64,000 bases of DNA from Phycisphaeraceae bacterium. GTDB taxonomy: Bacteria; Planctomycetota; Phycisphaerae; Phycisphaerales; Phycisphaeraceae. How positions within the stretch are numbered: position 1 is the stretch's first letter; each line of letters starts with the position of its first letter. The stretch is taken from assembly GCA_020851465.1 (NCBI GenBank), contig JADZCR010000017.1, forward strand, positions 124,001-188,000, read 5' to 3'. The notes beneath the pieces were generated by a model, which did not search any database, had not been told where the DNA came from, and saw only the letters and a list, made by a program, of their open reading frames with translations. Shown here piece after piece: positions 1-64,000 of the stretch. A program made the position numbers and the translations under genes.

Positions 1-106
1 TGATGCGGCAGAGGTAGAGCGATGGCCGGAGACCGGGGCACCGGCTTGACCCATTCGACGCTCTTTACCACACTAGCCGCTCCTTCTAACCAACAGGATC
101 GCACTT

Positions 107-1285
107 ATGGCACGTCAGGACGCTTTTTCTCCCACTCCCGCGGATAAGTTCACTTTCGGCCTGTGGACCGTAGGCAATCCCGGCCGTGATCCGTTCGGTG
201 AGCCTACACGGGTAAAACTCGATCCGGTAAAGATCGTGGATCTCTTAGGCGAGGTGGGCGGCGTCTATGGCGTGAATTTCCACGACAACGACCTGATCCC
301 GATTGACGCGACAGTCGCCGAAGCGGACACGATCAAGCGTGATTTCAAGAAGGCACTCAAGAGACAAAATCTGCGCGTGCCGATGGCCACGACCAATCTG
401 TTTTCCGATCCGGTATTCAAGGACGGTGCATTCACCAGCAACGACGCGGAGATTCGCGCGTATGCGATTCAGAAGACGATGCGAGCGATGGAGCTGGGTG
501 CCGAGTTTGGAGCGAAGATTTATGTCTTCTGGGGTGGCCGCGAGGGAACCGACACCAACGCGAGCAAGGATCCGGTCAAGGCGGTCGAGTGGTTTCGTGA
601 GGCGATGAACTTTTTATGCCGTTATTCGATGGATCGTCGGTTCGGCTACCGCTTTGCACTGGAAGCCAAGCCGAATGAGCCGCGCGGTCACATCTTCGCG
701 CCGGTCACCGGCTCGTACCTGGCGTTTATCTCTACCCTTGACCATCCTGAGATGGTTGGCGTCAATCCTGAGTTTGCCCACGAGCAGATGGCGGGGCTTA
801 ACTTCGTGCAGGTCGTGGCCGAGGCGCTGGCTGCCGGAAAACTTTTTCACATTGATCTCAACGACCAGGAGGTAGGACGATTCGATCAGGATCTCCGCTT
901 CGCCAGCCAGAATTACAAACACGCTTTCTTCCTCGTAAAGCTGCTGCTGGATAACGGATACGCCGGGCCGAAGCACTTCGACAGCCACGCCTACCGCACG
1001 GCTGACTACGCGGATGTGAAAGCCTTCGCCCGCGGTTCGATGCGGTCGTACAAAATTCTTGAGGACAAGGCCCGTCGCTACAACAGCGATCGACAGATTC
1101 AGGCGCTGCTCCGCCGCATCGTCAACGACAACGCCAAGCTGGCGCGTCTGACCGCGAGCTACTCGAAAGCCAATGCGAAGGCCCTGCTGGACGCCGACTT
1201 TAACCGACAGAAGCTGGCTGCCCGTTCTCTGCCTTATGAGGAGCTGGATCAGTTGGTGTTCGATTTGTTGATGGGCGAGCGTTGA
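107..1285 (+). CDS. xylA: Xylose isomerase (class I, actinobacterial type)
   Basis: Cytosolic TIM-barrel enzyme interconverting D-xylose and D-xylulose (and glucose/fructose) with two divalent metals. The 392 residues match the compact class I form of about 388. Residues known in Streptomyces xylose isomerase reappear with a constant offset of +5: catalytic His59 in FHDNDL, metal ligands Glu186, Glu222, His225, Asp250, Asp260, Asp262 and Asp292, and Lys188. WGGREG (142-147), EAKPNEPRG (186-194) and [13 protein letters not shown] are intact, so the enzyme should be active. An AGGA ribosome site lies about eight bases before the ATG. A possible -35 (TTGACC, 46-51) lies upstream, but the -10 is poor. 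The gene converges on the GNAT gene. No xylulokinase is adjacent, so the rest of the pathway must lie elsewhere. Confidence 0.97.
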
Positions 1286-1333
1286 GAGAAACGAAATGTC
1301 GTCGTCTTGACCGATGCGCTTGTCAGCGGGCGA

Positions 1334-1837
1334 TCACTCGATTTCCCGTGACATTTCGATCATCGTCGCGCGAAATCCCCGCTTTCTGAAAAAATCCTGT
1401 GCGACATGATTGGCTGCTGCGCTTTCGAGGATGATTCGCGGGGCATGGTGCTCAGCCATCCAAGCGATGACGCCTTCGAGCAGTGCGCTCGCCACCCCGC
1501 GACGGCGTGCTTTTTCAGCCACGACCAGATCGTGCAGAAATCCGCACGAATCCATCAGGCGGTTCCAATCCCTGCCCTCGAGTCGCGCATAGGCGTAGCC
1601 GAGGATTTTCGCTTCGCCTTTGGTGTGATTTGAGGCAGCAACGAGGACGAGAGCTTTTTTATTCTGCAGTTCACGGCCGAGCCAGTTTTCGTAGCCGGGT
1701 TCGATCGGTTCGTGCAGAATGGCGAAACGCTGACGGTCCCACTCATGGTGCAGGCGGACCATGAGGCCGGCGAGTTGCGCTACCTGCGGCAGATCAGCGG
1801 AACGGGCGGTGCGGACTTCAAAACCTGATTTGCTCAT
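1334..1837 (-). CDS. GNAT family N-acetyltransferase
   Basis: Predicted acetyl-CoA-dependent N-acetyltransferase of 167 residues, close to the usual length of a single GNAT fold. The acetyl-CoA loop is visible as EKARRRGVASALLEG, followed by a strand with EHHAPRIILESAAANH and the C-terminal FFRKRGF typical of motif B. An upstream in-frame extension exists, but the ATG at 1837 has a strong AAGGAG site seven bases before it and is taken as the start. The gene is divergent from the glycosyltransferase at 1902, leaving only about 65 bases for both promoters. The acceptor substrate cannot be read from the sequence. Confidence 0.85.
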   Translation of the reverse strand: MSKSGFEVRTARSADLPQVAQLAGLMVRLHHEWDRQRFAILHEPIEPGYENWLGRELQNKKALVLVAASNHTKGEAKILGYAYARLEGRDWNRLMDSCGFLHDLVVAEKARRRGVASALLEGVIAWMAEHHAPRIILESAAANHVAQDFFRKRGFRATMIEMSREIE

Positions 1838-1901
1838 CGGCAGCTCTCCTTGAGTCAGGACTCGTAGCCGTGTGCGTGTAGAATCGCCACTCATTGGACA
1901 T

Positions 1902-3152
1902 ATGGCCCACGTGAAACTTCTTTTCCTCAACCAATACTACTGGCCCGACAGTGCCGCGACGGCGCAGATGCTCACCGATCTCTGCGAATACCTCGCGTCG
2001 CCATCCGGCGGCAATCACGAGGTCCACGTCCTCGCGTCGCGGGGAAATTACGATGCCGGTTCGCAGGTCGGCAGAAAGACCAGCCGTTATGAAGTCCGCA
2101 ACGGCGTACACATCCACCGGGTTCGTGCGGCGGCATTCGGTAAGCGGAGCATGGCCGCCCAGGCGATCGATTTTGCTTCCTTTCATCTGCTGGTGGGTCT
2201 GCGCACGCTGATGGCCTCGTGGCGGTACGACGCGATGGTGACGCTCACCACACCGCCGCTGATCGGCATCTATGCCACCCTTGTCCGTGCGGTCTCGCGC
2301 ACCAAGCATGTCTGCTGGGTGATGGATCTGCATCCAGATTGTGAGTTCGCGTTGGGTGTGATGAACCCGCGTCAATTCCTGCCTCGAATCTTTGCGTGGC
2401 TCAACGACCTCCATCTGCGCAAGGCTGACGGCTGCGTTGTGCTGGGCGAGTGTATGCGACAACGGTTGCTGGATAAGCGGATTCACGAAGAGCGCATCAA
2501 GCCAATTCGACTCTGGGGCCATGATCAGCAGGGACAGACACCCGGCGAACCGGAGGCGAATCCGCTTCGACGTGAGCTGGGTCTCCAGGGAAAGTTCATC
2601 GTCGGCTACTCCGGCAACGCGGGATACATCCACAGCTTTGAGGAGATCACCTCAGCGGCACTGGCGTTACGTGACGATCCGAGGTTTTTCTTTCTCTTCA
2701 TCGGCGGAGGACGGCGACTCGCGGATGTCAAGACTTTTGGCGAGACGCATAAGCTGACGAATCTTTGTGTGCTGCCATATTTCCCTCGCGAGCAGTTAGC
2801 GCACTCACTGGCACTGCCCGACGTACATCTGATCAGCCTGAAGCCGGGACTCGAAGGCATCTCGGTTCCGAGCAAACTTTACGGAATCATGGCTGCTGCT
2901 CGTCCTGCGATATTCGTCGGCCCTCGTGAAAGTGAAACCGCCCGCGAGATACAACGGATCGAGTGCGGCAGGTCGATCAACAACGGCGACACAGCCAGTC
3001 TGATCGCAGCATTGTGCGAACTGGTGGCTGATCCGACGCTGCGGCAACGCATGGGACAAAACGGTCGGGCGGCTTTTGACTCCACCTACAACGCACAGGC
3101 GCGGTGTCAGGAGTGGCGAACATTTCTGGAAAACCTGACACACCGTGGCTAA
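1902..3152 (+). CDS. Glycosyltransferase family 4 (WcaI-like)
   Basis: Retaining GT-B glycosyltransferase of about 416 residues, resembling the WcaI group that adds sugars to exopolysaccharide precursors. The N-terminal domain begins LLFLNQYYWPDSAATAQML, the typical first strand and acceptor loop of these enzymes. The C-terminal domain has GKFIVGYSGNAGYIHSFEE and the nucleotide-sugar segment GLEGISVPSKLYGIMAAARP with the expected Glu. A longer GTG start at 1872 is possible. The ATG at 1902 fits family length better, although its ribosome site is weak. Donor and acceptor are unknown. No other polysaccharide genes are adjacent, apart from a GT87-type gene further on. Confidence 0.85.
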   Translation: MAHVKLLFLNQYYWPDSAATAQMLTDLCEYLASPSGGNHEVHVLASRGNYDAGSQVGRKTSRYEVRNGVHIHRVRAAAFGKRSMAAQAIDFASFHLLVGLRTLMASWRYDAMVTLTTPPLIGIYATLVRAVSRTKHVCWVMDLHPDCEFALGVMNPRQFLPRIFAWLNDLHLRKADGCVVLGECMRQRLLDKRIHEERIKPIRLWGHDQQGQTPGEPEANPLRRELGLQGKFIVGYSGNAGYIHSFEEITSAALALRDDPRFFFLFIGGGRRLADVKTFGETHKLTNLCVLPYFPREQLAHSLALPDVHLISLKPGLEGISVPSKLYGIMAAARPAIFVGPRESETAREIQRIECGRSINNGDTASLIAALCELVADPTLRQRMGQNGRAAFDSTYNAQARCQEWRTFLENLTHRG

Positions 3153-3495
3153 ACCCACGCGGATAGTTGAGCAGCAGACTTGCGTGCTGCTTGCTTTGAT
3201 CACGACATGGGAAAACGCATCAGCCGCGAGAAATCGGACGGCTGATTTTGCGTGGATGACCCGTAAATATGGTTGTACGCTATAATTACCGTCACGGTAA
3301 GGCGTGGTTTTTCGGCGTGGATAGCATTTTCCGCGTGGAAAGCGGAGAATACTTGGGTTTTTTGCGGGGTAAGTAAGGCTTGTAAAAATCATTGAGTGGA
3401 GTACGAAATGCCGCTCTCTGCCGCATAGAGTGCAGGGGCTATTTGTAACGGCCTGCCTGGTTTGCTTGACATCAACATCAGTGATTGGAAGGGTC
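3153..3495. other. Intergenic region upstream of pseudopilin gene
   Basis: 343 bases without a gene. It holds a short stem (3170-3176 with 3185-3191) after the glycosyltransferase that lacks a clean T run, and a perfect TATAAT with an adjoining palindrome (separate entry). A weak five-base-pair hairpin lies around 3325-3346. The leader before the pseudopilin ATG is about 200 bases. Confidence 0.6.
3281..3300 (+). promoter_or_regulatory. Candidate promoter -10 with abutting 7-1-7 palindrome
   Basis: A perfect TATAAT (3281-3286) shares its last T with the inverted repeat TTACCGT-C-ACGGTAA (3286-3300). No good -35 is seen at 16-18 bases, which is compatible with an activator-dependent or weak promoter. 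A repressor bound to the palindrome would cover the transcription start. It would drive the pseudopilin gene at 3496. Confidence 0.45.
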
Positions 3496-4200
3496 ATGAA
3501 CGCTGCACGCTCGTCCGTTCGTTTGTTCAGCACGCATCGGAAGCCGCATCGCGGGTTCACGTTGATCGAGCTGCTGGTTGTCATCAGCATCATCGCGCTG
3601 CTCATCGGCATCCTTTTGCCGGCATTGAGCGCAGCCAAGCGGGTCGCCAAGCGCACCACCTGCGCATCGAACCTTCGTCAGATCGCGTTGGCGACTGTGC
3701 CTTACCTCAACGATTTCCGTGAGAGCATCTACTGGCTCGGTGCGGATGTGGAACTCGACGGCATGGATTGGTACGTGTACGGCGGAAGAAAGACCGGCAA
3801 CCTCTATCTGGGGCAGGGCGGCTTGTTCAACAACGAGGCTTTTCGCCCGCTCAACCAATACGTCGGCGACAACATCGAAGTATTCCGCTGCCCTCACGAT
3901 GTTATCCCCGTCGCATGGGCGGACGGCAACACTCACTTTGACTGGGTAGGCAACAGTTACTCATTCAACTCGATCGGCAATCCGCTCGGAGTGCATGTAG
4001 AGGGTGTCAACGGTCTGGCGGGCAAACGGCTTCAGGACATCAAGGTGCCATCCATCACCTTGGTGTACATGGATACCTCGCTGCACAAATCGCCCGGATC
4101 ATGGCATGGCAAAAACGGCAATATCGCACTGGCGGATGGCCACGTGGAGTTCCGCGGGCTGCCCAGCGATTCCGATACAGCCTATTCCTGGAACCCGTGA
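3496..4200 (+). CDS. Type II pseudopilin-like protein with H-x9-DG domain
   Basis: Secreted or surface protein of 234 residues with a prepilin leader: a short basic N-terminus, then [19 protein letters not shown], cleaved by prepilin peptidase before Phe, with the Glu at +5 retained. The C-terminal part carries His, nine residues and Asp-Gly ([12 protein letters not shown]), the H-x9-DG signature of a pseudopilin family greatly expanded in planctomycetes and Lentisphaerae. The ATG at 3496 is preceded by GGAAGGG and gives the usual short leader; longer in-frame starts would bury the cleavage site. The 3' end overlaps the convergent GT87 gene by 19 bases. The exact role of these proteins is not known. 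Confidence 0.9.
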
Positions 4201-5570
4201 GCGGCGGGGCAGCTTGCACCAGAGGCAGACGTCGGGTCAACACATCCGCCTTTTACGGTGTCGATCAACACCAGCACCAGCAGCAACAGCGTTGCGCCCG
4301 CCAGCACGCCGGCGGACCACGCTGAGTTTTCGCTGATGCTCATCAATTTGAAAGCCGGCATGGAGTATGCGGCAAAGACTACCGCTGTCAGGATTCGTCG
4401 CGCCGGTTGGCAAGGTTGCGTCGCGCAATCCGCGGGACGCAGCAACAAGATCAGCGTCGGGATCGCCAGCAGCAGATAGTGGAGCCATACGAGGTCAGCG
4501 GACAGAAGCATGATGAGGCATCCGATGGTGACGGCTCGCGCGTCGGACAAAAAGCGAGGCATGTCTGAATCCGTCGGAGTCTTTGATCGTTGTCGCCAGC
4601 CGATCCAGCAGCAGACGGCAAAGGCGAGACAACCCAGGAGCAGGAGCGCCATTTCACAATGCCAGTGAGTCAGTTCGTAGAGGATGCGTGCCAGCGAGAC
4701 ATTGCCGGCGGAGACTGCGGGATTCGCTTCGAGCATGAATCGTCTCAGGCCGTGCCACCAGTCGATCCAGATTCGTGCCGAGCCAAAATAAATCGCGGAG
4801 AAGATGAACGAACTGATAGCCGCGATCGTGCCGCCTGTCGCCTGTGTCGCCAGCGTGCGAAATCTGCCTTCGATGATCCAGACTACCGCCAGCAGTCCGG
4901 GTATCAATGCGAGATTAGGCTTGAACATGCAGAGCAGACCGAGAAGTGCGCCGGCCAGCGCATCGCGGCTGGGTGTCGAAGGGCGGCGGATCAATACGAG
5001 ATAAAGCGCGATGCAGCCGACCTGAATTTGATTGACGTTTCCCACACCCAGGTCGGAAAAGTAAGCGGTGGTGAAGAGGAGTATGGCCACCGCTGCCAGC
5101 ATCGCTTCGAGGCAGGAATAGTTGCATGTCTTGGCGATCAGGATCAAGCCCGCGACCATCGACACCAGACAGATGATCTGGAATACCGTGTAGTCAAGCT
5201 CGTAATCTCCCGTCGTGATCGCGCCCAGAAGCGAGTAGAGAAACGGAGTGGCGGTGATCTCGAATTGTTGCCGTTTCGCCAAAGCTTCCGCGTAGCGTGT
5301 GCCTCGATCAGCGGGCGTCAGCGCACGGGTCATCTCCGCGGGAATGCGTCGGGCGGAGTCTGCTGAGTAAATGGCTGAGCGGCTGGCTGAGGCCGTCTGG
5401 CCGACCGCCCAGAAATGCAGATAGTCCAGACCGACCGATGCACGTCCGATGCTCCAATTGTTGGCGATGGCACCTACGAGAAGCAGCAGTGCGAAAATCC
5501 ATTGAGGGCGTGTCCGGGAGGCACGGAAGCCCGGCTGCCCATCACAGGTGGGGATGGAAGAGAGAGACAT
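4182..5570 (-). CDS. GT87-type (DUF2029) membrane glycosyltransferase
   Basis: Polytopic membrane protein of 462 residues with about nine or ten hydrophobic helices. It resembles GT87, polyprenyl-phosphate-mannose-dependent mannosyltransferases that act on the outer face of the cytoplasmic membrane. Supporting marks are an early acidic motif in the first large loop ([13 protein letters not shown]), the membrane segment with [14 protein letters not shown], and [13 protein letters not shown], where the KP pair is typical. The ATG at 5570 avoids an unlikely low-hydrophobicity extension; no clear ribosome site is present. It is divergent from the Gfo/Idh/MocA gene and its tail overlaps the pseudopilin gene. 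Lipid donor and product are inferred from the family only. Confidence 0.75.
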
Positions 5571-5719
5571 GAGGCCCAATGGTAACAGGCTGCGATCAGC
5601 ACCCGGCGAGCTTGCGCAGCCGCGGCTGCCCGGCACGACTTCCGCACAAGCGTTAAAATTACGGTATCGCGTTTGGTTCGATCCTCATCAACCCATTATC
5701 AGAAACGGAATGTCATTCC

Positions 5720-6757
5720 ATGGCTAAAACCACCAGGACGTTCGGCGTGGGAATCATCGGTACCGGCTGGGTTGCAGGTGCCCATATCGACAACTTCAAA
5801 CGGGTCGCCGGCTGCGAAGTCGTCGCAATCCAGTCACGCAACAAAGCCAAAGCCCGCGCCAAGGCGCAGGAGCACAGCGTGGCTGCGGCTGCTGCCTACG
5901 ACGACCTTGATGCGTTTCTCCGCCATCCCGGTCTGGATATTGTGGTTATCTGCACGCCGCACCCGAACCATCCCGCCGAGACAATCGCCGCCGCCAGAGC
6001 GGGCAAGCACATCGTGATTGAAAAGCCAGTCGCGCTGGACCGGGTGAATCTCGACAAGATGATCGCCGCCGTTGATAAAGCCAAAGTCAAGACCAGCGTC
6101 TGCTTTGAGCTGCACTGGATGGGGTTGTTCAAAAACATTCAGGCGATTCTTAAGCAGGGATTGATCGGCAATGTGTTTTACGGTGAATGCAGCTATTTCC
6201 ACGGCATCGGCCCGTGGTACGGACAGTGGTCGTGGAATGTAAAGCAGAAAATGGCAGGCGATGCACTGCTCACCGCAGGCTGTCATGCACTGGAAGTGCT
6301 GATCTGGTGCATGGGCAGTCCCGTTGTCGAAGTGGCGGCCATGAGTAATCGCAGTCTGAAGAATCCGCTGAAGTACGAATACGATCCGAACAGCGTGGCA
6401 ATCCTAAAGTTTGCCAACGGTGCGATTGGCAAGGTCGCGACGAGCATCGAATGCCGTCAGCCGTATCTTTTCCCCGTGCTTTTCCAGGGTGACAAGGGGA
6501 CGATCTGGAACGACAACCTTTCGACGATGGATTGGCCGGGCACACCCAAGGATCGCTGGGCGAAAATTCCCGCAGCGATGCCCGACTCCGGCGATGTGAA
6601 CGATCACCCGTATCTGGGACAGCTTGAATACTTCGTGGACTGCATCCGCACCGGCACGCGACCGCACAATGATCTGAAGGCCAGCGCCCACGCTCACCGT
6701 GTCATCTTCGCGATCGATCAGGCGATTCGGACCAGGAAAAACGTGAAGGTGTCGTGA
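5720..6757 (+). CDS. Gfo/Idh/MocA family oxidoreductase
   Basis: NAD(P)-dependent sugar or cyclitol dehydrogenase of 345 residues. The N-terminal Rossmann fold starts GVGIIGTGWVAGAHIDNF with the GxGxxG-type loop. The CTPHPNHPAETIAAARAGKH stretch leads to the family signature EKPVAL, whose Lys is the usual catalytic residue. The C-terminal alpha/beta domain has the DALLTAGCHALEVLIW segment, the counterpart of the family's GGxxxDxGxH with Asp replaced by Ala or Cys. Planctomycetes carry many such paralogues acting on polysaccharide-derived sugars; the substrate here is unknown. A second, distinct member lies at 52620. Confidence 0.92.
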   Translation: MAKTTRTFGVGIIGTGWVAGAHIDNFKRVAGCEVVAIQSRNKAKARAKAQEHSVAAAAAYDDLDAFLRHPGLDIVVICTPHPNHPAETIAAARAGKHIVIEKPVALDRVNLDKMIAAVDKAKVKTSVCFELHWMGLFKNIQAILKQGLIGNVFYGECSYFHGIGPWYGQWSWNVKQKMAGDALLTAGCHALEVLIWCMGSPVVEVAAMSNRSLKNPLKYEYDPNSVAILKFANGAIGKVATSIECRQPYLFPVLFQGDKGTIWNDNLSTMDWPGTPKDRWAKIPAAMPDSGDVNDHPYLGQLEYFVDCIRTGTRPHNDLKASAHAHRVIFAIDQAIRTRKNVKVS

Positions 6758-7107
6758 GGGTTGATTATTTTGGCTTACGCGGCTCGCCGGTCATTGCGGT
6801 GCGCGTAAATCCCCGCCGAGGTTTCGGTCGCGCTGATGGGTGCGCCAGTGTTCGCATCAAGTGGTGTTTTCGTGCGGCGGCACGGCGGTGTTCTGCATGG
6901 CGTGGCGCGTGCTCCAGCGGTGATTAAACGCAGCGAGGTCGCGGTACTTCCCTTGGAGGAACCCTCAAATTATTTCGCGTCAGCAGACGTGCAGCTGACG
7001 ATGAACTGAGCGTCCAACATGTCGTCGATGAAAGAGCCTGCCCATCCACCGCTTATGCTGTTTGATTGCTTTCGTGGAAACTTCAAGTCCGCTACCATGG
7101 CTCGACT
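6758..7107. other. Intergenic region with hairpin and possible gene remnant
   Basis: 350 bases without an intact gene. The first 200 bases hold a possible degraded coding remnant on the minus strand (separate entry). A 7-bp hairpin, CGTCAGC (6978-6984) with GCTGACG (6994-7000), follows but has no T run. No convincing promoter for the downstream dehydrogenase was found. Confidence 0.5.
6775..6964 (-). pseudogene. Possible frameshifted C-terminal remnant of an unknown gene
   Basis: On the minus strand an open stretch of 35 codons (6964-6857) ends in TGA. An overlapping frame continues for 27 codons from 6858 to a TAA at 6775-6777. Removing one T near 6859 would join them into a coherent 62-residue tail that contains QGKYRDLAAFNHRWSTRHAM and, later, DANTGAPISATETSAGIYA. 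No start codon context is visible. The reading is coding-like, but I do not recognise a family, and chance open frames are common at this GC content. Confidence 0.25.
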
Positions 7108-8214
7108 ATGGATTACATCCTCCCCATCGCGACACACAACGCCATCATTGAAGCCGCATACAGGAAGCGAGGCTATCACGCCGACGAAGCCGGGCAGGCC
7201 GCTCGGTTCTGTGAGCTGGCAGCGTGGCACGGGATCAAGACGCACAACGGCCTCAAGGCGCTGCACCTTGACGACCACTTCGGCAGCGGAAACAAGAAAT
7301 CACCCGGCTGCGTGCCCGGCGCGAAAATCGAAAAGCTGTCGTCAGGGCGGTTCAAGGCGGCGCAACGGTGGAACGCACACAAGAAACTCGGTCAGGCTGT
7401 CGCGTTTGAAGCGATGGATACCGCGATCAAGCTCGCCGATGAGTACGGCGTCGGGATCGTCAGCGTGGACGAGGCGTTTCACTACCTCTGGGGAGGCGGC
7501 TATGTGATGGATGCCGCCAAACGCGGCTACATCGCATACACCAACTGCACCGCCGCACTGGCGGAGGTCGTTCCCTTTGGAGGGAAGCACGCGACGCTCG
7601 GCACCAATCCTCATTCGTGGGGATTCCCGACCACGGAGGCCATCGGCTTTCCGATCGTGATCGACTGGGCGACCAGCACCGTTGCCATGGGGCGCGTCCA
7701 GCAATTCATCCGTGAGGGCAAGCCGCTCCCGCCCGGATGCGCGGTTGATGAAACGGGAAAAGAAACGACGGATGCGACAAAGGTCAAAGCTCTGCTGCCC
7801 TTCGGTCAACATAAGGGCTACGGCCTGTCGCTGATCGACGAATTGGTTGCTGCGTTCATCGGTGGCTCGCTGCCGACGATCCGTTCGCGGCCGGAGATCG
7901 CCCCGGCAGGAGAAAAGACGACACCGAGCTTTTTCTTCCAGGTGATTCATCCGGAGGCGATGAATTGCGGCCAGTTCGCCCGGAGCCGATCACAGGCGCA
8001 GAATGTCAAAGCAGTGCTCGAGGACATTCTGGGTCACGGCAACTCTCCGCCGTCCGGCCGAACCATGCTTCCCGGCCAGATCGAGCACGAAGCCGCCATG
8101 CGCAGCCGTAATGCCGGCGGGCTGCTTTTCACCGAGGCTGAGATCGGCGAATTTGTCAAAATCGCCGGGGAAGTCGGCATCCCCCTCCAGGCAGAAAATT
8201 TAAATCGTATTTGA
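7108..8214 (+). CDS. Ldh family oxidoreductase (malate/L-lactate dehydrogenase, YlbC type)
   Basis: NAD(P)-dependent 2-hydroxyacid or ureidoglycolate-type dehydrogenase of 368 residues, unrelated in fold to classical LDH/MDH. Family marks are a GHxSHG-like region replaced by AWHGIKTHNGLKAL, a nucleotide-binding segment LGTNPHSWGFPT, DWATSTVAMGRVQ, and LLPFGQHKGYGLSLIDELV near the C-terminal third. The ATG at 7108 (MDYILPI) fits the family N-terminus; an alternative TTG at 7066 adds 14 residues. Neither has a strong ribosome site. The stop codon lies inside the -35 of the next promoter. The substrate is unknown; 2-oxo/2-hydroxy sugar acids would suit the neighbourhood. Confidence 0.85.
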   Translation: MDYILPIATHNAIIEAAYRKRGYHADEAGQAARFCELAAWHGIKTHNGLKALHLDDHFGSGNKKSPGCVPGAKIEKLSSGRFKAAQRWNAHKKLGQAVAFEAMDTAIKLADEYGVGIVSVDEAFHYLWGGGYVMDAAKRGYIAYTNCTAALAEVVPFGGKHATLGTNPHSWGFPTTEAIGFPIVIDWATSTVAMGRVQQFIREGKPLPPGCAVDETGKETTDATKVKALLPFGQHKGYGLSLIDELVAAFIGGSLPTIRSRPEIAPAGEKTTPSFFFQVIHPEAMNCGQFARSRSQAQNVKAVLEDILGHGNSPPSGRTMLPGQIEHEAAMRSRNAGGLLFTEAEIGEFVKIAGEVGIPLQAENLNRI

Positions 8215-8242
8215 CTTTTCCCGACCGATTGGTAAAATACCA
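8211..8242 (+). promoter_or_regulatory. Strong sigma70-type promoter with palindrome over -10
   Basis: TTGACT (8211-8216), 16 bases, then TAAAAT (8233-8238). The inverted repeat TGGTA-AAA-TACCA (8230-8242) covers the -10 completely, so a bound regulator would block it. The -35 overlaps the stop codon of the upstream dehydrogenase. It should transcribe a leader of about 210 bases and the lipoprotein gene at 8457. Confidence 0.65.
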
Positions 8243-8244
8243 GT

Positions 8245-8456
8245 TGAACTATGGCGCCTCGCCGGATGCAAGGCTGTTCCGGGGATGATTCTCGGAGGAG
8301 GCCATCCGGTTGCAGGCGGCTGGTTGCGGCAGGAGTCCGCGGCTCGCTGTCTAAGCCGTTCGTGATTTCCCGTTTGGCGGATCGGTATCGCGGTTCGGGT
8401 TGTGCAGATGCCGCCACGCAATGTTTATGATGAACTTTTATTTTTGGGAGCACCTT
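8245..8456 (+). ncRNA. Long structured leader (candidate regulatory RNA)
   Basis: About 210 bases between a strong promoter and the lipoprotein ATG. CCGGATG near 8255 can pair with CATCCGG near 8301, enclosing an 8-bp stem with G-U pairs, and TGGCG near the 5' end can pair with CGCCA near the 3' end. No known riboswitch signature was recognised. It may be an untranslated leader or a separate small RNA. Confidence 0.3.
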
Positions 8457-9662
8457 ATGCGCCACTCTCACCGTCTCATTGCTGGTGTTCTTTTCCTTTC
8501 GCTGCTCGCACTGGCGGGCTGTGTCGAGCTGGTCGGCCAGCGACTGTCGCTGAGCTTTGATGAAAAAACCGACACGCTGAGATTGCTGATTTTTTACGAC
8601 GGTATCCACGAGAAGCCCGGAAACCATGGCGATAACGGTGCGGTACAGATCCCCAAGTTCGTGGCAGACGGAGACATGATGCTTTTCGACTGGTTCGGCC
8701 ACATCAAGATGGCGGACATTCGCACTGTCCCGGACCCCAACGAACCGTTAGCGGAGGTACAGACCGCTCTCGCCGCGTCACTCAAGACCATGCCGATCGG
8801 CCACTACCGCGATGCACGAGGTCACATCGGGGCCGCCCAACTGGTCACTATCTCGAATGCCCGCGAACTCATCAAAAAACTCAACGCTGCGATCAACAAG
8901 TCATCAATCTCATTCGACCTGCCGGACATGCCGCGCACGACAGAGATCTGGAAAGCCGCCGCCGCCAAGGATCATCAGTGGTTCACGCTCGATGGGCAGG
9001 CTGTTCGTCTGGCCTTCCCGGTTCAGCCCGGTGAGTGGCGTCTCATCAAAGCCAAAGGGCTGTGGGAGTTGTTCAACGGGATTCAACTCGACGATCAGAC
9101 AGCCGATGGCCGCGCAAAGAAGCTCGAGGATGCCCGCAAGCTGGTATCCCTGCTGGCGACCTGCACGATTTCCTATGAAGAAGCCGACGGAATGGTTTCC
9201 ATCATGCTGGGGAATCGCAGTTCTTCCAATACGTATCGCCTGTCCATCATCCACGATGAATACGAGCCGAGTCTGGAGCCTGTGGTGACGCACGAGGTAC
9301 CGCTCGATCTGGATGATGCGATCGCGCGATTCGTGATTCACAAAGTGGATAAGCCCGCGCCGGGTGTTGCGGAAATCATTTCCGCCGGCCCGCCGGAAGT
9401 CGTCCCCGCAGCCCTGCTGCGTGCCGCGACGGGAAAGGACGATTCGATTCAGGAAGCCGCTGTTGAAAAACTTTCGGAGTGGGCCAGGCAATGGAATGCG
9501 TCGCAGGGCGCGCCTGCCGCACCGGAGATCTTTGACCAGCAGAAGTGGAATGACTGGCTGTTGAATGTGGATCGGATTCCGAATGAGTTGATGCCTGATC
9601 CGAAACCTCCTGCGCCGCCGCCACCGCCGCCCGTGCCGCCGGATTCGGAGCCGGAGGAATGA
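8457..9662 (+). CDS. Large lipoprotein of unknown function with proline-rich tail
   Basis: Predicted lipoprotein of 401 residues. The signal peptide ends LLALAGC, so Cys22 should be lipidated; the residue after it is Val, so outer-membrane sorting is possible. The mature part has no family I recognise. The final 25 residues are low-complexity Pro followed by acidic residues (APPPPPPVPPDSEPEE), suggesting a flexible or wall-spanning tail. The ATG at 8457 is preceded by GGGAG with seven-base spacing and gives a proper signal peptide; longer starts do not. Transcription probably comes from the promoter at 8211 after a long leader. Confidence 0.7.
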   Translation: MRHSHRLIAGVLFLSLLALAGCVELVGQRLSLSFDEKTDTLRLLIFYDGIHEKPGNHGDNGAVQIPKFVADGDMMLFDWFGHIKMADIRTVPDPNEPLAEVQTALAASLKTMPIGHYRDARGHIGAAQLVTISNARELIKKLNAAINKSSISFDLPDMPRTTEIWKAAAAKDHQWFTLDGQAVRLAFPVQPGEWRLIKAKGLWELFNGIQLDDQTADGRAKKLEDARKLVSLLATCTISYEEADGMVSIMLGNRSSSNTYRLSIIHDEYEPSLEPVVTHEVPLDLDDAIARFVIHKVDKPAPGVAEIISAGPPEVVPAALLRAATGKDDSIQEAAVEKLSEWARQWNASQGAPAAPEIFDQQKWNDWLLNVDRIPNELMPDPKPPAPPPPPPVPPDSEPEE

Positions 9663-9697
9663 GCGGGACAGAATGAGGATGTTGTCGCACGGACGAT

Positions 9698-10471
9698 TTA
9701 CTTCTTGGGCTTGCTCTCCCAACGGGTGTACCACTCCATCAGGTCAGGTGTTGGGGCCCCATGGTGGATCGTGACACGTTTGCGTTCCGGCAGGTAGTTT
9801 CCCAGGTGCCAGCCGTTGGGGTGATAGATCATGAAGTCGCCGGCATCCATAGACGCACGGATTGCATTGGGCATGGCCTTGCAGTATTCGAGATGTACTC
9901 GATCGCGGGCGCAATACTCCGACTGATTGAGGTTGCCCGTCGCCGCCGCTGCAGCGGTCTCGCCCGGCAGATCAAAATCGCGCAGGTAACTGCCGGGTAC
10001 ATACCAGGTGCAGTTGTCCTCGTACAGAGGGCAGTTGATCTGGTTAAACCACATCGGGTTTGTATTGATCCGCCGGAACTCCTCGACATCCGGCACATTG
10101 CTGGTCTCGCGGATATCCCGATGCCAGGCCGTCGCCCCCGGAGCCTCGCTCGGCTCGATCAGCAGGCCCATCCGGCTTACGCCGTAGTTATTCATGTCGT
10201 GTCTGGGGGAGAGCAGTTGATGAATGGCATCGACGAGTACCGGCAGCGACAGGTAATCGTGAAAGGGCTTTAGCTCGTCCTCGGTGAGATAGTTGGCGAT
10301 CGGTTGGAGCCGCTGAGCGTTGGGGCCGCGCGCTTTGCGGGCCAGCTCAGGCACACGCACGGATGCTTTTCGTAGATCGCTGATCAGCGAAGAAGGGAGA
10401 ATGCCACGGAATATGACATAACCTTCCTTACGGTACTGATGAATCATCTCTTCACGGAACTCAAATGACAT
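9698..10471 (-). CDS. Phytanoyl-CoA dioxygenase (PhyH) family protein
   Basis: Fe(II)/2-oxoglutarate-dependent oxygenase of the PhyH group, 257 residues. A cupin-like core is indicated by TAWHRDIRET, giving the first His and Asp of the iron facial triad, and by a distal His in DFMIYHPNGWHLGNYLPE, followed by RVTIHHG with an Arg/Lys for 2-oxoglutarate. The ATG at 10471 is preceded by AAAGG, and the protein then begins in the usual EEMIHQYRKEGYVIFRGIL region. Planctomycetes hold many such proteins near carbohydrate genes; the substrate is not predictable. It is divergent from the GH116 gene with 94 bases between starts. Confidence 0.87.
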   Translation of the reverse strand: MSFEFREEMIHQYRKEGYVIFRGILPSSLISDLRKASVRVPELARKARGPNAQRLQPIANYLTEDELKPFHDYLSLPVLVDAIHQLLSPRHDMNNYGVSRMGLLIEPSEAPGATAWHRDIRETSNVPDVEEFRRINTNPMWFNQINCPLYEDNCTWYVPGSYLRDFDLPGETAAAAATGNLNQSEYCARDRVHLEYCKAMPNAIRASMDAGDFMIYHPNGWHLGNYLPERKRVTIHHGAPTPDLMEWYTRWESKPKK

Positions 10472-10565
10472 TGGAAACCTTTCAGGTGACAGACGTTTCA
10501 ATGTATTGTCGGACACGAGTACAAAACCGCAAGATGACAGTGAAACCACCGTTGAAAGAAAGATT

Positions 10566-13145
10566 ATGCCCGCATTAACCTGGCCCGTCCTCACCCGTTA
10601 CACCGGCACTCAACTGCTGCACGTCGCGCTGCCGCTCGGCGGCATCGGCACCGGCACGATCTCGCTCGGCGGTCGCGGGCAGTTGCGTGACTTCGAGCCG
10701 ATGAACAAGCCGAATAAGGGCTACGTTCCGAACAACACCTTTTTCGCGCTGCACGTCAGGCAGGGACGCCAGACAGTGACACGCGCTCTGGAAGGTGCGA
10801 TTGATCCAATTCAATTTGAAGGTCACTCCGGTTGCGCCGTACAGAACCACGGCTTCCCGCGCTTTCGTAAGGCTGAGTTCCTCGGCGCTTATCCGCTCGG
10901 TCAGGTCGTGCTCTCAGACCCTGGCGTGCCTGTCGCCGTGCGACTCGAAGCGTTCAACCCGTTCGTGCCCGGTGACACGGAAGCGAGCGGCATTCCCATC
11001 GCTGTGCTGCGCTACGTGCTGAAGAACAAGACCGACAAGCCGCTCACTGCGACAGTCGCAGGCTCGATGGAAAACTTCATCGGCTGCGATGGTAAGGGCA
11101 GCCGGGGCGACAACAACGTGAACGAGTACCGCACGTCCGCTTCAGAGAGCAAAAACGGAGTGCGCGGCATTTTCATGCGATCCGTCGGCCTCGATGCAAA
11201 AAACGAGTTCAACGGCACGCTGTCGCTTGGCACGACGGCGACTTCCGGGGTCAGTTACCGTCTCGCGTGGTCGCCGCAGGGTTGGGGCGCGGGGAAAATC
11301 GATTTCTGGGACGACCTTACCGACGATGGCCGTCTTACGGACCCTCCGACCCCTGACAGCTCGCACGCAGGCGGAACGCAGGCCAACCCAACCGCGTCAC
11401 TTGCCGTTGAAGTGCGCATTCCGCCGCGTGCCACGCGCGAGGTGACTTTTTTCATCTCGTGGCATTTTCCGAATCGCAAGACGTGGACACCGATGAAGCA
11501 GGATGAAACCGTCCCCCTCGGCCTGCCGGGTCAGCCCGACCCGAACCATATCGGCAACCATTACTGCGTGACCTATGCTGATGCGTGGGATGCCGCGGTG
11601 AGGACTGCCCCGCGACTCGCTGAGCTTGAAGCGGCGACGGTAAAGTTCGTTCGTGCGTTCTGCGACGCCGACCTGCCGCACGTCGTGAAAGAGGCTGCCC
11701 TCTACAACACCAGCACGCTGCGCACTCAGACCTGTTTTCGTACCGCCGACGGTCGGTTCTATGGCTGGGAGGGTTGCGCGGATGATGTCGGCTGCTGCCA
11801 CGGCTCATGCACACACGTGTGGAACTACGAGCACGCCAGTGCGTTTTTATTCGGTGCTCTTGCCCTTGATGCGCGCGAGACTGAGTTCATCTTCGCCACG
11901 AACGATCACGGCCTGATGAGCTTCCGAATCAACCTGCCGCTGGCCAAGGCGCAGGCATGGCAACTCGCCGCTGCCGATGGACAGATGGGCACGCTCATGC
12001 GGCTGTACCGTGAATGGCAACTCTCCGGCGACGATGCGGCACTGCGCCGCCTGTGGCCCAAGGCACGCAAGGCGATGGAGTTTTGCTGGATCAAAGGCGG
12101 CTGGGATGCTGACCGCGATGGCGTGATGGAAGGCTGCCAGCACAACACGATGGATGTCGAGTATTACGGTCCCAATCCGCAGATGGGTACGTGGTATCTC
12201 GGCGCGCTGCGTGCCTGCGAGAAGATGGCGAATTATCTTGGTGAGCACGATTTCGCCGCCGAATGCCGCCGGTTGTTTGAAAGCGGCCGCGCGTGGATGG
12301 ATGAGCACCTCTTTAACGGCGATTACTACGAGCATGAAATCCGCCCCTCGACAAAGGAATCGGATATCGCACCGGGCCTGCGACACGAAAGCATGGGCGC
12401 GCGAAACCTTGTTGAGCCGGAGCTGCAACTCGGCGCAGGTTGCCTCGTCGATCAACTCGTCGGACAGTACACGGCAGAGGTGCTCGGTTTGGGCTACCTG
12501 CTCGACCCGAAAAAAATACGCAAGACGCTCGACTCGCTCATGCGCTTCAACTTCAAGCGCGACCTCTCAGCACACTTCAACTCGATGCGCAGTTACGCGC
12601 TTCAGGATGAGGCTGCGATGCTGATGGCCAGCTACCCGCGCGGTCGGCGCCCTGCGAGACCGTTTCCCTACTACGGCGAGGCGATGACCGGTTTTGAATA
12701 CACCGCAGCCGTACACATGCTGTACGAGGGCATGACGAAGCAGGGGCTGGAAGTGTTCAAGGCGGTGCGCGACCGCCACAACGGCGAGCGGCGCAACCCG
12801 TTCAACGAACCCGAATGCGGCCACCATTATTCGCGTGCTATGGCGAGCTGGGCCGGTGTGCTGGCAATCACGGGTTTCCACTTCTCAGCTGTTGACCGGA
12901 CGATGACGTTCGCCGCGAGCAGGAAGCCTGTGACGTGGTTCTGGTCCACCGGTTATGCGTGGGGCACGTGTGCGCAACGCCCGATCAAGGGCAGCACAAC
13001 CGTGACGCTCCGCGTGCTGCACGGCGAACTGTCACTTCAAAAGTTCACGCTTACAGGGGGCGGCGAAGTCGAATGGCCCGACAACAGAATAAGAGCGGGG
13101 CAGGTCAAGGTTTTCCGACTCGAAAGTCGCCGTCGTGCTACCTAA
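10566..13145 (+). CDS. GH116 family glycoside hydrolase (beta-glucosidase/glucosylceramidase type)
   Basis: Large hydrolase of 859 residues with the two-part layout of GH116: an N-terminal beta-sandwich domain starting with ALPLGGIGTGTISLGGRGQL, and a C-terminal (alpha/alpha)6 barrel. The barrel carries GCCHGSCTHVWNYEHASAF, the segment WDADRDGVMEGCQHNTMD, and MTGFEYTAAVHMLYEGM near the end. The family acts on beta-glucosides, xylosides or glucosylceramides. I could not place the catalytic Glu and Asp with certainty. No signal peptide is visible, so it is probably cytoplasmic. The ATG at 10566 fits the family; the longer TTG frame adds a polar 20-residue tail. Confidence 0.88.
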   Translation: MPALTWPVLTRYTGTQLLHVALPLGGIGTGTISLGGRGQLRDFEPMNKPNKGYVPNNTFFALHVRQGRQTVTRALEGAIDPIQFEGHSGCAVQNHGFPRFRKAEFLGAYPLGQVVLSDPGVPVAVRLEAFNPFVPGDTEASGIPIAVLRYVLKNKTDKPLTATVAGSMENFIGCDGKGSRGDNNVNEYRTSASESKNGVRGIFMRSVGLDAKNEFNGTLSLGTTATSGVSYRLAWSPQGWGAGKIDFWDDLTDDGRLTDPPTPDSSHAGGTQANPTASLAVEVRIPPRATREVTFFISWHFPNRKTWTPMKQDETVPLGLPGQPDPNHIGNHYCVTYADAWDAAVRTAPRLAELEAATVKFVRAFCDADLPHVVKEAALYNTSTLRTQTCFRTADGRFYGWEGCADDVGCCHGSCTHVWNYEHASAFLFGALALDARETEFIFATNDHGLMSFRINLPLAKAQAWQLAAADGQMGTLMRLYREWQLSGDDAALRRLWPKARKAMEFCWIKGGWDADRDGVMEGCQHNTMDVEYYGPNPQMGTWYLGALRACEKMANYLGEHDFAAECRRLFESGRAWMDEHLFNGDYYEHEIRPSTKESDIAPGLRHESMGARNLVEPELQLGAGCLVDQLVGQYTAEVLGLGYLLDPKKIRKTLDSLMRFNFKRDLSAHFNSMRSYALQDEAAMLMASYPRGRRPARPFPYYGEAMTGFEYTAAVHMLYEGMTKQGLEVFKAVRDRHNGERRNPFNEPECGHHYSRAMASWAGVLAITGFHFSAVDRTMTFAASRKPVTWFWSTGYAWGTCAQRPIKGSTTVTLRVLHGELSLQKFTLTGGGEVEWPDNRIRAGQVKVFRLESRRRAT

Positions 13146-13337
13146 CGTTTGAGGGTGTCATTGCATCATTGCCGGCGTGCGTTTCGATGATTTTGTGATT
13201 GCGCGTCTCCCAATTCATCGCGAGAGGAATCCACCATTGAACGATGCGTCAGGACTTTTTGTGCATCATGAGGTGAGTGCGGAGGAATAAATCTCATATT
13301 TTCCTTGAATCCGCTTCCTCGTTTCTCTCCACTCTGT

Positions 13338-13355
13338 CATAATCCCTGTCAGGGA
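13338..13355 (+). promoter_or_regulatory. Candidate -10 with abutting palindrome
   Basis: CATAAT (13338-13343) shares its last T with the perfect inverted repeat TCCCTG-T-CAGGGA (13343-13355). No good -35 is at the expected distance. It lies 34 bases before the ATG of the small membrane protein at 13389, whose AGGAG ribosome site starts near 13378. Confidence 0.35.
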
Positions 13356-13388
13356 AAAGCGACTCATCACTTCTTTCAGGAGCTTCAT

Positions 13389-13958
13389 ATGCTTGGTACC
13401 GATGATCCGGTTCTCCGTTACCGCGGCTACGTTGCGATTCTTGTCGGTCTCGTGCTGGTGATCCTCGCCCGCGGGTGCGACTCGATCGGCGGACGCAATG
13501 TCGCGCGACTCCAGGCCAAGTACCGGCTGGCGACCACAGATTTTGACGAAAAATGGGATTCGGAAGAACGGGATGTCACGCGCAAGATCGATGCCATGAT
13601 GTCCAGTACCGAACCGGGGCAGGTCGATCCGAAGCTGCTGGACGAGTTGCGGAAGCAGCAGTCCACCCTGGCGACGGATCGATCACGGGAACGCCGATCG
13701 CTCGAATCGGGCAAGTGGGCGGAAATGCGTCACGATGCCGATACCGCTGCGGCGCGGAATAACGCTAGCGCCTATTGGCGCGAGTGCTTCTTCGTCATCG
13801 GTGCGGTGATTCTGGCGGTCGGCCTCGTGGTGATGAGCGTGACCACGCCCGGCCCGGAGCGGTGGGTCGCTCTGGTGATGCTGGCGATCATCGTCTTCAG
13901 CATTTTTGTCGTCGGCTCGCCGTGGCTTTCATCCATGGATAACGCATTGCGGCACTGA
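13389..13958 (+). CDS. Hypothetical membrane protein with coiled-coil-like loop
   Basis: Unrecognised protein of 189 residues. One membrane helix (YRGYVAILVGLVLVILARG) is near the N-terminus, then about 100 charged residues rich in Glu, Arg and Asp that look helical or coiled-coil. Two more helices follow (FFVIGAVILAVGLVVMSVTT and VALVMLAIIVFSIFVVG). The start at 13389 follows a clear AGGAG site. The function is unknown; the layout suggests a membrane-anchored scaffold. It converges on dtd. Confidence 0.7.
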   Translation: MLGTDDPVLRYRGYVAILVGLVLVILARGCDSIGGRNVARLQAKYRLATTDFDEKWDSEERDVTRKIDAMMSSTEPGQVDPKLLDELRKQQSTLATDRSRERRSLESGKWAEMRHDADTAAARNNASAYWRECFFVIGAVILAVGLVVMSVTTPGPERWVALVMLAIIVFSIFVVGSPWLSSMDNALRH

Positions 13959-13997
13959 GTCACCTCGCTGAAAAAAGCGGCAGCCGAGTCGGTTGCG

Positions 13998-14447
13998 CTA
14001 CATCAGGGCGCTGTCGAGCCAGATCGTCACCGGCCCGTCGTTATGGATTTCGACGTGCATGTGTGCGCCGAAGATGCCACGCTGAACCTGACGGACTCCC
14101 AGCGAGGTGAGCCGCTGCGCGAAATATTCCACGAGCGGTGCTGCCAGGTCCGGTCGGGCTGCGTCGGTAAAACTCGGACGGCGGCCTTTGCGTGCGTCGG
14201 CATAAAGGGTGAACTGCGAGATCACCAAAGCCGCTCCGCCGACATCGATCAGCGACAGGTTGAACTTGCCCTCAGCATCGGTGAAAACGCGGAGGTTGAC
14301 GACTTTTTCCGCGAGCTTATCCGCCTGCGCTTCCGTATCGCCCTGACCTGCACCCACGAACAGAACGTAACCCTGATCGATCGCGCCGACGGTTTGACCG
14401 TCCACGCTCACCGATCCGCGGTTCACTCGCTGAACCAGAACTCTCAT
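13998..14447 (-). CDS. dtd: D-aminoacyl-tRNA deacylase
   Basis: Hydrolyses D-aminoacyl-tRNA, protecting translation from D-amino acids. The 149 residues are full length. Hallmarks are [17 protein letters not shown] at the N-terminus, the catalytic [17 protein letters not shown] segment (Thr active site) and the cross-subunit Gly-Pro motif in [11 protein letters not shown] near the C-terminus. It starts nine bases after the rplT stop on the same strand, so it is probably co-transcribed with rpmI and rplT. That is a sensible functional pairing but not the usual arrangement. Confidence 0.96.
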
Positions 14448-14456
14448 GCGGGGCTA

Positions 14457-14831
14457 CTACGCTGCGGCTTTTTCAGCGGGCAGAGCCTTCTTCGCCTGCG
14501 CCACGATCGCATCGAACGCAGCGGGATCGGCAATGGCGATTTCGCTGAGCATCTTGCGGTTGAGGCCGATGTTCGCCGCCTTGAGGCCGGCAATGAGACG
14601 GCTGTAGGAGATGTCGCGAGCTTTGGCGGCAGCACTGAGTCGCGTGATCCAGAGGCTGCGGTACTCACGCTTGACGCGCTTGCGATCTCGGGTCGCGTAA
14701 ACGCCGGCACGGATGACGGCTTCTTTGACCTTCCTCCATTGCGTGCTGCGTGAGCCGCGCTTTCCCTTGGCGGCTTTGAACCAGCGATTTTTCGCCTGAC
14801 GGCGGGCGGCGCCTTTGCGTGCGCGAGGCAT
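14457..14831 (-). CDS. rplT: 50S ribosomal protein L20
   Basis: Binds 23S rRNA early in large-subunit assembly. The 124 residues are standard, starting MPRARKGAARRQAKNRWFKAA with the long basic N-terminal tail. The globular domain has LWITRLSAAAKARDISYSRL and the GLNRKMLSEIA block. In many bacteria L20 represses its own operon by binding the leader; no such structure was established here. The gene follows rpmI with a 137-base gap, which is longer than usual. Confidence 0.98.
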   Translation of the reverse strand: MPRARKGAARRQAKNRWFKAAKGKRGSRSTQWRKVKEAVIRAGVYATRDRKRVKREYRSLWITRLSAAAKARDISYSRLIAGLKAANIGLNRKMLSEIAIADPAAFDAIVAQAKKALPAEKAAA

Positions 14832-14968
14832 GGGAGACTCCTTCGTAAACCGCGATGGCGGGGGCGGGCAGTTGCCCGCGCTTTAAGACCCGGCTCGCAT
14901 GTTAGGCCGCTTGGGTCCGTTGGGGACGGGCGGCGATGGCCGGCCTCACGTCGAGGCCGACATCCATT

Positions 14969-15196
14969 TCAAGCGCGTTCTTTCGCGCCGACCGGCTTGA
15001 GCGGCCGGTGCAGCATCCGTTCGAGACGAACGACGTCGCCGGCTTTGGCGATATTCTTGCGCCGGAGATTGCGGAGTTTTTTGCCGCCTTTACCGCTGCG
15101 CAAGTGACCTGCGTTAGCCTTGTGGAACGAGACCTTGCCCCTGCCGGTGACTTTCATCCGCTTGAGCAGACCTTTGTGCGACTTGAGCTTGGGCAT
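14969..15196 (-). CDS. rpmI: 50S ribosomal protein L35
   Basis: Small basic large-subunit protein of 75 residues, starting MPKLKSHKGLLKRMKVTGRGKV, with the usual KANAGHLRSGKGGKKLRNLR core. It is the first gene of the minus-strand run rpmI-rplT-dtd. infC, which normally precedes rpmI, is absent; the next gene upstream is on the plus strand at 15322, leaving 125 bases for a promoter and leader. Confidence 0.97.
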   Translation of the reverse strand: MPKLKSHKGLLKRMKVTGRGKVSFHKANAGHLRSGKGGKKLRNLRRKNIAKAGDVVRLERMLHRPLKPVGAKERA

Positions 15197-15321
15197 GGCT
15201 GGTTCCTTTTGGCGAGCCGCACATTGTAATTAGGACTCGTCAAATCGCAAGCGAACCGCGGACGTGCTTTTCCAGTCTTTAGGCAGCTCTCAACAGGGGT
15301 GGTATCGCGTAAACTCTCAGC

Positions 15322-16032
15322 ATGCAGATCGGTCTGTTCGTCATTATCGCAGCGGTGGTCATCGTCGCGGCGATTTTCAGCTCAATCCAGGCCCGTAAGC
15401 GGCGTGAAGCTCTGGTGAAATGGGCGGCGGATAACGGTCTGGCGTTCAGCGTCGGTAACGACTACACCTTTGATGAGCGATTCGGACAATTCGCAATCCT
15501 GCGCCAAGGCGACCAGCGATACGCATACAACATCGCCAGCGGCGTGTATCGCGGTCGGGAAATCTGTGGATTCGACTACCACTATCAGACGTATTCAACC
15601 GACTCGAAGGGGCGGCGAACCACGCACCATCATTACTTTTCCGCCGTACTTCTCGACTGCGGACTACCGATGCGGCCAATGCTCATCCGACCGGAGGGTT
15701 TCTTCGATAAAGTCACCGAGTTTTTCGGCTACGACGACATCGACTTCGAGTCCGCAGCCTTCAGCAAGGCGTTTTACGTCAAGTGTGAGGACAAGAAATG
15801 GGCTTTTGACGTGATCCAGCAATCGACGATGGAGTTCCTGCTTGCCTCGCCACGGTTGACGCTGGAGATGAACAACCGGCTCATCATCGCTTCTAACGGT
15901 TCGCGCTTGTTCGACCCGGCACAATTTGAAGCGGCGATCCAGATCATCGAAGGCGTGCTGGACAGACTGCCGGGCTACCTGCTCCGGGAACTCAAGAGCG
16001 CGTCGTCGCCGAGCGACAATTCATCGACGTGA
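15322..16032 (+). CDS. DUF3137-like membrane-anchored protein
   Basis: Protein of 236 residues with one N-terminal membrane helix (MQIGLFVIIAAVVIVAAIF) and a soluble domain. It resembles proteins found beside LemA that share an aromatic core such as GFDYHYQTYS, followed by THHHYFSAVLLDCGLPMRPM. The pattern, with a late NNRLIIASNGSRLFDP strand, suggests a DUF3137-like fold, but I am not certain of the family. LemA is 56 bases downstream on the same strand, so an operon is likely. The function is unknown. Confidence 0.65.
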   Translation: MQIGLFVIIAAVVIVAAIFSSIQARKRREALVKWAADNGLAFSVGNDYTFDERFGQFAILRQGDQRYAYNIASGVYRGREICGFDYHYQTYSTDSKGRRTTHHHYFSAVLLDCGLPMRPMLIRPEGFFDKVTEFFGYDDIDFESAAFSKAFYVKCEDKKWAFDVIQQSTMEFLLASPRLTLEMNNRLIIASNGSRLFDPAQFEAAIQIIEGVLDRLPGYLLRELKSASSPSDNSST

Positions 16033-16088
16033 TGATTTCGGCGTGACACGGCGGACGTGCATCGGGAGAGTTTTCGTACAATAAATCC

Positions 16089-16661
16089 ATGATTCCGCTG
16101 CTGATCATTCTGGCTGTCGTCGCTCTGCCGATCATCTGGGCGATCGTGATCTACAACAACCTGGTGCGCGGACGGAATCACTGTGATGAATCCTGGTCGG
16201 ACGTGGATACGGAACTGAAGCGGCGGTACGACCTGATTCCTAACCTCATCTCGACAGTGAAGGGCTACGCAGCACATGAGAAGGAAGTGCTGGAACGTGT
16301 GATCGCCGCACGCAACGCGGCTCAGGCGAATCACGGATCGCCACAGGCGCAGGCGGCGGATGAGAACGTGCTGGTAGGTAGTCTGCGACAGCTCATGGCC
16401 ATCGCCGAGCAATATCCGGTGCTCAAGGCCGATGTGAACTTCCGCCATCTTCAGGAGGAACTGGTCAACACGGAGGACCGCATCCAGCGGTCGCGCCGCT
16501 TCTACAACGCCAACGTGCGTGACTACAACAACGACGTGGAGGTATTCCCCTCAAACCTCATCGCGTCATGGTTCAGCTTTGCCAAACGTGAATACTTCGA
16601 GATCGACCCCGTCGCCCGTGAGCCGGTGAAGGTGGATTTCGTTTCTACTGCAGCTTCCTGA
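16089..16661 (+). CDS. lemA: LemA family protein
   Basis: Membrane-anchored helical-bundle protein of 190 residues. The short outside N-terminus and helix (IPLLIILAVVALPIIWAIVI) are followed by the signature YNNLVRGRNHCDESWSDVD and RRYDLIPNLISTVKGYAAHE. The second half has the typical RRFYNANVRDYNNDVEVFPS. LemA proteins are widespread but without a settled role; links to envelope stress and metalloproteases have been suggested. It is paired with the preceding membrane protein. Confidence 0.94.
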   Translation: MIPLLIILAVVALPIIWAIVIYNNLVRGRNHCDESWSDVDTELKRRYDLIPNLISTVKGYAAHEKEVLERVIAARNAAQANHGSPQAQAADENVLVGSLRQLMAIAEQYPVLKADVNFRHLQEELVNTEDRIQRSRRFYNANVRDYNNDVEVFPSNLIASWFSFAKREYFEIDPVAREPVKVDFVSTAAS

Positions 16662-16750
16662 CTCTCCGTTTGTCAACGCAACGTGAAACATTCCGTCACG
16701 ACGGAAGAGTGAATCTCCTCGCAGTTGTTTTGCGCTACACTACCTGCACG

Positions 16751-17035
16751 ATGGCGACGATCGAGATCGGCACGGAGTCGGAAGGGAACAACCACTGGGC
16801 CTATGAGGTCACCGTGCGCGATGATGGCCGGTCGTATCACTACCACGTCACGCTGAGCTGGTCGGATTATGACCTCTGGTCGCATGGCCGCGTCGCGCCG
16901 GAGCGCGTGGTCCGAGCAGCGTTTGATTTTCTGCTGGAGAAAGAGCCGCCTTCGAGCATTATGGCGAAGTTTGATTGTGCGTTGATCCGGCGGTTTTTCC
17001 CGGAAGTGGATCGGGAGCTGCCCGGAAAAATCTGA
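16751..17035 (+). CDS. Hypothetical small protein
   Basis: Unrecognised acidic protein of 94 residues from the ATG at 16751. It has an apparent beta-strand core (WAYEVTVRDDGRSYHYHVTL) and a helical C-terminal half (VVRAAFDFLLEKEPPSSIM), ending FFPEVDRELPGKI. There is no signal peptide or membrane segment. A TTG start at 16670 would add 27 residues that read as non-coding. It lies 89 bases after lemA. Codon use is like its neighbours, which supports it as a real gene. Confidence 0.6.
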   Translation: MATIEIGTESEGNNHWAYEVTVRDDGRSYHYHVTLSWSDYDLWSHGRVAPERVVRAAFDFLLEKEPPSSIMAKFDCALIRRFFPEVDRELPGKI

Positions 17036-17085
17036 CTCGCACCGCGCTGCTGTCGATTTCCGTATGTGGTCAACGGTTACTTGCG

Positions 17086-17445
17086 CTACGCCTGCACATC
17101 GAGATGGCGATAGAGCTGTTCGCTGTGGGTGGGTGCATCAGCCGGCGGGGCAGGCGTCGGCGTTTCGTCCTGGCTAGCAGCGGTCTGGTTCTGCCGACGG
17201 GGGTTTTGCCTGCGTTGATCGGTTGTCTGATGCTGGGGCAAGCGGCCGTCGATGCGCAGCTGGTCGTTGGTATCGAGTTGATCGTCCTCCTCGAGGGCGA
17301 GCATGTGGGCTTCGATGAGGTCCTGAACCCGCTGGGCATCGCGCGTGGTCTGATGGCGCACGCTCTCGCGCTGCCGCGCGACCTGCTGCGCCTGTAGCGA
17401 GGTTTGCGCTACGGCTGCTGCGACGCTGGTTCCCAGAATGCTCAT
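17086..17445 (-). CDS. Hypothetical protein, Gln-rich
   Basis: Unrecognised soluble protein of 119 residues. The N-terminus MSILGTSVAAAVAQTSLQAQ is followed by a charged helical region (VARQRESVRHQTTRDAQRVQ), an acidic segment and a disordered tail rich in Gln, Asn, Pro and Thr. The start at 17445 is chosen because the longer frame adds residues unlike the rest; no clear ribosome site is present. It lies 177 bases after the permease gene on the same strand. Confidence 0.45.
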   Translation of the reverse strand: MSILGTSVAAAVAQTSLQAQQVARQRESVRHQTTRDAQRVQDLIEAHMLALEEDDQLDTNDQLRIDGRLPQHQTTDQRRQNPRRQNQTAASQDETPTPAPPADAPTHSEQLYRHLDVQA

Positions 17446-17622
17446 GACGGAGGCCCCGCGGTGTTGTCCGGACGGCTCCTCTCCGCGACTTTTATCGACC
17501 GAAAACCGGGAAAACTTGAGAGGTGTGTCTGTGGTTATCACGCGAAATTCACATGAAAAACAGCATTTTCAGGCAATGCGGCTGCAGAGTCTGGTTGTCG
17601 GGAAGCGAGAGGCGATTTCGGT

Positions 17623-18897
17623 TCAGTCGTGACGCAGCGCAATGATCGGGTCCTGCTTGGAAGCCATGTAAGCAGGGTAGAGGCCGAATGTGATCCCCAC
17701 TGCCGTCGCCACGATGAAGCTGACGATGACAGAAAGCCCGACGATTTCCGGGCGAGGCTGCCACCAGAGTCCCAGCACGCGCGCCAGAGTCACACCCGCG
17801 CCGATGCCGATAAGTCCCGCAATCGCCGACAGCATGGTCGTTTCCGCCAGAAACTGCGCCTGAATGTGTCGTCGTGTCGCGCCGACGGCTCGACGAATGC
17901 CGATTTCCCGTGTCCGCTCCGTCACTGTCGCAAGCATGATGTTCATGATTCCGATCCCGCCCACGAGCAGACTGATGGCTGCAATGGCGATCATCATGTA
18001 ATTGAAATTGCGCTGTGTCCGCGCTTTCTGCTCAAGCAGCTCGATCGGCACGGTGAGCGTGGTATCACCCGTCTTTCCATGCCGCGCATCAAGCACCAGC
18101 GCGATCTGCTGGGCGACAGCGGGAACCTGATCCTGATCGGGCACCTCGATGTACAGGGCGTCAAGCTCGACCTGTCGGATCTCAGTGCCGCCGGTCGAAA
18201 AGTTGTTGACTATATCGCTGAAGCGTTGCTGAGCGACCGGCAGGGGGATGTGTGCGTCGAAGTTCAGGTCTCGCCCGACAAGCGTTGTCCCCGCGCCGCC
18301 CGCCAGACCGACACGCTGAAGCACGCCCACGACACGGAAGGCCTGCCCCTCGATCCGCACCGTGCCCAGCAGCGGATCGCTCAAAGGGAACAGTCGTTCA
18401 GCCACCTCCGCGCCCAGCACGACGACAGGCTCGCTCGTGTCGTCAGCGGTGAGGTATCTGCCCCGTGCGATGCGTAATGAGGTCAAGTCGAGCAACTCCG
18501 GCAGCGTGCCGTAAACCGCGGCCGGCGTGCGCAGCGCGCCGAGTGTCAGCGATGTCGAAACCTGTTTGAGCGGAATAATCCGTCGGATCGGGTGGACAGT
18601 CGCCTCGATTTGCCGCAGGTCAGCGCGCTTGAGGCCATAAATCATCAAGTTTCGTCTCGCATTGGTACCGCTGGACGTTTTCATATCCGCCGGTTTGACG
18701 GAGCGGGCGATGATGTTGTTGGCGCCGAGTCGTTCGATGTCTGCCAGCGCCTGCCGCTTATTTCCCTCACCGATGGCGGTCATGGCGATCACCGCCGCGA
18801 CGCCGCAGATGATGCCCAGCGCGGTAAGAAAAGCGCGCAGCTTGTGCAGCGCGATGTTGCGCAGACCCAGACGGAGTGTTTCAAGCAGAAAAGTCAT
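17623..18897 (-). CDS. MacB-type ABC transporter permease
   Basis: Membrane component of a type VII (MacB/LolC-like) ABC system, 424 residues. The first helix follows LRLGLRNIALHKLRAFLTAL, the usual MacB_PCD start. A large periplasmic domain of about 220 residues comes next, then FtsX-type helices: NFNYMMIAIAAISLLVGGIG with the conserved NIMLATVTERTREIGIRRAVGA cytoplasmic loop (broken here to keep it short: NIMLATVTERT, then EIGIRRAVGA), and two more helices. The start at 18897 gives the normal N-terminus. No ATPase or membrane-fusion partner is adjacent, which is unusual; they must be encoded elsewhere. It may be co-transcribed with the vWA operon upstream. Confidence 0.9.
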   Translation of the reverse strand: MTFLLETLRLGLRNIALHKLRAFLTALGIICGVAAVIAMTAIGEGNKRQALADIERLGANNIIARSVKPADMKTSSGTNARRNLMIYGLKRADLRQIEATVHPIRRIIPLKQVSTSLTLGALRTPAAVYGTLPELLDLTSLRIARGRYLTADDTSEPVVVLGAEVAERLFPLSDPLLGTVRIEGQAFRVVGVLQRVGLAGGAGTTLVGRDLNFDAHIPLPVAQQRFSDIVNNFSTGGTEIRQVELDALYIEVPDQDQVPAVAQQIALVLDARHGKTGDTTLTVPIELLEQKARTQRNFNYMMIAIAAISLLVGGIGIMNIMLATVTERTREIGIRRAVGATRRHIQAQFLAETTMLSAIAGLIGIGAGVTLARVLGLWWQPRPEIVGLSVIVSFIVATAVGITFGLYPAYMASKQDPIIALRHD

Positions 18898-18958
18898 AGC
18901 CGGTAAGACCCGTAGCAGGCTCCGATCATTGAATGTCTCATGGTCGAAACAATCTAAC

Positions 18959-19174
18959 TCACGAGACCGGCGGTCGTGCGGGATCCTCATCGATCGGGCT
19001 GCCGTCCGCATTCGTTGGTCGGACCTGGACGACCTCATCGTGCGGGATCAGAATGCCGTCAACGATGTATCCATTCGGCACGATTTCCTCAACGCGGTGA
19101 AAACAACGATCCGTCGCACGTCGAATAGCGATGCGAGGATTGAGGTCATCGTTTTCCTGTGATTCTTTCAACAC
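18959..19174 (-). CDS. Small hypothetical protein (71 aa)
   Basis: Compact acidic protein of 71 residues with a GTG start, lying between the vWA gene and the permease with gaps of 47 and 61 bases. Its core, VEEIVPNGYIVDGILIPHDE, looks like a small beta fold, followed by a polar Asp/Pro-rich tail. The third-codon GC bias matches the neighbouring genes, which favours a real gene. There is no signal or membrane segment, and no family is recognised. Confidence 0.5.
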   Translation of the reverse strand: MLKESQENDDLNPRIAIRRATDRCFHRVEEIVPNGYIVDGILIPHDEVVQVRPTNADGSPIDEDPARPPVS

Positions 19175-19221
19175 TTCATACCATAGCCAGTGCCCCGCAG
19201 ATTCACGCAGGGCGACGTAAT

Positions 19222-21057
19222 TTAATACAGCGTTTTCAATCCGTACTCTTTCCGCAGCGTTTCGATCTGCGCCTTGATCTGTTTTTCCTGCGGCTCACCC
19301 TGACGGATCAGCTCGCTGTAAAGGTGGTGGAGTTTCCAGAACGCCCACTCTTCCGCGATTTGTTTCGAGCCGTGGGCGGCTTCTTTGAGGTCTCGCGTGA
19401 AGGTGAAGTCCAGCGGCTTGTCTCCGTTATGGCCGCTCAGCCGCATCGTGAACTGCCGGTAATCGTGAAAGCGACCGAAGATTGCGAAACTTTCCCCCTG
19501 ATGGATGTTGGGCACATTGCGCGGAAAAACCTCGTCGTTATCGAGGCCGGCCACCGCGAGCTTGATGTCCTTCATGATCGGGTATCGCAGTCTGCTCATC
19601 AGGTCGCGGATGACGTTCGCAGCCTGCAACTCAGAGTCAGCATAGACACAGAATCCGCGGTTGCGGTAGGCGAGGAACTCCAGCAGCGTGCGATTTTGTC
19701 GGGGTCCGACTCCGACACAGTAGATGCTGGCCGCCAGATCGTTGTCGCGTGTGATGAGGTTGATTAATTCTCGCGTGTTCATCACGCCGCGCGTCGGCAC
19801 GCCGTCGGAGATCAGCACGAGATCATAGACACGATTGACCGCCACATCGCGCACCATGAGGCGTGAGAGAGCCTGATTCACGTCGGTGTAACCGCCGGAC
19901 TGCGCGGATTTGAGAAACTCCTGAGCAGCCGTGACGGTTTGGGCGTTATAGGGCTGGATGCTGTCAGCGTTGAAAAAGGCGGGCTTGTCGGAAAACAGCA
20001 CGATGTTGAACCGATCGCCTTCGTTGAGTGAGGAGAGCGCATCCGTGACGCCGCGTGTCACCGGACCGACCCACTCCTGCGGAACGCTGCCCGATACGTC
20101 GATGAGGATGACAACATCACGGGGCAGCGTGTGAAGTTTTTTCAGCGTGCGTTTGGGAGTGATATCCACGCGAGCGTAGGGAGCGGCATTTTTTGTCTCG
20201 AAAACCGTCACGGCATATTCAAAGTCGTCGTCGAGGTGTTCAGCTTCGGGGAGCTTGTTTTCGGGTAGGGGTGGAAGAGGCGTCAGGGGTAGGACGACGG
20301 GTGGCCGCAGCGTGGCGCCGCCGCCAGTACCTGCACCGGGGCCGCCGCCGCCGCGAGAGCCGGGCTTGTCAGCGATGGCGGTGCGACCAAGGTTTGCGCT
20401 GGCGGGAGCGCCGCCGACCCCTGTTCCACTGCCTGATCCGCCGCCGAGTCCGGTGCCTTTGGTCAGGCCCGCCAGCATTTCACCGGCTTCGCTGGCAGCG
20501 ATGCTGCCGCCTCGTGATCCGGTGCCGGTTCCTTCACCCTTGAACTCAATCTCCATGCCGGGTCCAGCGGGAAGCCGGGTGTTGACCACATCGGGCAGAG
20601 CAACCGGCGGTGCGGAGGCGTTGCTGTTACCGCCGACAGGTCCAGGCCGTATCTCCGCGGGCCGTCGCCACTCATTACCGCCTACGACCGCCGCTCCCTG
20701 TCCCCCCGAAGGCTCCAGCGAGGCGTTACCGAGCATGGTGGAACTGGTCTTGGCGAGCGTTGAAGCTGTGCCGATACCGCTGGACGCGCCAGGCCCCGTT
20801 GCCTGTTCCCCAGGATTGAACGGCACGTTGAAATCTTCAGCGATCAGATCACGATCCGCCCGCTGAACGCGGTATTCCTCCACAATCTCCGAATCAAAAA
20901 CCTCACGGCCAAGCGTCTTGTCATACAAGTACCAAAGCATCAGGCCGTGCAGCATCAAGCTGAGAATGGTGGCGATGAGGATCGCCCGTCCCTCATGTGC
21001 GCCGGCGACAGACTCTTTAGGCGGTGTCCGGTTGGCGGGTAAGGTGAAGTCGGTCAT
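19222..21057 (-). CDS. TonB-like N-terminus fused to periplasmic vWA domain protein
   Basis: Inner-membrane-anchored protein of 611 residues. A cytoplasmic stretch is followed by one helix (ILIATILSLMLHGLMLWYLY). This helix carries Ser33, His37, Gly38, Leu44 and Thr48, the spacing of the Ser16-His20-Leu27-Ser31 energy-coupling motif of E. coli TonB. Residues about 80-275 are Gly/Ala/Pro-rich linker ending in PLTPLPPLPENKLP. The vWA domain (about 312-490) has a full metal site: Asp320-x-Ser-x-Ser324, Thr391, and Asp418 in SDG. The tail (AFWKLHHLYSELIRQ, ending EYGLKTLY) resembles inter-alpha-trypsin-inhibitor-type vWA proteins, but no VIT domain is present. It is last in the exbB-exbD-TPR run, so drive by the ExbBD motor is inferred. 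The ligand is unknown. Confidence 0.85.
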   Translation of the reverse strand: MTDFTLPANRTPPKESVAGAHEGRAILIATILSLMLHGLMLWYLYDKTLGREVFDSEIVEEYRVQRADRDLIAEDFNVPFNPGEQATGPGASSGIGTASTLAKTSSTMLGNASLEPSGGQGAAVVGGNEWRRPAEIRPGPVGGNSNASAPPVALPDVVNTRLPAGPGMEIEFKGEGTGTGSRGGSIAASEAGEMLAGLTKGTGLGGGSGSGTGVGGAPASANLGRTAIADKPGSRGGGGPGAGTGGGATLRPPVVLPLTPLPPLPENKLPEAEHLDDDFEYAVTVFETKNAAPYARVDITPKRTLKKLHTLPRDVVILIDVSGSVPQEWVGPVTRGVTDALSSLNEGDRFNIVLFSDKPAFFNADSIQPYNAQTVTAAQEFLKSAQSGGYTDVNQALSRLMVRDVAVNRVYDLVLISDGVPTRGVMNTRELINLITRDNDLAASIYCVGVGPRQNRTLLEFLAYRNRGFCVYADSELQAANVIRDLMSRLRYPIMKDIKLAVAGLDNDEVFPRNVPNIHQGESFAIFGRFHDYRQFTMRLSGHNGDKPLDFTFTRDLKEAAHGSKQIAEEWAFWKLHHLYSELIRQGEPQEKQIKAQIETLRKEYGLKTLY

Positions 21058-21196
21058 GGGTCAGTTCCGCCAAAAGTACGCGAGCAAACTCGGATGCAAT
21101 CTCAAACAAGTCGTCAGGATGTCCGCCGTTTCGAGAACCGGAGCCGCCAATTTTTCTCGACCAGTCGTCGAACAACGTCAGGGTCTGATCAACGCA

Positions 21197-23848
21197 TCAT
21201 GGCGGCGAGAGTGCTTTGAGTCGGCGCGTCACCTTTTCTGAGAGCCTGGGGTCCAGTTGCTGTTCGCGGAGCTTCTTGAGGAGAAAATCCGCGTCACCTG
21301 CCTTGCCCTGATGCAGAGCAATCATCGCCTTGGCGTACGAAGCATAGGAGCTGTCGGGAAACTTCTCGGTCAGCTCCGCCAGAGCTTTATCGCCTTCATC
21401 CTTGCGGCCAAGATCATCCAGAGTTTCGGCGCGGTTGATGTACGCCAGTTCAGGAACCGGTGAAAGCTGAGGAAACGCAAAAAGTAAGCCCACGCGGTAG
21501 TAGAGTTTCTGCGCTTCCTCAAGCTCGGCGACGGCGGCGGGGCCTTCGTCATTTTGCTTGAGTGCGATCGCTTTTTGCCGGTGAATTTCCGCGCTCTCGT
21601 AAGTCGCCGACGCAGGGATGATCGTTGGCCGCTCGACATTGATCAGGCTGCGATACTCCGTCAGTGCTTCATCGAGCTTGTTCTGCGTCACCAGGGTGCG
21701 CGCCAGCTCAAGCCGGGCGTGGGACTCAAAGCCCTGCTGCATGGCAATGACTCGGCGAAAAGCATCAAGAGCACCGGCGATATCGCCGTTCTCCCGCAGG
21801 TTGCGTCCTCCGAGCACGAGAGCCTCGGCGCGGATCGCAGGCGGAGCGGTCGATTTCGAGTCGATCAGCAACGCCAGATATTTCAAGGACTCTTTGGGTT
21901 GCTTCTGATTCGTCTGCCACTGACCCAGCCACAGCAATTCATCGGGACGCAAGGCACTGGTGCCGACGAGCTTTTCCAGCGCGGTCAATGTCACGGCGGC
22001 GGCTGCGATGCTCTTGTCGTCCGTCTTTTGCCGCTGGTACTGACCCATGAGCCGCAGAGCGTTGGCCTTCATGGGGGAAGGAAAATCTTTCGCATCGGCA
22101 CTGGCTTGCAGATCCGCCATCGCGTCGTCGGACTTTTGTTTGGCGACCAGAATCAATCCACGGTAGTAACGCGCTTCGGTGAGAAAACGACTTTGCGGAT
22201 GCTTCGTCAGGAGCTGATTGAATTGATCGAGTGCAGCATCGAGCTTGTTGAGTTTCACCAGCGACATCGCCCGCAGATACATCGCTTCCTGTTCGATCAG
22301 CGGTGCGATGCCCGCCGTTTGCAAGACACCCGCGGCGGCGGACTCGGCCTGATCGAGCTTGCCCAGCTTGTCCCAAAGGTTGGCCAACCTTAACCCGATC
22401 ACCGCGGCCTGCGCGGTGTCGGCCTTTCCCGCAGCGGTGCCCAGATAAGACTTGTAATCGTCGATGGCAGCCTGAGTCTGTCCTGCGTTGTCGTAAAGAC
22501 GGGCACGCTGGAAAACCGCACGCGCGTAGTCGGGCTTATCCGGGCCTTGATTGACCAGCGAGGTCAAGCGCGCCGCTCCGGCTGCGGGATCGCTGGCACC
22601 CTGTGTCGTCGCCAGCAGCATCTCGGCGTCAGGCACCAAAGGCGATTTAGGAAAGGTGCTCGAAAAATTCGTCAGCGTCTGCACAACGTCAGCGGGCTTA
22701 TTCAACTCAACCTGCGCCAGAGCGAGCTTGTATGTCACCTTGTCGCGCAGCTCTGATTCTCCGCCCTGAGCCAGCAGTGATTGAAAGGTCTCCGCGGCTT
22801 TGTCGTTCTGCTTTAATTCCAGTTGCGCGGAACCGACCAGATATCGAGCGGTGTAAAGATCATTGCCCTGGATCGGTGAGCCGCTGGCGACAGTCAGCTT
22901 GAACTGATCGGCAGTCTTGAGCAACTCGTCAAACTGCTTGGCGGAAAAGCGCGACCAGAGCAGGCCGAGCACCGCCGGCCCGAACTGCGGCGTACTCTGG
23001 TGGCCGGTGACGATCGCGTTGAAGTATTCGATGGCCTTGGGAAACTGCCCGCTCTTGAGGCTCAGATCGCCTGCCATCATCAGCGCGCCGGGCAGTGTAA
23101 GTTTGTCGGCATTGGCGACAGCCTGCGCGAGCGTAGCCTGGGCGTCGGCGACTTTGTCCATTTCAATCTGCACCTGCGCGGCTTCGAGCAGAGCACGACC
23201 CTTGAGCGGCGATTCGACGCCGGCGGCGGCGATCAGAGCTTTGGCGGCTCCGGGCAGATTCCCCGCGCCTCGATAGGCCAGACCCGTCAGATAGAGCGTC
23301 GTGGCTTTCGATGCTGCGTCGAGCGAGTCGAGCTTGATCTTTTCCAGCGTGGCGACCGCTTCGTCGTACCGCTCCCGGGAGATCGCAATCTGTCCGCGCA
23401 ACTGCAACACCGTGTGTTCCGGAACGAGCGAGGGCGGCGGATCGGTTGCGGCAGCAAGCAGTCGAGCGGCACCTTCGTTGTCGCCTGCTCGCTGTGCAAG
23501 CACAGCCTGATAAAAACGCGCATCGCTTCGGCGCGAATCGTCCGGGTATGACTTGAGAAAATCATCAAACGCTTCGGCTGCGAGTTTGTCTTCGCCGCGC
23601 TGAAGCAGACGATAGGCAAAGATGAACTGCTGCTGCGCTTCGACATTTTCAGCGTAAAGCGGCAGCGACAGCAGAGACGACGCAAGCAGAGCGACGAATA
23701 GCAACGATCGCGTAAAGACATTCTGCGGACGGCCGGGAAACAGCGAGCATCCTTGGGGTCGGTCGCTGACGTTCTCGGCAGCGTGCGGTTGCGGCTTCCC
23801 CGGCTTGGAACCATTCTGCGGTGATCGGCAAGTGGTTATTGCCATCAA
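21197..23848 (-). CDS. Periplasmic TPR-repeat protein
   Basis: Exported protein of 883 residues built almost wholly of tetratricopeptide-like repeats. A long N-region precedes a hydrophobic signal (SLLFVALLASSLLSLPLYA), cleaved near AENVEAQQQF. Repeats begin with FIFAYRLLQRGEDKLAAEAF and continue to the C-terminus, resembling CpoB/YbgF and BamD helical scaffolds. The start overlaps the exbD stop (ATGA type), so translation is coupled; Met1 or Met2 is possible, and a start nearer the signal is conceivable. In TonB2-type systems a TPR protein is encoded with ExbB, ExbD and TonB, so it probably scaffolds the machine in the periplasm. Confidence 0.85.
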   Translation of the reverse strand: MMAITTCRSPQNGSKPGKPQPHAAENVSDRPQGCSLFPGRPQNVFTRSLLFVALLASSLLSLPLYAENVEAQQQFIFAYRLLQRGEDKLAAEAFDDFLKSYPDDSRRSDARFYQAVLAQRAGDNEGAARLLAAATDPPPSLVPEHTVLQLRGQIAISRERYDEAVATLEKIKLDSLDAASKATTLYLTGLAYRGAGNLPGAAKALIAAAGVESPLKGRALLEAAQVQIEMDKVADAQATLAQAVANADKLTLPGALMMAGDLSLKSGQFPKAIEYFNAIVTGHQSTPQFGPAVLGLLWSRFSAKQFDELLKTADQFKLTVASGSPIQGNDLYTARYLVGSAQLELKQNDKAAETFQSLLAQGGESELRDKVTYKLALAQVELNKPADVVQTLTNFSSTFPKSPLVPDAEMLLATTQGASDPAAGAARLTSLVNQGPDKPDYARAVFQRARLYDNAGQTQAAIDDYKSYLGTAAGKADTAQAAVIGLRLANLWDKLGKLDQAESAAAGVLQTAGIAPLIEQEAMYLRAMSLVKLNKLDAALDQFNQLLTKHPQSRFLTEARYYRGLILVAKQKSDDAMADLQASADAKDFPSPMKANALRLMGQYQRQKTDDKSIAAAAVTLTALEKLVGTSALRPDELLWLGQWQTNQKQPKESLKYLALLIDSKSTAPPAIRAEALVLGGRNLRENGDIAGALDAFRRVIAMQQGFESHARLELARTLVTQNKLDEALTEYRSLINVERPTIIPASATYESAEIHRQKAIALKQNDEGPAAVAELEEAQKLYYRVGLLFAFPQLSPVPELAYINRAETLDDLGRKDEGDKALAELTEKFPDSSYASYAKAMIALHQGKAGDADFLLKKLREQQLDPRLSEKVTRRLKALSPP

Positions 23849-24276
23849 TTCCCCACTTCCGCCTTGGGCTTGATTGTTCCCAGCGAGACATCCTTGAGTC
23901 CAGCTTTGTACGCCAGGTCCATGACTTTGACGGTCATCCCCAGGCGGCTTTCACGGTCAGCACGGATGACGACGGACTCGTTGGGGTAGAGTTGCGCCAG
24001 TTCACCGAGCTTCGGCAGCAGGGACTCCGGAGTGTAAAGACGATCACCGAGGAAGATTTGTTCATCGCGGGTGACCGTCACGACGATTTGTGTGCGTCCG
24101 CCGCCACCCGCCTTGGCGGCCTCCTGGGTGGGCAGCGATACGTTGATCTGCCGGTCATCGTCACGGAAGGCAGCGATCGTGATGAAAAAGGTAAGAATCA
24201 AAAACAGCACGTCCACCATGGTCGTCGGCGGACGCCAGCCGTAGTTGGTCTCTTCAGGCGGGCCGGCAAAGCTCAT
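23845..24276 (-). CDS. exbD: ExbD/TolR family proton-channel subunit
   Basis: Inner-membrane motor component of 143 residues. It has a short cytoplasmic N-terminus, a single helix with the essential acidic residue (Asp22 in TTMVDVLFLILTFFIT, equivalent to ExbD Asp25) and a periplasmic domain with FLGDRLYTPESLLPKLGEL and SVVIRADRESRLGMTVKVMD, typical of ExbD/TolR. It overlaps both neighbours by four bases, so exbB, exbD and the TPR gene are translationally coupled. With ExbB it would convert proton flow into movement of a partner, here most likely the TonB-like vWA protein. Confidence 0.93.
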   Translation of the reverse strand: MSFAGPPEETNYGWRPPTTMVDVLFLILTFFITIAAFRDDDRQINVSLPTQEAAKAGGGGRTQIVVTVTRDEQIFLGDRLYTPESLLPKLGELAQLYPNESVVIRADRESRLGMTVKVMDLAYKAGLKDVSLGTIKPKAEVGN

Positions 24277-25064
24277 GACTGACCTCGCTTGATGTAGTCG
24301 GTGATGCTGTGAACGATCTGTTCAGCGTCAGACAAGGCGCGGAGTGCGCGGGACTTGATGATCGAGTGGAAGACGACAGCCATGATCGCGACGATCAGAC
24401 CAAAGAACGTCGCGGTCATCGCGCCGCCGATGGATTGTGCCAGCACTTTGGAACTGACGCTGGCCGACTCACGATTGATACCGAAAAACGCCTGGAGCAT
24501 TCCCAGCACGGTTCCCAGCAGGCCGAGCATGGGCGCGATGCTGGAGAGATCGATCAGGTAGCTGATGTGATTCCAGAGGATGGCGGCGCGGCGGTTGCCT
24601 TCCGATTCGATGATGTTCATCAGATGTGAAGCGTCACGGTTCGCGTTTTCAAAGCAGCGTTGCAGGATGCTGGCGGTGAAGATCTGCCGATTGTTGCGGC
24701 AGAGATGTGCCGCCTGCTCGTACTGCTTGGCTACGGCGAGCTTGGTTACATCATCCACAAAGGTCTGCGGTGCCAGCGCGCTGCTGTTAATCGTCAGCAG
24801 GTAGTAGATGAATATCACCACGGTAACGACGCTGAGGCAGACGATGATCGTGTTGATCACCGGGCTGGTCATGTAGAGGTCCGCCAGCGAGGGCAGCTCG
24901 CCGCGGATCGGGCTGGTGGTGCCGACCCCGGCAGGCGTGCCGGGCGTGGCACCCGTGGGTGTGCCCTGTGCCCAGAGCATGGCTCCACCTATGAGGACGA
25001 TGATGGCAACCCAGATCATTCTCAGAAAAGAGAGAGGGCTTCGGCCGGCCGGTCGCGTCAACAT
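24273..25064 (-). CDS. exbB: MotA/TolQ/ExbB family proton-channel protein
   Basis: Inner-membrane channel subunit of 263 residues. An extra N-terminal hydrophobic stretch (MIWVAIIVLIGGAMLWAQG), signal-like, precedes a Pro/Thr/Gly-rich periplasmic segment, which is seen in long ExbB/TolQ variants. Three helices follow: around NTIIVCLSVVTVVIFIYYLL, in APMLGLLGTVLGMLQAFFG, and in MTATFFGLIVAIMAVVFHSI. The GLLGTVLGM motif is diagnostic. The ATG at 25064 has AGGGAG at good spacing. It is first in the operon, with a promoter at 25136-25164. Confidence 0.92.
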   Translation of the reverse strand: MLTRPAGRSPLSFLRMIWVAIIVLIGGAMLWAQGTPTGATPGTPAGVGTTSPIRGELPSLADLYMTSPVINTIIVCLSVVTVVIFIYYLLTINSSALAPQTFVDDVTKLAVAKQYEQAAHLCRNNRQIFTASILQRCFENANRDASHLMNIIESEGNRRAAILWNHISYLIDLSSIAPMLGLLGTVLGMLQAFFGINRESASVSSKVLAQSIGGAMTATFFGLIVAIMAVVFHSIIKSRALRALSDAEQIVHSITDYIKRGQS

Positions 25065-25135
25065 GCAAGGCTCCCTGTTCCCGCCACAGCGTCCGGAAGG
25101 CGGCAGCGGCGGGCAATGGTGCAGGATTTGGGACA

Positions 25136-25164
25136 ATTCTAGAGGGAATGGCGCCGTAAGTCAG
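25136..25164 (-). promoter_or_regulatory. Promoter of the exbB-exbD-TPR-vWA operon
   Basis: On the minus strand CTGACT (25164-25159), 17 bases, then TAGAAT (25141-25136). This would start transcription near 25129, about 65 bases before the exbB ATG. It is the only good promoter seen upstream of the operon. Confidence 0.6.
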
Positions 25165-25258
25165 GGTCGGTTGCGGACCGCCCCTTTAATTCCATTCGCG
25201 GATTGGCAGTGCGAAATCGTACCAGCAAAGCATCGGATCAATCCTTAAACTCCCCGTC

Positions 25259-26131
25259 ATGAAAATCGGCATTATCGGCGGCAGCGGGTTGGGAGATGCG
25301 CTCGGACTTGAGCAGGGCGAAGCGCATCGCATCGAGACATCATTCGGCCCGCCCTCCGGTCCCATCGTCGCAGCCCGCTGGCAGGATGTGGATATTTTTC
25401 TGCTTCAACGCCACGGTGCGGGACACCTGCTTAGCCCCACTCAAGTGCCGTACCGAGCGAACATCTACGCGATGAAGTCGCTGGGCGTAACGCATATCGT
25501 CGCCAGTGGTGCGACCGGCTCGCTGCGGGATGAGTTCAGGCCGGGTGATGTGGTGATCGCGGATCAGGTGATCGACAAGACCACACAGCGTGCCAACACG
25601 TTCTATGAAAAGGCGGCTGTCCATGTCGAGTTCTCGGAACCGTTCTGTCCGGTGATGCGTGAGTGGCTGCTGCGCGCCCGGCTGCGGTTGTCGTCGGATT
25701 TTGTTGTCCACGAGAAGGGAACCTACGTGTGTATGGAGGGGCCTGCATTTTCGACACGCGCTGAGTCGCACCTTCATCGGATGTGGGGCGGCGATCTGAT
25801 CGGCATGACCTGCATGCCTGAGGCGAAACTAGCGCGTGAAGCGGAGATCGCCTACGCACTGGTGGCATTACCCACGGACTATGACTGCTGGAAGCCGCAC
25901 CCGCCCGGCGTTTCGCAGACGGAACTTCTCAAAGAGATCATCGGCAACCTCAAACTCGCTTCCTCACGCGGGATTGAACTGATCAAGGCAGCGCTGGCGG
26001 ATCTCTCGATCCTGCGGAACAAACCGACTCCAGCCCATGAATCGCTCAAGCTGGCGATCTGGAGCGATAAGTCACGGATCGACCGCGCGGAGATCGAACG
26101 GCTGCGCGTGCTGTGGGGGAAATATTTTTGA
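25259..26131 (+). CDS. mtnP: S-methyl-5'-thioadenosine phosphorylase
   Basis: Phosphorolytic cleavage of methylthioadenosine to adenine and 5-methylthioribose-1-phosphate, feeding the methionine salvage pathway. The 290 residues match the trimeric PNP/MTAP family. The phosphate loop is IGIIGGSGL, the purine and sugar site is YVCMEGPAFSTRAES, and GMTCMPEAKLAREAEIAYA precedes TDYDCWKPH, where the Asp-Tyr-Asp pattern separates MTAP from guanosine-type PNPs. The start ATG lacks a strong ribosome site. It is divergent from exbB and convergent with csrA. No other salvage genes are nearby. Confidence 0.93.
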   Translation: MKIGIIGGSGLGDALGLEQGEAHRIETSFGPPSGPIVAARWQDVDIFLLQRHGAGHLLSPTQVPYRANIYAMKSLGVTHIVASGATGSLRDEFRPGDVVIADQVIDKTTQRANTFYEKAAVHVEFSEPFCPVMREWLLRARLRLSSDFVVHEKGTYVCMEGPAFSTRAESHLHRMWGGDLIGMTCMPEAKLAREAEIAYALVALPTDYDCWKPHPPGVSQTELLKEIIGNLKLASSRGIELIKAALADLSILRNKPTPAHESLKLAIWSDKSRIDRAEIERLRVLWGKYF

Positions 26132-26192
26132 GGTGAAGTAACCGGGACCGCGGAACGCACGCACTGGCGAGGGCAAACAGGTCGGGGAAATA

Positions 26193-26420
26193 TCACGTGG
26201 CGGGAGACGGGCCGTTGCCGCTGTTACCGGGTGTCGGGTTGTCGTTTTGTCGGGCTTTCTGGTCGGCGAGTTCTCGGCGGTTGATCTGGGTGTCGCGTGG
26301 AAAGTCGAAAGAAAGGCGAACCTTGTCGCCGTGGATATCCACAACGCGGATGACGCCCAGCGGATTCCGCGGGTCGCCGATCACAATTTCTTCTCCAACG
26401 CGCCGGGTCAGGGCAAGCAT
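26193..26420 (-). CDS. csrA: Carbon storage regulator CsrA
   Basis: Dimeric RNA-binding protein that blocks or stabilises mRNAs at GGA motifs. The first 50 residues are standard: MLALTRRVGEEIVIGD, then GVIRVVDIHGDKVRLSFDFP with the usual strand order and the RNA-binding Arg in DTQINRREL. The protein is 75 residues instead of about 61, with a polar tail (QNDNPTPGNSGNGPSPAT) that looks disordered. An AAGGAA site precedes the start. The gene stands alone; flagellar genes, its common neighbours, are not seen. Confidence 0.95.
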   Translation of the reverse strand: MLALTRRVGEEIVIGDPRNPLGVIRVVDIHGDKVRLSFDFPRDTQINRRELADQKARQNDNPTPGNSGNGPSPAT

Positions 26421-26603
26421 GCTGCGTTCCTTCGCTGGTGACGAATCGGCCCGATGGACTCCCCAAAGCCAAAAAAATAGCGCACCGGCTGCTTACCGGA
26501 CCTTTATCATCCACGACATGTCAGGAAAACGGTTGATCGCCGAATCTGGAAAGGATTGAGTTATTCACATCACCAGCCATGCACGTAGAGGGCGGGTGAG
26601 TCG

Positions 26604-26891
26604 TTAATGCACCTGCTCGACACCTGTGATTTCGGGCACTTTTTCACGGATGTTGCGTTCGATACCCATGTGCAGAGTCATCTGGCTCGACGGGCACCCG
26701 ACGCAAGCCCCGTGGAGGCGGATGCGGGCGATGCCTTCCTTGGTGATCTCGACCAGCTCGACATCGCCGCCATCAGATTGAACCGCGGGGCGGATGCGGC
26801 TGATGACGTGAGCCACGCGCTGATAGACGGTGGCCTCGGTGGGAGGGGCGGAAGAAGCGGGGGTAGCTGGTGTCGCAGGGGTCTGACTCAT
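26604..26891 (-). CDS. NifU C-terminal domain (Nfu) iron-sulfur carrier
   Basis: Small Fe-S scaffold or carrier of 95 residues. After a short Ala/Thr/Pro-rich N-terminus it carries the Nfu domain: IRPAVQSDGGDVELVEIT, then LHGACVGCPSSQMTLHMGIE, with the CxxC cluster ligands intact. The start at 26891 (MSQTPATPATP) fits; the much longer upstream frame is not supported. A bare Nfu domain of this kind is common as an assembly factor. It is divergent from the tRNA-tuf operon. Confidence 0.9.
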   Translation of the reverse strand: MSQTPATPATPASSAPPTEATVYQRVAHVISRIRPAVQSDGGDVELVEITKEGIARIRLHGACVGCPSSQMTLHMGIERNIREKVPEITGVEQVH

Positions 26892-27259
26892 GAAGTCATA
26901 ATAAGCAGCCAGAGAGTGTCGCGGCAAGCCGCTGCGATAAATAATGAAGGGTGATTTACAGGTCGGCAGGCCGCTGCACGGGATGTATTGAAGATTGACT
27001 TGTTTTGGGGTCGCTGCTAGGCTGTTCCCCGCTCTGACGGTCGCGGAGCCTCCTCGCGTCGTCGGCGGCAAGCCTTGTTTATCGGTAAGGCGGTACTGAG
27101 GCGCGGATTGGTGAAGTGCCGATTCGTCGTCTGTTTTTGATCGATGGACCGGGGTTAGTGGACGAATGGGGGCGGTGGGTGGTTCGGGTTTCGAGGCGCG
27201 GGTCGCAAGTGGACGATAAGTCTCACCCAGACCGGTCACGCGAGGCCGTTACCGTTTTC
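26892..27259. other. Intergenic leader upstream of tRNA-Thr
   Basis: 368 bases between the Nfu gene and tRNA-Thr. It contains a stable-RNA-like promoter (separate entry) and about 230 bases of leader in which I recognised no further tRNA or known RNA. A short GC hairpin lies near 26920-26935. Confidence 0.5.
26995..27023 (+). promoter_or_regulatory. Candidate promoter for tRNA-Thr/tuf
   Basis: TTGACT (26995-27000), 17 bases, then TAGGCT (27018-27023), followed by a GC-rich stretch (GTTCCCCGC). A good -35, a weaker GC-containing -10 and a GC-rich discriminator are typical of growth-rate-controlled stable RNA promoters. Confidence 0.45.
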
Positions 27260-27331
<72 letters not shown>

Positions 27332-27438
27332 TTGGAAGATCAAGGCCGAAGACAGGAGTGAACGATCGCCGGATACGCAAAGGCAATGTGATAGATCGGA
27401 TGGTCACCGGATCGACTCTGCGGGTGTTTGCTGCGGTT

Positions 27439-27467
27439 TTGAACTTTGCGGTGAGTGCATCTAGAAT
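27439..27467 (+). promoter_or_regulatory. tuf promoter
   Basis: TTGAAC (27439-27444), exactly 17 bases, then TAGAAT (27462-27467). Transcription would begin near 27474 with a leader of about 118 bases to tuf. It gives tuf its own promoter in addition to read-through from the tRNA. Confidence 0.65.
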
Positions 27468-27591
27468 TGCCGTTTCGCCCGCGTTGGGCGGGACGTTTCC
27501 CTCGAAAGCGTAACGTTAGAGGTTGGTAATTTTTAAGGATCGGGTCGGCCAAGCCGGCCCCCAAATGGCCTGACAGGCGGAGGTTAGTTTC

Positions 27592-28800
<1,209 letters not shown>

Positions 28801-28826
28801 GCCGTTTCGATTCCGAAAAACCACGG

Positions 28827-28855
28827 CGCGTCCGCTTCATGCGGACGCGTCTTTA
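28827..28855 (+). terminator. Hairpin after tuf (terminator or attenuator)
   Basis: Perfect 9-bp stem CGCGTCCGC (28827-28835) and GCGGACGCG (28841-28849) with loop TTCAT, followed by TCTTT. The T run is short, so partial termination between tuf and rpmG is likely. Confidence 0.55.
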
Positions 28856-28876
28856 TGAAGACTGCGAGCAGGTTCC

Positions 28877-29056
28877 ATGGCCAAGAAATCCGATGCCGTC
28901 GAGTACGTTTGGCTTCAGTGCAGCGAGTGCGACGATTTGAACTATCGCACGCCGGTGAACGTCAAGGGTGGCATGCCCGAAAAGCTCAAAGCGGGTATGA
29001 AAAAGTACTGCCCCCGCTCCCGCACGCACACGCTGCATAAGATCAAGCGTAAGTAA
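28877..29056 (+). CDS. rpmG: 50S ribosomal protein L33
   Basis: Small ribosomal protein of 59 residues starting MAKKSDAVEYVWLQCSECDD and ending HTLHKIKRK. Two Cys pairs are partly kept: CSEC near the N-terminus, but only one Cys in KYCPRSRTHT, so the zinc ribbon is incomplete. Position between tuf and tRNA-Trp matches the conserved tuf-rpmG-trnW-secE-nusG order. An AGCAGG stretch upstream of the ATG is a weak ribosome site. Confidence 0.92.
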   Translation: MAKKSDAVEYVWLQCSECDDLNYRTPVNVKGGMPEKLKAGMKKYCPRSRTHTLHKIKRK

Positions 29057-29131
29057 TGGTAGATCGCTGACTGTCGAGGGGGCGTCATTTTTCAACAGAT
29101 GATCGATCCTCGGCAGTCGAAAGTCTCCGCT

Positions 29132-29204
29132 ACGGGAGTAGCTCAATTGGCAGAGCAGCCGTCTCCAAAGCGGCAGGTTGCGGGTTCGACTCCCTCCTCC
29201 CGTG
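29132..29204 (+). tRNA. tRNA-Trp (CCA)
   Basis: 73-base cloverleaf. The acceptor ACGGGAG (29132-29138) pairs with CTCCCGT (29197-29203), discriminator G29204. The anticodon stem is GCCGT/GCGGC with loop CTCCAAA (anticodon CCA). The T arm GCGGG/CCCTC has one C-T mismatch. CCA is not encoded. It sits between rpmG and secE, as in many bacteria. Confidence 0.95.
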
Positions 29205-29292
29205 TTTTAAGGAACTTTGGATTGGTCACTGGCGATTGAGGCGTTTCACCCCTTTCGTCGTTTGCGTCAACCATCCGTAACCAGCAATACTC

Positions 29293-29697
29293 ATGGCTCT
29301 TACTATCTACAAACCCGGTCAAGGCTACTGGACCCGCATGCTTAGTGCTGTGGGACTGGCTACTCTCCTGCTTGCGGGCATTGGCTGGGTGTGGCGTGAG
29401 CTTGAAGTTATCCAGGGCGAAAATCGCATCTACATCCAGGCGGGAGTTGCCGTCGGCCTGCTGGTGGTGTTAGGCGCGCTGTCCTACTATTTGCTCAATA
29501 AACCTCGCGTGGTCGATTTCATGATCGCGACCGAGGCCGAGATGCGCAAGGTCAACTGGCCCAGCCGCCGTGAAGTCATCGGATCGACCTGGGTGGTCGT
29601 CTGCGGCACGTTGATGATGGCAGTGCTCCTGCTGGTTGTTGACGTCTTCTTCGTGTGGTTCTTTACCAAGATTTATGTGCTGGTTCCCACGAGCTGA
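29293..29697 (+). CDS. secE: Preprotein translocase subunit SecE
   Basis: Clamp subunit of the SecYEG channel, 134 residues. Three predicted membrane helices, as in E. coli rather than the one-helix minimal form: two in the first 70 residues, then the conserved amphipathic segment ATEAEMRKVNWPSRREVI and the final helix with VVVCGTLMMAVLLLVVDVFF. It lies 22 bases before nusG and is surely co-transcribed with it. Confidence 0.96.
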   Translation: MALTIYKPGQGYWTRMLSAVGLATLLLAGIGWVWRELEVIQGENRIYIQAGVAVGLLVVLGALSYYLLNKPRVVDFMIATEAEMRKVNWPSRREVIGSTWVVVCGTLMMAVLLLVVDVFFVWFFTKIYVLVPTS

Positions 29698-29718
29698 GGT
29701 TGGCTCGAGTATTCCCTT

Positions 29719-30354
29719 ATGTCGGACCCCATAGGACCGTCTCTCATGGCCGAAGAACTCCAGGACCAGATCGGTCCCGATGAACCGATGATCACGCCGG
29801 GCATGAACTGGTTCGTGCTCCGTGTCGCGTCGAACAAGGAAGACTCTGTTCGCAACACGCTCCTGCGCAAGATCAAGATCGAAAACTTCACCCATCTGGT
29901 CAATCGCATCCTCGTCCCGACCGAGAAGACCAAGACCATCAAGGCACGCAAACAGAAGATCACGCTCAAGAAGCTCTACCCAGGCTACGTCTTTGTCGAG
30001 ATGAAGCTTGAGGACGACGGCCGCATTCCGCAGGACGTCTTCTTTCTCATCAAAGAGACAACCGGTGTAGGTGACTTCATTGGCACCGCCGGCCGCCCCA
30101 GCCCGATGAGCGTCCCCGAAATCGAAAAGATGCTCGCCGCCAGCAAGGCTCCCGACGAGAAACAGGCCGAAGTCAAGATGGAGTATCAGAAGGGCGACCA
30201 CATCAAGATCAAGGAAGGCCCCTTCGAAAACATGGAAGGCACCGTGGACGAACTGCTGCCCGCGCAGGGTAAAGTCCGCGTGATTGTCACCATCTTCGGC
30301 CGCGCTACTCCCGTCGAGCTTGAACACTGGCTTCTCGAACGCGCCGACGAATAG
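29719..30354 (+). CDS. nusG: Transcription termination/antitermination factor NusG
   Basis: RNA polymerase-associated elongation factor of 211 residues. The NGN domain starts NWFVLRVASNKEDSVRNTLL and includes KKLYPGYVFVEM. The KOW domain near the C-terminus is KGDHIKIKEGPFENMEGTVD. An N-terminal extension of about 28 acidic residues precedes the NGN domain; starts at 29746 or 29764 are also possible. rplK, which normally follows, is absent: the next gene is on the opposite strand. Confidence 0.97.
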   Translation: MSDPIGPSLMAEELQDQIGPDEPMITPGMNWFVLRVASNKEDSVRNTLLRKIKIENFTHLVNRILVPTEKTKTIKARKQKITLKKLYPGYVFVEMKLEDDGRIPQDVFFLIKETTGVGDFIGTAGRPSPMSVPEIEKMLAASKAPDEKQAEVKMEYQKGDHIKIKEGPFENMEGTVDELLPAQGKVRVIVTIFGRATPVELEHWLLERADE

Positions 30355-30405
30355 CCGAGATGTACGCACTCTCTGCGGGATAAGCCAGCGGTCTTTCCGT
30401 CGAGC

Positions 30406-30945
30406 TTACAGGTCGAGATTCAACAGGTAGTACTTCTGCCCGACATCAGTCGGCGTGTACTCCTTGATGTCCTCCGGTTCTGTACCTTCGAAGAACGGCT
30501 TCCAGTATTCCACGAGCCGTCGAAAAACCCGCTCTCGCGCGCCGGCATCATCGGGAAGTGTGACCACAAACAGCGCGGTCATCTCACCCGGCTGTTTCGT
30601 CAGGTCGCTCAGATCACTGATGTCCACCGCGTGTACAGCTGGCGCGCCGGCATCGTATAGCGCGTTGAATAGATCACGCAGTTGCTGTTTATCGCCGCTC
30701 CAGAGGACATGATGCGTATGCTTCGGATCGAGCCACTCGCGTGCTTCCGCGACTTTGCCTTTCTCGTTGATCAGATCGAGACAATTTTTGTCTGCGCTGG
30801 CTATCTCGGCGGATGAGTTTTTCCCGCCTTGGGTCACAGTTGATGATGTTGTGTTGGAGCTTCCGCTGGATGCGCCGGGTTGTGCATCACCGCAGCCCGT
30901 CGCAGTAAGAAATCCGGCGACCGCCAGGATCGTGAAAAATCTCAT
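30406..30945 (-). CDS. Hypothetical lipoprotein
   Basis: Predicted lipoprotein of 179 residues. The signal AVAGFLTATGC places the lipidated Cys at 18. A Ser/Thr/Gly-rich linker of about 30 residues follows, then a small alpha/beta domain with HTHHVLWSGDKQQLRDLF and EMTALFVVTLPDD. No family is recognised. It is convergent with nusG and 36 bases downstream of the SGNH hydrolase gene. Confidence 0.7.
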   Translation of the reverse strand: MRFFTILAVAGFLTATGCGDAQPGASSGSSNTTSSTVTQGGKNSSAEIASADKNCLDLINEKGKVAEAREWLDPKHTHHVLWSGDKQQLRDLFNALYDAGAPAVHAVDISDLSDLTKQPGEMTALFVVTLPDDAGARERVFRRLVEYWKPFFEGTEPEDIKEYTPTDVGQKYYLLNLDL

Positions 30946-30981
30946 GATGAATTTCCTCGGAAGATAGGAATTTTTTGATCG

Positions 30982-31644
30982 TCATTCACGGACACTGGGC
31001 ACGAACAACCGGCAGACCTCGCTATTGTCGTCCCACATGTCCAGTTCCCGCAATAGTGTTTGGGCCATCACGCGGTGCCCCAGGTCGCTGGGGTGGATCG
31101 CATCACTGAGCCAGTACCAGAGGTAGCCGCCTTGCCACGCGGTCCAGTGATCGACGAGCGCACATTGCGCCTCGCGGGCGATGTCACGGATCGCTTCGAC
31201 GTAAGGCGGCAGGTTAACCGAGTGGACTTCATCGGTAGCCAGGACGCCATTGGGCGTGTGCAGGATGACCGCTGCGCCGGCTGCGTGCAGTTGTGCGACG
31301 ACCTCGCAATAGGTCTTGTGAAAGACAGCTAATCCATCCTTCCCGCCGCGGCAGTCGTTCATGCCGAAATTGAGCGAAACCACACCCGGTCGGTAACGCA
31401 GGCAACTCCACTCGATGTCAGGCTTAAATCCCGCGATGGTCCATCCGCTGATGCCGGTCTTGATGACTGCGTCACGGGTTCGCCGCAATTCCCATCGCAC
31501 CCGCTCGGAGAAGTGTTCGGAATAGTCGCGGGCACCGAACGTATGCTTTGCCCCATGTGTGATGCTGTCGCCCGTGAAGACCCACGTAACGGGTTCCGGA
31601 CGCTTGAGTAGATTGGTAATGCGATTATGGTCAGCGGATTTCAT
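30982..31644 (-). CDS. SGNH/GDSL hydrolase
   Basis: Esterase or acetylxylan/carbohydrate esterase of the SGNH fold, 220 residues. Block I is FTGDSITHG with the nucleophilic Ser; block III is NFGMNDCRGG with the conserved Asn; block V is SDAIHPSDLGH with Asp and His of the triad. Gly of block II is likely in KTGISGWTIAGF. There is no signal peptide, so it may act inside the cell, perhaps in deacetylating imported sugars. It lies 63 bases downstream of the SDR gene. Confidence 0.9.
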   Translation of the reverse strand: MKSADHNRITNLLKRPEPVTWVFTGDSITHGAKHTFGARDYSEHFSERVRWELRRTRDAVIKTGISGWTIAGFKPDIEWSCLRYRPGVVSLNFGMNDCRGGKDGLAVFHKTYCEVVAQLHAAGAAVILHTPNGVLATDEVHSVNLPPYVEAIRDIAREAQCALVDHWTAWQGGYLWYWLSDAIHPSDLGHRVMAQTLLRELDMWDDNSEVCRLFVPSVRE

Positions 31645-31707
31645 AGGTCGAAGTGTAATGGCGGCAGAATGGTCGTGCTGACCCCGGACTGCAACGCGAG
31701 CTTAGGT

Positions 31708-32532
31708 TTATTTCCGTCTTCGAGGTTGCTTCTGGAAGGCTGTCTGTCCCTGCACTTCCCACTCGACGGCGGTGGTGTACCCGCAATCCACGATCAGCGA
31801 TGTACCCGTGACTCCGGCGGAATCTTCACACGAAAAATAGAGCACCGATTTGGCGATGTCGTGCGGCGTGAGCGCGATCCCCATGGGTACCCGCTTGAGC
31901 CGCGCAGCCAGTGCCGCCTCCGGATCCGGTGCTTTGCTCAGGTGATAACGCAGCATGGGCGTATCAGTGATGCCGGGACATATGCAGTTGCACCGCACGC
32001 CGTCGGCGGCGTAGTCCACTGCGATCGATCGTGAGAGCTGGAGTACCGCCCCCTTTGAGGTGGTGTATGCGGGTGTCTGTGATTGCGCGATGAAGCTGCC
32101 GATGGAGCCGATGTTCACGACGTATCCGCGACCAGCCTTGCGCAGATGCGCGATGCCGTGTTTTACGGAAAAAAAAATGGATTTGACGTTGATATTCATG
32201 AGAAGGTCCCACTCCTTCTCCGTGTAGTCATGCAACATGCCTACGTGGACGACCCCCGCGCAGTTGACGATGATGTCGAGCCTGCCAAACTCCTTGACGG
32301 TGCGCAAAATGGATGACTTGACCTGTGCTTCGCTCGTCACGTTGCACTTGATAAAGAGAGCTTGACCGCCTCGATCCCTGATCCGTCGGACGACCTCTTT
32401 GCCGGACTGTTCCTGAATATCGATGACCGCTACGGCTGCCCCTTCCTGTGCGAGCAATTCACACACAGCCTCGCCCATCCCCGACGCCCCGCCCGTGACC
32501 CACGCGACTTTTCCCTCAACACGGTTACCCAT
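31708..32532 (-). CDS. Short-chain dehydrogenase/reductase
   Basis: NAD(P)-dependent oxidoreductase of 274 residues from the ATG at 32532. The classical SDR motifs are present: the nucleotide loop TGGASGMGEAV, NCAG in place of NNAG, catalytic Ser in NIGSIGSF, and YTTSKGAVLQL with the Tyr and Lys. An Asp after the second strand (AVIDIQEQ) suggests preference for NAD. The C-terminus extends about 20 residues beyond the usual VDCGYT end. It is probably co-transcribed with the SGNH hydrolase. The substrate is unknown. Confidence 0.92.
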   Translation of the reverse strand: MGNRVEGKVAWVTGGASGMGEAVCELLAQEGAAVAVIDIQEQSGKEVVRRIRDRGGQALFIKCNVTSEAQVKSSILRTVKEFGRLDIIVNCAGVVHVGMLHDYTEKEWDLLMNINVKSIFFSVKHGIAHLRKAGRGYVVNIGSIGSFIAQSQTPAYTTSKGAVLQLSRSIAVDYAADGVRCNCICPGITDTPMLRYHLSKAPDPEAALAARLKRVPMGIALTPHDIAKSVLYFSCEDSAGVTGTSLIVDCGYTTAVEWEVQGQTAFQKQPRRRK

Positions 32533-32633
32533 AAGCGTATTTCCCAGGATAGAAGGGCATGGTACGTCCCGGCCCGCACACTTCAAACGTATCCCCGTGA
32601 CTGAAGGACATAGCTATCCATGAGGAAGATGTT

Positions 32634-33152
32634 TTACTTGAGCACTTTTCGGACATAGGCCCGCGTGGTCGGGTTGGCGAATTGATCAACAAGCTGTTTG
32701 CCGGTGATGCCGGGATTTTCCTTGCGAAGAGTCTGGACGCGAGTCGGCCCCATGTGATACGCCGCCACCACCAGATGCGGATCGCCGTTGAATCGATCGA
32801 ACAACCGTTGAAGATAGGTTGTGCCGATGAGGATGTTGTAGGAAGGATCAAAGAGATCCCCGCGCGGGATCTTGAGGATTTTCAAGGCATCCGTTTCAGC
32901 GTCTGCGCGGACCTGCATCAAGCCGTAGGCCTCTTTGTTGGAGACAGCTTTGGGATCGCCGCCGCTCTCCTCACGGATCACCGAACGGATGAAGGAAACT
33001 TCGAGTCCGGTGCGGCGTGCGTTGGCTTCGATCTGGGGCATGTAGCGGTCGATGCGCTTCTGAATGCTCCGCTCGTGGATCACCTCCGCTTCCTTCCACG
33101 TGAGCAGAGCCACGAGAATCGTCAGAAGCAGCACGAGGATCAGCCGCTTCAT
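32634..33152 (-). CDS. Lytic transglycosylase (Slt/MltE type)
   Basis: Peptidoglycan-cleaving enzyme of 172 residues. A signal anchor (LILVLLLTILVALLTW) is followed by a lysozyme-like domain: the catalytic Glu in IREESGGDPKAVSN, the AYGLMQV block, NILIGTTYLQRLFDRF and VVAAYHMGPTRV. All four SLT motifs are in order, so activity is likely. The start at 33152 places the signal directly after two basic residues. It would remodel the thin planctomycete cell wall. Confidence 0.93.
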   Translation of the reverse strand: MKRLILVLLLTILVALLTWKEAEVIHERSIQKRIDRYMPQIEANARRTGLEVSFIRSVIREESGGDPKAVSNKEAYGLMQVRADAETDALKILKIPRGDLFDPSYNILIGTTYLQRLFDRFNGDPHLVVAAYHMGPTRVQTLRKENPGITGKQLVDQFANPTTRAYVRKVLK

Positions 33153-33246
33153 TCGGCTATGGGCGTCCTGGTGTTTCACCACCGACTATACGTCGGCAGA
33201 TTGCCTGTCGGTCGAGATGTTTTTAGCGATCCGTTGTTGATGACCT

Positions 33247-34014
33247 TTACTCGATCACCACAAGCTGACCGGTTTTCTCGATCTGGATTTGCGGCCTCTG
33301 GTTGTGCAGTTCAACCACGCCTTTGGCGCGGATCGTTTTATTTTTGAAATAGGTTTCAGGAGCTTCCGGCCAGCCGTACAGTGTTCTTTCAAACATGATG
33401 AGATAGAACGATTCCCGATCGCGTGAGAAATTAAGGAAACAGACCTTGCCGCTCCGGCGGGTCGTGACGATCCGACCTTCTACGGTGATCTCCTGCCCGA
33501 CGTGTTTGCTGGCTTCGTACCACGGCACGATCTCCGTGGAAGATGGTGCTGTCGTTGATTTTTCTTCTTCCGCGCTGTCAACCTTCACTGCGGGGAATGG
33601 CCGCGTGATGACTTCACCCGGCTCAGGGATCGGGCTGCGGGGCAGTGATCGCTCCGCACGGCTGACAGGCGAGGAACCCACGGTTTTGGCGGGGTCTTCC
33701 GCGGATGTCTTTTCAACAGGAGGATCTTCTGCGGGCACGTCCCGGCTGGTGCTGATATCGGGAGCGGGAGGCGAAGTCTGTACGGGCGACGGCAAAACAG
33801 GCGGCGTCTGTTTTGCGATAGGCCTGTCGTTGAGCTGCGGCTGCTCCATTCGGTGAGGCAGCATCACCACCAGCACGATCAAGATCCCCATTGCCACCAG
33901 CAGGATTCCCGCCAACAGGACGATGATGAGTTTCTGCCTTGCCGCGGCGCGAGAATCAGGCGCTGGTATTGCGGATCGGATTGATGGATTTGGTCGTGAT
34001 AAGGGGTCAGCCAT
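33247..34014 (-). CDS. Membrane-anchored protein with OB-fold-like C-terminal domain
   Basis: Protein of 255 residues: a polar N-terminus, one helix (LIIVLLAGILLVAMGILIVL), a Pro/Ser/Thr-rich linker of about 100 residues and a C-terminal domain from about 165. This domain reads like an OB fold of the kind seen in small nucleic-acid-binding or exonuclease-associated proteins: VGQEITVEGRIVTTRRSGKV, FLNFSRDRESFYLIMFER, and TIRAKGVVELHNQRPQIQIE. The function is unknown. It is divergent from holB with 69 bases between them. Confidence 0.7.
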   Translation of the reverse strand: MADPLSRPNPSIRSAIPAPDSRAAARQKLIIVLLAGILLVAMGILIVLVVMLPHRMEQPQLNDRPIAKQTPPVLPSPVQTSPPAPDISTSRDVPAEDPPVEKTSAEDPAKTVGSSPVSRAERSLPRSPIPEPGEVITRPFPAVKVDSAEEEKSTTAPSSTEIVPWYEASKHVGQEITVEGRIVTTRRSGKVCFLNFSRDRESFYLIMFERTLYGWPEAPETYFKNKTIRAKGVVELHNQRPQIQIEKTGQLVVIE

Positions 34015-34083
34015 AGCGAAGCTCGTGAATCGAGTTTACCCACTTCGGTGAACGCCGTGGTACCGCCCTGATAATATGCCCGC

Positions 34084-35196
34084 GTGGATGAGATTCTCGG
34101 CCAGTCGCGGGTCATCGAAGTACTCCAGGCTGCGCTCCAAAGCGGCCGGGTTCACCATGCCTTTATCTTCCACGGCCAGGAAGGCATCGGTAAGCTCACC
34201 ACGGCCAAAGCGTTCGCCAGAATTCTGCTTTGTCACGATCAGCAGCGCGATCTAAGCGGGCGCATCATCGCGTGCGGAGCGTGTGAGTCCTGCCGCCTGC
34301 TGTCGGGCGAGGGCGATGACTCCACCAAGGCACACCCTGATCTGCACATCATCCGAAAAGAATTGGCGATCTATGACAGTGATAAAAAAGTCCGTGACCG
34401 GAAGCTGATGAACATTCCCATTGATGTGATCCGCAAGTGGTTTCTCGGCCCGGTTTATCTGGCGTCAAAACTCAAGCACCAGAAGGTGTTCATCATCGAC
34501 GAAGCAGACATGATGGATCGCCACAGCCAGAACGCGATCCTCAAGACTCTCGAAGAGCCGCCGACAGGAACCTATCTGATTCTCATCAGTGAGAGTAACG
34601 AATGGCTGCTGCCGACGATTCGCAGCCGCTGTCAGCACATCTCTTTCCTGCCGCTGCCGGATGAGGTGATACGAAAGTGGATTGACAAGCATGCGCGGGA
34701 GCTTCCCGAAGCGTCGAAGGTCTGGCTGCTGGAATTTGCCGGCGGAAGCCTGGGGCGTGTGGAGCTGGCATTGCGGAATAATCTGGCAGCTTGGGCGCAA
34801 GCGATCCTGCCGGCCCTTGATGAGGCGTCAAAAGGAAAGTTCGCAGCGAATCTAGGCTCTCTGATGGCGGAAAAGATTGACGATTTCGCCAAAAGATGGG
34901 TGGATGAACACGAGAACGCATCCAAGGAAGCTGCGAACAAATTCGCCGCATCGTTGATGTGGGTTCTCATCAGTCAACACGCCAGACGACGTTTGGCGAC
35001 ACTGGCGACCAAACTTGATCCGGATGATCCGGACGCCTGTATGGATCTGCTGTCGCCCTGGATTGGGGTCATCGATTCTCTGAATGCCGCGGAAATGGAG
35101 ATCGGCACGAACGTCAACCTTGGCATCGCAGCCGATCACCTTGCTTCACGTATTTACCGCGCACTGTCCGGTGAGGCGGTTCTCCTCGACGCCTGA
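34084..35196 (+). CDS. holB: DNA polymerase III delta' subunit
   Basis: Clamp-loader AAA+ subunit of 370 residues. The P-loop is FHGQEGIGKLTTA, the Walker B is VFIIDEADMMD, and the sensor 1 region is LILISESNEWLLPTIRSRC. A zinc module lies at about 56-71 with Cys in LLCHD and CGACESC. The C-terminal collar domain is present but diverged. The start is GTG (34084). It could also be read as a DnaX-like paralogue, but the length and the lack of a long tail favour delta'. tmk, its frequent neighbour, is not adjacent. Confidence 0.9.
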   Translation: MDEILGQSRVIEVLQAALQSGRVHHAFIFHGQEGIGKLTTAKAFARILLCHDQQRDLSGRIIACGACESCRLLSGEGDDSTKAHPDLHIIRKELAIYDSDKKVRDRKLMNIPIDVIRKWFLGPVYLASKLKHQKVFIIDEADMMDRHSQNAILKTLEEPPTGTYLILISESNEWLLPTIRSRCQHISFLPLPDEVIRKWIDKHARELPEASKVWLLEFAGGSLGRVELALRNNLAAWAQAILPALDEASKGKFAANLGSLMAEKIDDFAKRWVDEHENASKEAANKFAASLMWVLISQHARRRLATLATKLDPDDPDACMDLLSPWIGVIDSLNAAEMEIGTNVNLGIAADHLASRIYRALSGEAVLLDA

Positions 35197-35239
35197 GTCT
35201 TACGGATTATGATGGATTCGAAGAAAGCGGCGCCGGCGC

Positions 35240-36697
35240 ATGGGCCAAGTCCTGCATCACGTCTGGCTTCACTTCGGGCTTTACTATCACGTATTTTCGT
35301 GGCTGCTGTTTCTGGTGATGATGCTGGTAATTCTTGGCCGTCGTCTCACCACCGCTGAGACGCTGGCGTGGATCGCAATCCTTTATGTCAGGCCGGAAGT
35401 CGGCACCCTCTTCTGGCTGATCCTGGGTGATCGCCGGTTGGGGCGGACGCGCGTGCGGTTACATCGACAGGTGATTCAGACGATGCGGACGCTCAGTTGG
35501 CGTGATGCGCAGCGGGCGTATGTTACTCGTCCGAGAGTCGAGGCCGATTCGCTGCCGCTGGTGCTCCAGGCCGAGCGCACCACGGGCATGCCGATTGTCG
35601 GAGGTAACAGCGTCGATCTGATGCACGACAATGCTGCCATGATCAAGCGTCTGGTTGACGACATCGACCAGGCCGGGTCACACGTCCATCTGCTCTATTA
35701 CATCTACGAACCTGACGATACTGGGCGGCAAGTTAGCGAAGCGTTGATCCGCGCAGCCAGACGCGGTGTGACCTGTCGGTTACTGGCGGATGCTGTGGGT
35801 TCGCGTTTGTTTTTCAAATCGAAACTGCTGCGGTCGCTGACTCAGGCAGGCGTTCATGTCGTACCAATGCTGCCGGTAGATCTCCTGCGACGAGGGTTGG
35901 CTCGGATTGATCTGCGCAATCATCGCAAACTGGCGATCATCGATGGCGTCATCGCGTTTACCGGCAGTCAGAACATCGTTGATGATGACTACGGCCGCAG
36001 CCGCGCGGGTAATTGGGTGGACCTGTCCGGTCGCTTCACCGGCCCGCTGGTCACCCAACTCCAGACGGTTTTCACAGAGGACTGGGCCTTTGAAACAGAC
36101 GAGGTGCTCGACGGGTCGGATATTTTGCCGATCCAGCAGATTACGGGAAACGTTGTCGCGCAAGCGGTGCCTACCGGTCCCAGCCATGAGACGGAAGGTT
36201 TTCACCGCGTATTGCTATCGGCGATCAACATTGCGCGACATCGCATTATCATCACCAGTCCCTACCTCGTACCCGATGAGCCGACCATGCTGGCACTGGC
36301 GATGGCAGCCGATCGTGGGGTGGACATCAGCATCGTCGTGCCTCGGAAAGGCGACCATCGAGTAGTCGCTGCGGTGGGGCGATCTTTTTATCGCGGCCTG
36401 ATGGAGTCGGGGGTAAAGATGTTCCTCTACTCTCCCGGATTGCTGCATGCCAAGACGGTGACGGTGGACGATACGTTCGCCTTACTAGGCTCGGCCAATC
36501 TCGATGTTCGTAGTTTTTATCTCTGTTTTGAGATCAATGTTGTGCTCTACGGTCCGGAGGTCACGCTGCGTCTGCGTGAGGAACAGGAGCAATATCTCTG
36601 CGACTCCACCCGGCTCGATCTGGAAACGTGGAAGCGGCGACCGTTTTACAAGACCTATCTGGAAAACACGGCAGGGTTACTGGCACCGTTGTTCTGA
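35240..36697 (+). CDS. cls: Cardiolipin synthase (PLD type)
   Basis: Inner-membrane enzyme of 485 residues that joins phosphatidylglycerol molecules to form cardiolipin. Two N-terminal helices (FLVMMLVILG region and the TLFWLILGDRRLG region) are followed by two phospholipase D repeats: HRKLAIID with TGSQN, and HAKTVTVD with GSANLD. Both HxKxxxxD catalytic motifs are intact. The length matches ClsA. It lies 43 bases after holB on the same strand. Confidence 0.94.
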   Translation: MGQVLHHVWLHFGLYYHVFSWLLFLVMMLVILGRRLTTAETLAWIAILYVRPEVGTLFWLILGDRRLGRTRVRLHRQVIQTMRTLSWRDAQRAYVTRPRVEADSLPLVLQAERTTGMPIVGGNSVDLMHDNAAMIKRLVDDIDQAGSHVHLLYYIYEPDDTGRQVSEALIRAARRGVTCRLLADAVGSRLFFKSKLLRSLTQAGVHVVPMLPVDLLRRGLARIDLRNHRKLAIIDGVIAFTGSQNIVDDDYGRSRAGNWVDLSGRFTGPLVTQLQTVFTEDWAFETDEVLDGSDILPIQQITGNVVAQAVPTGPSHETEGFHRVLLSAINIARHRIIITSPYLVPDEPTMLALAMAADRGVDISIVVPRKGDHRVVAAVGRSFYRGLMESGVKMFLYSPGLLHAKTVTVDDTFALLGSANLDVRSFYLCFEINVVLYGPEVTLRLREEQEQYLCDSTRLDLETWKRRPFYKTYLENTAGLLAPLF

Positions 36698-36791
36698 AAA
36701 CAGGACGCAGCAGGGCAAATGTCGCTTTAGCGCGTAAACTTCTCCGTGGTCGATTGAACGATCTGGAACCCAGGAGATTGGCAGTTGTCTT

Positions 36792-37652
36792 ATGAAGTAT
36801 CGTCTTATTGGTATTGATCTCGACGGCACACTGTTGAACCGTTCAGGCAGGCCGTCACCTGAAAACCTCGCAGCCATACGCGCGGCGCGCGATGCCGGCG
36901 CGATCGTTGTACCCTGCACCGGGCGGGCGTGGATCGAGTCGAAGAAGGCTCTGGCGGAACTGGTATCGCTGGAGATCGGCGTCTTTGTCGGCGGGGCGGC
37001 AGTGTCGAGCATACAGACCGGCACAATGCTGGATATTTCCACCATCGAACCCTACCTGGCGATGGAACTGGTGCAGTATCTGTGGGACTTACCTGAAGCG
37101 GTGCTGGCGTTCAGGGATTTCAACAGTGTCGGGCATGATTATCTGGTTACAGGTGCCGGCTCGCTGAGCGCGAACACCGAGTGGTGGTTTCAAGCCACCA
37201 AAGCCCGTGTGCAGTTCCAACGTGATCTCACCCCCGCTGATCTGCACCACACGCTGCGTGTGGGTATTGTCGCCACCGAGTCACGGATGAACGAAGTGAC
37301 CGCACGGCTGCGTCGTGACTTTGCCGGCCGGATCGTGATGCAGAGTTTTCAGGCGGTGCAGATGCCTGATCCAGCCGAGAGTGTGCATGTGTTGGAGATT
37401 TTCGGGTGGGGCGTGGACAAATGGCGAGGCCTGCGCTGGATCGCTGACCAGCACATGATCGGATCTTCAGAGGTTGCAGTGATCGGTGATGAGGTCAACG
37501 ACCTGGCGATGATGCAGAGTGCCGGCTGCGCCATCGCCATGGGTAACGCCATTGATGCCGTCAAAGCGATCGCGCGACATACCACACGGGATTGCGATCA
37601 ACATGGCGTCGCCCACGCTCTTGAGCGGTTGATCAAGGGTGAGTGGGGATGA
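36792..37652 (+). CDS. Cof-type HAD-IIB phosphatase
   Basis: Haloacid-dehalogenase-fold phosphatase of 286 residues acting on sugar phosphates or similar. Motif I is IGIDLDGTLLN with the nucleophile Asp, motif II follows in PCTGR, motif III is Lys in the DKWRGLRW region, and motif IV is IGDEVNDLAMM. The large C2 cap lies between. The C-terminal AGCAIAMGNAIDAVK is typical of the family. The substrate cannot be predicted. Confidence 0.9.
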   Translation: MKYRLIGIDLDGTLLNRSGRPSPENLAAIRAARDAGAIVVPCTGRAWIESKKALAELVSLEIGVFVGGAAVSSIQTGTMLDISTIEPYLAMELVQYLWDLPEAVLAFRDFNSVGHDYLVTGAGSLSANTEWWFQATKARVQFQRDLTPADLHHTLRVGIVATESRMNEVTARLRRDFAGRIVMQSFQAVQMPDPAESVHVLEIFGWGVDKWRGLRWIADQHMIGSSEVAVIGDEVNDLAMMQSAGCAIAMGNAIDAVKAIARHTTRDCDQHGVAHALERLIKGEWG

Positions 37653-37745
37653 AGTTGATGCGAGTCCGCCGCCGCGGTCGGAGTCCATTACACGCATGCT
37701 CGTCAAAGCATGTACGTATCGCGGCTGGCTGGCAGGATCAGTCGA

Positions 37746-37913
37746 TCAATAGCGAGAGCTGAGTTGCTCGTGGTTCTCGTCGCTGCCTTCCATCCAGGTT
37801 TGCACGTTCTGCGCACCGTCATGAATATCCTTGCCCACACCCTTGAAAGTGTTGCAGGCGGTGGCGGTCAGAGTCAGCAGCAGTGCGGCGATTGCGAGTA
37901 GCATTCGATTCAT
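37746..37913 (-). CDS. Entericidin EcnA/B-like lipoprotein
   Basis: Tiny lipoprotein of 55 residues. A signal peptide rich in Leu and Ala ends TATAC, with the lipidated Cys near 20, followed by NTFKGVGKDIHDGAQNVQ. That segment matches the entericidin hallmark (CNTxxGxGKDIxxxG). The start at 37913 has GGAG about nine bases upstream. Entericidins are small membrane lipoproteins described as a toxin/antidote pair in E. coli; only one is found here, so an envelope role is more likely. It lies between two plus-strand genes. Confidence 0.85.
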   Translation of the reverse strand: MNRMLLAIAALLLTLTATACNTFKGVGKDIHDGAQNVQTWMEGSDENHEQLSSRY

Positions 37914-38078
37914 GGTTATCAGCTCCATCTGTTAACGACAGGGCAGACTATCGGAACAAGCCCTTCATCCACTCGAATTCTTCTTCTCAGCGGTGTGTGA
38001 TGTTCCGATAATTATTCCTACAATCGCCAGCACGTAGGTGTCGATTCAAAATGCAACCCTCTATGAGTTTTTACAGGC

Positions 38079-39854
38079 ATGCATGAAACCCTTCTCCGTG
38101 ATCTGGCGTTGGTCATGATTGTGGCCGGTGTGGTCACCGTGGTTTTTCATATGCTCCGCCAGCCCGTTGTGTTGGGCTATATGCTCGCCGGTCTGCTGGT
38201 CAGCCCGCATACAAAATGGTTTCCGACGGTCGCCCATGAAGAAGCGGTCAGCGTACTCTCCGAATTGGGTGTGATCCTGCTCTTGTTCAGCCTTGGTATC
38301 CACTTCAGTTTTCGACGGTTGTTTTCCGTTGGAGCGACCGCGCTCGTCGCAGCGATATTTGAAATCGTGCTCATGGGCTGGCTGGGTTATGAAATTGGTA
38401 AGGCTTTCGGCTGGAAATCGATGGACAGCTTGTTTCTCGGAGCTGTTTTGTCGGTTTCATCGACGACGATCATCGTCAAGGCACTGGCGGATCTGCATTT
38501 GAGCCGTCAGTTGTTTGCCGATCTGATTTTCGGCATCCTCATCGTCGAAGACATCCTCGCCATCGCCATCATCGCTTTGCTCTCAGGTGTTGCCACCACC
38601 GGAGAATTACAGGTACGCGATGTGGCGGCAACGATGTCACAGCTTACGCTATTTTTCATCTCGGTTGTCGTGGTAGGCCTGCTGGTGGTGCCCTGGTTTA
38701 TGGACTTTATCGCTCGGTTCCGCAGCCGGGAGATGATGCTGGTTGCTTCGCTGGGTTTATGCTTCGGCGTATCTCTGCTGGCACACAACATGGGTTACAG
38801 CGTGGCGCTGGGAGCGTTTCTCATCGGCGCAGTGATCGCGGACAGTCGTCAGCACAAGCAGATCGAGGAACTCGTCGAGCCGGTGCGCGATATGTTCAGT
38901 GCGATTTTCTTTGTCGCCGTCGGCATGATGATCAACCCGTCGATGCTGCTCGAGTACACCGTGCCGATTCTGATCATCACCATCGTGGTGATCGTGGGCA
39001 AAATCATCGCGTGTTCGCTGGGCACCTTTATCACCGGACACGACGGCCGAACCTCGTTGCGCGTAGGGATGGGAGTATCGCAGATTGGTGAGTTTTCCTT
39101 CATCATCGCGCAGTTGGGGGTCGCGCATCGGGTGACCAGCGATTTTCTCTATCCCATCGTGGTGACTGTGTCGGTCATCACTACGCTGACGACGCCGTAC
39201 CTAATCAAGTATTCCGATACGTTCGTTGTGGGGATCGAGAAGATCACCCCGCAGCCGGTACGGGCGCAATTTGAGCTATACAGCCGGTGGATCGGACGAT
39301 TCCGCGGCGGGTCACAACTCGATCCGATACGCAAGACCGTTCGCCGCACGTTAATACAGATTGCCGTCAACCTGACGCTGGTCACCTGCCTGTTTGTCAT
39401 ATCACGGTACAGCGTCGGTTGGCTAGTCAGTCATGTTGAAACTCTGCGAGAGCACGAGACAGGGACGAAGACTGCGGTGTGGGTCATCGCCATGCTCTTC
39501 GCGATGCCGCTGTTGATTGCGACTTTCCGCAAGTTTCGTGCGATGGCGATGCTCATTGCGGAAATCTCAGTCACCCGCGCCGCTGCGGGTGAGCATACGG
39601 CGGTTATCCGTGCGGTCATCACCAACGTGTTGGTAGTCGCGGCGACCCTCGGCCTGGTGCTGCTGCTTATTGCACTCAGCGCGGCGATTCTTCCCCCCTG
39701 GCCGGTGATGATCGTGCTGGCGCTCGGGCTGTCAGGTCTGGTTGTGCTGATGTGGAGGCAATTCGTGAAACTCTACGCCAAGGCGCAGGTGGCTTTGCAG
39801 GCAACGCTCGAAGAAAAGCCAAGCTCCGGCGAACCCGCATCGGGTCGAGAGTGA
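38079..39854 (+). CDS. CPA2 family cation:proton antiporter (Kef/YbaL-like)
   Basis: Polytopic membrane protein of 591 residues. The first twelve helices form the sodium/proton exchanger domain, starting ALVMIVAGVVTVVFHMLRQP and LGYMLAGLLVSPHT, with LGVILLLFSLGIHFS, SVSSTTIIVKAL, and the acidic segment FGILIVEDILAIAIIALLSG, whose Glu and Asp are the probable ion site. GAFLIGAVIADS and GVSQIGEFSFIIAQLGV follow. After residue 420 there are two to four extra helices instead of the RCK/TrkA-N domain of Kef proteins, so no nucleotide-gated control is visible. Confidence 0.9.
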   Translation: MHETLLRDLALVMIVAGVVTVVFHMLRQPVVLGYMLAGLLVSPHTKWFPTVAHEEAVSVLSELGVILLLFSLGIHFSFRRLFSVGATALVAAIFEIVLMGWLGYEIGKAFGWKSMDSLFLGAVLSVSSTTIIVKALADLHLSRQLFADLIFGILIVEDILAIAIIALLSGVATTGELQVRDVAATMSQLTLFFISVVVVGLLVVPWFMDFIARFRSREMMLVASLGLCFGVSLLAHNMGYSVALGAFLIGAVIADSRQHKQIEELVEPVRDMFSAIFFVAVGMMINPSMLLEYTVPILIITIVVIVGKIIACSLGTFITGHDGRTSLRVGMGVSQIGEFSFIIAQLGVAHRVTSDFLYPIVVTVSVITTLTTPYLIKYSDTFVVGIEKITPQPVRAQFELYSRWIGRFRGGSQLDPIRKTVRRTLIQIAVNLTLVTCLFVISRYSVGWLVSHVETLREHETGTKTAVWVIAMLFAMPLLIATFRKFRAMAMLIAEISVTRAAAGEHTAVIRAVITNVLVVAATLGLVLLLIALSAAILPPWPVMIVLALGLSGLVVLMWRQFVKLYAKAQVALQATLEEKPSSGEPASGRE

Positions 39855-39884
39855 ACCGTTCTCCCGAGGCGATATGATCTTCCC

Positions 39885-40340
39885 ATGTCTGAAACCCTCC
39901 GAATCGCGATCATGCGGCTACCCGGTAACGATGATGTGCCGCTTCCCGACTATCAATCCGAACATGCAGCAGGTATGGACCTGCATGCCGCCGTCGCTGC
40001 ATCGGGTGTGACGATTCCACCCGGAGCGATCGCGCTGATTCCCTGTGGATTTGCCATGGCGGTACCTGTGGGCTACGAGGCGCAGGTTCGCCCGCGATCC
40101 GGTCTTGCCACCAAGCACGGCATCTCGATGCCCAATGCGCCGGGTACCATCGATGCCGACTACCGCGGCCAGGTGCAGGTTCCCCTGATCAACCACGGGA
40201 AGGAGCCGTTCGCCGTCACCCGTGGCATGCGGATCGCGCAGATGATCGTCAAACCTGTGCCGCGTGTCACATGGGAAGCCGTGACGGAGCTTCCTGCAAC
40301 GACACGCGGAGAGGGCGGGTTTGGGCACACGGGGAGATAA
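39885..40340 (+). CDS. dut: dUTP diphosphatase
   Basis: Homotrimeric dUTPase of 151 residues that removes dUTP and makes dUMP. All five family motifs are present: AGMDLHA (I), RPRSGLA (II), [12 protein letters not shown] (III) with the catalytic Asp, RIAQMI (IV) and the C-terminal arm [11 protein letters not shown] (V). It starts 30 bases after the antiporter and is followed three bases on by a lipoprotein gene. Confidence 0.97.
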
Positions 40341-40343
40341 GGT

Positions 40344-40814
40344 TTGAAGGGCACCCTTATTCTCATCCTCGTGCTTCTCACCGGCTGCGCCGCGCGGGAG
40401 CGGCATCTCATCTGGCCGCACATGGTGGCCGTCGAGGGTGATAAGGGCCGTTTTCGTGCGGTGACGTTTGATGTGGTCGAAGGCTCGCCCGGTTTTAGCA
40501 TTCTGCTGCCCGACGAAAAAATCCTGCGATCATCAGACTTTTCAGGTCCATGGCAGGGTGAAAAGGTCATTCTTTATGACAAGGGCTTTGTGCTGCTGAC
40601 GCTTCGAGATGGTCAGGTGCGGCATGTTGATGTCGAGATTCCGCATTGGCAGCAACCAGCCATCAACGAACCTGAAATAGGCAATGCATCTGCGAGTGTC
40701 TTTTATTCCATGCCGATCACCCGCCTTCAGCTTGAGGCCCTCTTTGGTCCGCCGTTGCGCACCGAGACCCACACCAGAGGTCTGATCGTGCGATCCAATC
40801 CAGCGCATCCGTGA
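40344..40814 (+). CDS. Hypothetical lipoprotein, coupled to dut
   Basis: Predicted lipoprotein of 156 residues with a TTG start three bases after the dut stop; GGAG lies about nine bases before it. The signal is short (GTLILILVLLTGC, lipidated Cys15). The mature part has no recognised family. It reads as a beta-rich domain with two tight turns, including GEKVILYDKGFVLLTLRDGQ, and a terminal FYSMPITRLQLEALFGPP that resembles outer-membrane assembly lipoproteins only loosely. Confidence 0.65.
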   Translation: MKGTLILILVLLTGCAARERHLIWPHMVAVEGDKGRFRAVTFDVVEGSPGFSILLPDEKILRSSDFSGPWQGEKVILYDKGFVLLTLRDGQVRHVDVEIPHWQQPAINEPEIGNASASVFYSMPITRLQLEALFGPPLRTETHTRGLIVRSNPAHP

Positions 40815-40960
40815 TATCGAACACCGCGATCCGAAGCTCGATTCAGTAGTTTTGGCCTTACAGCCCGCCTCCCGCCGATGTTAACCCACTGGTGCGCGAT
40901 TCCTGCGTCATTACTGCGGGTCGCACCGTTATTACCGGACCTCCGTAAGTTGGATTTCTC

Positions 40961-43603
40961 ATGGCCAAGAAAAGCAAACCATCCCCTCGTCGTGACATCG
41001 GGGCCCATCAACTTGTGCTCTACACCCTCTGGGTCATCCTGGCTGGTTTATGGATCATGCTCGCCGCCGCGCTGGTGAGCTATGATCCAGCGGACGGCCC
41101 CGGTCTGGCGATCGCGCCGCATAACGTGCAGCCGAATAACTGGATCGGTCAGGTCGGCGCGATGCTTGCGCATCACGTTTACCTCATGGCTGGTCCGGGA
41201 GTTTGGCTGTTCATGGCGGCGTGGCTCATCGGCCTGATTTCCACCGCATGTCGTAAACCCATCACGCAGCCGGTGCTCCGACTCATCGGCATGGTCATCA
41301 TGGCCGTGATGATCAGCGCGATCATCGGACTGTCCGCGCCGGCGATCAGTGATCGTCCGGAAGGCAGCGGCGGGTTGCTGGGTATCTACATCGCCACCGA
41401 ACTTTCCCACCGGTTCAACACGCTCGGCACGCTCATCATCCTCGGCCTGATTTTTTGGGTCGGCGCAATCCTGGCGATCGATCAGATCGTGCTGGCGATA
41501 CCCTCTTACCTTGTGCGCCTCTTCCGTGCGGTACCGAAAGTTTCCATCCCTTCGCCGGTACTTGTGGGCAAGCTTCCGCTGGGCCGGTGGGGTGAACACA
41601 ACGATCTGGATGCTGAAGATGGCGAGGACACTCATGCCGACACGTTGGTGATTGATGGTCCGGTGGATGAGGATGCCGTCGCGATTCCTGAGGAAAAGGA
41701 TGAGAAAAAGAAACCGATCCGTCGCAGCGGCAAGCTGCTGGTCAAGGATGAGAAAGCAGACGAAGCTGCACTGATTCCCAGCAACAGCGACTCGGACAGC
41801 GATGCTCGTGAGGAGGACGACGCGGACGAGGAAGTCGCTGCGGAAGAAGATAGTGCTGCTGATGACGCTCCGGGTGCTTATGTCGCTGAGAAAGCGTTTG
41901 ACCCCGAAGCACTCCGCGCCAAAATCAAATCGATGCCGATCAACTTCGCGCCCAAAGCCGCCGCCAAGCCTGCGCCCGCGCGAGAGGTCGATCTGTCGGG
42001 TTACCGCTTCCCCGGCCCGGATTTGCTGGTTGAGCCCGAGAGCAGCTTCACTGATGAAATGGAAAAACTCGTCCGCGATCAGGCTGTGCTACTGGAGGAA
42101 GCACTTCAGCAGTATCGCATTGAGGGTGAGGTCGTCGGCATCGACTCCGGGCCGGTAATCACTCTTTACGAAGTTCGCCTTGCGGCCGGCACGAAAGTTT
42201 CCTCACTCTCAGCGGTTGCGAGCGACCTGGCTCGCGCACTTAAAGCCCACAATGTCCGCATCGTGCCCAACATCGTGGGTAAAGATACGGTCGGCATCGA
42301 AGTCCCCAACCAGATCAAGGAGAAAGTACGGCTCAAGGAACTGATGACCGCCAATCAGGAATCCGTCGCACGCATGACGCTTCCCATGTTCCTGGGTAAA
42401 GATGCGTCTGGTAATCCGCTGGTTGAGGACCTCGCCAAAATGCCGCACATGCTTATCGCCGGTACCACTGGTTCTGGTAAGAGCGTGTGCATGAACTCCA
42501 TCATCATGAGCTTCCTGCTCACCAAACGGCCTGATGAGCTCAAGATGGTGCTGGTCGATCCCAAAATGGTGGAGATGTCCATGTTCAAGGACATTCCGCA
42601 CCTGATGTGTCCGGTTGTCACAGAGATGGGTAAGGCAGCAGCCATCCTTGAGTGGGCTGTGACCAAGATGGATGAGCGCTACGAATTGCTCGCCGAGGCG
42701 GGCGTCCGTGACATCAGCAGCTACAACAGCCTCTCATGGGACGAGCTTAAAGAGCGACTCCAGCCGACCAACGAAGAGGAAGAAGCTCGCATCCCCAAGA
42801 AGCTCTACTCGATCGTTTTCATCATCGACGAACTGGCCGACTTGATGATGACCAACAAGGAAGTGGAGGGCTTCATCGTCCGTATCGCGCAGAAAGCTCG
42901 CGCGGTCGGCCTGCATCTGATCCTCGCCACGCAGCGCCCGCAGGCCAACGTCGTCACCGGCCTCATCAAGTCCAACATGCCTTGCCGCGTGAGCTTCAAG
43001 GTCGCGTCCGGCATGGACTCGCGCATCGTGCTTGACCAGAAAGGCGCGGAGTTATTGCTGGGGCAGGGCGACATGCTGGTGCTCACGCCGCGATCCAGCA
43101 AGCTCACCCGTGCCCAGGGCACGCTGGTGGATGACATGGAACTGCGCCGCAGCGTCAAGTTCCTCAAGGAAATCGCGGAGCAGAACTTTGAGCCGCAGCT
43201 TGTTCAGTTGCGAGCGCCGACTGCCACAGGCGCAACCGAGGATCTGGAAAAGGATCCTCTGCTCGACGAAGCAGTGAAGGTTGTCCTTCAAACCAAACGC
43301 GGCAGTGTCTCACTGCTTCAACGCAGACTGACCATCGGCTACTCCCGCGCCAGCCGTCTCATCGAACAGATGGCTGCGATGGGTCTCCTGGGTGAGTACA
43401 AAGGCTCGCAGGCGCGTGAAGTCACCATCACGCTTGAGGAATGGGAAGCAATGAAAGCTCAGGCCGAAGCCGACGCCGCTTCGACCTCCGGTGGTATTTC
43501 CGACTACGAGAAAAACGGCGGCAAGAACAAAGATTGGGCCAACGACGGCGACGAGGATGACGATGGTGTCCCCGACGAGATGGATGATGAGTTTCGACGT
43601 TAA
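40961..43603 (+). CDS. ftsK: DNA translocase FtsK/SpoIIIE
   Basis: Septal DNA pump of 880 residues. The N-terminal domain has about four membrane helices in residues 20-190. A strongly acidic linker (about 210-310) contains runs of Asp and Glu. The motor has beta-domain VLVDPKMVEMSMF, the P-loop AGTTGSGKSVCMNS, Walker B VFIIDELADLMM, and ILATQRPQANVVTGLIKSN. The C-terminal gamma domain is a winged helix for KOPS reading (SVSLLQRRLTIGYSRASRLI). All parts are intact. It precedes mraZ, an uncommon neighbour. Confidence 0.96.
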   Translation: MAKKSKPSPRRDIGAHQLVLYTLWVILAGLWIMLAAALVSYDPADGPGLAIAPHNVQPNNWIGQVGAMLAHHVYLMAGPGVWLFMAAWLIGLISTACRKPITQPVLRLIGMVIMAVMISAIIGLSAPAISDRPEGSGGLLGIYIATELSHRFNTLGTLIILGLIFWVGAILAIDQIVLAIPSYLVRLFRAVPKVSIPSPVLVGKLPLGRWGEHNDLDAEDGEDTHADTLVIDGPVDEDAVAIPEEKDEKKKPIRRSGKLLVKDEKADEAALIPSNSDSDSDAREEDDADEEVAAEEDSAADDAPGAYVAEKAFDPEALRAKIKSMPINFAPKAAAKPAPAREVDLSGYRFPGPDLLVEPESSFTDEMEKLVRDQAVLLEEALQQYRIEGEVVGIDSGPVITLYEVRLAAGTKVSSLSAVASDLARALKAHNVRIVPNIVGKDTVGIEVPNQIKEKVRLKELMTANQESVARMTLPMFLGKDASGNPLVEDLAKMPHMLIAGTTGSGKSVCMNSIIMSFLLTKRPDELKMVLVDPKMVEMSMFKDIPHLMCPVVTEMGKAAAILEWAVTKMDERYELLAEAGVRDISSYNSLSWDELKERLQPTNEEEEARIPKKLYSIVFIIDELADLMMTNKEVEGFIVRIAQKARAVGLHLILATQRPQANVVTGLIKSNMPCRVSFKVASGMDSRIVLDQKGAELLLGQGDMLVLTPRSSKLTRAQGTLVDDMELRRSVKFLKEIAEQNFEPQLVQLRAPTATGATEDLEKDPLLDEAVKVVLQTKRGSVSLLQRRLTIGYSRASRLIEQMAAMGLLGEYKGSQAREVTITLEEWEAMKAQAEADAASTSGGISDYEKNGGKNKDWANDGDEDDDGVPDEMDDEFRR

Positions 43604-44050
43604 GTTGGGATCACATTCCGAAGCGTGAGCTTTTCCCAAGCTGTAAAAACCTCTACCAGAGCAAGGGTGAATAGCCGCCGCTGGTGCGCGATTCGTTGAT
43701 CTGCGCATTTCTTGTCACTTTCTCAGTTGTCGGAAGCGGAGACGCGCTGACTCGCACCTAAATCACGAGGATACAGGCGGATTTTCAGAGAAATCTGTAC
43801 CCGTTATTTCTTTGGAATGGTCGGGGTTGCTCGGATTTTTACGCTTTTCGACACGTTTTCCACCGAGAGATTGCTACCTCGCGACGCCCTAACCCTGCGT
43901 TTTTACCCCCGATAACGCGGATTTTTCTTGTTCAGATTAAATTTTGAAGAAATTTGTCGCATTGTGTTGTGTTGTGTGGATGAGTGGGTTAAAATCCCAC
44001 ATATCAAGGACGACCGGTTGGCCACGGATGGCCAATGAGGACTTCATGGC
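43604..44050. other. Intergenic region upstream of mraZ
   Basis: 447 bases without a gene. A short AGCTT/AAGCT stem just after ftsK lacks a T run. The central part is AT-rich with T tracts and no recognisable RNA. The last 90 bases hold a promoter with MraZ-box-like repeats (separate entry). Confidence 0.55.
43965..43995 (+). promoter_or_regulatory. mraZ promoter overlapped by MraZ-box-like direct repeats
   Basis: Promoter: TTGTGT (43967-43972), 17 bases, TAAAAT (43990-43995). Direct repeats TGTTG (43965), TGTGG (43975) and TGGGT (43985) occur at exact 10-base steps, like the TGGGN repeats bound by MraZ in enterobacteria, though the first two are degenerate. They fill the space from -35 to -10, suggesting self-repression. 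Confidence 0.5.
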
Positions 44051-44524
44051 TTGGTCTTTACCGGTACATACGAGCATACGATCGACGCGAAGAATCGCCT
44101 GGCTGTACCCTCGGACATCCGGAGTCAGATTCTGGGTGAGGCTGCAAGGAATGGCAAGGGGGGCGACAGCCCGGTCTTCGTTTATATCACGCTCGGGGAG
44201 GACCAATCCTTAAACCTCTACACCGAGGCGCGATTTGAGCAGCGGTCGGCGGAGCTGGATCGCAGCGAGCTGCCAGCCGACAAGCTCCTCGAATATGAAC
44301 AGGTCATGTACAGCCTGACCGCTCGGGTGGAGATCGATCAGCAGGGACGGGTTCGACTTCCCGAACACCTGCTCGAACGCAGCGGACTCAAGTCGGAGGT
44401 GACCCTCATCGGCGTGAAGGATCATCTCGAAATCCGTGATCGCAAGCAGTGGCGTGAACGAGTGGAAAAAGTGCTCTCCGAAAATCGCAGCTTGTTGATG
44501 AATCCTCGCCGTGCGATGAAGTAG
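44051..44524 (+). CDS. mraZ: Transcriptional regulator MraZ (orphan)
   Basis: Ring-forming AbrB-like DNA-binding protein of 157 residues, normally the first gene of the division and cell-wall cluster. The two SpoVT-AbrB repeats each carry DxxGR-like motifs: EHTIDAKNRLAVPSDIR (Asp-x-Lys-x-Arg) and VEIDQQGRVRLPEHLLER. The start is TTG; a GAGGA site lies about ten bases before it. rsmH/mraW, ftsL, ftsI and the mur genes do not follow, so the protein is an orphan here. Confidence 0.93.
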   Translation: MVFTGTYEHTIDAKNRLAVPSDIRSQILGEAARNGKGGDSPVFVYITLGEDQSLNLYTEARFEQRSAELDRSELPADKLLEYEQVMYSLTARVEIDQQGRVRLPEHLLERSGLKSEVTLIGVKDHLEIRDRKQWRERVEKVLSENRSLLMNPRRAMK

Positions 44525-44557
44525 GAAGCAAACTCAAGAGTCGGCTGGATTTTCGAG

Positions 44558-44863
44558 TGACGCCGCGACAAGCGCGTCAGAAATCACAGAGGCACGCCCG
44601 CGAGCGTGCCGCGTTCAAAGGAGCTGCTGAGATTCCCGCACTCGGCGAAGGTTGAACGGACTCATGCCGCACAGCGGCTGGACTGCCGGGATGGAGCAGG
44701 CTCACGGATGAGCCGCCTAGGCTCGGTCGCCTGCATCAGTGATCGGACTCCTGCGTGAGACCCGGCCACTGGCGAACCCCAGTCGTGTTGACGGCACCTT
44801 CGCTGACTTTTTACAACCCGCCGAGTGCCCACGACCCCCGTGCTCCACACGGGGGTTTTTCTT
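44558..44863 (+). ncRNA. Candidate structured RNA (or structured mraZ 3' UTR)
   Basis: Six hairpins in 300 bases: TGACGC 44558 with GCGTCA 44574; GGCACGC 44591 with GCGTGCC 44604; CGTTCAA 44612 with TTGAACG 44652, enclosing GCTGAG/CTCGGC; GCCGC/GCGGC 44666-44678; GGCTCA/TGAGCC with tetraloop CGGA at 44699-44714; and ACTGG/CCAGT at 44768-44783. It ends in an intrinsic terminator. I could not match it to RNase P, tmRNA, SRP or 6S RNA. Confidence 0.4.
44834..44863 (+). terminator. Strong intrinsic terminator
   Basis: Perfect 9-bp stem ACCCCCGTG (44834-44842) with CACGGGGGT (44848-44856), loop CTCCA, then TTTTTCTT. Transcription is rightward from mraZ or a small RNA. Confidence 0.9.
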
Positions 44864-45120
44864 GAGTCGGATCGTCACCTACCAGCAGATCATCACCTAC
44901 AACACAAGCGTCCGGTTCAATCACGGTTTTCACAAGAATAATTGACCGCTCCTGAGGAGTGTTGCAAGTGATGATTTCGGCTGTTGTTATGAATTAGCGA
45001 AATATGCAGAACCGTCTGTCGTCGCTCTCGTATGAATAAATGAAGTCCGAATCGATGTGTGAGTTATGTGGATGGCTGGATCGATGGATGTGACGCATTG
45101 GCGCTTCTTCTTCTCCTCCG

Positions 45121-45160
45121 CCCCGCTGCCAAGGTACTCCTCTTGTCGGCGGGGTTTTTT
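45121..45160 (+). terminator. Second intrinsic terminator
   Basis: CCCCGCTG (45121-45128) pairs with CGGCGGGG (45147-45154), continued by CAAG/CTTG after one mismatch, then six Ts. It must end a rightward transcript begun after 44863, or act as a backup. Confidence 0.8.
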
Positions 45161-45255
45161 ATCTCCACCCAAAGTCCTGACTTGAAATCTGTTCATCCTG
45201 TACGGCTGGTGAGTCGTGTTGACATCGGCTCCCATCAGGGTTCCTCAATTCGCTA

Positions 45256-45711
45256 TTGTGTTTTCACTTGTCGCGTCCCGCTCTCATCTTCGGGCTGACA
45301 CTTCAGCCATTCCTTCCCGCAGTCCACCTGCTCGTGGCGATGGTTATCGTGTTTTTTGTGTCGCTGTTTCCCGCAGCTTGTGTCCGCACCATCATCAGAA
45401 ACTATTTCCGTATCGAGGTTCCCTTCGCAGAGGCGGTACAGTCCGCGGTGCTGCTCCTCGCGGTGCTGCTGGCAGCCATCCTCCTGATGCACAAGACGCT
45501 GGGTGTCAGCGCGGTATGGATAGCCGAGCACCTGGGTATGGTGGTCATTGCGCTGGTGCTGCTCAGTGGTCCGGCGGTATTCGGCACGGTCCTTCGCACC
45601 CCTGACGGCTCGCCGCTGGGACTCGGACGCGGCGCAGTGGTGACATTTCTGACGACGATCGTCTGTACCGGCATCGTCGCCCTCATCGTCATCGCCTGTC
45701 GCATATTCTGA
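45256..45711 (+). CDS. Hypothetical membrane protein
   Basis: Unrecognised protein of about 151 residues with four hydrophobic segments: the N-terminal HLLVAMVIVFFVSLFPAACV, then AVLLLAVLLAAILLM, LGMVVIALVLLSGPAVFG, and VVTFLTTIVCTGIVALIVIA. The start is uncertain: TTG at 45256, GTG at 45334 or ATG at 45340, the last cutting into the first helix. It resembles small four-helix planctomycete membrane proteins only in layout. Transcription is toward the next small protein. Confidence 0.6.
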   Translation: MCFHLSRPALIFGLTLQPFLPAVHLLVAMVIVFFVSLFPAACVRTIIRNYFRIEVPFAEAVQSAVLLLAVLLAAILLMHKTLGVSAVWIAEHLGMVVIALVLLSGPAVFGTVLRTPDGSPLGLGRGAVVTFLTTIVCTGIVALIVIACRIF

Positions 45712-45768
45712 TAAATAAGCTGAGATTCAACAGAAACGCAGCGAGAAATTCTGCGCAAAAGATTTTCA

Positions 45769-45795
45769 TTGACGGTCAGATTACCCATGTAAAAT
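45769..45795 (+). promoter_or_regulatory. Candidate promoter for the gene at 45852
   Basis: TTGACG (45769-45774), 15 bases, TAAAAT (45790-45795). The elements are good but the spacing is short. Transcription would start near 45802, with a 50-base leader and a GGGAG ribosome site. Confidence 0.4.
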
Positions 45796-45851
45796 GAGTC
45801 ATGATGTGATTCCGAGCAATCGGCAGGCTCTTTCAACACGGGAGCAACATC

Positions 45852-46274
45852 ATGAAAGCAGTAGGCATCGTTGCGGTGTTGGTGGTCGTAGTGCTCGGTG
45901 TGATCTACTGGTCCGGTGGGTTTACCGGAAAATCACCAGAGGAGATCGCCCGCGAGTTTAAGGTCGTGGCTGTCGCTGGAACATCGTGGGAAAAAGTCGC
46001 CGATCACATGGAGCCGAAGGAGTTTCAGGCGCTCAGCTCGGTGACGATGTCCACCAACAGCATGACGCCGGGCGTAAGTCAGCCGTACCGTTTCAATCGT
46101 GCGGAGTTTGCGCAGAAATACAAAAGCGGCGCGTATAAAGAAGGTTTTATTTTCAACTACTACTTCTCGAATAACGACGCATGGGCAGTGGAGTTTGATG
46201 GCTCAGGGTGTGTGGTGGAAGGTCGCCCGCTGCCCGTGTTGAAGGACCTCTTCACGCTGCCGTCATCTCACTGA
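45852..46274 (+). CDS. Hypothetical membrane-anchored protein
   Basis: Protein of 140 residues with an N-terminal helix (AVGIVAVLVVVVLGVIYW) that could be a signal anchor, and a soluble domain of about 110 residues with two aromatic strand segments (KEGFIFNYYFSNNDAWAVEF). A GGGAG site with seven-base spacing supports the ATG. No family was recognised. It is convergent with the HD-GYP gene. Confidence 0.7.
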   Translation: MKAVGIVAVLVVVVLGVIYWSGGFTGKSPEEIAREFKVVAVAGTSWEKVADHMEPKEFQALSSVTMSTNSMTPGVSQPYRFNRAEFAQKYKSGAYKEGFIFNYYFSNNDAWAVEFDGSGCVVEGRPLPVLKDLFTLPSSH

Positions 46275-46349
46275 TGTCTGGAAACTCCATCGGTCGATTC
46301 ATCGTCCGAACGGCAGCCATCACAGATGGAGACGTGAGCTGTGTGCCGT

Positions 46350-47540
46350 TCAGACTTCCTGCAACTGCATAATTGCCGGCCGCTCAAAGTTCATTTCCGA
46401 CACGTCATGTCCGTCCGCCTGCGCAACGTAGAGCGAAGGCGGCTCCTGAGCGAGAGGGACAATCGCGCCGGCTGTTTCGTCGTTGGGCAGCAGATTTCGA
46501 GGATCGGGGATGATCTGCACCGTGGGGCGGCAGGGTTGTTCGACGCAATGGTCAATCGCCACGGCCCACCGGCCGTCACTGAGCCTGAGCATGGTGCCCG
46601 GCGGGAAGGGGGGCACGACCGTCAGCAGCACGCGCACGACTTCGGGATCGAACTTAACGAACATCGTGGGGTTGAGAAACGCCGCCAGTGCCCAGACCGT
46701 CGGTTGGCTTGGCAGTCCGGGCGGATTGCGCAGCCGGTCGAACTGCTCCGCGACGCCGACGATCCGGGAAAAGACGTGGATGCGTAGCCCATCGAGCGGA
46801 CCGACCCCAGAGCCGCCGTATCCTGATCCGTCCCATCGCTGGTGATGATTGAGGACGACGGTCGCAGCACTGGGTTCGATTTTGCCGCGTGTGAGGTTGT
46901 AGCCGAGTGTCGGATGCTCGCGCCACTGGGGGTCTGATTCGTCAGCAGTTTTTCGGTAACGGTCGCGGACTTCCATGGGCAGCGCGGTGATGCCGATGTC
47001 ATGCAGCATCGCGCCGATTCCGAGGTTGATGACTTCCTTGGCGCGTCCCGGATCGATGTGGCGGCGTTGTTTGACGAGATAGCCTTCGAGCTTAAGCCCC
47101 ATCAGGATGCTCAGGAAGGTGACAGCCGAACTGTGACGCATCAGGTCGTCGTTCCCCGGCTCCGCCAGATCACCCATGAAAAGAGCCGCCTGCGGGTTGC
47201 CGACGAGTCCTTCGATGAGTGACTTGATCGATGCGGTGTAGTGTGAAAACGACATCCGTGCCACGGATTGCTTTTGCACATCCTCGAAGGTCGTCGCGAT
47301 TTTCGAGACCAGATTGCCCTGCGTGGCGATGAGGTCAGGTCGTATCACGTTGGAGAGGTGGGACAGACTCGGATACTGCACCCATAGCTGGCGGATACCC
47401 AACTCACGGAGACGCGCGATGGCGTTGGCGGTGAGTTTGTAGCCGACTTTCAGAAGTGTGCGGCGAATGTAGCGGGGATGGCGCACCGGCAGCGCCAGCG
47501 ACATTCCCGGCGCGGCGTGTTCGAGCTCAACGCGAAGCAT
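46350..47540 (-). CDS. HD-GYP-like phosphohydrolase with altered signature
   Basis: Probable cyclic-di-GMP phosphodiesterase relative of 396 residues. An N-terminal DUF3391-like part (about 1-100) precedes the HD-GYP domain: LHDIG (usual Lys replaced by Ile), the REHPTLGYNL block, and HHQRWDGSGYG (usual HHExxDGxGYP). The metal His and Asp residues are kept, but GYP has become GYG and the following Pro is lost. The region after it extends about 110 residues to FERPAIMQL and looks like a separate beta domain. The GAF-phosphatase gene lies 187 bases upstream on the same strand. Confidence 0.85.
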   Translation of the reverse strand: MLRVELEHAAPGMSLALPVRHPRYIRRTLLKVGYKLTANAIARLRELGIRQLWVQYPSLSHLSNVIRPDLIATQGNLVSKIATTFEDVQKQSVARMSFSHYTASIKSLIEGLVGNPQAALFMGDLAEPGNDDLMRHSSAVTFLSILMGLKLEGYLVKQRRHIDPGRAKEVINLGIGAMLHDIGITALPMEVRDRYRKTADESDPQWREHPTLGYNLTRGKIEPSAATVVLNHHQRWDGSGYGGSGVGPLDGLRIHVFSRIVGVAEQFDRLRNPPGLPSQPTVWALAAFLNPTMFVKFDPEVVRVLLTVVPPFPPGTMLRLSDGRWAVAIDHCVEQPCRPTVQIIPDPRNLLPNDETAGAIVPLAQEPPSLYVAQADGHDVSEMNFERPAIMQLQEV

Positions 47541-47727
47541 GGGCGCGGTCCTCCCCCTGTGAATTTCGACGGTTTTAATGGGGGAGTTGAGTAGTCACGG
47601 ACAGCAGTGACACTCAGAACCCATCTGAACCGGAGAGTTGTCGAGAAAGCACCCGCTATCCGCAAGATCGCGTGTGACACGATTGATCCCGCGATCTTTC
47701 ATGATGCAGAAGGATTCTGAATGGGAA

Positions 47728-49005
47728 TCAGGCGCGGCGTTTGACGATGACAGCCGTCAAATCGTCCAACTGTTTGGCTCCGTTGGCGAACGACCGCACT
47801 TCAGTGAGCAGGGCCTGCAAAAGCGATTGGGCATCTTCATCGCGGCAGCGGTCCACTACTGCGCCGATTCGATCCTTGCCTAACTGCTGACCGGCTTCGT
47901 TCTGATATTCGTAAAACCCATCCGTCAACAGCACCAGCGCATCGCCGCGCTCCAGATCGAACGGCTGCACCGCGTCGATCGGCATGTCCGCCATGATTCC
48001 CAGCGGCAGAGTCGATGCGTCAAGCCATTCACAACGTCTCTGGGTCGCGTGGTAGTGCAACAGTGGTCCCTGTCCCGCGGAGTGATAGGTGACGCGGTGA
48101 TTCACCGGGTCGAGCACGCCGAAAAACGCGGTGACGAAGCGGCTGCCGTCGAGGTCATCACAGACCTGACGATTGATGTGTAGGAGCAGATCATCAAGGC
48201 TGGCATTGGTTCGCACCGCGACGCGCATCATGGCGCGGACCTGTGTGACGGAGATCGCCGGGCCGACTCCGTGACCGGTCGCGTCAGCCATGAGCATCAT
48301 GATCGGCGGGTTATCGTCTTCCCGGCAGGTCAGGATGTCGTAGATATCTCCGCCGGTCTCTTCCGCGGGCTGGCTGAATCCCGCCAGGTCATAGCCTTCG
48401 ACTTTCGGCAGCTCACGAGGCAGAACATTCATCTGAATCTGTCGCGCCAGTGCCAGGTCACGCTGGAGCTTGAGCTTTTCCAGCCGGTCTTCCATGAGTC
48501 TGGCCCGCTGGATCGCCACAGCCGCCTGTCCCGCGAGTGCTTCACTCATCCGCTCGTCGCCGACATCGAAGGACTCTTTGTTGGAGTTGAGCAGTTGCAA
48601 GACTCCGACCAGTTCATCTTCGAGGCCCATCAGCGGCACGGTGATGAGGCAGCGCGTGCGGTAGCCGGTGTCGCGGTCGAATTGCGGATTGAATCGCGGG
48701 TCGGCGTAGCAATCGGGGACGTTGACAATCGCGCGGGTGCGCGCACACTCGCCGGCAATACCTTTGTCGATGCTGAAGCGCAGTCCTTTAACCCCGTGGG
48801 CGACGTAGGTGAAAAGCTCCCGCGTCTTATCGTCGTACAGAAAGACGGTGGCGCGATCCGCATGAAGCACCTCGCGTGCAGTATCGATCACCCGTTGCAG
48901 AAGCGTTTGCAGGTTGTCGGGGGCCGCCAGATGGCGCGACAACTCCAGAAGCCGCAGAACGGCCGCGGTTTCGAGCTGGTCGCTGATATCCTCCGGGGCG
49001 GACAT
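47728..49005 (-). CDS. GAF domain-SpoIIE (PP2C) serine phosphatase
   Basis: Signalling phosphatase of 425 residues. The N-terminal GAF domain (about 20-180) contains VLHADRATVFLYDDKTRELF and GVLQLLNSN, and would bind a small ligand. A coiled-coil linker (QRARLMEDRLEKLKLQRDLA) leads to the PP2C domain with MADATGHGVGPAISV and a late ALVLLTDGFYE, the metal-binding Asp residues. Such proteins dephosphorylate anti-sigma-factor antagonists or similar. No partner anti-sigma factor is adjacent. It is probably co-transcribed with the HD-GYP gene. Confidence 0.92.
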   Translation of the reverse strand: MSAPEDISDQLETAAVLRLLELSRHLAAPDNLQTLLQRVIDTAREVLHADRATVFLYDDKTRELFTYVAHGVKGLRFSIDKGIAGECARTRAIVNVPDCYADPRFNPQFDRDTGYRTRCLITVPLMGLEDELVGVLQLLNSNKESFDVGDERMSEALAGQAAVAIQRARLMEDRLEKLKLQRDLALARQIQMNVLPRELPKVEGYDLAGFSQPAEETGGDIYDILTCREDDNPPIMMLMADATGHGVGPAISVTQVRAMMRVAVRTNASLDDLLLHINRQVCDDLDGSRFVTAFFGVLDPVNHRVTYHSAGQGPLLHYHATQRRCEWLDASTLPLGIMADMPIDAVQPFDLERGDALVLLTDGFYEYQNEAGQQLGKDRIGAVVDRCRDEDAQSLLQALLTEVRSFANGAKQLDDLTAVIVKRRA

Positions 49006-49281
49006 AGATAACCAGTATGGCTTCTATCCGACCCCGTGGTCAAAGTATTTCTCTTGAAATAGCCGTGATTTATCTGTTTTCGGTCCGTTCGTGCGGGCTG
49101 ACGGGGCGATGCTGCCCGCTGACTTTTGCAGCCATCGGCGGACCGGGGAGATTCGGAAACCGTTAGTAACTGTGAATTTACTGTCGCTAACAAGATTTCC
49201 ATAGAGTTTATTCAGAGTACCGGATACATTTTTGTTATCTGGACATTTCAAGTCGGTCGAGGCAACAGGAGAAAGCACGTG

Positions 49282-50064
49282 ATGAGAACGCAAACCATGC
49301 AGTCATTCTGGATCAAGAGTGCTCTGGCGGCGATGTCCCTCGTGTCAACGATGACTTTGTGCAGCACGACCGAAGCGGCAGTGCTGTTGTCATCATCCAC
49401 CTACACGCAGGACTTCGACGGTCTGCCCAGTCACACGGGCACGGGCACCGACTTCACCTGGACCGATGACTCGACGTTGACCGGATGGTATGCCGAGAAC
49501 AGCGCAGCCAGCACAACCTTCCGCGCAGATGACGGCGCGATCTCTGCCGGCAATATTTACAGCTTCGGCTCCGTCAGCTCCACCGAGCGGGCACTGGGCG
49601 GCTTTGGCGGCACGCACACGTGGGGCGCGCGTTTCCAAAACGGCACCGGTGCAGCCATCACCGGTATGTCTCTCGAATACACTGGTGAGCAGTGGCGCGA
49701 TAACGGCAACACTACCGCGCAATCCATCACCTTTGAGTACATCATTACTGACTCGCTGGTCGCCATCGACTCAGCCGGCTGGACTGCCGTTTCCGCGCTG
49801 GATTTCACCGGCCCGCAGCACAGCGGCTCGACGACTGCGCTGGATGGCAACCTTGCTGCCAATCAAGCATCCGTATCCGGTTCGATTAACTCGATCAGCA
49901 TTCCGAATAACAGCTATTTCTGGATCCGCTGGACGGATGTGAATCACACGAGCACCGATCACGCGCTGGCGATTGATGACCTGACGCTGATGGTTCCAGA
50001 GCCGTCCTCGATGGTGCTGTTTGTCGGAGCGGTTCTGGCGTTCGGCACTCGCCGTCGGGTGTGA
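49282..50064 (+). CDS. PEP-CTERM sorted surface protein
   Basis: Exported protein of 260 residues. The signal region ALAAMSLVSTMTLCSTTEA is followed by a Ser/Thr/Gly-rich beta domain of about 200 residues. The C-terminus is a PEP-CTERM signal: Pro-Glu-Pro, a hydrophobic helix (MVLFVGAVLAFG), then Arg-Arg-Arg. Such proteins are cleaved and anchored by an exosortase. The start is the ATG at 49282 or the GTG three bases earlier; AGGAGA lies about ten bases upstream. No exosortase gene is in the window. Confidence 0.9.
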   Translation: MRTQTMQSFWIKSALAAMSLVSTMTLCSTTEAAVLLSSSTYTQDFDGLPSHTGTGTDFTWTDDSTLTGWYAENSAASTTFRADDGAISAGNIYSFGSVSSTERALGGFGGTHTWGARFQNGTGAAITGMSLEYTGEQWRDNGNTTAQSITFEYIITDSLVAIDSAGWTAVSALDFTGPQHSGSTTALDGNLAANQASVSGSINSISIPNNSYFWIRWTDVNHTSTDHALAIDDLTLMVPEPSSMVLFVGAVLAFGTRRRV

Positions 50065-50111
50065 GCACCTACGGACAGAGCGTGACAGGTGCCTGATCTA
50101 AACGAGGACGC

Positions 50112-50900
50112 ATGCGCCACCGCATCTCTCACATCGGATTCACGCTCATCGAGTTATTGGTTGTCATCAGTATCATCGCGCTGCTGATAGCGATCCTGCT
50201 GCCGGTGCTTGGCTCGGCGAGAGCGACGGCACGCACGGTTCTGTGTTCCTCCAACATGAAGTCCGTGGTCCTGGCGACCCATAACTACCTCACGGATAAC
50301 AAGCACTTTTATCCCCGGCCGGCGATGGGCAGCACCGGGTCGCTGACCCCCACGCAGCGCGGCAGTGCTCTCTGGTTTAACGCGATTGACTACTACCTGG
50401 AGCAGACGATCAAGAATTACACTTCATCGGGGCCTTCCGCGGCGACGGAACGCAATTATGTTCAATACAAGCAGGATCCCGTGTGGAAAGACGAGGTCAT
50501 CATCAATTCCGCCAACGGGCAGTCGGGGAATCAGACCTTCAAGATGAACGATGCGTTGTATGACGACGCCGGCGGACGTTATTTCACCCATGAGTCGGAA
50601 ATCAAACGCAGCCAGCCGCTGGTGCTCTATGTCGATGGAAAGGCACAGGATAATTCCGCCATCGGTGCGGCACAGGCGCAGCAGTTCGATGCATCACCCG
50701 GTGATGTGGGACTGCGTCACGCTTCCAATCAACGCGGCGCATTCAGCGGCGGTGCCAATGTCGGTTTCTCCGACGGCGCCGTCCGCACGATTACCCAGAA
50801 AATCAACTACGCACTGGTGACGCCTGGATGGTTTACCGACTCGGCTACGAATCGCGCTAACGGTAATCAGGTGTTGGCGTGGATTCTCGCCCTGCCTTGA
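50112..50900 (+). CDS. Type II pseudopilin-like protein
   Basis: Protein of 262 residues with prepilin leader [20 protein letters not shown], Glu at +5, and a long hydrophobic helix. The C-terminal part contains an H-x-DG type segment (His in [10 protein letters not shown], then VGFSDGAV), a looser form of the H-x9-DG motif. It is 48 bases after the PEP-CTERM gene, so the two may be co-expressed surface proteins. It is a paralogue of the pseudopilin at 3496, but with low identity outside the leader. Confidence 0.9.
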
Positions 50901-50962
50901 AATCGGCAGAATGCGTCAAGCTGGGTTCACTTCATCTCGCGGAAGCCGGAACGCATTGGGTT

Positions 50963-51910
50963 TTACAGAAACTGCCAATCTCCCGTTCGCACCGTGTAAA
51001 TCCAGAGCAGCGCGTTGGTGATGCCGTGTGCCCAGATGACCGGGCCAAGTCCTTTGCGTGCGGTGGCAGCGACCAGCAGGCAGTAAGCGATGCCGCAGAC
51101 CACGACGCCTGCATAGTCGCGCGGATGATGACTGATGAGAAACACCAGCGTCGATGCCGCCACGCCGAAAACCGAGAGCGCTCCCAACGGCGTCTGCTCA
51201 AACTCACGACCGAAATGGGTAGTGGGCAGGTGGCTGATACGCTGGCCGTACTTCGTCTCGCTGAACCATTCGCCGATCACCGGCACATCCTCAAACATCT
51301 GGAGCAGGCCGATCATCGTCCGTTTGCCGCTGTGCAGACTGCGCAACATCAGCGAGCGGATGAAAAGCTCCTCGAACAGCGGCACCAGCAAGGACATGCC
51401 GACGAGCCGCATGTAAAGCGCGATCGTTCCCGCGCGATCACCCATTTCCTGTTGAAATGACTTGGCGGTCGGGTCGTGGTACGGCACGAGCCGTTGCGGA
51501 TCACTCCAACCTGCAAAGAGATCGCTGGTCATCTTCCCCAGTCCGTCGAAGCGAACCTTATCGAAGTTGGCGATCCACATGCCCAGCCAGACCCAGGCGA
51601 CAAAGACGAAAATGCCCACCGGGACGGCCAGCCAGTGAAACTTAACCGTTACCTCCGGCGTGAGCCTGCGGTAACGCCAGAGCAGTGCCGCCACCAGCGC
51701 GCACTGGATGCCGTAGCCGATCGGATACGACCACGGCCAGTTATCCCGCGCCAGGCCGACGATCATGAGTCCGAGGATGTAAACGAAAAACGGCGTGACT
51801 CGTGGATGCCAGCAATGCGCAGCCATCGTCGCGTCGAGCCGTTCGAGCGGACCGGCCCCTGAAGGCGCAGCGGCGGTTCGGCGTGGCTCATCGGTGGGCG
51901 GTGGGGTCAA
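50963..51910 (-). CDS. CPBP/CAAX-type intramembrane metalloprotease
   Basis: Membrane protein of 315 residues, about seven helices. Motif 1 is VPLFEELFIRSLML with the double Glu and Arg; motif 2 has the His in FLISHHPRDYAGVV; motif 3 is HGITNALLWIY with the His and Asn. These make the Abi/CPBP zinc-free or metal active site. A CAAX-protease-related subgroup is associated with PEP-CTERM systems in some bacteria, and the gene lies after the PEP-CTERM and pseudopilin genes (convergent). The role is inferred. Confidence 0.85.
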   Translation of the reverse strand: MTPPPTDEPRRTAAAPSGAGPLERLDATMAAHCWHPRVTPFFVYILGLMIVGLARDNWPWSYPIGYGIQCALVAALLWRYRRLTPEVTVKFHWLAVPVGIFVFVAWVWLGMWIANFDKVRFDGLGKMTSDLFAGWSDPQRLVPYHDPTAKSFQQEMGDRAGTIALYMRLVGMSLLVPLFEELFIRSLMLRSLHSGKRTMIGLLQMFEDVPVIGEWFSETKYGQRISHLPTTHFGREFEQTPLGALSVFGVAASTLVFLISHHPRDYAGVVVCGIAYCLLVAATARKGLGPVIWAHGITNALLWIYTVRTGDWQFL

Positions 51911-52034
51911 GTGTTTGCTCGGCTCACGGGTCGGTCAGCATCTTAATCATCGGTTATTCGGTCAGTGGCGTTTTCATCATGCGGATAAGCCATCATGAAA
52001 AGGGCGACCTCGCTCCGTGGTTTACCATGCTTAT

Positions 52035-52541
52035 ATGGCGATTCATCCGGCTTCGATTGATCCTGAAAAACTGCTGGAGCAGTGCGACGTGACGCGCGGT
52101 CGCGCTTCTGGTCCCGGCGGACAGCATCGTAATAAGGTGGAGACCGCTGTCACCCTTATCCATCGACCGACGCAGGTCGTCGGTTACGCGGCGGAGCGGC
52201 GCAGTCAGGCGGAAAATCTCCGAGTGGCGTTGAAGCGTCTTCGCCTCAATCTGGCGGTTGAGGTGCGTTTTCCGGTCGATCCGTTTGAGCCTGCCAGCGC
52301 CTTGTGGAAGTCTCGGTTGCAGAAGGGTCGTGTGATCGTCAGCGTGAGTCATGCGGATTTTCCAGCCATTCTCGCCGAGGCGATGGACATGCTGGCGGCG
52401 AGCAAGTGGGATATCTCCGCCGCCTCTGCCGCATTGGGTTGCACGCCGTCACAGCTGGTGAAATTACTCAAGGATGAGCCGCGGGCAATCCGCCGGCTCA
52501 ATGAGGAGCGACAGCGTGCGGGATTGCGGATCATGAAATGA
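52035..52541 (+). CDS. Release-factor-like GGQ protein
   Basis: Protein of 168 residues with an RF-1 GGQ domain: RGRASGPGGQHRNKVETAV, GGQ at about 28-30, followed by ERRSQAENLRVALKRLRLNL. It could hydrolyse peptidyl-tRNA on stalled ribosomes like ArfB. It lacks the lysine-rich C-terminal tail of ArfB. Instead the last 60 residues read as helices with an HTH-like stretch (WDISAASAALGCTPSQLVKL). The start at 52035 is preferred over a TTG/GTG six codons earlier; neither has a strong ribosome site. Confidence 0.85.
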   Translation: MAIHPASIDPEKLLEQCDVTRGRASGPGGQHRNKVETAVTLIHRPTQVVGYAAERRSQAENLRVALKRLRLNLAVEVRFPVDPFEPASALWKSRLQKGRVIVSVSHADFPAILAEAMDMLAASKWDISAASAALGCTPSQLVKLLKDEPRAIRRLNEERQRAGLRIMK

Positions 52542-52619
52542 ACAGGCGAAGTCAGTTGCCGCCCTGAGAGATGCGGGTGGATATTCGCTATCATCCCGCT
52601 TTCTTAAAAGGATCAATCC

Positions 52620-53684
52620 ATGCCCATCAAACTTGGAATCATCGGAGCCGGAGCCATTGGTCAGTCGCATGCGCAAACCGCAAAGCGGGTCGGAGTGGAC
52701 ATCGCATGTATCGCGGATGTAAACGAACAGGCAGCGCGTGCGTTGGCGTCATCCGTCGGCGTCAGTGCGATCACGTCAAAGCCTGACGAACTCCTAGCAA
52801 GGCCGGATGTGAATGCGGTCATCATCGGCGTGCCCAATAAGTTTCACAAAGAGATTGCCGTCGCTGCGCTGAAGGCGGGCAAGGATGTGCTCCTCGAAAA
52901 GCCGATGGCCATGAATATCGCCGAGTGCGACGAGATCAACGCCGCCGCTCGTGCGAACAACCGCATTGTGCAGATCGGATTTGTGAATCGCTTCGCTCCC
53001 GTGGCGCAGTCAGCACGGAAGTTCATTGATTCGGGTGATCTGGGCAAGCTCTATCACGCCAAGGCGAATATCTATCGCCGTCGCGGTATTCCCGGTCTGG
53101 GCGGGTGGTTCACCACCAAAGCTCTTTCCGGCGGCGGGCCGCTTATCGACCTGGGTGTTCACATCATCGACCTGGCGATGTACCTGATGGACTTCCCGAA
53201 AGTCACGCGCGTCAGCGGCAAGGTGTACGCCAACTTCGGTTCACGCATGAAAAATTACACCTACGAATACATGTGGGCCGGCCCGCCGCGACTCGACGGA
53301 AAGTTTGACGTCGAAGATTCCGCCCACGCGCTGGTACGCTTCGAGGGCGGAATGACGCTGGAGGTGAATGCCGCCTGGGCCGGTAATTTCCCCGAAGGCA
53401 GCATGAGTAACCTCATGGGCTTCTTTGGTGAAACGGGAGGCATGACGTTTCAGCTTGGCGCGACCGATCTGAAAATCGCCACCGAGAAGAATGGCCACAA
53501 CGTGGACATCGTCCCGAAACTCCGTGACGCGGTAGCCACCGATGAACAACTCCGCGCCTTTGTCCGGAGTGTCGATACTCGGGAGATTCCTCACGCCAGC
53601 GGTGAGCGCGGCCGCGTCGTGCAGTCGATCATTGATGCGATCTACGAGTCAAGCCGACTGGACCGCGAAGTAGAAGTCGGATAG
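52620..53684 (+). CDS. Gfo/Idh/MocA family oxidoreductase
   Basis: NAD(P)-dependent sugar dehydrogenase of 354 residues. The Rossmann start is KLGIIGAGAIGQSHAQTA, and EKPMAMNIAECD is the catalytic EKP block. The C-terminal domain has GGGPLIDLGVHIIDLAMYLM, where the Asp and His are the likely general base and substrate ligands. AAGGA precedes the start. It is better preserved in these sites than the paralogue at 5720. The substrate is unknown. Confidence 0.93.
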   Translation: MPIKLGIIGAGAIGQSHAQTAKRVGVDIACIADVNEQAARALASSVGVSAITSKPDELLARPDVNAVIIGVPNKFHKEIAVAALKAGKDVLLEKPMAMNIAECDEINAAARANNRIVQIGFVNRFAPVAQSARKFIDSGDLGKLYHAKANIYRRRGIPGLGGWFTTKALSGGGPLIDLGVHIIDLAMYLMDFPKVTRVSGKVYANFGSRMKNYTYEYMWAGPPRLDGKFDVEDSAHALVRFEGGMTLEVNAAWAGNFPEGSMSNLMGFFGETGGMTFQLGATDLKIATEKNGHNVDIVPKLRDAVATDEQLRAFVRSVDTREIPHASGERGRVVQSIIDAIYESSRLDREVEVG

Positions 53685-53757
53685 TTCCCGATGACTCTAC
53701 CCGTGCTCACGACATGCTACGCGCAAGCGGCAGCGTGATCGGTTTACTATCCTGCGC

Positions 53758-56424
<2,667 letters not shown>

Positions 56425-56463
56425 GCGTCTGCCCCTTTCGGGATGTTTGATCTACGGACGACC

Positions 56464-57447
56464 TTACGTCCGCGGGTCAAACTTTGTTTCCTTTTTCAAT
56501 TCCTCGAACAACTCGCGCTCACGATCCGTGAGCGTCTTGGGTACGACGATCTTCACCTGGGCGAACAGGTCTCCCGGCTCTGCGCTGCCGCGACCGGGCA
56601 GACCTTTGCCCTTGATTCGCAGTTTTTGTCCGCTCTGTGAGCCGGGCGGAATCGTGACTGTCAATTCGCCGTCGAGCGTTCGTACCGGCACCTTCGCGCC
56701 CAGCGCAGCCTCCCACGGCGCGACGTGCACGGGAATGGTGAGATTTCGGCCATCCACCCGAAACCGCGGATCCTCCGCCAGCCGGACGTGCAGAAGCAGA
56801 TCACCTGCCGGTGCGCCGCCGATACCCGGCGAGCCTTGCCCAGCGACACGGATCGTCTGGCCGTCGAGCGTGCCGGGCGGAACCTTGATCGTGAGGGTCC
56901 GGGTCTTGCCGTCCGGCGTGCGCAGCGTGAGTTGACGCGAGGTGCCTCGGTAGGCTTCTTCAAGCGTGATCATGATGTCAGCTTCGACGTTCTGGCCCTG
57001 TCGAGCGGCAGAGCGTCCCGCGCCGCGGCTACCCAGCATTTCCTCAAAATCGAATCCGCCGCGGCTTCCGCCCCCGCGTGATCCGCCGAAAAACGACTCG
57101 AAAAAGTCGCTGAAGTCCCCGCCTTCAAAATGAAACTGCTGACCGCTGCCGTTACCCGTTCCTGGGTGGCCGCGGCGAAACCGCTGTTCCCATCCCGGCG
57201 GGGGGGTGAACTCCTGACCGGCTTTCCAATTTTCGCCCAGCTCGTTGTAGCGTTTCCGTTTCTCCGGGTCGGAGAGCACTTCGTAGGCTTCGGTGACTTT
57301 CTTGAACTGGGCTTCAGCCCCTTTTTCCTTGTTGACGTCAGGGTGGTACTTCCGCGCCAGCTTGCGGTAGGCGCGCTGAATCTCATCCTGTGTCGCCGTC
57401 CGCGCCACGCCGAGAGTTTCGTAATAATCCTGGAACTTTACAGCCAT
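56464..57447 (-). CDS. cbpA: DnaJ/CbpA-type co-chaperone
   Basis: J-domain co-chaperone of DnaK, 327 residues. The J domain (about 5-70) has DYYETLGVARTATQDEIQRA and the essential HPD in KYHPDVNKE. A Gly/Phe-rich region follows (about 100-160). There is no zinc-finger, so it is CbpA/DnaJB type. The C-terminal domain has the peptide-binding barrel, with GGAPAGDLLLHVRLAEDP. The start at 57447 gives the normal J domain. It precedes clpB in a heat-shock operon; no CIRCE element was found. Confidence 0.92.
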   Translation of the reverse strand: MAVKFQDYYETLGVARTATQDEIQRAYRKLARKYHPDVNKEKGAEAQFKKVTEAYEVLSDPEKRKRYNELGENWKAGQEFTPPPGWEQRFRRGHPGTGNGSGQQFHFEGGDFSDFFESFFGGSRGGGSRGGFDFEEMLGSRGAGRSAARQGQNVEADIMITLEEAYRGTSRQLTLRTPDGKTRTLTIKVPPGTLDGQTIRVAGQGSPGIGGAPAGDLLLHVRLAEDPRFRVDGRNLTIPVHVAPWEAALGAKVPVRTLDGELTVTIPPGSQSGQKLRIKGKGLPGRGSAEPGDLFAQVKIVVPKTLTDRERELFEELKKETKFDPRT

Positions 57448-57643
57448 GAGTTTTTCCGGTGTCAGGGTATGCAGTGCAACAGGCGCACCGCGAATTCGGG
57501 GCATTTTAGGGGGGTTACCGGCTGGAGAATGGACAGAATTGCGGATGGGACCGTCCGAAAGTGCCGCAATGGCAGGCGGTGGAAGGCATGGTGTAACCGG
57601 CAATTACCGCCGGTCGGGGCATTGATCGAGCCTCATCGCCTCA

Positions 57644-59971
57644 TCATTGCACATGCACGTCTCTGTCATTGACTAGATCAAAATCGAGGGCGAGTTTTAT
57701 GTAGTACATCGCATGAACCCAGCCCAGAGGCCAGCGGGCAGCACGGAAGGCATGCCAGAACGGATAGCTCACCCGATTGAGCCATTCCTTGTCACCTGTG
57801 AGGTAATAGGCGTAGGCTGCGGGGTTGTAGTCGGTCACGCGGTGGAAGCCATGAACCCCCATCTTTTCCCATACCAGCCGCCATTCAAGCTGGCTGAGCA
57901 TGAAGGCTTTAAGCTCCTCGCGCTTGCTCGGATCACGTTCACGCTGCCAGAGCCAGAACATTCCCTCCCACGCCGCGTAGTCGCCGTAGCTGCATACCTT
58001 CACGGGGCTTGAGGAGGGCTTTTCATCGAGCATCTGTCCGAGCTTCGCAGTGTTGCGCATCAAGTACTCGCGCACGATTTTCCAGCACGCCTTGAGATAT
58101 CGCTCATCGCGCAGGAAGTCATAGCACCACGTCAGGTCGATCATCGGCTGGCCGGCTTCACGCTGGTCAGCGGAGATGATCGCAAAGCCTTCAGCGTCAT
58201 TGATCCAGTGCAGGAGATGTTCGCAGGCGCGTTTGGCACCTTCGAGGTACTCGCGGTCACCAGTCAGCGCATAGGCGAACAGATATTCCGTGAACCATTC
58301 ATGTGACGGGTAGGCGGTACCGTCGTTGTGATTGACGGTGTGTGCGACCTGTCCGCCGTTCTGTAACGGGTCGGTGCTAAAAGCGCAGTGATCGACCTCC
58401 AGCATGTGTCGCGTGCCGTTGAGGGCATACTCCGCACAGCCGAAGTTACCGGTGCGGAGGTAGTTCTGGAAATAGACGAGGTTGTGCATCTCCTCGTTGT
58501 TACCCAGGCCGTTATCGCCGTAGTGCCAGAATCCGCTGGGGGGCCACTGGGCGACCTGATCGACCGCGCCAAGCTCGCCGTAGGAAATGCCGATCCAGGC
58601 ATCGAGAACTTTGCGTTCAAACGCAAAATGCTTGCGCGGCTCGTAGGCAGGCAGGAGGTCGATGGCGAACACGCTGCACTTGCGCACATGTTCGATGTCG
58701 GGGATGATCTTGATCGGCTCGCCACCCGCGGAGCCTGTGTAGAAACCGCCGTACTCCCAGGAGAGGTATCGCGTCTGGATCGCTTCATCGCTGTCATCAG
58801 CCGACAGCGGAGCCAGATGCACGACATGCGAGCGGCCAGCTCCCTGCGTGATCGCGAGGTTCCCCGCCCATTCAGGCCACAGAGCCACACGGAGAGTGGA
58901 GCCTTTTGACGAGAGGCTCTTGGGGTGAAGATTGGTCAGGCCTTTTAGCGAAATGAGTACGCCGTGACGAGAGTCCAGCAGCGCGAGGTAAGGCCAGACG
59001 CACCGGCTGCCGCCCGCCTGAAGACGGAACTTGATGTCGCGCAGCCACCAAGGCTTGTTCTCCGGCGGGTCGTGCAGCACCGCAGCATCACGGACGAAGG
59101 AGTCCGCGGCGTTTCGCTCGACGTGTTTCGTCGCATAGTTGTCGATATCGCCGGTGTCTGACGCGACGATCTCCGGGTCTTCATCAACGCGCATCGATTC
59201 GGTCAGGTAATGTCGTGTCCGCGAGTTGGCGGTGAAACATCGCTTGGCCTTCTCGTCGATGGCGGTATGAAAAGTCATGTCGAAATGCGAGATGGCGAGG
59301 CCCGGTGTCGGCAATTCACGATTGCGGAAGGCATGCGTGATCTTCACATCACTGCGGCCGGCCCGAACCTCGATCCGCAGAAAATAGTCCAGACATGTCT
59401 TTTCACCCTCGCCGGAAACCAACCCGTGTTTGCCGTCAAAACGCACCACGACGCGCAGCGGATTATTTTCTTCCAGTGTGACTTTTCGCGGACCAGCTTT
59501 GAGCGAATAACGGCTGCCGTTCCAGCGAAAGGTCACGTCGAATCCATCAGGAGCTACCAGCGGCAGCTTGCCGGCCGTCCAGCCTGTGAGCAGCTCATTC
59601 TGTCTCGCGCTGAGGGCCAGCTCGACGAGGCCGTTACCCACACGGACGCTTTCGCCGTCGAGTGACGCCTTGACGGGGTTGGCGTGCCGAGGTTTGGATG
59701 ATTTGCCCTGTGCGATCGTCAGGCCGACGCCAGCCGAGGGATTCAGATCGACCGCCGTATCGAGCAGCGACCACTGCACGCTGCCGTCCGGCCAGGTGTT
59801 CAGGCACTTGAACGCAGCAGGCACCTCCGTGCCCGCTTCATTGCGACACACAAGCTCGCTCACATCCCTGATTGTGCCTTCAGGCCAGGGGATTCCGTAA
59901 GTGATCGGCTGATTTGGAAAGGTACGGTGCGAGCGGTTGTGAATGTGGATCGTCTGCCGTGCGGAAGTCAT
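57644..59971 (-). CDS. YetA/rhamnogalacturonan-exolyase-like (PL26) protein
   Basis: Large protein of 775 residues. The N-terminal beta barrel starts QTIHIHNRSHRTFPNQPITY and PEGTIRDVSELVCRN, as in PcRGLX/YetA RIFT-barrel domains. A beta-sandwich is followed by an (alpha/alpha)6 barrel with HNDGTAYPSHEWFTEYLFAY, FRAARWPLGWVHAMYYI near the end. The family includes exo-lyases acting on rhamnogalacturonan, so pectin breakdown is plausible. No signal peptide is visible. I judge the family from overall pattern, with moderate certainty. The start at 59971 is the most likely of two. Confidence 0.65.
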   Translation of the reverse strand: MTSARQTIHIHNRSHRTFPNQPITYGIPWPEGTIRDVSELVCRNEAGTEVPAAFKCLNTWPDGSVQWSLLDTAVDLNPSAGVGLTIAQGKSSKPRHANPVKASLDGESVRVGNGLVELALSARQNELLTGWTAGKLPLVAPDGFDVTFRWNGSRYSLKAGPRKVTLEENNPLRVVVRFDGKHGLVSGEGEKTCLDYFLRIEVRAGRSDVKITHAFRNRELPTPGLAISHFDMTFHTAIDEKAKRCFTANSRTRHYLTESMRVDEDPEIVASDTGDIDNYATKHVERNAADSFVRDAAVLHDPPENKPWWLRDIKFRLQAGGSRCVWPYLALLDSRHGVLISLKGLTNLHPKSLSSKGSTLRVALWPEWAGNLAITQGAGRSHVVHLAPLSADDSDEAIQTRYLSWEYGGFYTGSAGGEPIKIIPDIEHVRKCSVFAIDLLPAYEPRKHFAFERKVLDAWIGISYGELGAVDQVAQWPPSGFWHYGDNGLGNNEEMHNLVYFQNYLRTGNFGCAEYALNGTRHMLEVDHCAFSTDPLQNGGQVAHTVNHNDGTAYPSHEWFTEYLFAYALTGDREYLEGAKRACEHLLHWINDAEGFAIISADQREAGQPMIDLTWCYDFLRDERYLKACWKIVREYLMRNTAKLGQMLDEKPSSSPVKVCSYGDYAAWEGMFWLWQRERDPSKREELKAFMLSQLEWRLVWEKMGVHGFHRVTDYNPAAYAYYLTGDKEWLNRVSYPFWHAFRAARWPLGWVHAMYYIKLALDFDLVNDRDVHVQ

Positions 59972-60070
59972 AGGAGAAAGTCCAGGATAAAGGGTGGAAT
60001 TGTACGACCGACAGCCGTTGTTGGCTCTCGATTGGGCACGCACACGAATCACCGCGAAAAATCAGCCCTG

Positions 60071-60877
60071 CTAACCGCGGTACGTGCAGACCGTCTTGCC
60101 CGTTTCCCACACGCTGACCGAGTCGAGTTCGACGCTGAGCTTTCTGAGAGCAGGTGTGAGTAGGTTATGGATGACCATGGCGATGTTCTCAACCGAGGGG
60201 TTGAGGTCCGCGAATTCGGGGACGTCGATATTGAGGTGCTTGTGGTCGAGTTTCTGCACGACCACTTCATTCACCAGCGCATCGAGTTCTTCCACTGCCA
60301 GTGCGTGACCCTGAGCGTTGATCGGGGAGCGGACAGCGACTTCGAGTTGATAGTTGTGGCCGTGCCCGGAAGGGTTGTTGCACTTGCCGAAGACATGTCG
60401 GTTTTCGTCAGCCGAAAGAGCATCGACATGCAGCCGATGCGCCGCGGAGAACTCAAACCTTTGCCGAACGATCGCATGATTCATGTCGCGTCTCCGGATC
60501 CCCAGTGAATAAAACGGCGTGAGTCGCAGAGAAATCTCCTCGACACTCTCGGACAGTGCCGGCTGGAGCAGACCCAAAGAACGACGAAGCAGGTCCGCCA
60601 CCGCCACGTTCGCGCCGCCGTCCGTGTCAATCAGCGCCTGCTGCATCAGCGGCAGCACGAGTCGTCGGACGGCATCGTCGATGTGCGTGATGTTGATGAA
60701 ATAGCCGGTTACGTGGTCAGCCTCGCCGGCGCATCGGACATCCAGTTCGTAGTACCGCCCCAGACCTCGCATCGGAGGCCAGCCCGCGAAACCGTTATTT
60801 TTCGGCGCGACCGGTCGGCCCGCCGAACATTCCGGGTTGTTAAGGCAGAAGCGTACCGTGCGGCTCAGTTCCAGCAT
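60071..60877 (-). CDS. 6-pyruvoyl-tetrahydropterin synthase with degenerate extra N-terminal domain
   Basis: Pterin-forming enzyme of 268 residues with two PTPS modules. The C-terminal module (about 130-268) is very like animal PTPS: FSAAHRLH with the first zinc His, FGKCNNPSGHGHNYQLEV with catalytic Cys and two zinc His, LDHKHLN and PSVENIA. The N-terminal module keeps the fold pattern (RTVRFCLN, GRYYELDV, TGYFINITHIDDAVR) but lacks the zinc His residues. The ATG at 60877 lies seven bases after a TATAAT, so the mRNA may be leaderless. QueD-like function is the alternative. Confidence 0.88.
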   Translation of the reverse strand: MLELSRTVRFCLNNPECSAGRPVAPKNNGFAGWPPMRGLGRYYELDVRCAGEADHVTGYFINITHIDDAVRRLVLPLMQQALIDTDGGANVAVADLLRRSLGLLQPALSESVEEISLRLTPFYSLGIRRRDMNHAIVRQRFEFSAAHRLHVDALSADENRHVFGKCNNPSGHGHNYQLEVAVRSPINAQGHALAVEELDALVNEVVVQKLDHKHLNIDVPEFADLNPSVENIAMVIHNLLTPALRKLSVELDSVSVWETGKTVCTYRG

Positions 60878-61041
60878 GGGCGGAATTATAGAGGGCAAGA
60901 TCGAAATTATTGGTCGAATTGACTTGCATCCGTCTTTGCTGAATTGCAGAGTTTCGTATTGACCGGCGGCAACGAAGCACCGCGCGCCGACCCGGCATTA
61001 CGCGCGGTTCGTCGGGGATTTTGTATTTGTAAAGGATTGTT

Positions 61042-61233
61042 ATGAAGAGCTGGGTTCGTTATTGCGTGGCTGTGTACATGGGTCTGCTCATGGCGGGTTC
61101 GCTCTTTACTTCGCGTCAGGCGGCAGCAGGGCCGACTTCACTGGTCCCGCTGGGACATGGGCAGGCAAAGCAATCGGTTTGCGAGGATGTCCCTCAGGTC
61201 GCACAGCCTGCGAAAGCTCCGCACCAGGATTAA
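61042..61233 (+). CDS. Small secreted protein
   Basis: Protein of 63 residues with a clear AAGGA ribosome site before the ATG. A signal peptide (YCVAVYMGLLMAGSLF, cleaved near AAAGP) leaves a short mature peptide of about 35 residues with one Cys. Nothing else is recognised. It lies 38 bases before the TPR gene on the same strand and may be its leader gene. Confidence 0.5.
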   Translation: MKSWVRYCVAVYMGLLMAGSLFTSRQAAAGPTSLVPLGHGQAKQSVCEDVPQVAQPAKAPHQD

Positions 61234-61271
61234 CCGCGCAACGAGGCACGGGATGCGTTACGCTTGATCGC

Positions 61272-62372
61272 ATGAGTGAACGCTTCACCTCCTCACCGCC
61301 CCGGCGTACCGGTACCTGGGTCGTGGTCTGTCTCGTCCTGCTGGGAGTTATCTCCGCAGGCACCGCGTTTGTGTATTGGAAAGGCGTGGCACGACGGACC
61401 TGGCCGCAGACGCAGCCAAAGCCCGACGAAGGAGCCGGCGCGGTTGAGTGGGATCGCGCCGCTGCGGAAAACGAACTGTCGCAAATCGCGCCGCGGTTGC
61501 TGGCAGTGGAAAGCAAGCAGGCGGAACCCGGCCCCCTCATCAGTGATGCGCGTCGTCTGGTCGAGCGTTACCCGCGCTACGCCGCCGGTCGTGTGTTTCT
61601 GGCGCAGGTGCTGCTTTTCACCGGCGATGCCGAGGGCGGCTACACGCAACTGACCGAAAGCCTCAAGATCAACGCTCAACAGGCTGAGGTGCAGGATCTG
61701 GCGGGCAGCATCGCCCGACAACTCAAGCGCGATGACGAAGCCCTGCAACACTTCAGCATGGCTGCGAATCTAGCTCCGACCGTCGCACGTCACCGGGTGA
61801 GCATGGCCCTCATCTACCTTGACCGAAAGCAATACGACCTGGCGATGAGCACGCTGCTCGAAGCCCTTCGCATCGACTCAGCCGCCCACGAAGCCTACGC
61901 CGCGATGGCAGACCTCTATGCGCGGCAGAATAAACTCGACCAAGCCATCAACCAGTACACCAAAGCCATCGCCAACACCCCGATTCAACAGCGGAAAAAG
62001 ATGGTGGTTTACATCATCAACAAGGCAATGCTCCAACGCCGCGCCAATCGTCCGGAGGATTCACTCCAGACGCTCGATGCGCTCAAACCACAGGAACGTA
62101 ATGATCCAGCCGTGATCGAAGGACTGGCGACCAGTTGGGCGCAGCTCGCCCGCTTCGATCGCGCTGCCCAGGTGTATGAGGAAGCGCTGGCACTGGATCC
62201 TTCACTCTGGCGTTATGAAGTCGAAGCCGCCCGCTATCGCATCAAGGAAGGGAGCTTCGCCAAAGCCGAAGCTCACATCCAGATGCTCGAAGCCTTCAAA
62301 TCACAACTGCCGCAGATCGCCGAACTCAAAGCGCAGCTCAAAGCAGCGCGCGAGCAAACGCAAGGTAAGTAA
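61272..62372 (+). CDS. Membrane-anchored TPR protein
   Basis: Protein of 366 residues: a basic N-terminus, a signal-anchor helix (WVVVCLVLLGVISAGTAFVY), a linker, and at least five tetratricopeptide repeats from about residue 90, for example FLAQVLLFTGDAEGGYTQL, AHEAYAAMADLYARQNKLD and VIEGLATSWAQLARFDRAAQ. The repeats would form a periplasmic protein-binding scaffold. The start at 61272 is the only one that gives a sensible N-terminus. Confidence 0.85.
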   Translation: MSERFTSSPPRRTGTWVVVCLVLLGVISAGTAFVYWKGVARRTWPQTQPKPDEGAGAVEWDRAAAENELSQIAPRLLAVESKQAEPGPLISDARRLVERYPRYAAGRVFLAQVLLFTGDAEGGYTQLTESLKINAQQAEVQDLAGSIARQLKRDDEALQHFSMAANLAPTVARHRVSMALIYLDRKQYDLAMSTLLEALRIDSAAHEAYAAMADLYARQNKLDQAINQYTKAIANTPIQQRKKMVVYIINKAMLQRRANRPEDSLQTLDALKPQERNDPAVIEGLATSWAQLARFDRAAQVYEEALALDPSLWRYEVEAARYRIKEGSFAKAEAHIQMLEAFKSQLPQIAELKAQLKAAREQTQGK

Positions 62373-62437
62373 TCGCCGATTTCATCAGGTCCGTAAACCC
62401 GTGATCTCATCGCGCTGATGTGTTGCGGTCTCTCGGA

Positions 62438-63973
62438 TCAGTCGTTGGTCAGTTTACGAATGATGTTCGTGGTGCTGCGACCGGCGACGAGGTTGACCAG
62501 CACCACTTTCCCGCCATGACGTTCGACCAGATCGCCGCCGACGACCTCGCTTCGCTTGTAGTCGGCCCCCTTGACCAGCACATCGGGCTTCAACGCGCCG
62601 ATGATTTTGATCGGCGTGTCCTCGCTGAAAAGAACGATGTAGTCAACGCTCGCCAGCTCGCTGAGCACCATGGCGCGATCAGTCTCATGATTGACCGGAC
62701 GGCCTTGACCCTTGATCCTTCGGATGGATGCATCGCTGTTGAGGCCGACGATCAGCAGGTCGCCCTGTCGCCTTGCTTCACGCAGATATGAGATGTGGCC
62801 GGCATGGAGAATGTCGAAGCAGCCGTTGGTAAAGACGATTCGGCGTCCCTGTTTGCGGTAGGCGTTGATCTCCGGCAGCAGAACGTCGAGCGTGCGCAGC
62901 TTGCCGGATTCCTCATGCTGCTGCCGCAGCAGGCTGATGATCACCTCGTCCAGCTCGATGGGAACGACGCCGAACTTTTCGACTTCGAGCCCCGCAGCTG
63001 TGTTGGCGAGCTTCACCGCAGTGTGCCAGTCCGCGCCGTTGACCCGTGCAGCACCGAGCATCGCCAGCACCATGTCACCTGCGCCGGTCACGTCATAAAC
63101 CTGTCGCGCAACGGTTGGCACCATGAGGGGCGGGCAGCCGCGCTCCAGCAGCAACGCGCCCTGTTTGTCGAGCGTGAGTACGACGCTTTCGAGCCGCAGC
63201 GCGTCGAGCAGTTTTCGCGCGGTGCGTTCCAGCGTTCTGCGATCCTCCGTGAGTGACCCGCCGGTGGCCAGCGCCGCTTCAGTGCGATTCGGAGTGATGC
63301 AGGTCGCGCCGGCATATTTGGAGTAGTCCGAAATCGCCGCCGGATCGACAAAAACCGGCACTCTGAGCTTTCGCGCCATGTCGATGAGTGAACGGCAGAC
63401 CTCGCTGGACAACGTGCCCTTGTTGTAGTCCTCCAGATAAAGCGCATCGGCTCCGCGGAGTGCCGCTTTAGCGCGGGTGAGGAGTTGCTTCGCCGCAGCG
63501 GGTGCGATGACGGATCGTTCCTCGGTATCGACGCGGAACATTTTCTGCGGGTGACGATGCTGCGCCAGGCCGACGTAATTCTGCTTCACCGTGGTCGGCC
63601 GGTCGCGGACGCCGAGGATCGCCGCGACATTGCAACCTGCAGCACGAAGCCCTTCGCGCAACTGGGCACCCGCGGGGTCGATGCCGATGACGCCGACACA
63701 GGCGACCTCGCAGCGCAGAGCGCGGAGATCGAGGCAGACGTTGGCTGCACCTCCGGGCTTGTGCTCCTGCCGGATCACCGAGAGCACCGGCACCGGCGCA
63801 TCGGGGCTGAGGCGGTCAGCGTTGCCGTATATGTAGTGATCGAGCATGAAATCGCCGGCAACGACGATCTTCCGTGGTTTCCAGTGGTCAAGAAAACGAA
63901 TGAGACCCTCGGATCCGGCAACGGTGGGGACGGTCGTGCTGCGGCGGGTTGGGCGGTGTTTGGCGGGCGGCAT
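62438..63973 (-). CDS. hldE: Bifunctional heptose kinase/adenylyltransferase
   Basis: Makes ADP-D-glycero-beta-D-manno-heptose for lipopolysaccharide. The N-terminal PfkB-type kinase (about 30-340) has EHKPGGAANVCLDLRAL and the late VYDVTGAGDMVLAMLGAARV with the catalytic Asp. The C-terminal nucleotidyltransferase (about 370-511) has FTNGCFDILHAGHISYL with HxGH and a late SEDTPIKII. Both parts look active in one 511-residue chain. This implies a heptose-containing outer membrane. Other lipopolysaccharide genes would lie beyond the right end. Confidence 0.96.
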   Translation of the reverse strand: MPPAKHRPTRRSTTVPTVAGSEGLIRFLDHWKPRKIVVAGDFMLDHYIYGNADRLSPDAPVPVLSVIRQEHKPGGAANVCLDLRALRCEVACVGVIGIDPAGAQLREGLRAAGCNVAAILGVRDRPTTVKQNYVGLAQHRHPQKMFRVDTEERSVIAPAAAKQLLTRAKAALRGADALYLEDYNKGTLSSEVCRSLIDMARKLRVPVFVDPAAISDYSKYAGATCITPNRTEAALATGGSLTEDRRTLERTARKLLDALRLESVVLTLDKQGALLLERGCPPLMVPTVARQVYDVTGAGDMVLAMLGAARVNGADWHTAVKLANTAAGLEVEKFGVVPIELDEVIISLLRQQHEESGKLRTLDVLLPEINAYRKQGRRIVFTNGCFDILHAGHISYLREARRQGDLLIVGLNSDASIRRIKGQGRPVNHETDRAMVLSELASVDYIVLFSEDTPIKIIGALKPDVLVKGADYKRSEVVGGDLVERHGGKVVLVNLVAGRSTTNIIRKLTND

Positions 63974-64000
63974 GGGAATGAGAATAGACGCGGCACAGCG

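Follow-up and report, generated by a model that had tools for sequence, protein, structure and literature searches.

The minus strand of the window, the whole 64,000-nucleotide stretch of Phycisphaeraceae DNA analysed here, was found by open reading frame analysis to carry the gene set exbB-exbD-TPR-vWA at positions 19222-25064, the products of which probably form a motor and an arm, with the motor pulling at a metal-dependent vWA head that is itself attached to a partner in the envelope. In such an arm a proton-driven ExbB/ExbD motor would energise an anchored, TonB-like vWA protein, the transmembrane helix of which would dock on ExbB via Ser33 and His37, and a flexible linker would span the periplasm and bear an integrin-like vWA/hybrid head in place of the TonB C-terminal domain. 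The head would most likely bind its envelope partner through the metal site, proton flow would pull on the bond between head and partner, and the TPR protein, predicted to be soluble and periplasmic, is probably a partner or an adaptor. The gene order, helix motif, conserved residues of the motor, linker, fold of the head and complete MIDAS are read from sequence or from a structural model, and the preserved four-gene order, the Ser/His pair of the helix, the ExbB/ExbD residues and the invariant MIDAS speak for coupling of the motor to the vWA protein.

TonB and TolA are well-studied periplasmic arms which take energy from the inner membrane to the outer membrane. If the proposed arm operates as outlined, the force of the motor would be brought to targets of another class, through a metal-dependent, integrin-like bond.

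Gene organisation

The order exbB-exbD-TPR-vWA given in the first-pass annotation agreed with the four minus-strand open reading frames and their Pfam domains (Table 1). No Pfam match to TonB_C (PF03544) was obtained in the vWA protein or elsewhere in the four-gene set. The genes had been described as joined by ATGA overlaps, which is correct for exbB and exbD only (24273-24276); exbD and the TPR gene meet at TGATG, and the TPR and vWA genes are separated by 139 nt in this genome, whereas they overlap in many relatives. The shared promoter that had been assigned to 25136 is at chance level, with one promoter-like match ending there and 1.4 expected from shuffled sequences. Among the operons of the family a second exbD was found in one genus (g33) only; the window has one. 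No lipobox was found in the N-terminus of the TPR protein, and signal-like N-termini are also present in the TPR proteins of relatives.

Table 1 Features of the exbB-exbD-TPR-vWA operon, with coordinates in the window
Feature	Position	Strand	Evidence
exbB/tolQ-like gene	24273..25064	-	MotA_ExbB PF01618 E 1.1e-23; ATG at 25064, frame open from 25136
exbD/tolR-like gene, single copy	23845..24276	-	PF02472 E 1.5e-20; ATGA overlap with exbB
TPR protein gene, predicted periplasmic, signal-peptide-like N-terminus	21197..23845	-	TPR_16 E 5.3e-32
vWA transducer gene, 611 aa	19222..21057	-	PF13768 E 5.2e-14, PF00092 E 5.5e-11
N-terminal TM helix with Ser33/His37, residues 19-45	20923..21003	-	Modelled as a helix; residues 31-40 reach pLDDT of about 96
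Disordered Gly/Pro-rich linker, residues 54-268	20254..20898	-	AlphaFold2; residues 54-97, 113-151 and 161-268 with pLDDT < 50
Candidate D-box/motor-box-like stretch YRVQRADRDL, residues 62-71	20845..20874	-	Consensus RVxRAxxD in relatives
Integrin-like head, residues 275-611: hybrid beta-sandwich, inserted vWA, C-terminal helices	19225..20235	-	Model and structure match
MIDAS DxSxS, Asp320-Ser322-Ser324	20086..20100	-	Invariant in 24/24 and in the 21 sequences of alignment A3
MIDAS Thr391	19885..19887	-	Invariant, same two alignments
MIDAS Asp418	19804..19806	-	Invariant, same two alignments

The N-terminal helix and the motor residues

Ser33, His37, Gly38, Leu44 and Thr48 of the vWA protein, noted earlier as having the spacing of TonB, were confirmed by residue count and are in exact register with Ser16, His20, Gly21, Leu27 and Ser31 of E. 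coli TonB; the helix is also in register with Ser18-His22-Leu29-Ser33 of TolA (TonB, TolA and motor reference residues from the MG1655 record). The SHLS-type motif here is S33-H37-L44-T48, the final Ser being replaced by Thr. When PDB sequences were searched with a profile of the helix region (about 58 columns), TonB was not among the hits. The register is therefore no demonstration of sequence kinship between the helix and TonB, although a miss with so short a profile is unsurprising.

The helix His is invariant in 37 of 37 homologues; at the position four residues earlier, 33 have Ser and two have Thr. The remainder of the N-terminal half diverges. The position of TonB Leu27 is Leu in only 7/37 homologues and that of Ser31 is Ser or Thr in 11/37, so that, judged from the alignment, the transferable core of the helix is Ser-x3-His, two of the four SHLS positions. 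Of the TonB-type face originally described, Ser33 and His37 are therefore family features, but the positions of Leu44 and Thr48 are not. The occurrence of Ser-x3-His in the vWA helix is more than chance: among the other open reading frames of the loci, used as a control, [ST]x3H was present in one of 216 TM-like segments, and this sole match was another vWA protein, located beside exbB-exbD-exbD.

Cryo-EM of Ton and Tol complexes has the Ser and His of the helix touching TM1 of ExbB or TolQ in a contact hub (reviewed in PMC12905483). The equivalents of ExbB Ser34, Thr148 and Thr181 were invariant in all 31 sequences, the first of these lying in TM1 and corresponding to the Ser that in ExbB receives the helix of TonB, and Asp22 of the exbD product, equivalent to ExbD Asp25, was invariant in 30 of 30. 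Conservation is absent among homologues at the positions equivalent to ExbB Glu176 and Trp38.

Linker and head domain

The long Gly/Pro-rich linker claimed to follow the helix was recovered as a mostly disordered region in the AlphaFold2 model (residues 54-268). Within it, the stretch YRVQRADRDL begins at His+25, the same offset as I45 of TonB from His20, and the D-box strand of E. coli TonB begins 25 residues past the His (PMC10907165). The stretch is modelled with low confidence and forms no strand, and the D-box alternation is fitted only in part; its assignment as a D-box or motor box is only suggestive.

The head was modelled confidently, most residues from 280 onward having pLDDT above 90. 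In the model the vWA domain is inserted in a hybrid-type sandwich, strands 279-301 and 493-556 of which flank it, and the linker joins the sandwich, not the vWA domain. The complete metal site of the first-pass annotation is indeed there, with Asp320, Ser322, Ser324, Thr391 and Asp418 all present. The best structural match was inter-alpha-inhibitor (ITI) heavy chain 1, 6fpy, with a Foldseek E of 1e-23 and a VIA-align superposition of 325 residues at Z 25.0 and rmsd 4.5. By sequence, phmmer matches of the head included ITIH4 (E 3.3e-16) and ITIH1 (E 6.6e-13). The NCBIfam sortase-target model TIGR03788 matched residues 287-608, below its cut-off. As modelled, the head is the vWA+hybrid module of the ITI heavy chains. 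No N-terminal VIT/Hybrid2 domain was found in the vWA protein, in which the head alignment starts at residue 276, after the disordered region. The protein looks like a VIT-vWA head with the VIT domain swapped for a TonB-type helix and linker, presumably in this direction.

In integrins, force and a swing of the hybrid domain change affinity; activation by force is not known for the ITI heavy chains. The motor might similarly act through the linker on the hybrid sandwich and so switch, from the inside out, how tightly the metal site of the vWA domain binds, the output then being regulated adhesion or assembly rather than transport. The insertion of the modelled vWA domain in a hybrid-type sandwich entered by the linker, and the match to heavy chain 1, which has been called integrin-like (PMC7170535), are consistent with such a switch, but the two affinity states are hypothetical and similarity of fold does not show mechanism, and this explanation is considered unlikely.

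The absence of a TonB C-terminal domain, as earlier claimed, agrees both with the Pfam result and with the different fold of the head. From a TonB-like helix encoded beside exbBD it could be suspected that the vWA protein takes the place of TonB in powering TonB-dependent receptors of the outer membrane, but the probability of this is close to negligible. The head does not have the fold of the TonB C-terminal domain. Neither a receptor plug (PF07715) nor a TonB_C domain was detected by HMM in the host genome (G000), which therefore argues against TonB import, and both domains were also undetected in seven further high-quality genomes that have the operon. A TonB import system or substitute is largely refuted by the absence of receptors from these operon-bearing genomes, divergent plugs below HMM detection being the sole escape.

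Distribution of the operon

Of 51 genomes of the same family, 26 have either a close homologue or a piece of one cut off by the end of a contig, and the operon is missing from about half of the high-quality family genomes. In the family genomes the order exbB-exbD-TPR-vWA was seen wherever the contig was long enough. The search for this order in planctomycete genomes, proposed with the first-pass annotation, gave 34 complete operons, the window included, from Planctomycetota and also from Auribacterota and Kiritimatiellota. In a scan of named genomes the family fell in Phycisphaeraceae/Phycisphaerae, with the same operon in one Candidatus Auribacterota and one Kiritimatiellae genome; in Omnitrophota, TPR-vWA was seen where a contig ends. 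More distant families of Planctomycetota also have the operon, and the complete genomes of strains ZRK32 and syqfu, both cultured relatives, contain it. VIT-vWA proteins (700-900 aa), initially drawn in as homologues, were set apart by their architecture and by a tree of the heads, in which they form a separate, fully supported clade.

The four genes alone are conserved as a unit in the neighbour analysis. Recurring neighbours outside the operon are limited to housekeeping genes, dtd-like downstream and bioB-like upstream, and, in some genera, two small proteins; the MacB-like gene downstream of the operon in the window is not a recurring neighbour.

The best NCBIfam model for the TPR protein was tol_pal_ybgF (E 3.8e-39 over 7 stretches), a score likely to reflect in part generic TPR similarity. 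The preference for tol-pal YbgF/CpoB models, promiscuous as TPR matches are, would suit an operon standing in for Tol-Pal in outer-membrane constriction, but the absence of the operon from so many family genomes makes this very improbable. OmpA/Pal domains occur in 51/51 family genomes and TolB-like propellers (below curated cut-off) in 49/51, with or without the operon. The operon thus shows no alternation with either domain, and the four genes are unlikely to be a Tol-Pal substitute.

All 34 complete operons keep the helix His and nearly all the Ser. Same-family vWA proteins without Ser-x3-His were found in one lineage of Planctomycetota, f37 (five genomes), which in the head tree is a single clade nested with the motif-bearing proteins. 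None of the four f37 loci with enough flank has exbB in the operon, supporting a link between helix and motor. At three f37 loci no exbB, exbD or family TPR gene was detected within about 20 kb of the vWA gene, and one locus (L175/L184) retains exbD-TPR-vWA, preceded by another gene in place of exbB; exbB and exbD are present there as a set of their own on the opposite strand. Because f37 is without both the motif and an exbB in the operon, the simplest reading of these sequences would be one loss of coupling; being one evolutionary event, it supports, and does not prove, the connection of helix and motor. The earlier claim that the helix couples ExbBD to the vWA head is partly supported: it withstands most of the comparison with homologues in the same gene order that had been named as its refutation, given the His in the complete operons and the single clade of motif-less proteins, but in its strict form it has an exception in L175/L184, where exbD-TPR-vWA is kept without the motif.

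The f37 proteins also bear on the possibility that the vWA protein and the TPR protein make up a complex for assembly or chaperoning in the envelope, which ExbBD would only anchor or localise, with no transfer of energy. In f37 an anchored vWA protein persists with neither the His motif nor an exbB at the locus, so that the head can be useful uncoupled; both TPR and vWA domains are, besides, generic mediators of interactions. For a mere anchor, however, invariant proton-path residues in ExbB and ExbD and an invariant helix His would be unexpected, and only a small share of the probability is given to it. The preferred reading, a motor-driven vWA arm, can be tested with single mutants, given the conserved operon, His37, Asp320 and a sister lineage lacking ExbB.

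Comparison with known systems

Williams-Jones et al. (2025; PMC12204202) described vWA 'force transducers' in the PVC group, among them a Tichowtungia family, with an SHLS helix, a motor box, a linker and a vWA head, encoded beside TPR, tolQ and tolR genes. Models of relatives docked the helix on the motor and a drive by pmf was proposed, a phenotype not being reported; the head was likened to YfbK and gliding was suggested as an analogue. This was the sole relevant study found in the literature on ExbB/TolQ with vWA, and no experiment on any member was found in the literature searched. The anchored SHLS-type helix, disordered linker, C-terminal vWA and adjacent TPR, tolQ-like and tolR-like genes are common to these transducers and the operon of the window. 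The published transducers often pair exbD, whereas the window operon has one; Leu and the final Ser of the motif are not conserved in the window's family, and the head is here the heavy-chain module rather than one likened to YfbK. The arrangement is thus not new in kind, the window holding a member with one exbD of the published vWA transducers. What is new is the pattern of conservation, the contrast with f37, the likeness of the head to the heavy chains and the tests of genome context.

With TonB-ExbB-ExbD the operon shares the motor residues, the Ser16/His20 face of the helix and a long linker, and it differs in the lack of TonB_C and of detected host receptors, in the head and in the extra TPR gene. 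TolA-TolQ-TolR/Tol-Pal likewise has the Ser/His helix, the motor and a TPR protein encoded nearby (CpoB), but the window operon is without the TolA C-terminal domain, TolB and Pal. The ITI heavy chains and bacterial VIT-vWA proteins (TIGR03788-like) have the same MIDAS vWA in a hybrid beta-sandwich with C-terminal helices; their N-terminal VIT/Hybrid2 is replaced here by the anchored helix and linker, and the VIT-vWA heads are a clade of their own. In the CglB / Agl-Glt gliding machinery of Myxococcus, compared from the literature only, a TolQR-type motor also works with a vWA adhesin. In that machinery the adhesin is found at the cell surface and is distinct from the protein coupled to the motor.

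A second vWA-ExbBD locus

A second module consists of vWA2, a predicted exported protein, exbB, exbD and exbD. Matches to vWA2 were present in 48 of the 51 family genomes, including the window's own, in which exbB and two exbD genes beside vWA2 were confirmed by Pfam and the vWA2 head was below the Pfam reporting level. The presence of a second ExbBD locus with a vWA protein of the same motif points to vWA-headed arms as a general theme in the family. A broader proposal, that a proton-driven motor of the inner membrane switches an integrin-like, metal-dependent head mechanically, or puts it under load, and that vWA heads are general tips on TonB-type arms in Planctomycetes, is regarded as rather improbable. 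The helix of vWA2 has the His in 23/23 and the Ser in 20/23 members, most of which also contain a DASGS motif.

A second vWA-ExbBD locus in the host genome

The host genome contains a second vWA-ExbBD locus (L209, G000:C6:90000-104000), which encodes a vWA protein, hereafter called vWA2, distinct from that of the exbB-exbD-TPR-vWA operon. The locus is likewise present at L188, L210-L222 and L224-L228, at some of which the vWA2 genes form a tandem pair. The vWA2 proteins carry, for the most part, a DASGS motif, and they have a TonB-like helix with the pattern PW..S-x3-H, in which the His is found in 23/23 and the Ser in 20/23 of the second-locus sequences. Matches to vWA2 were found in 48 of the 51 Phycisphaeraceae genomes (33/33 of the high-quality ones), some of which lack the first operon.

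Coordinates of features at the two types of locus
Feature	Location
vWA2	L209 5710-6870
Predicted exported protein	L209 7290-8450
exbB	L209 8552-9439
exbD, first of two	L209 9544-10038
exbD, second of two	L209 10090-10653
Extra divergent exbD (g33)	L032 12462-12881
Extra divergent exbD (g33)	L061 2964-3377
ATGA at TPR stop	window 21197-21200
TPR/vWA junction region	window 21060-21200

Variation in the first operon

The ATGA persists at the TPR stop in the window, but the frame opened there closes after three codons and the vWA gene starts 139 nt past the stop, whereas many relatives use a TPR/vWA overlap, suggesting that the vWA start has shifted in this genome. Two conserved small proteins (about 92-115 aa), each with an N-terminal hydrophobic segment, are recurrently encoded upstream of exbB (0.3-1.7 kb, same strand) in several Phycisphaeraceae genera, examples including L034, L036, L041, L043, L048 and L049; no clear counterpart of the two was found in the window.

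In genus g33 of this family, an extra, divergent exbD is inserted between exbD and the TPR gene, and the pair corresponds to the paired-tolR form known from the literature on vWA force transducers. Transducer-family vWA proteins without Ser-x3-His occur in the Planctomycetota lineage f37 (L175/L184, L176/L182, L177/L183, L179, L181). The operon lacks exbB at all four resolved f37 loci, and one f37 locus retains exbD-TPR-vWA, located behind a transglutaminase-domain gene.
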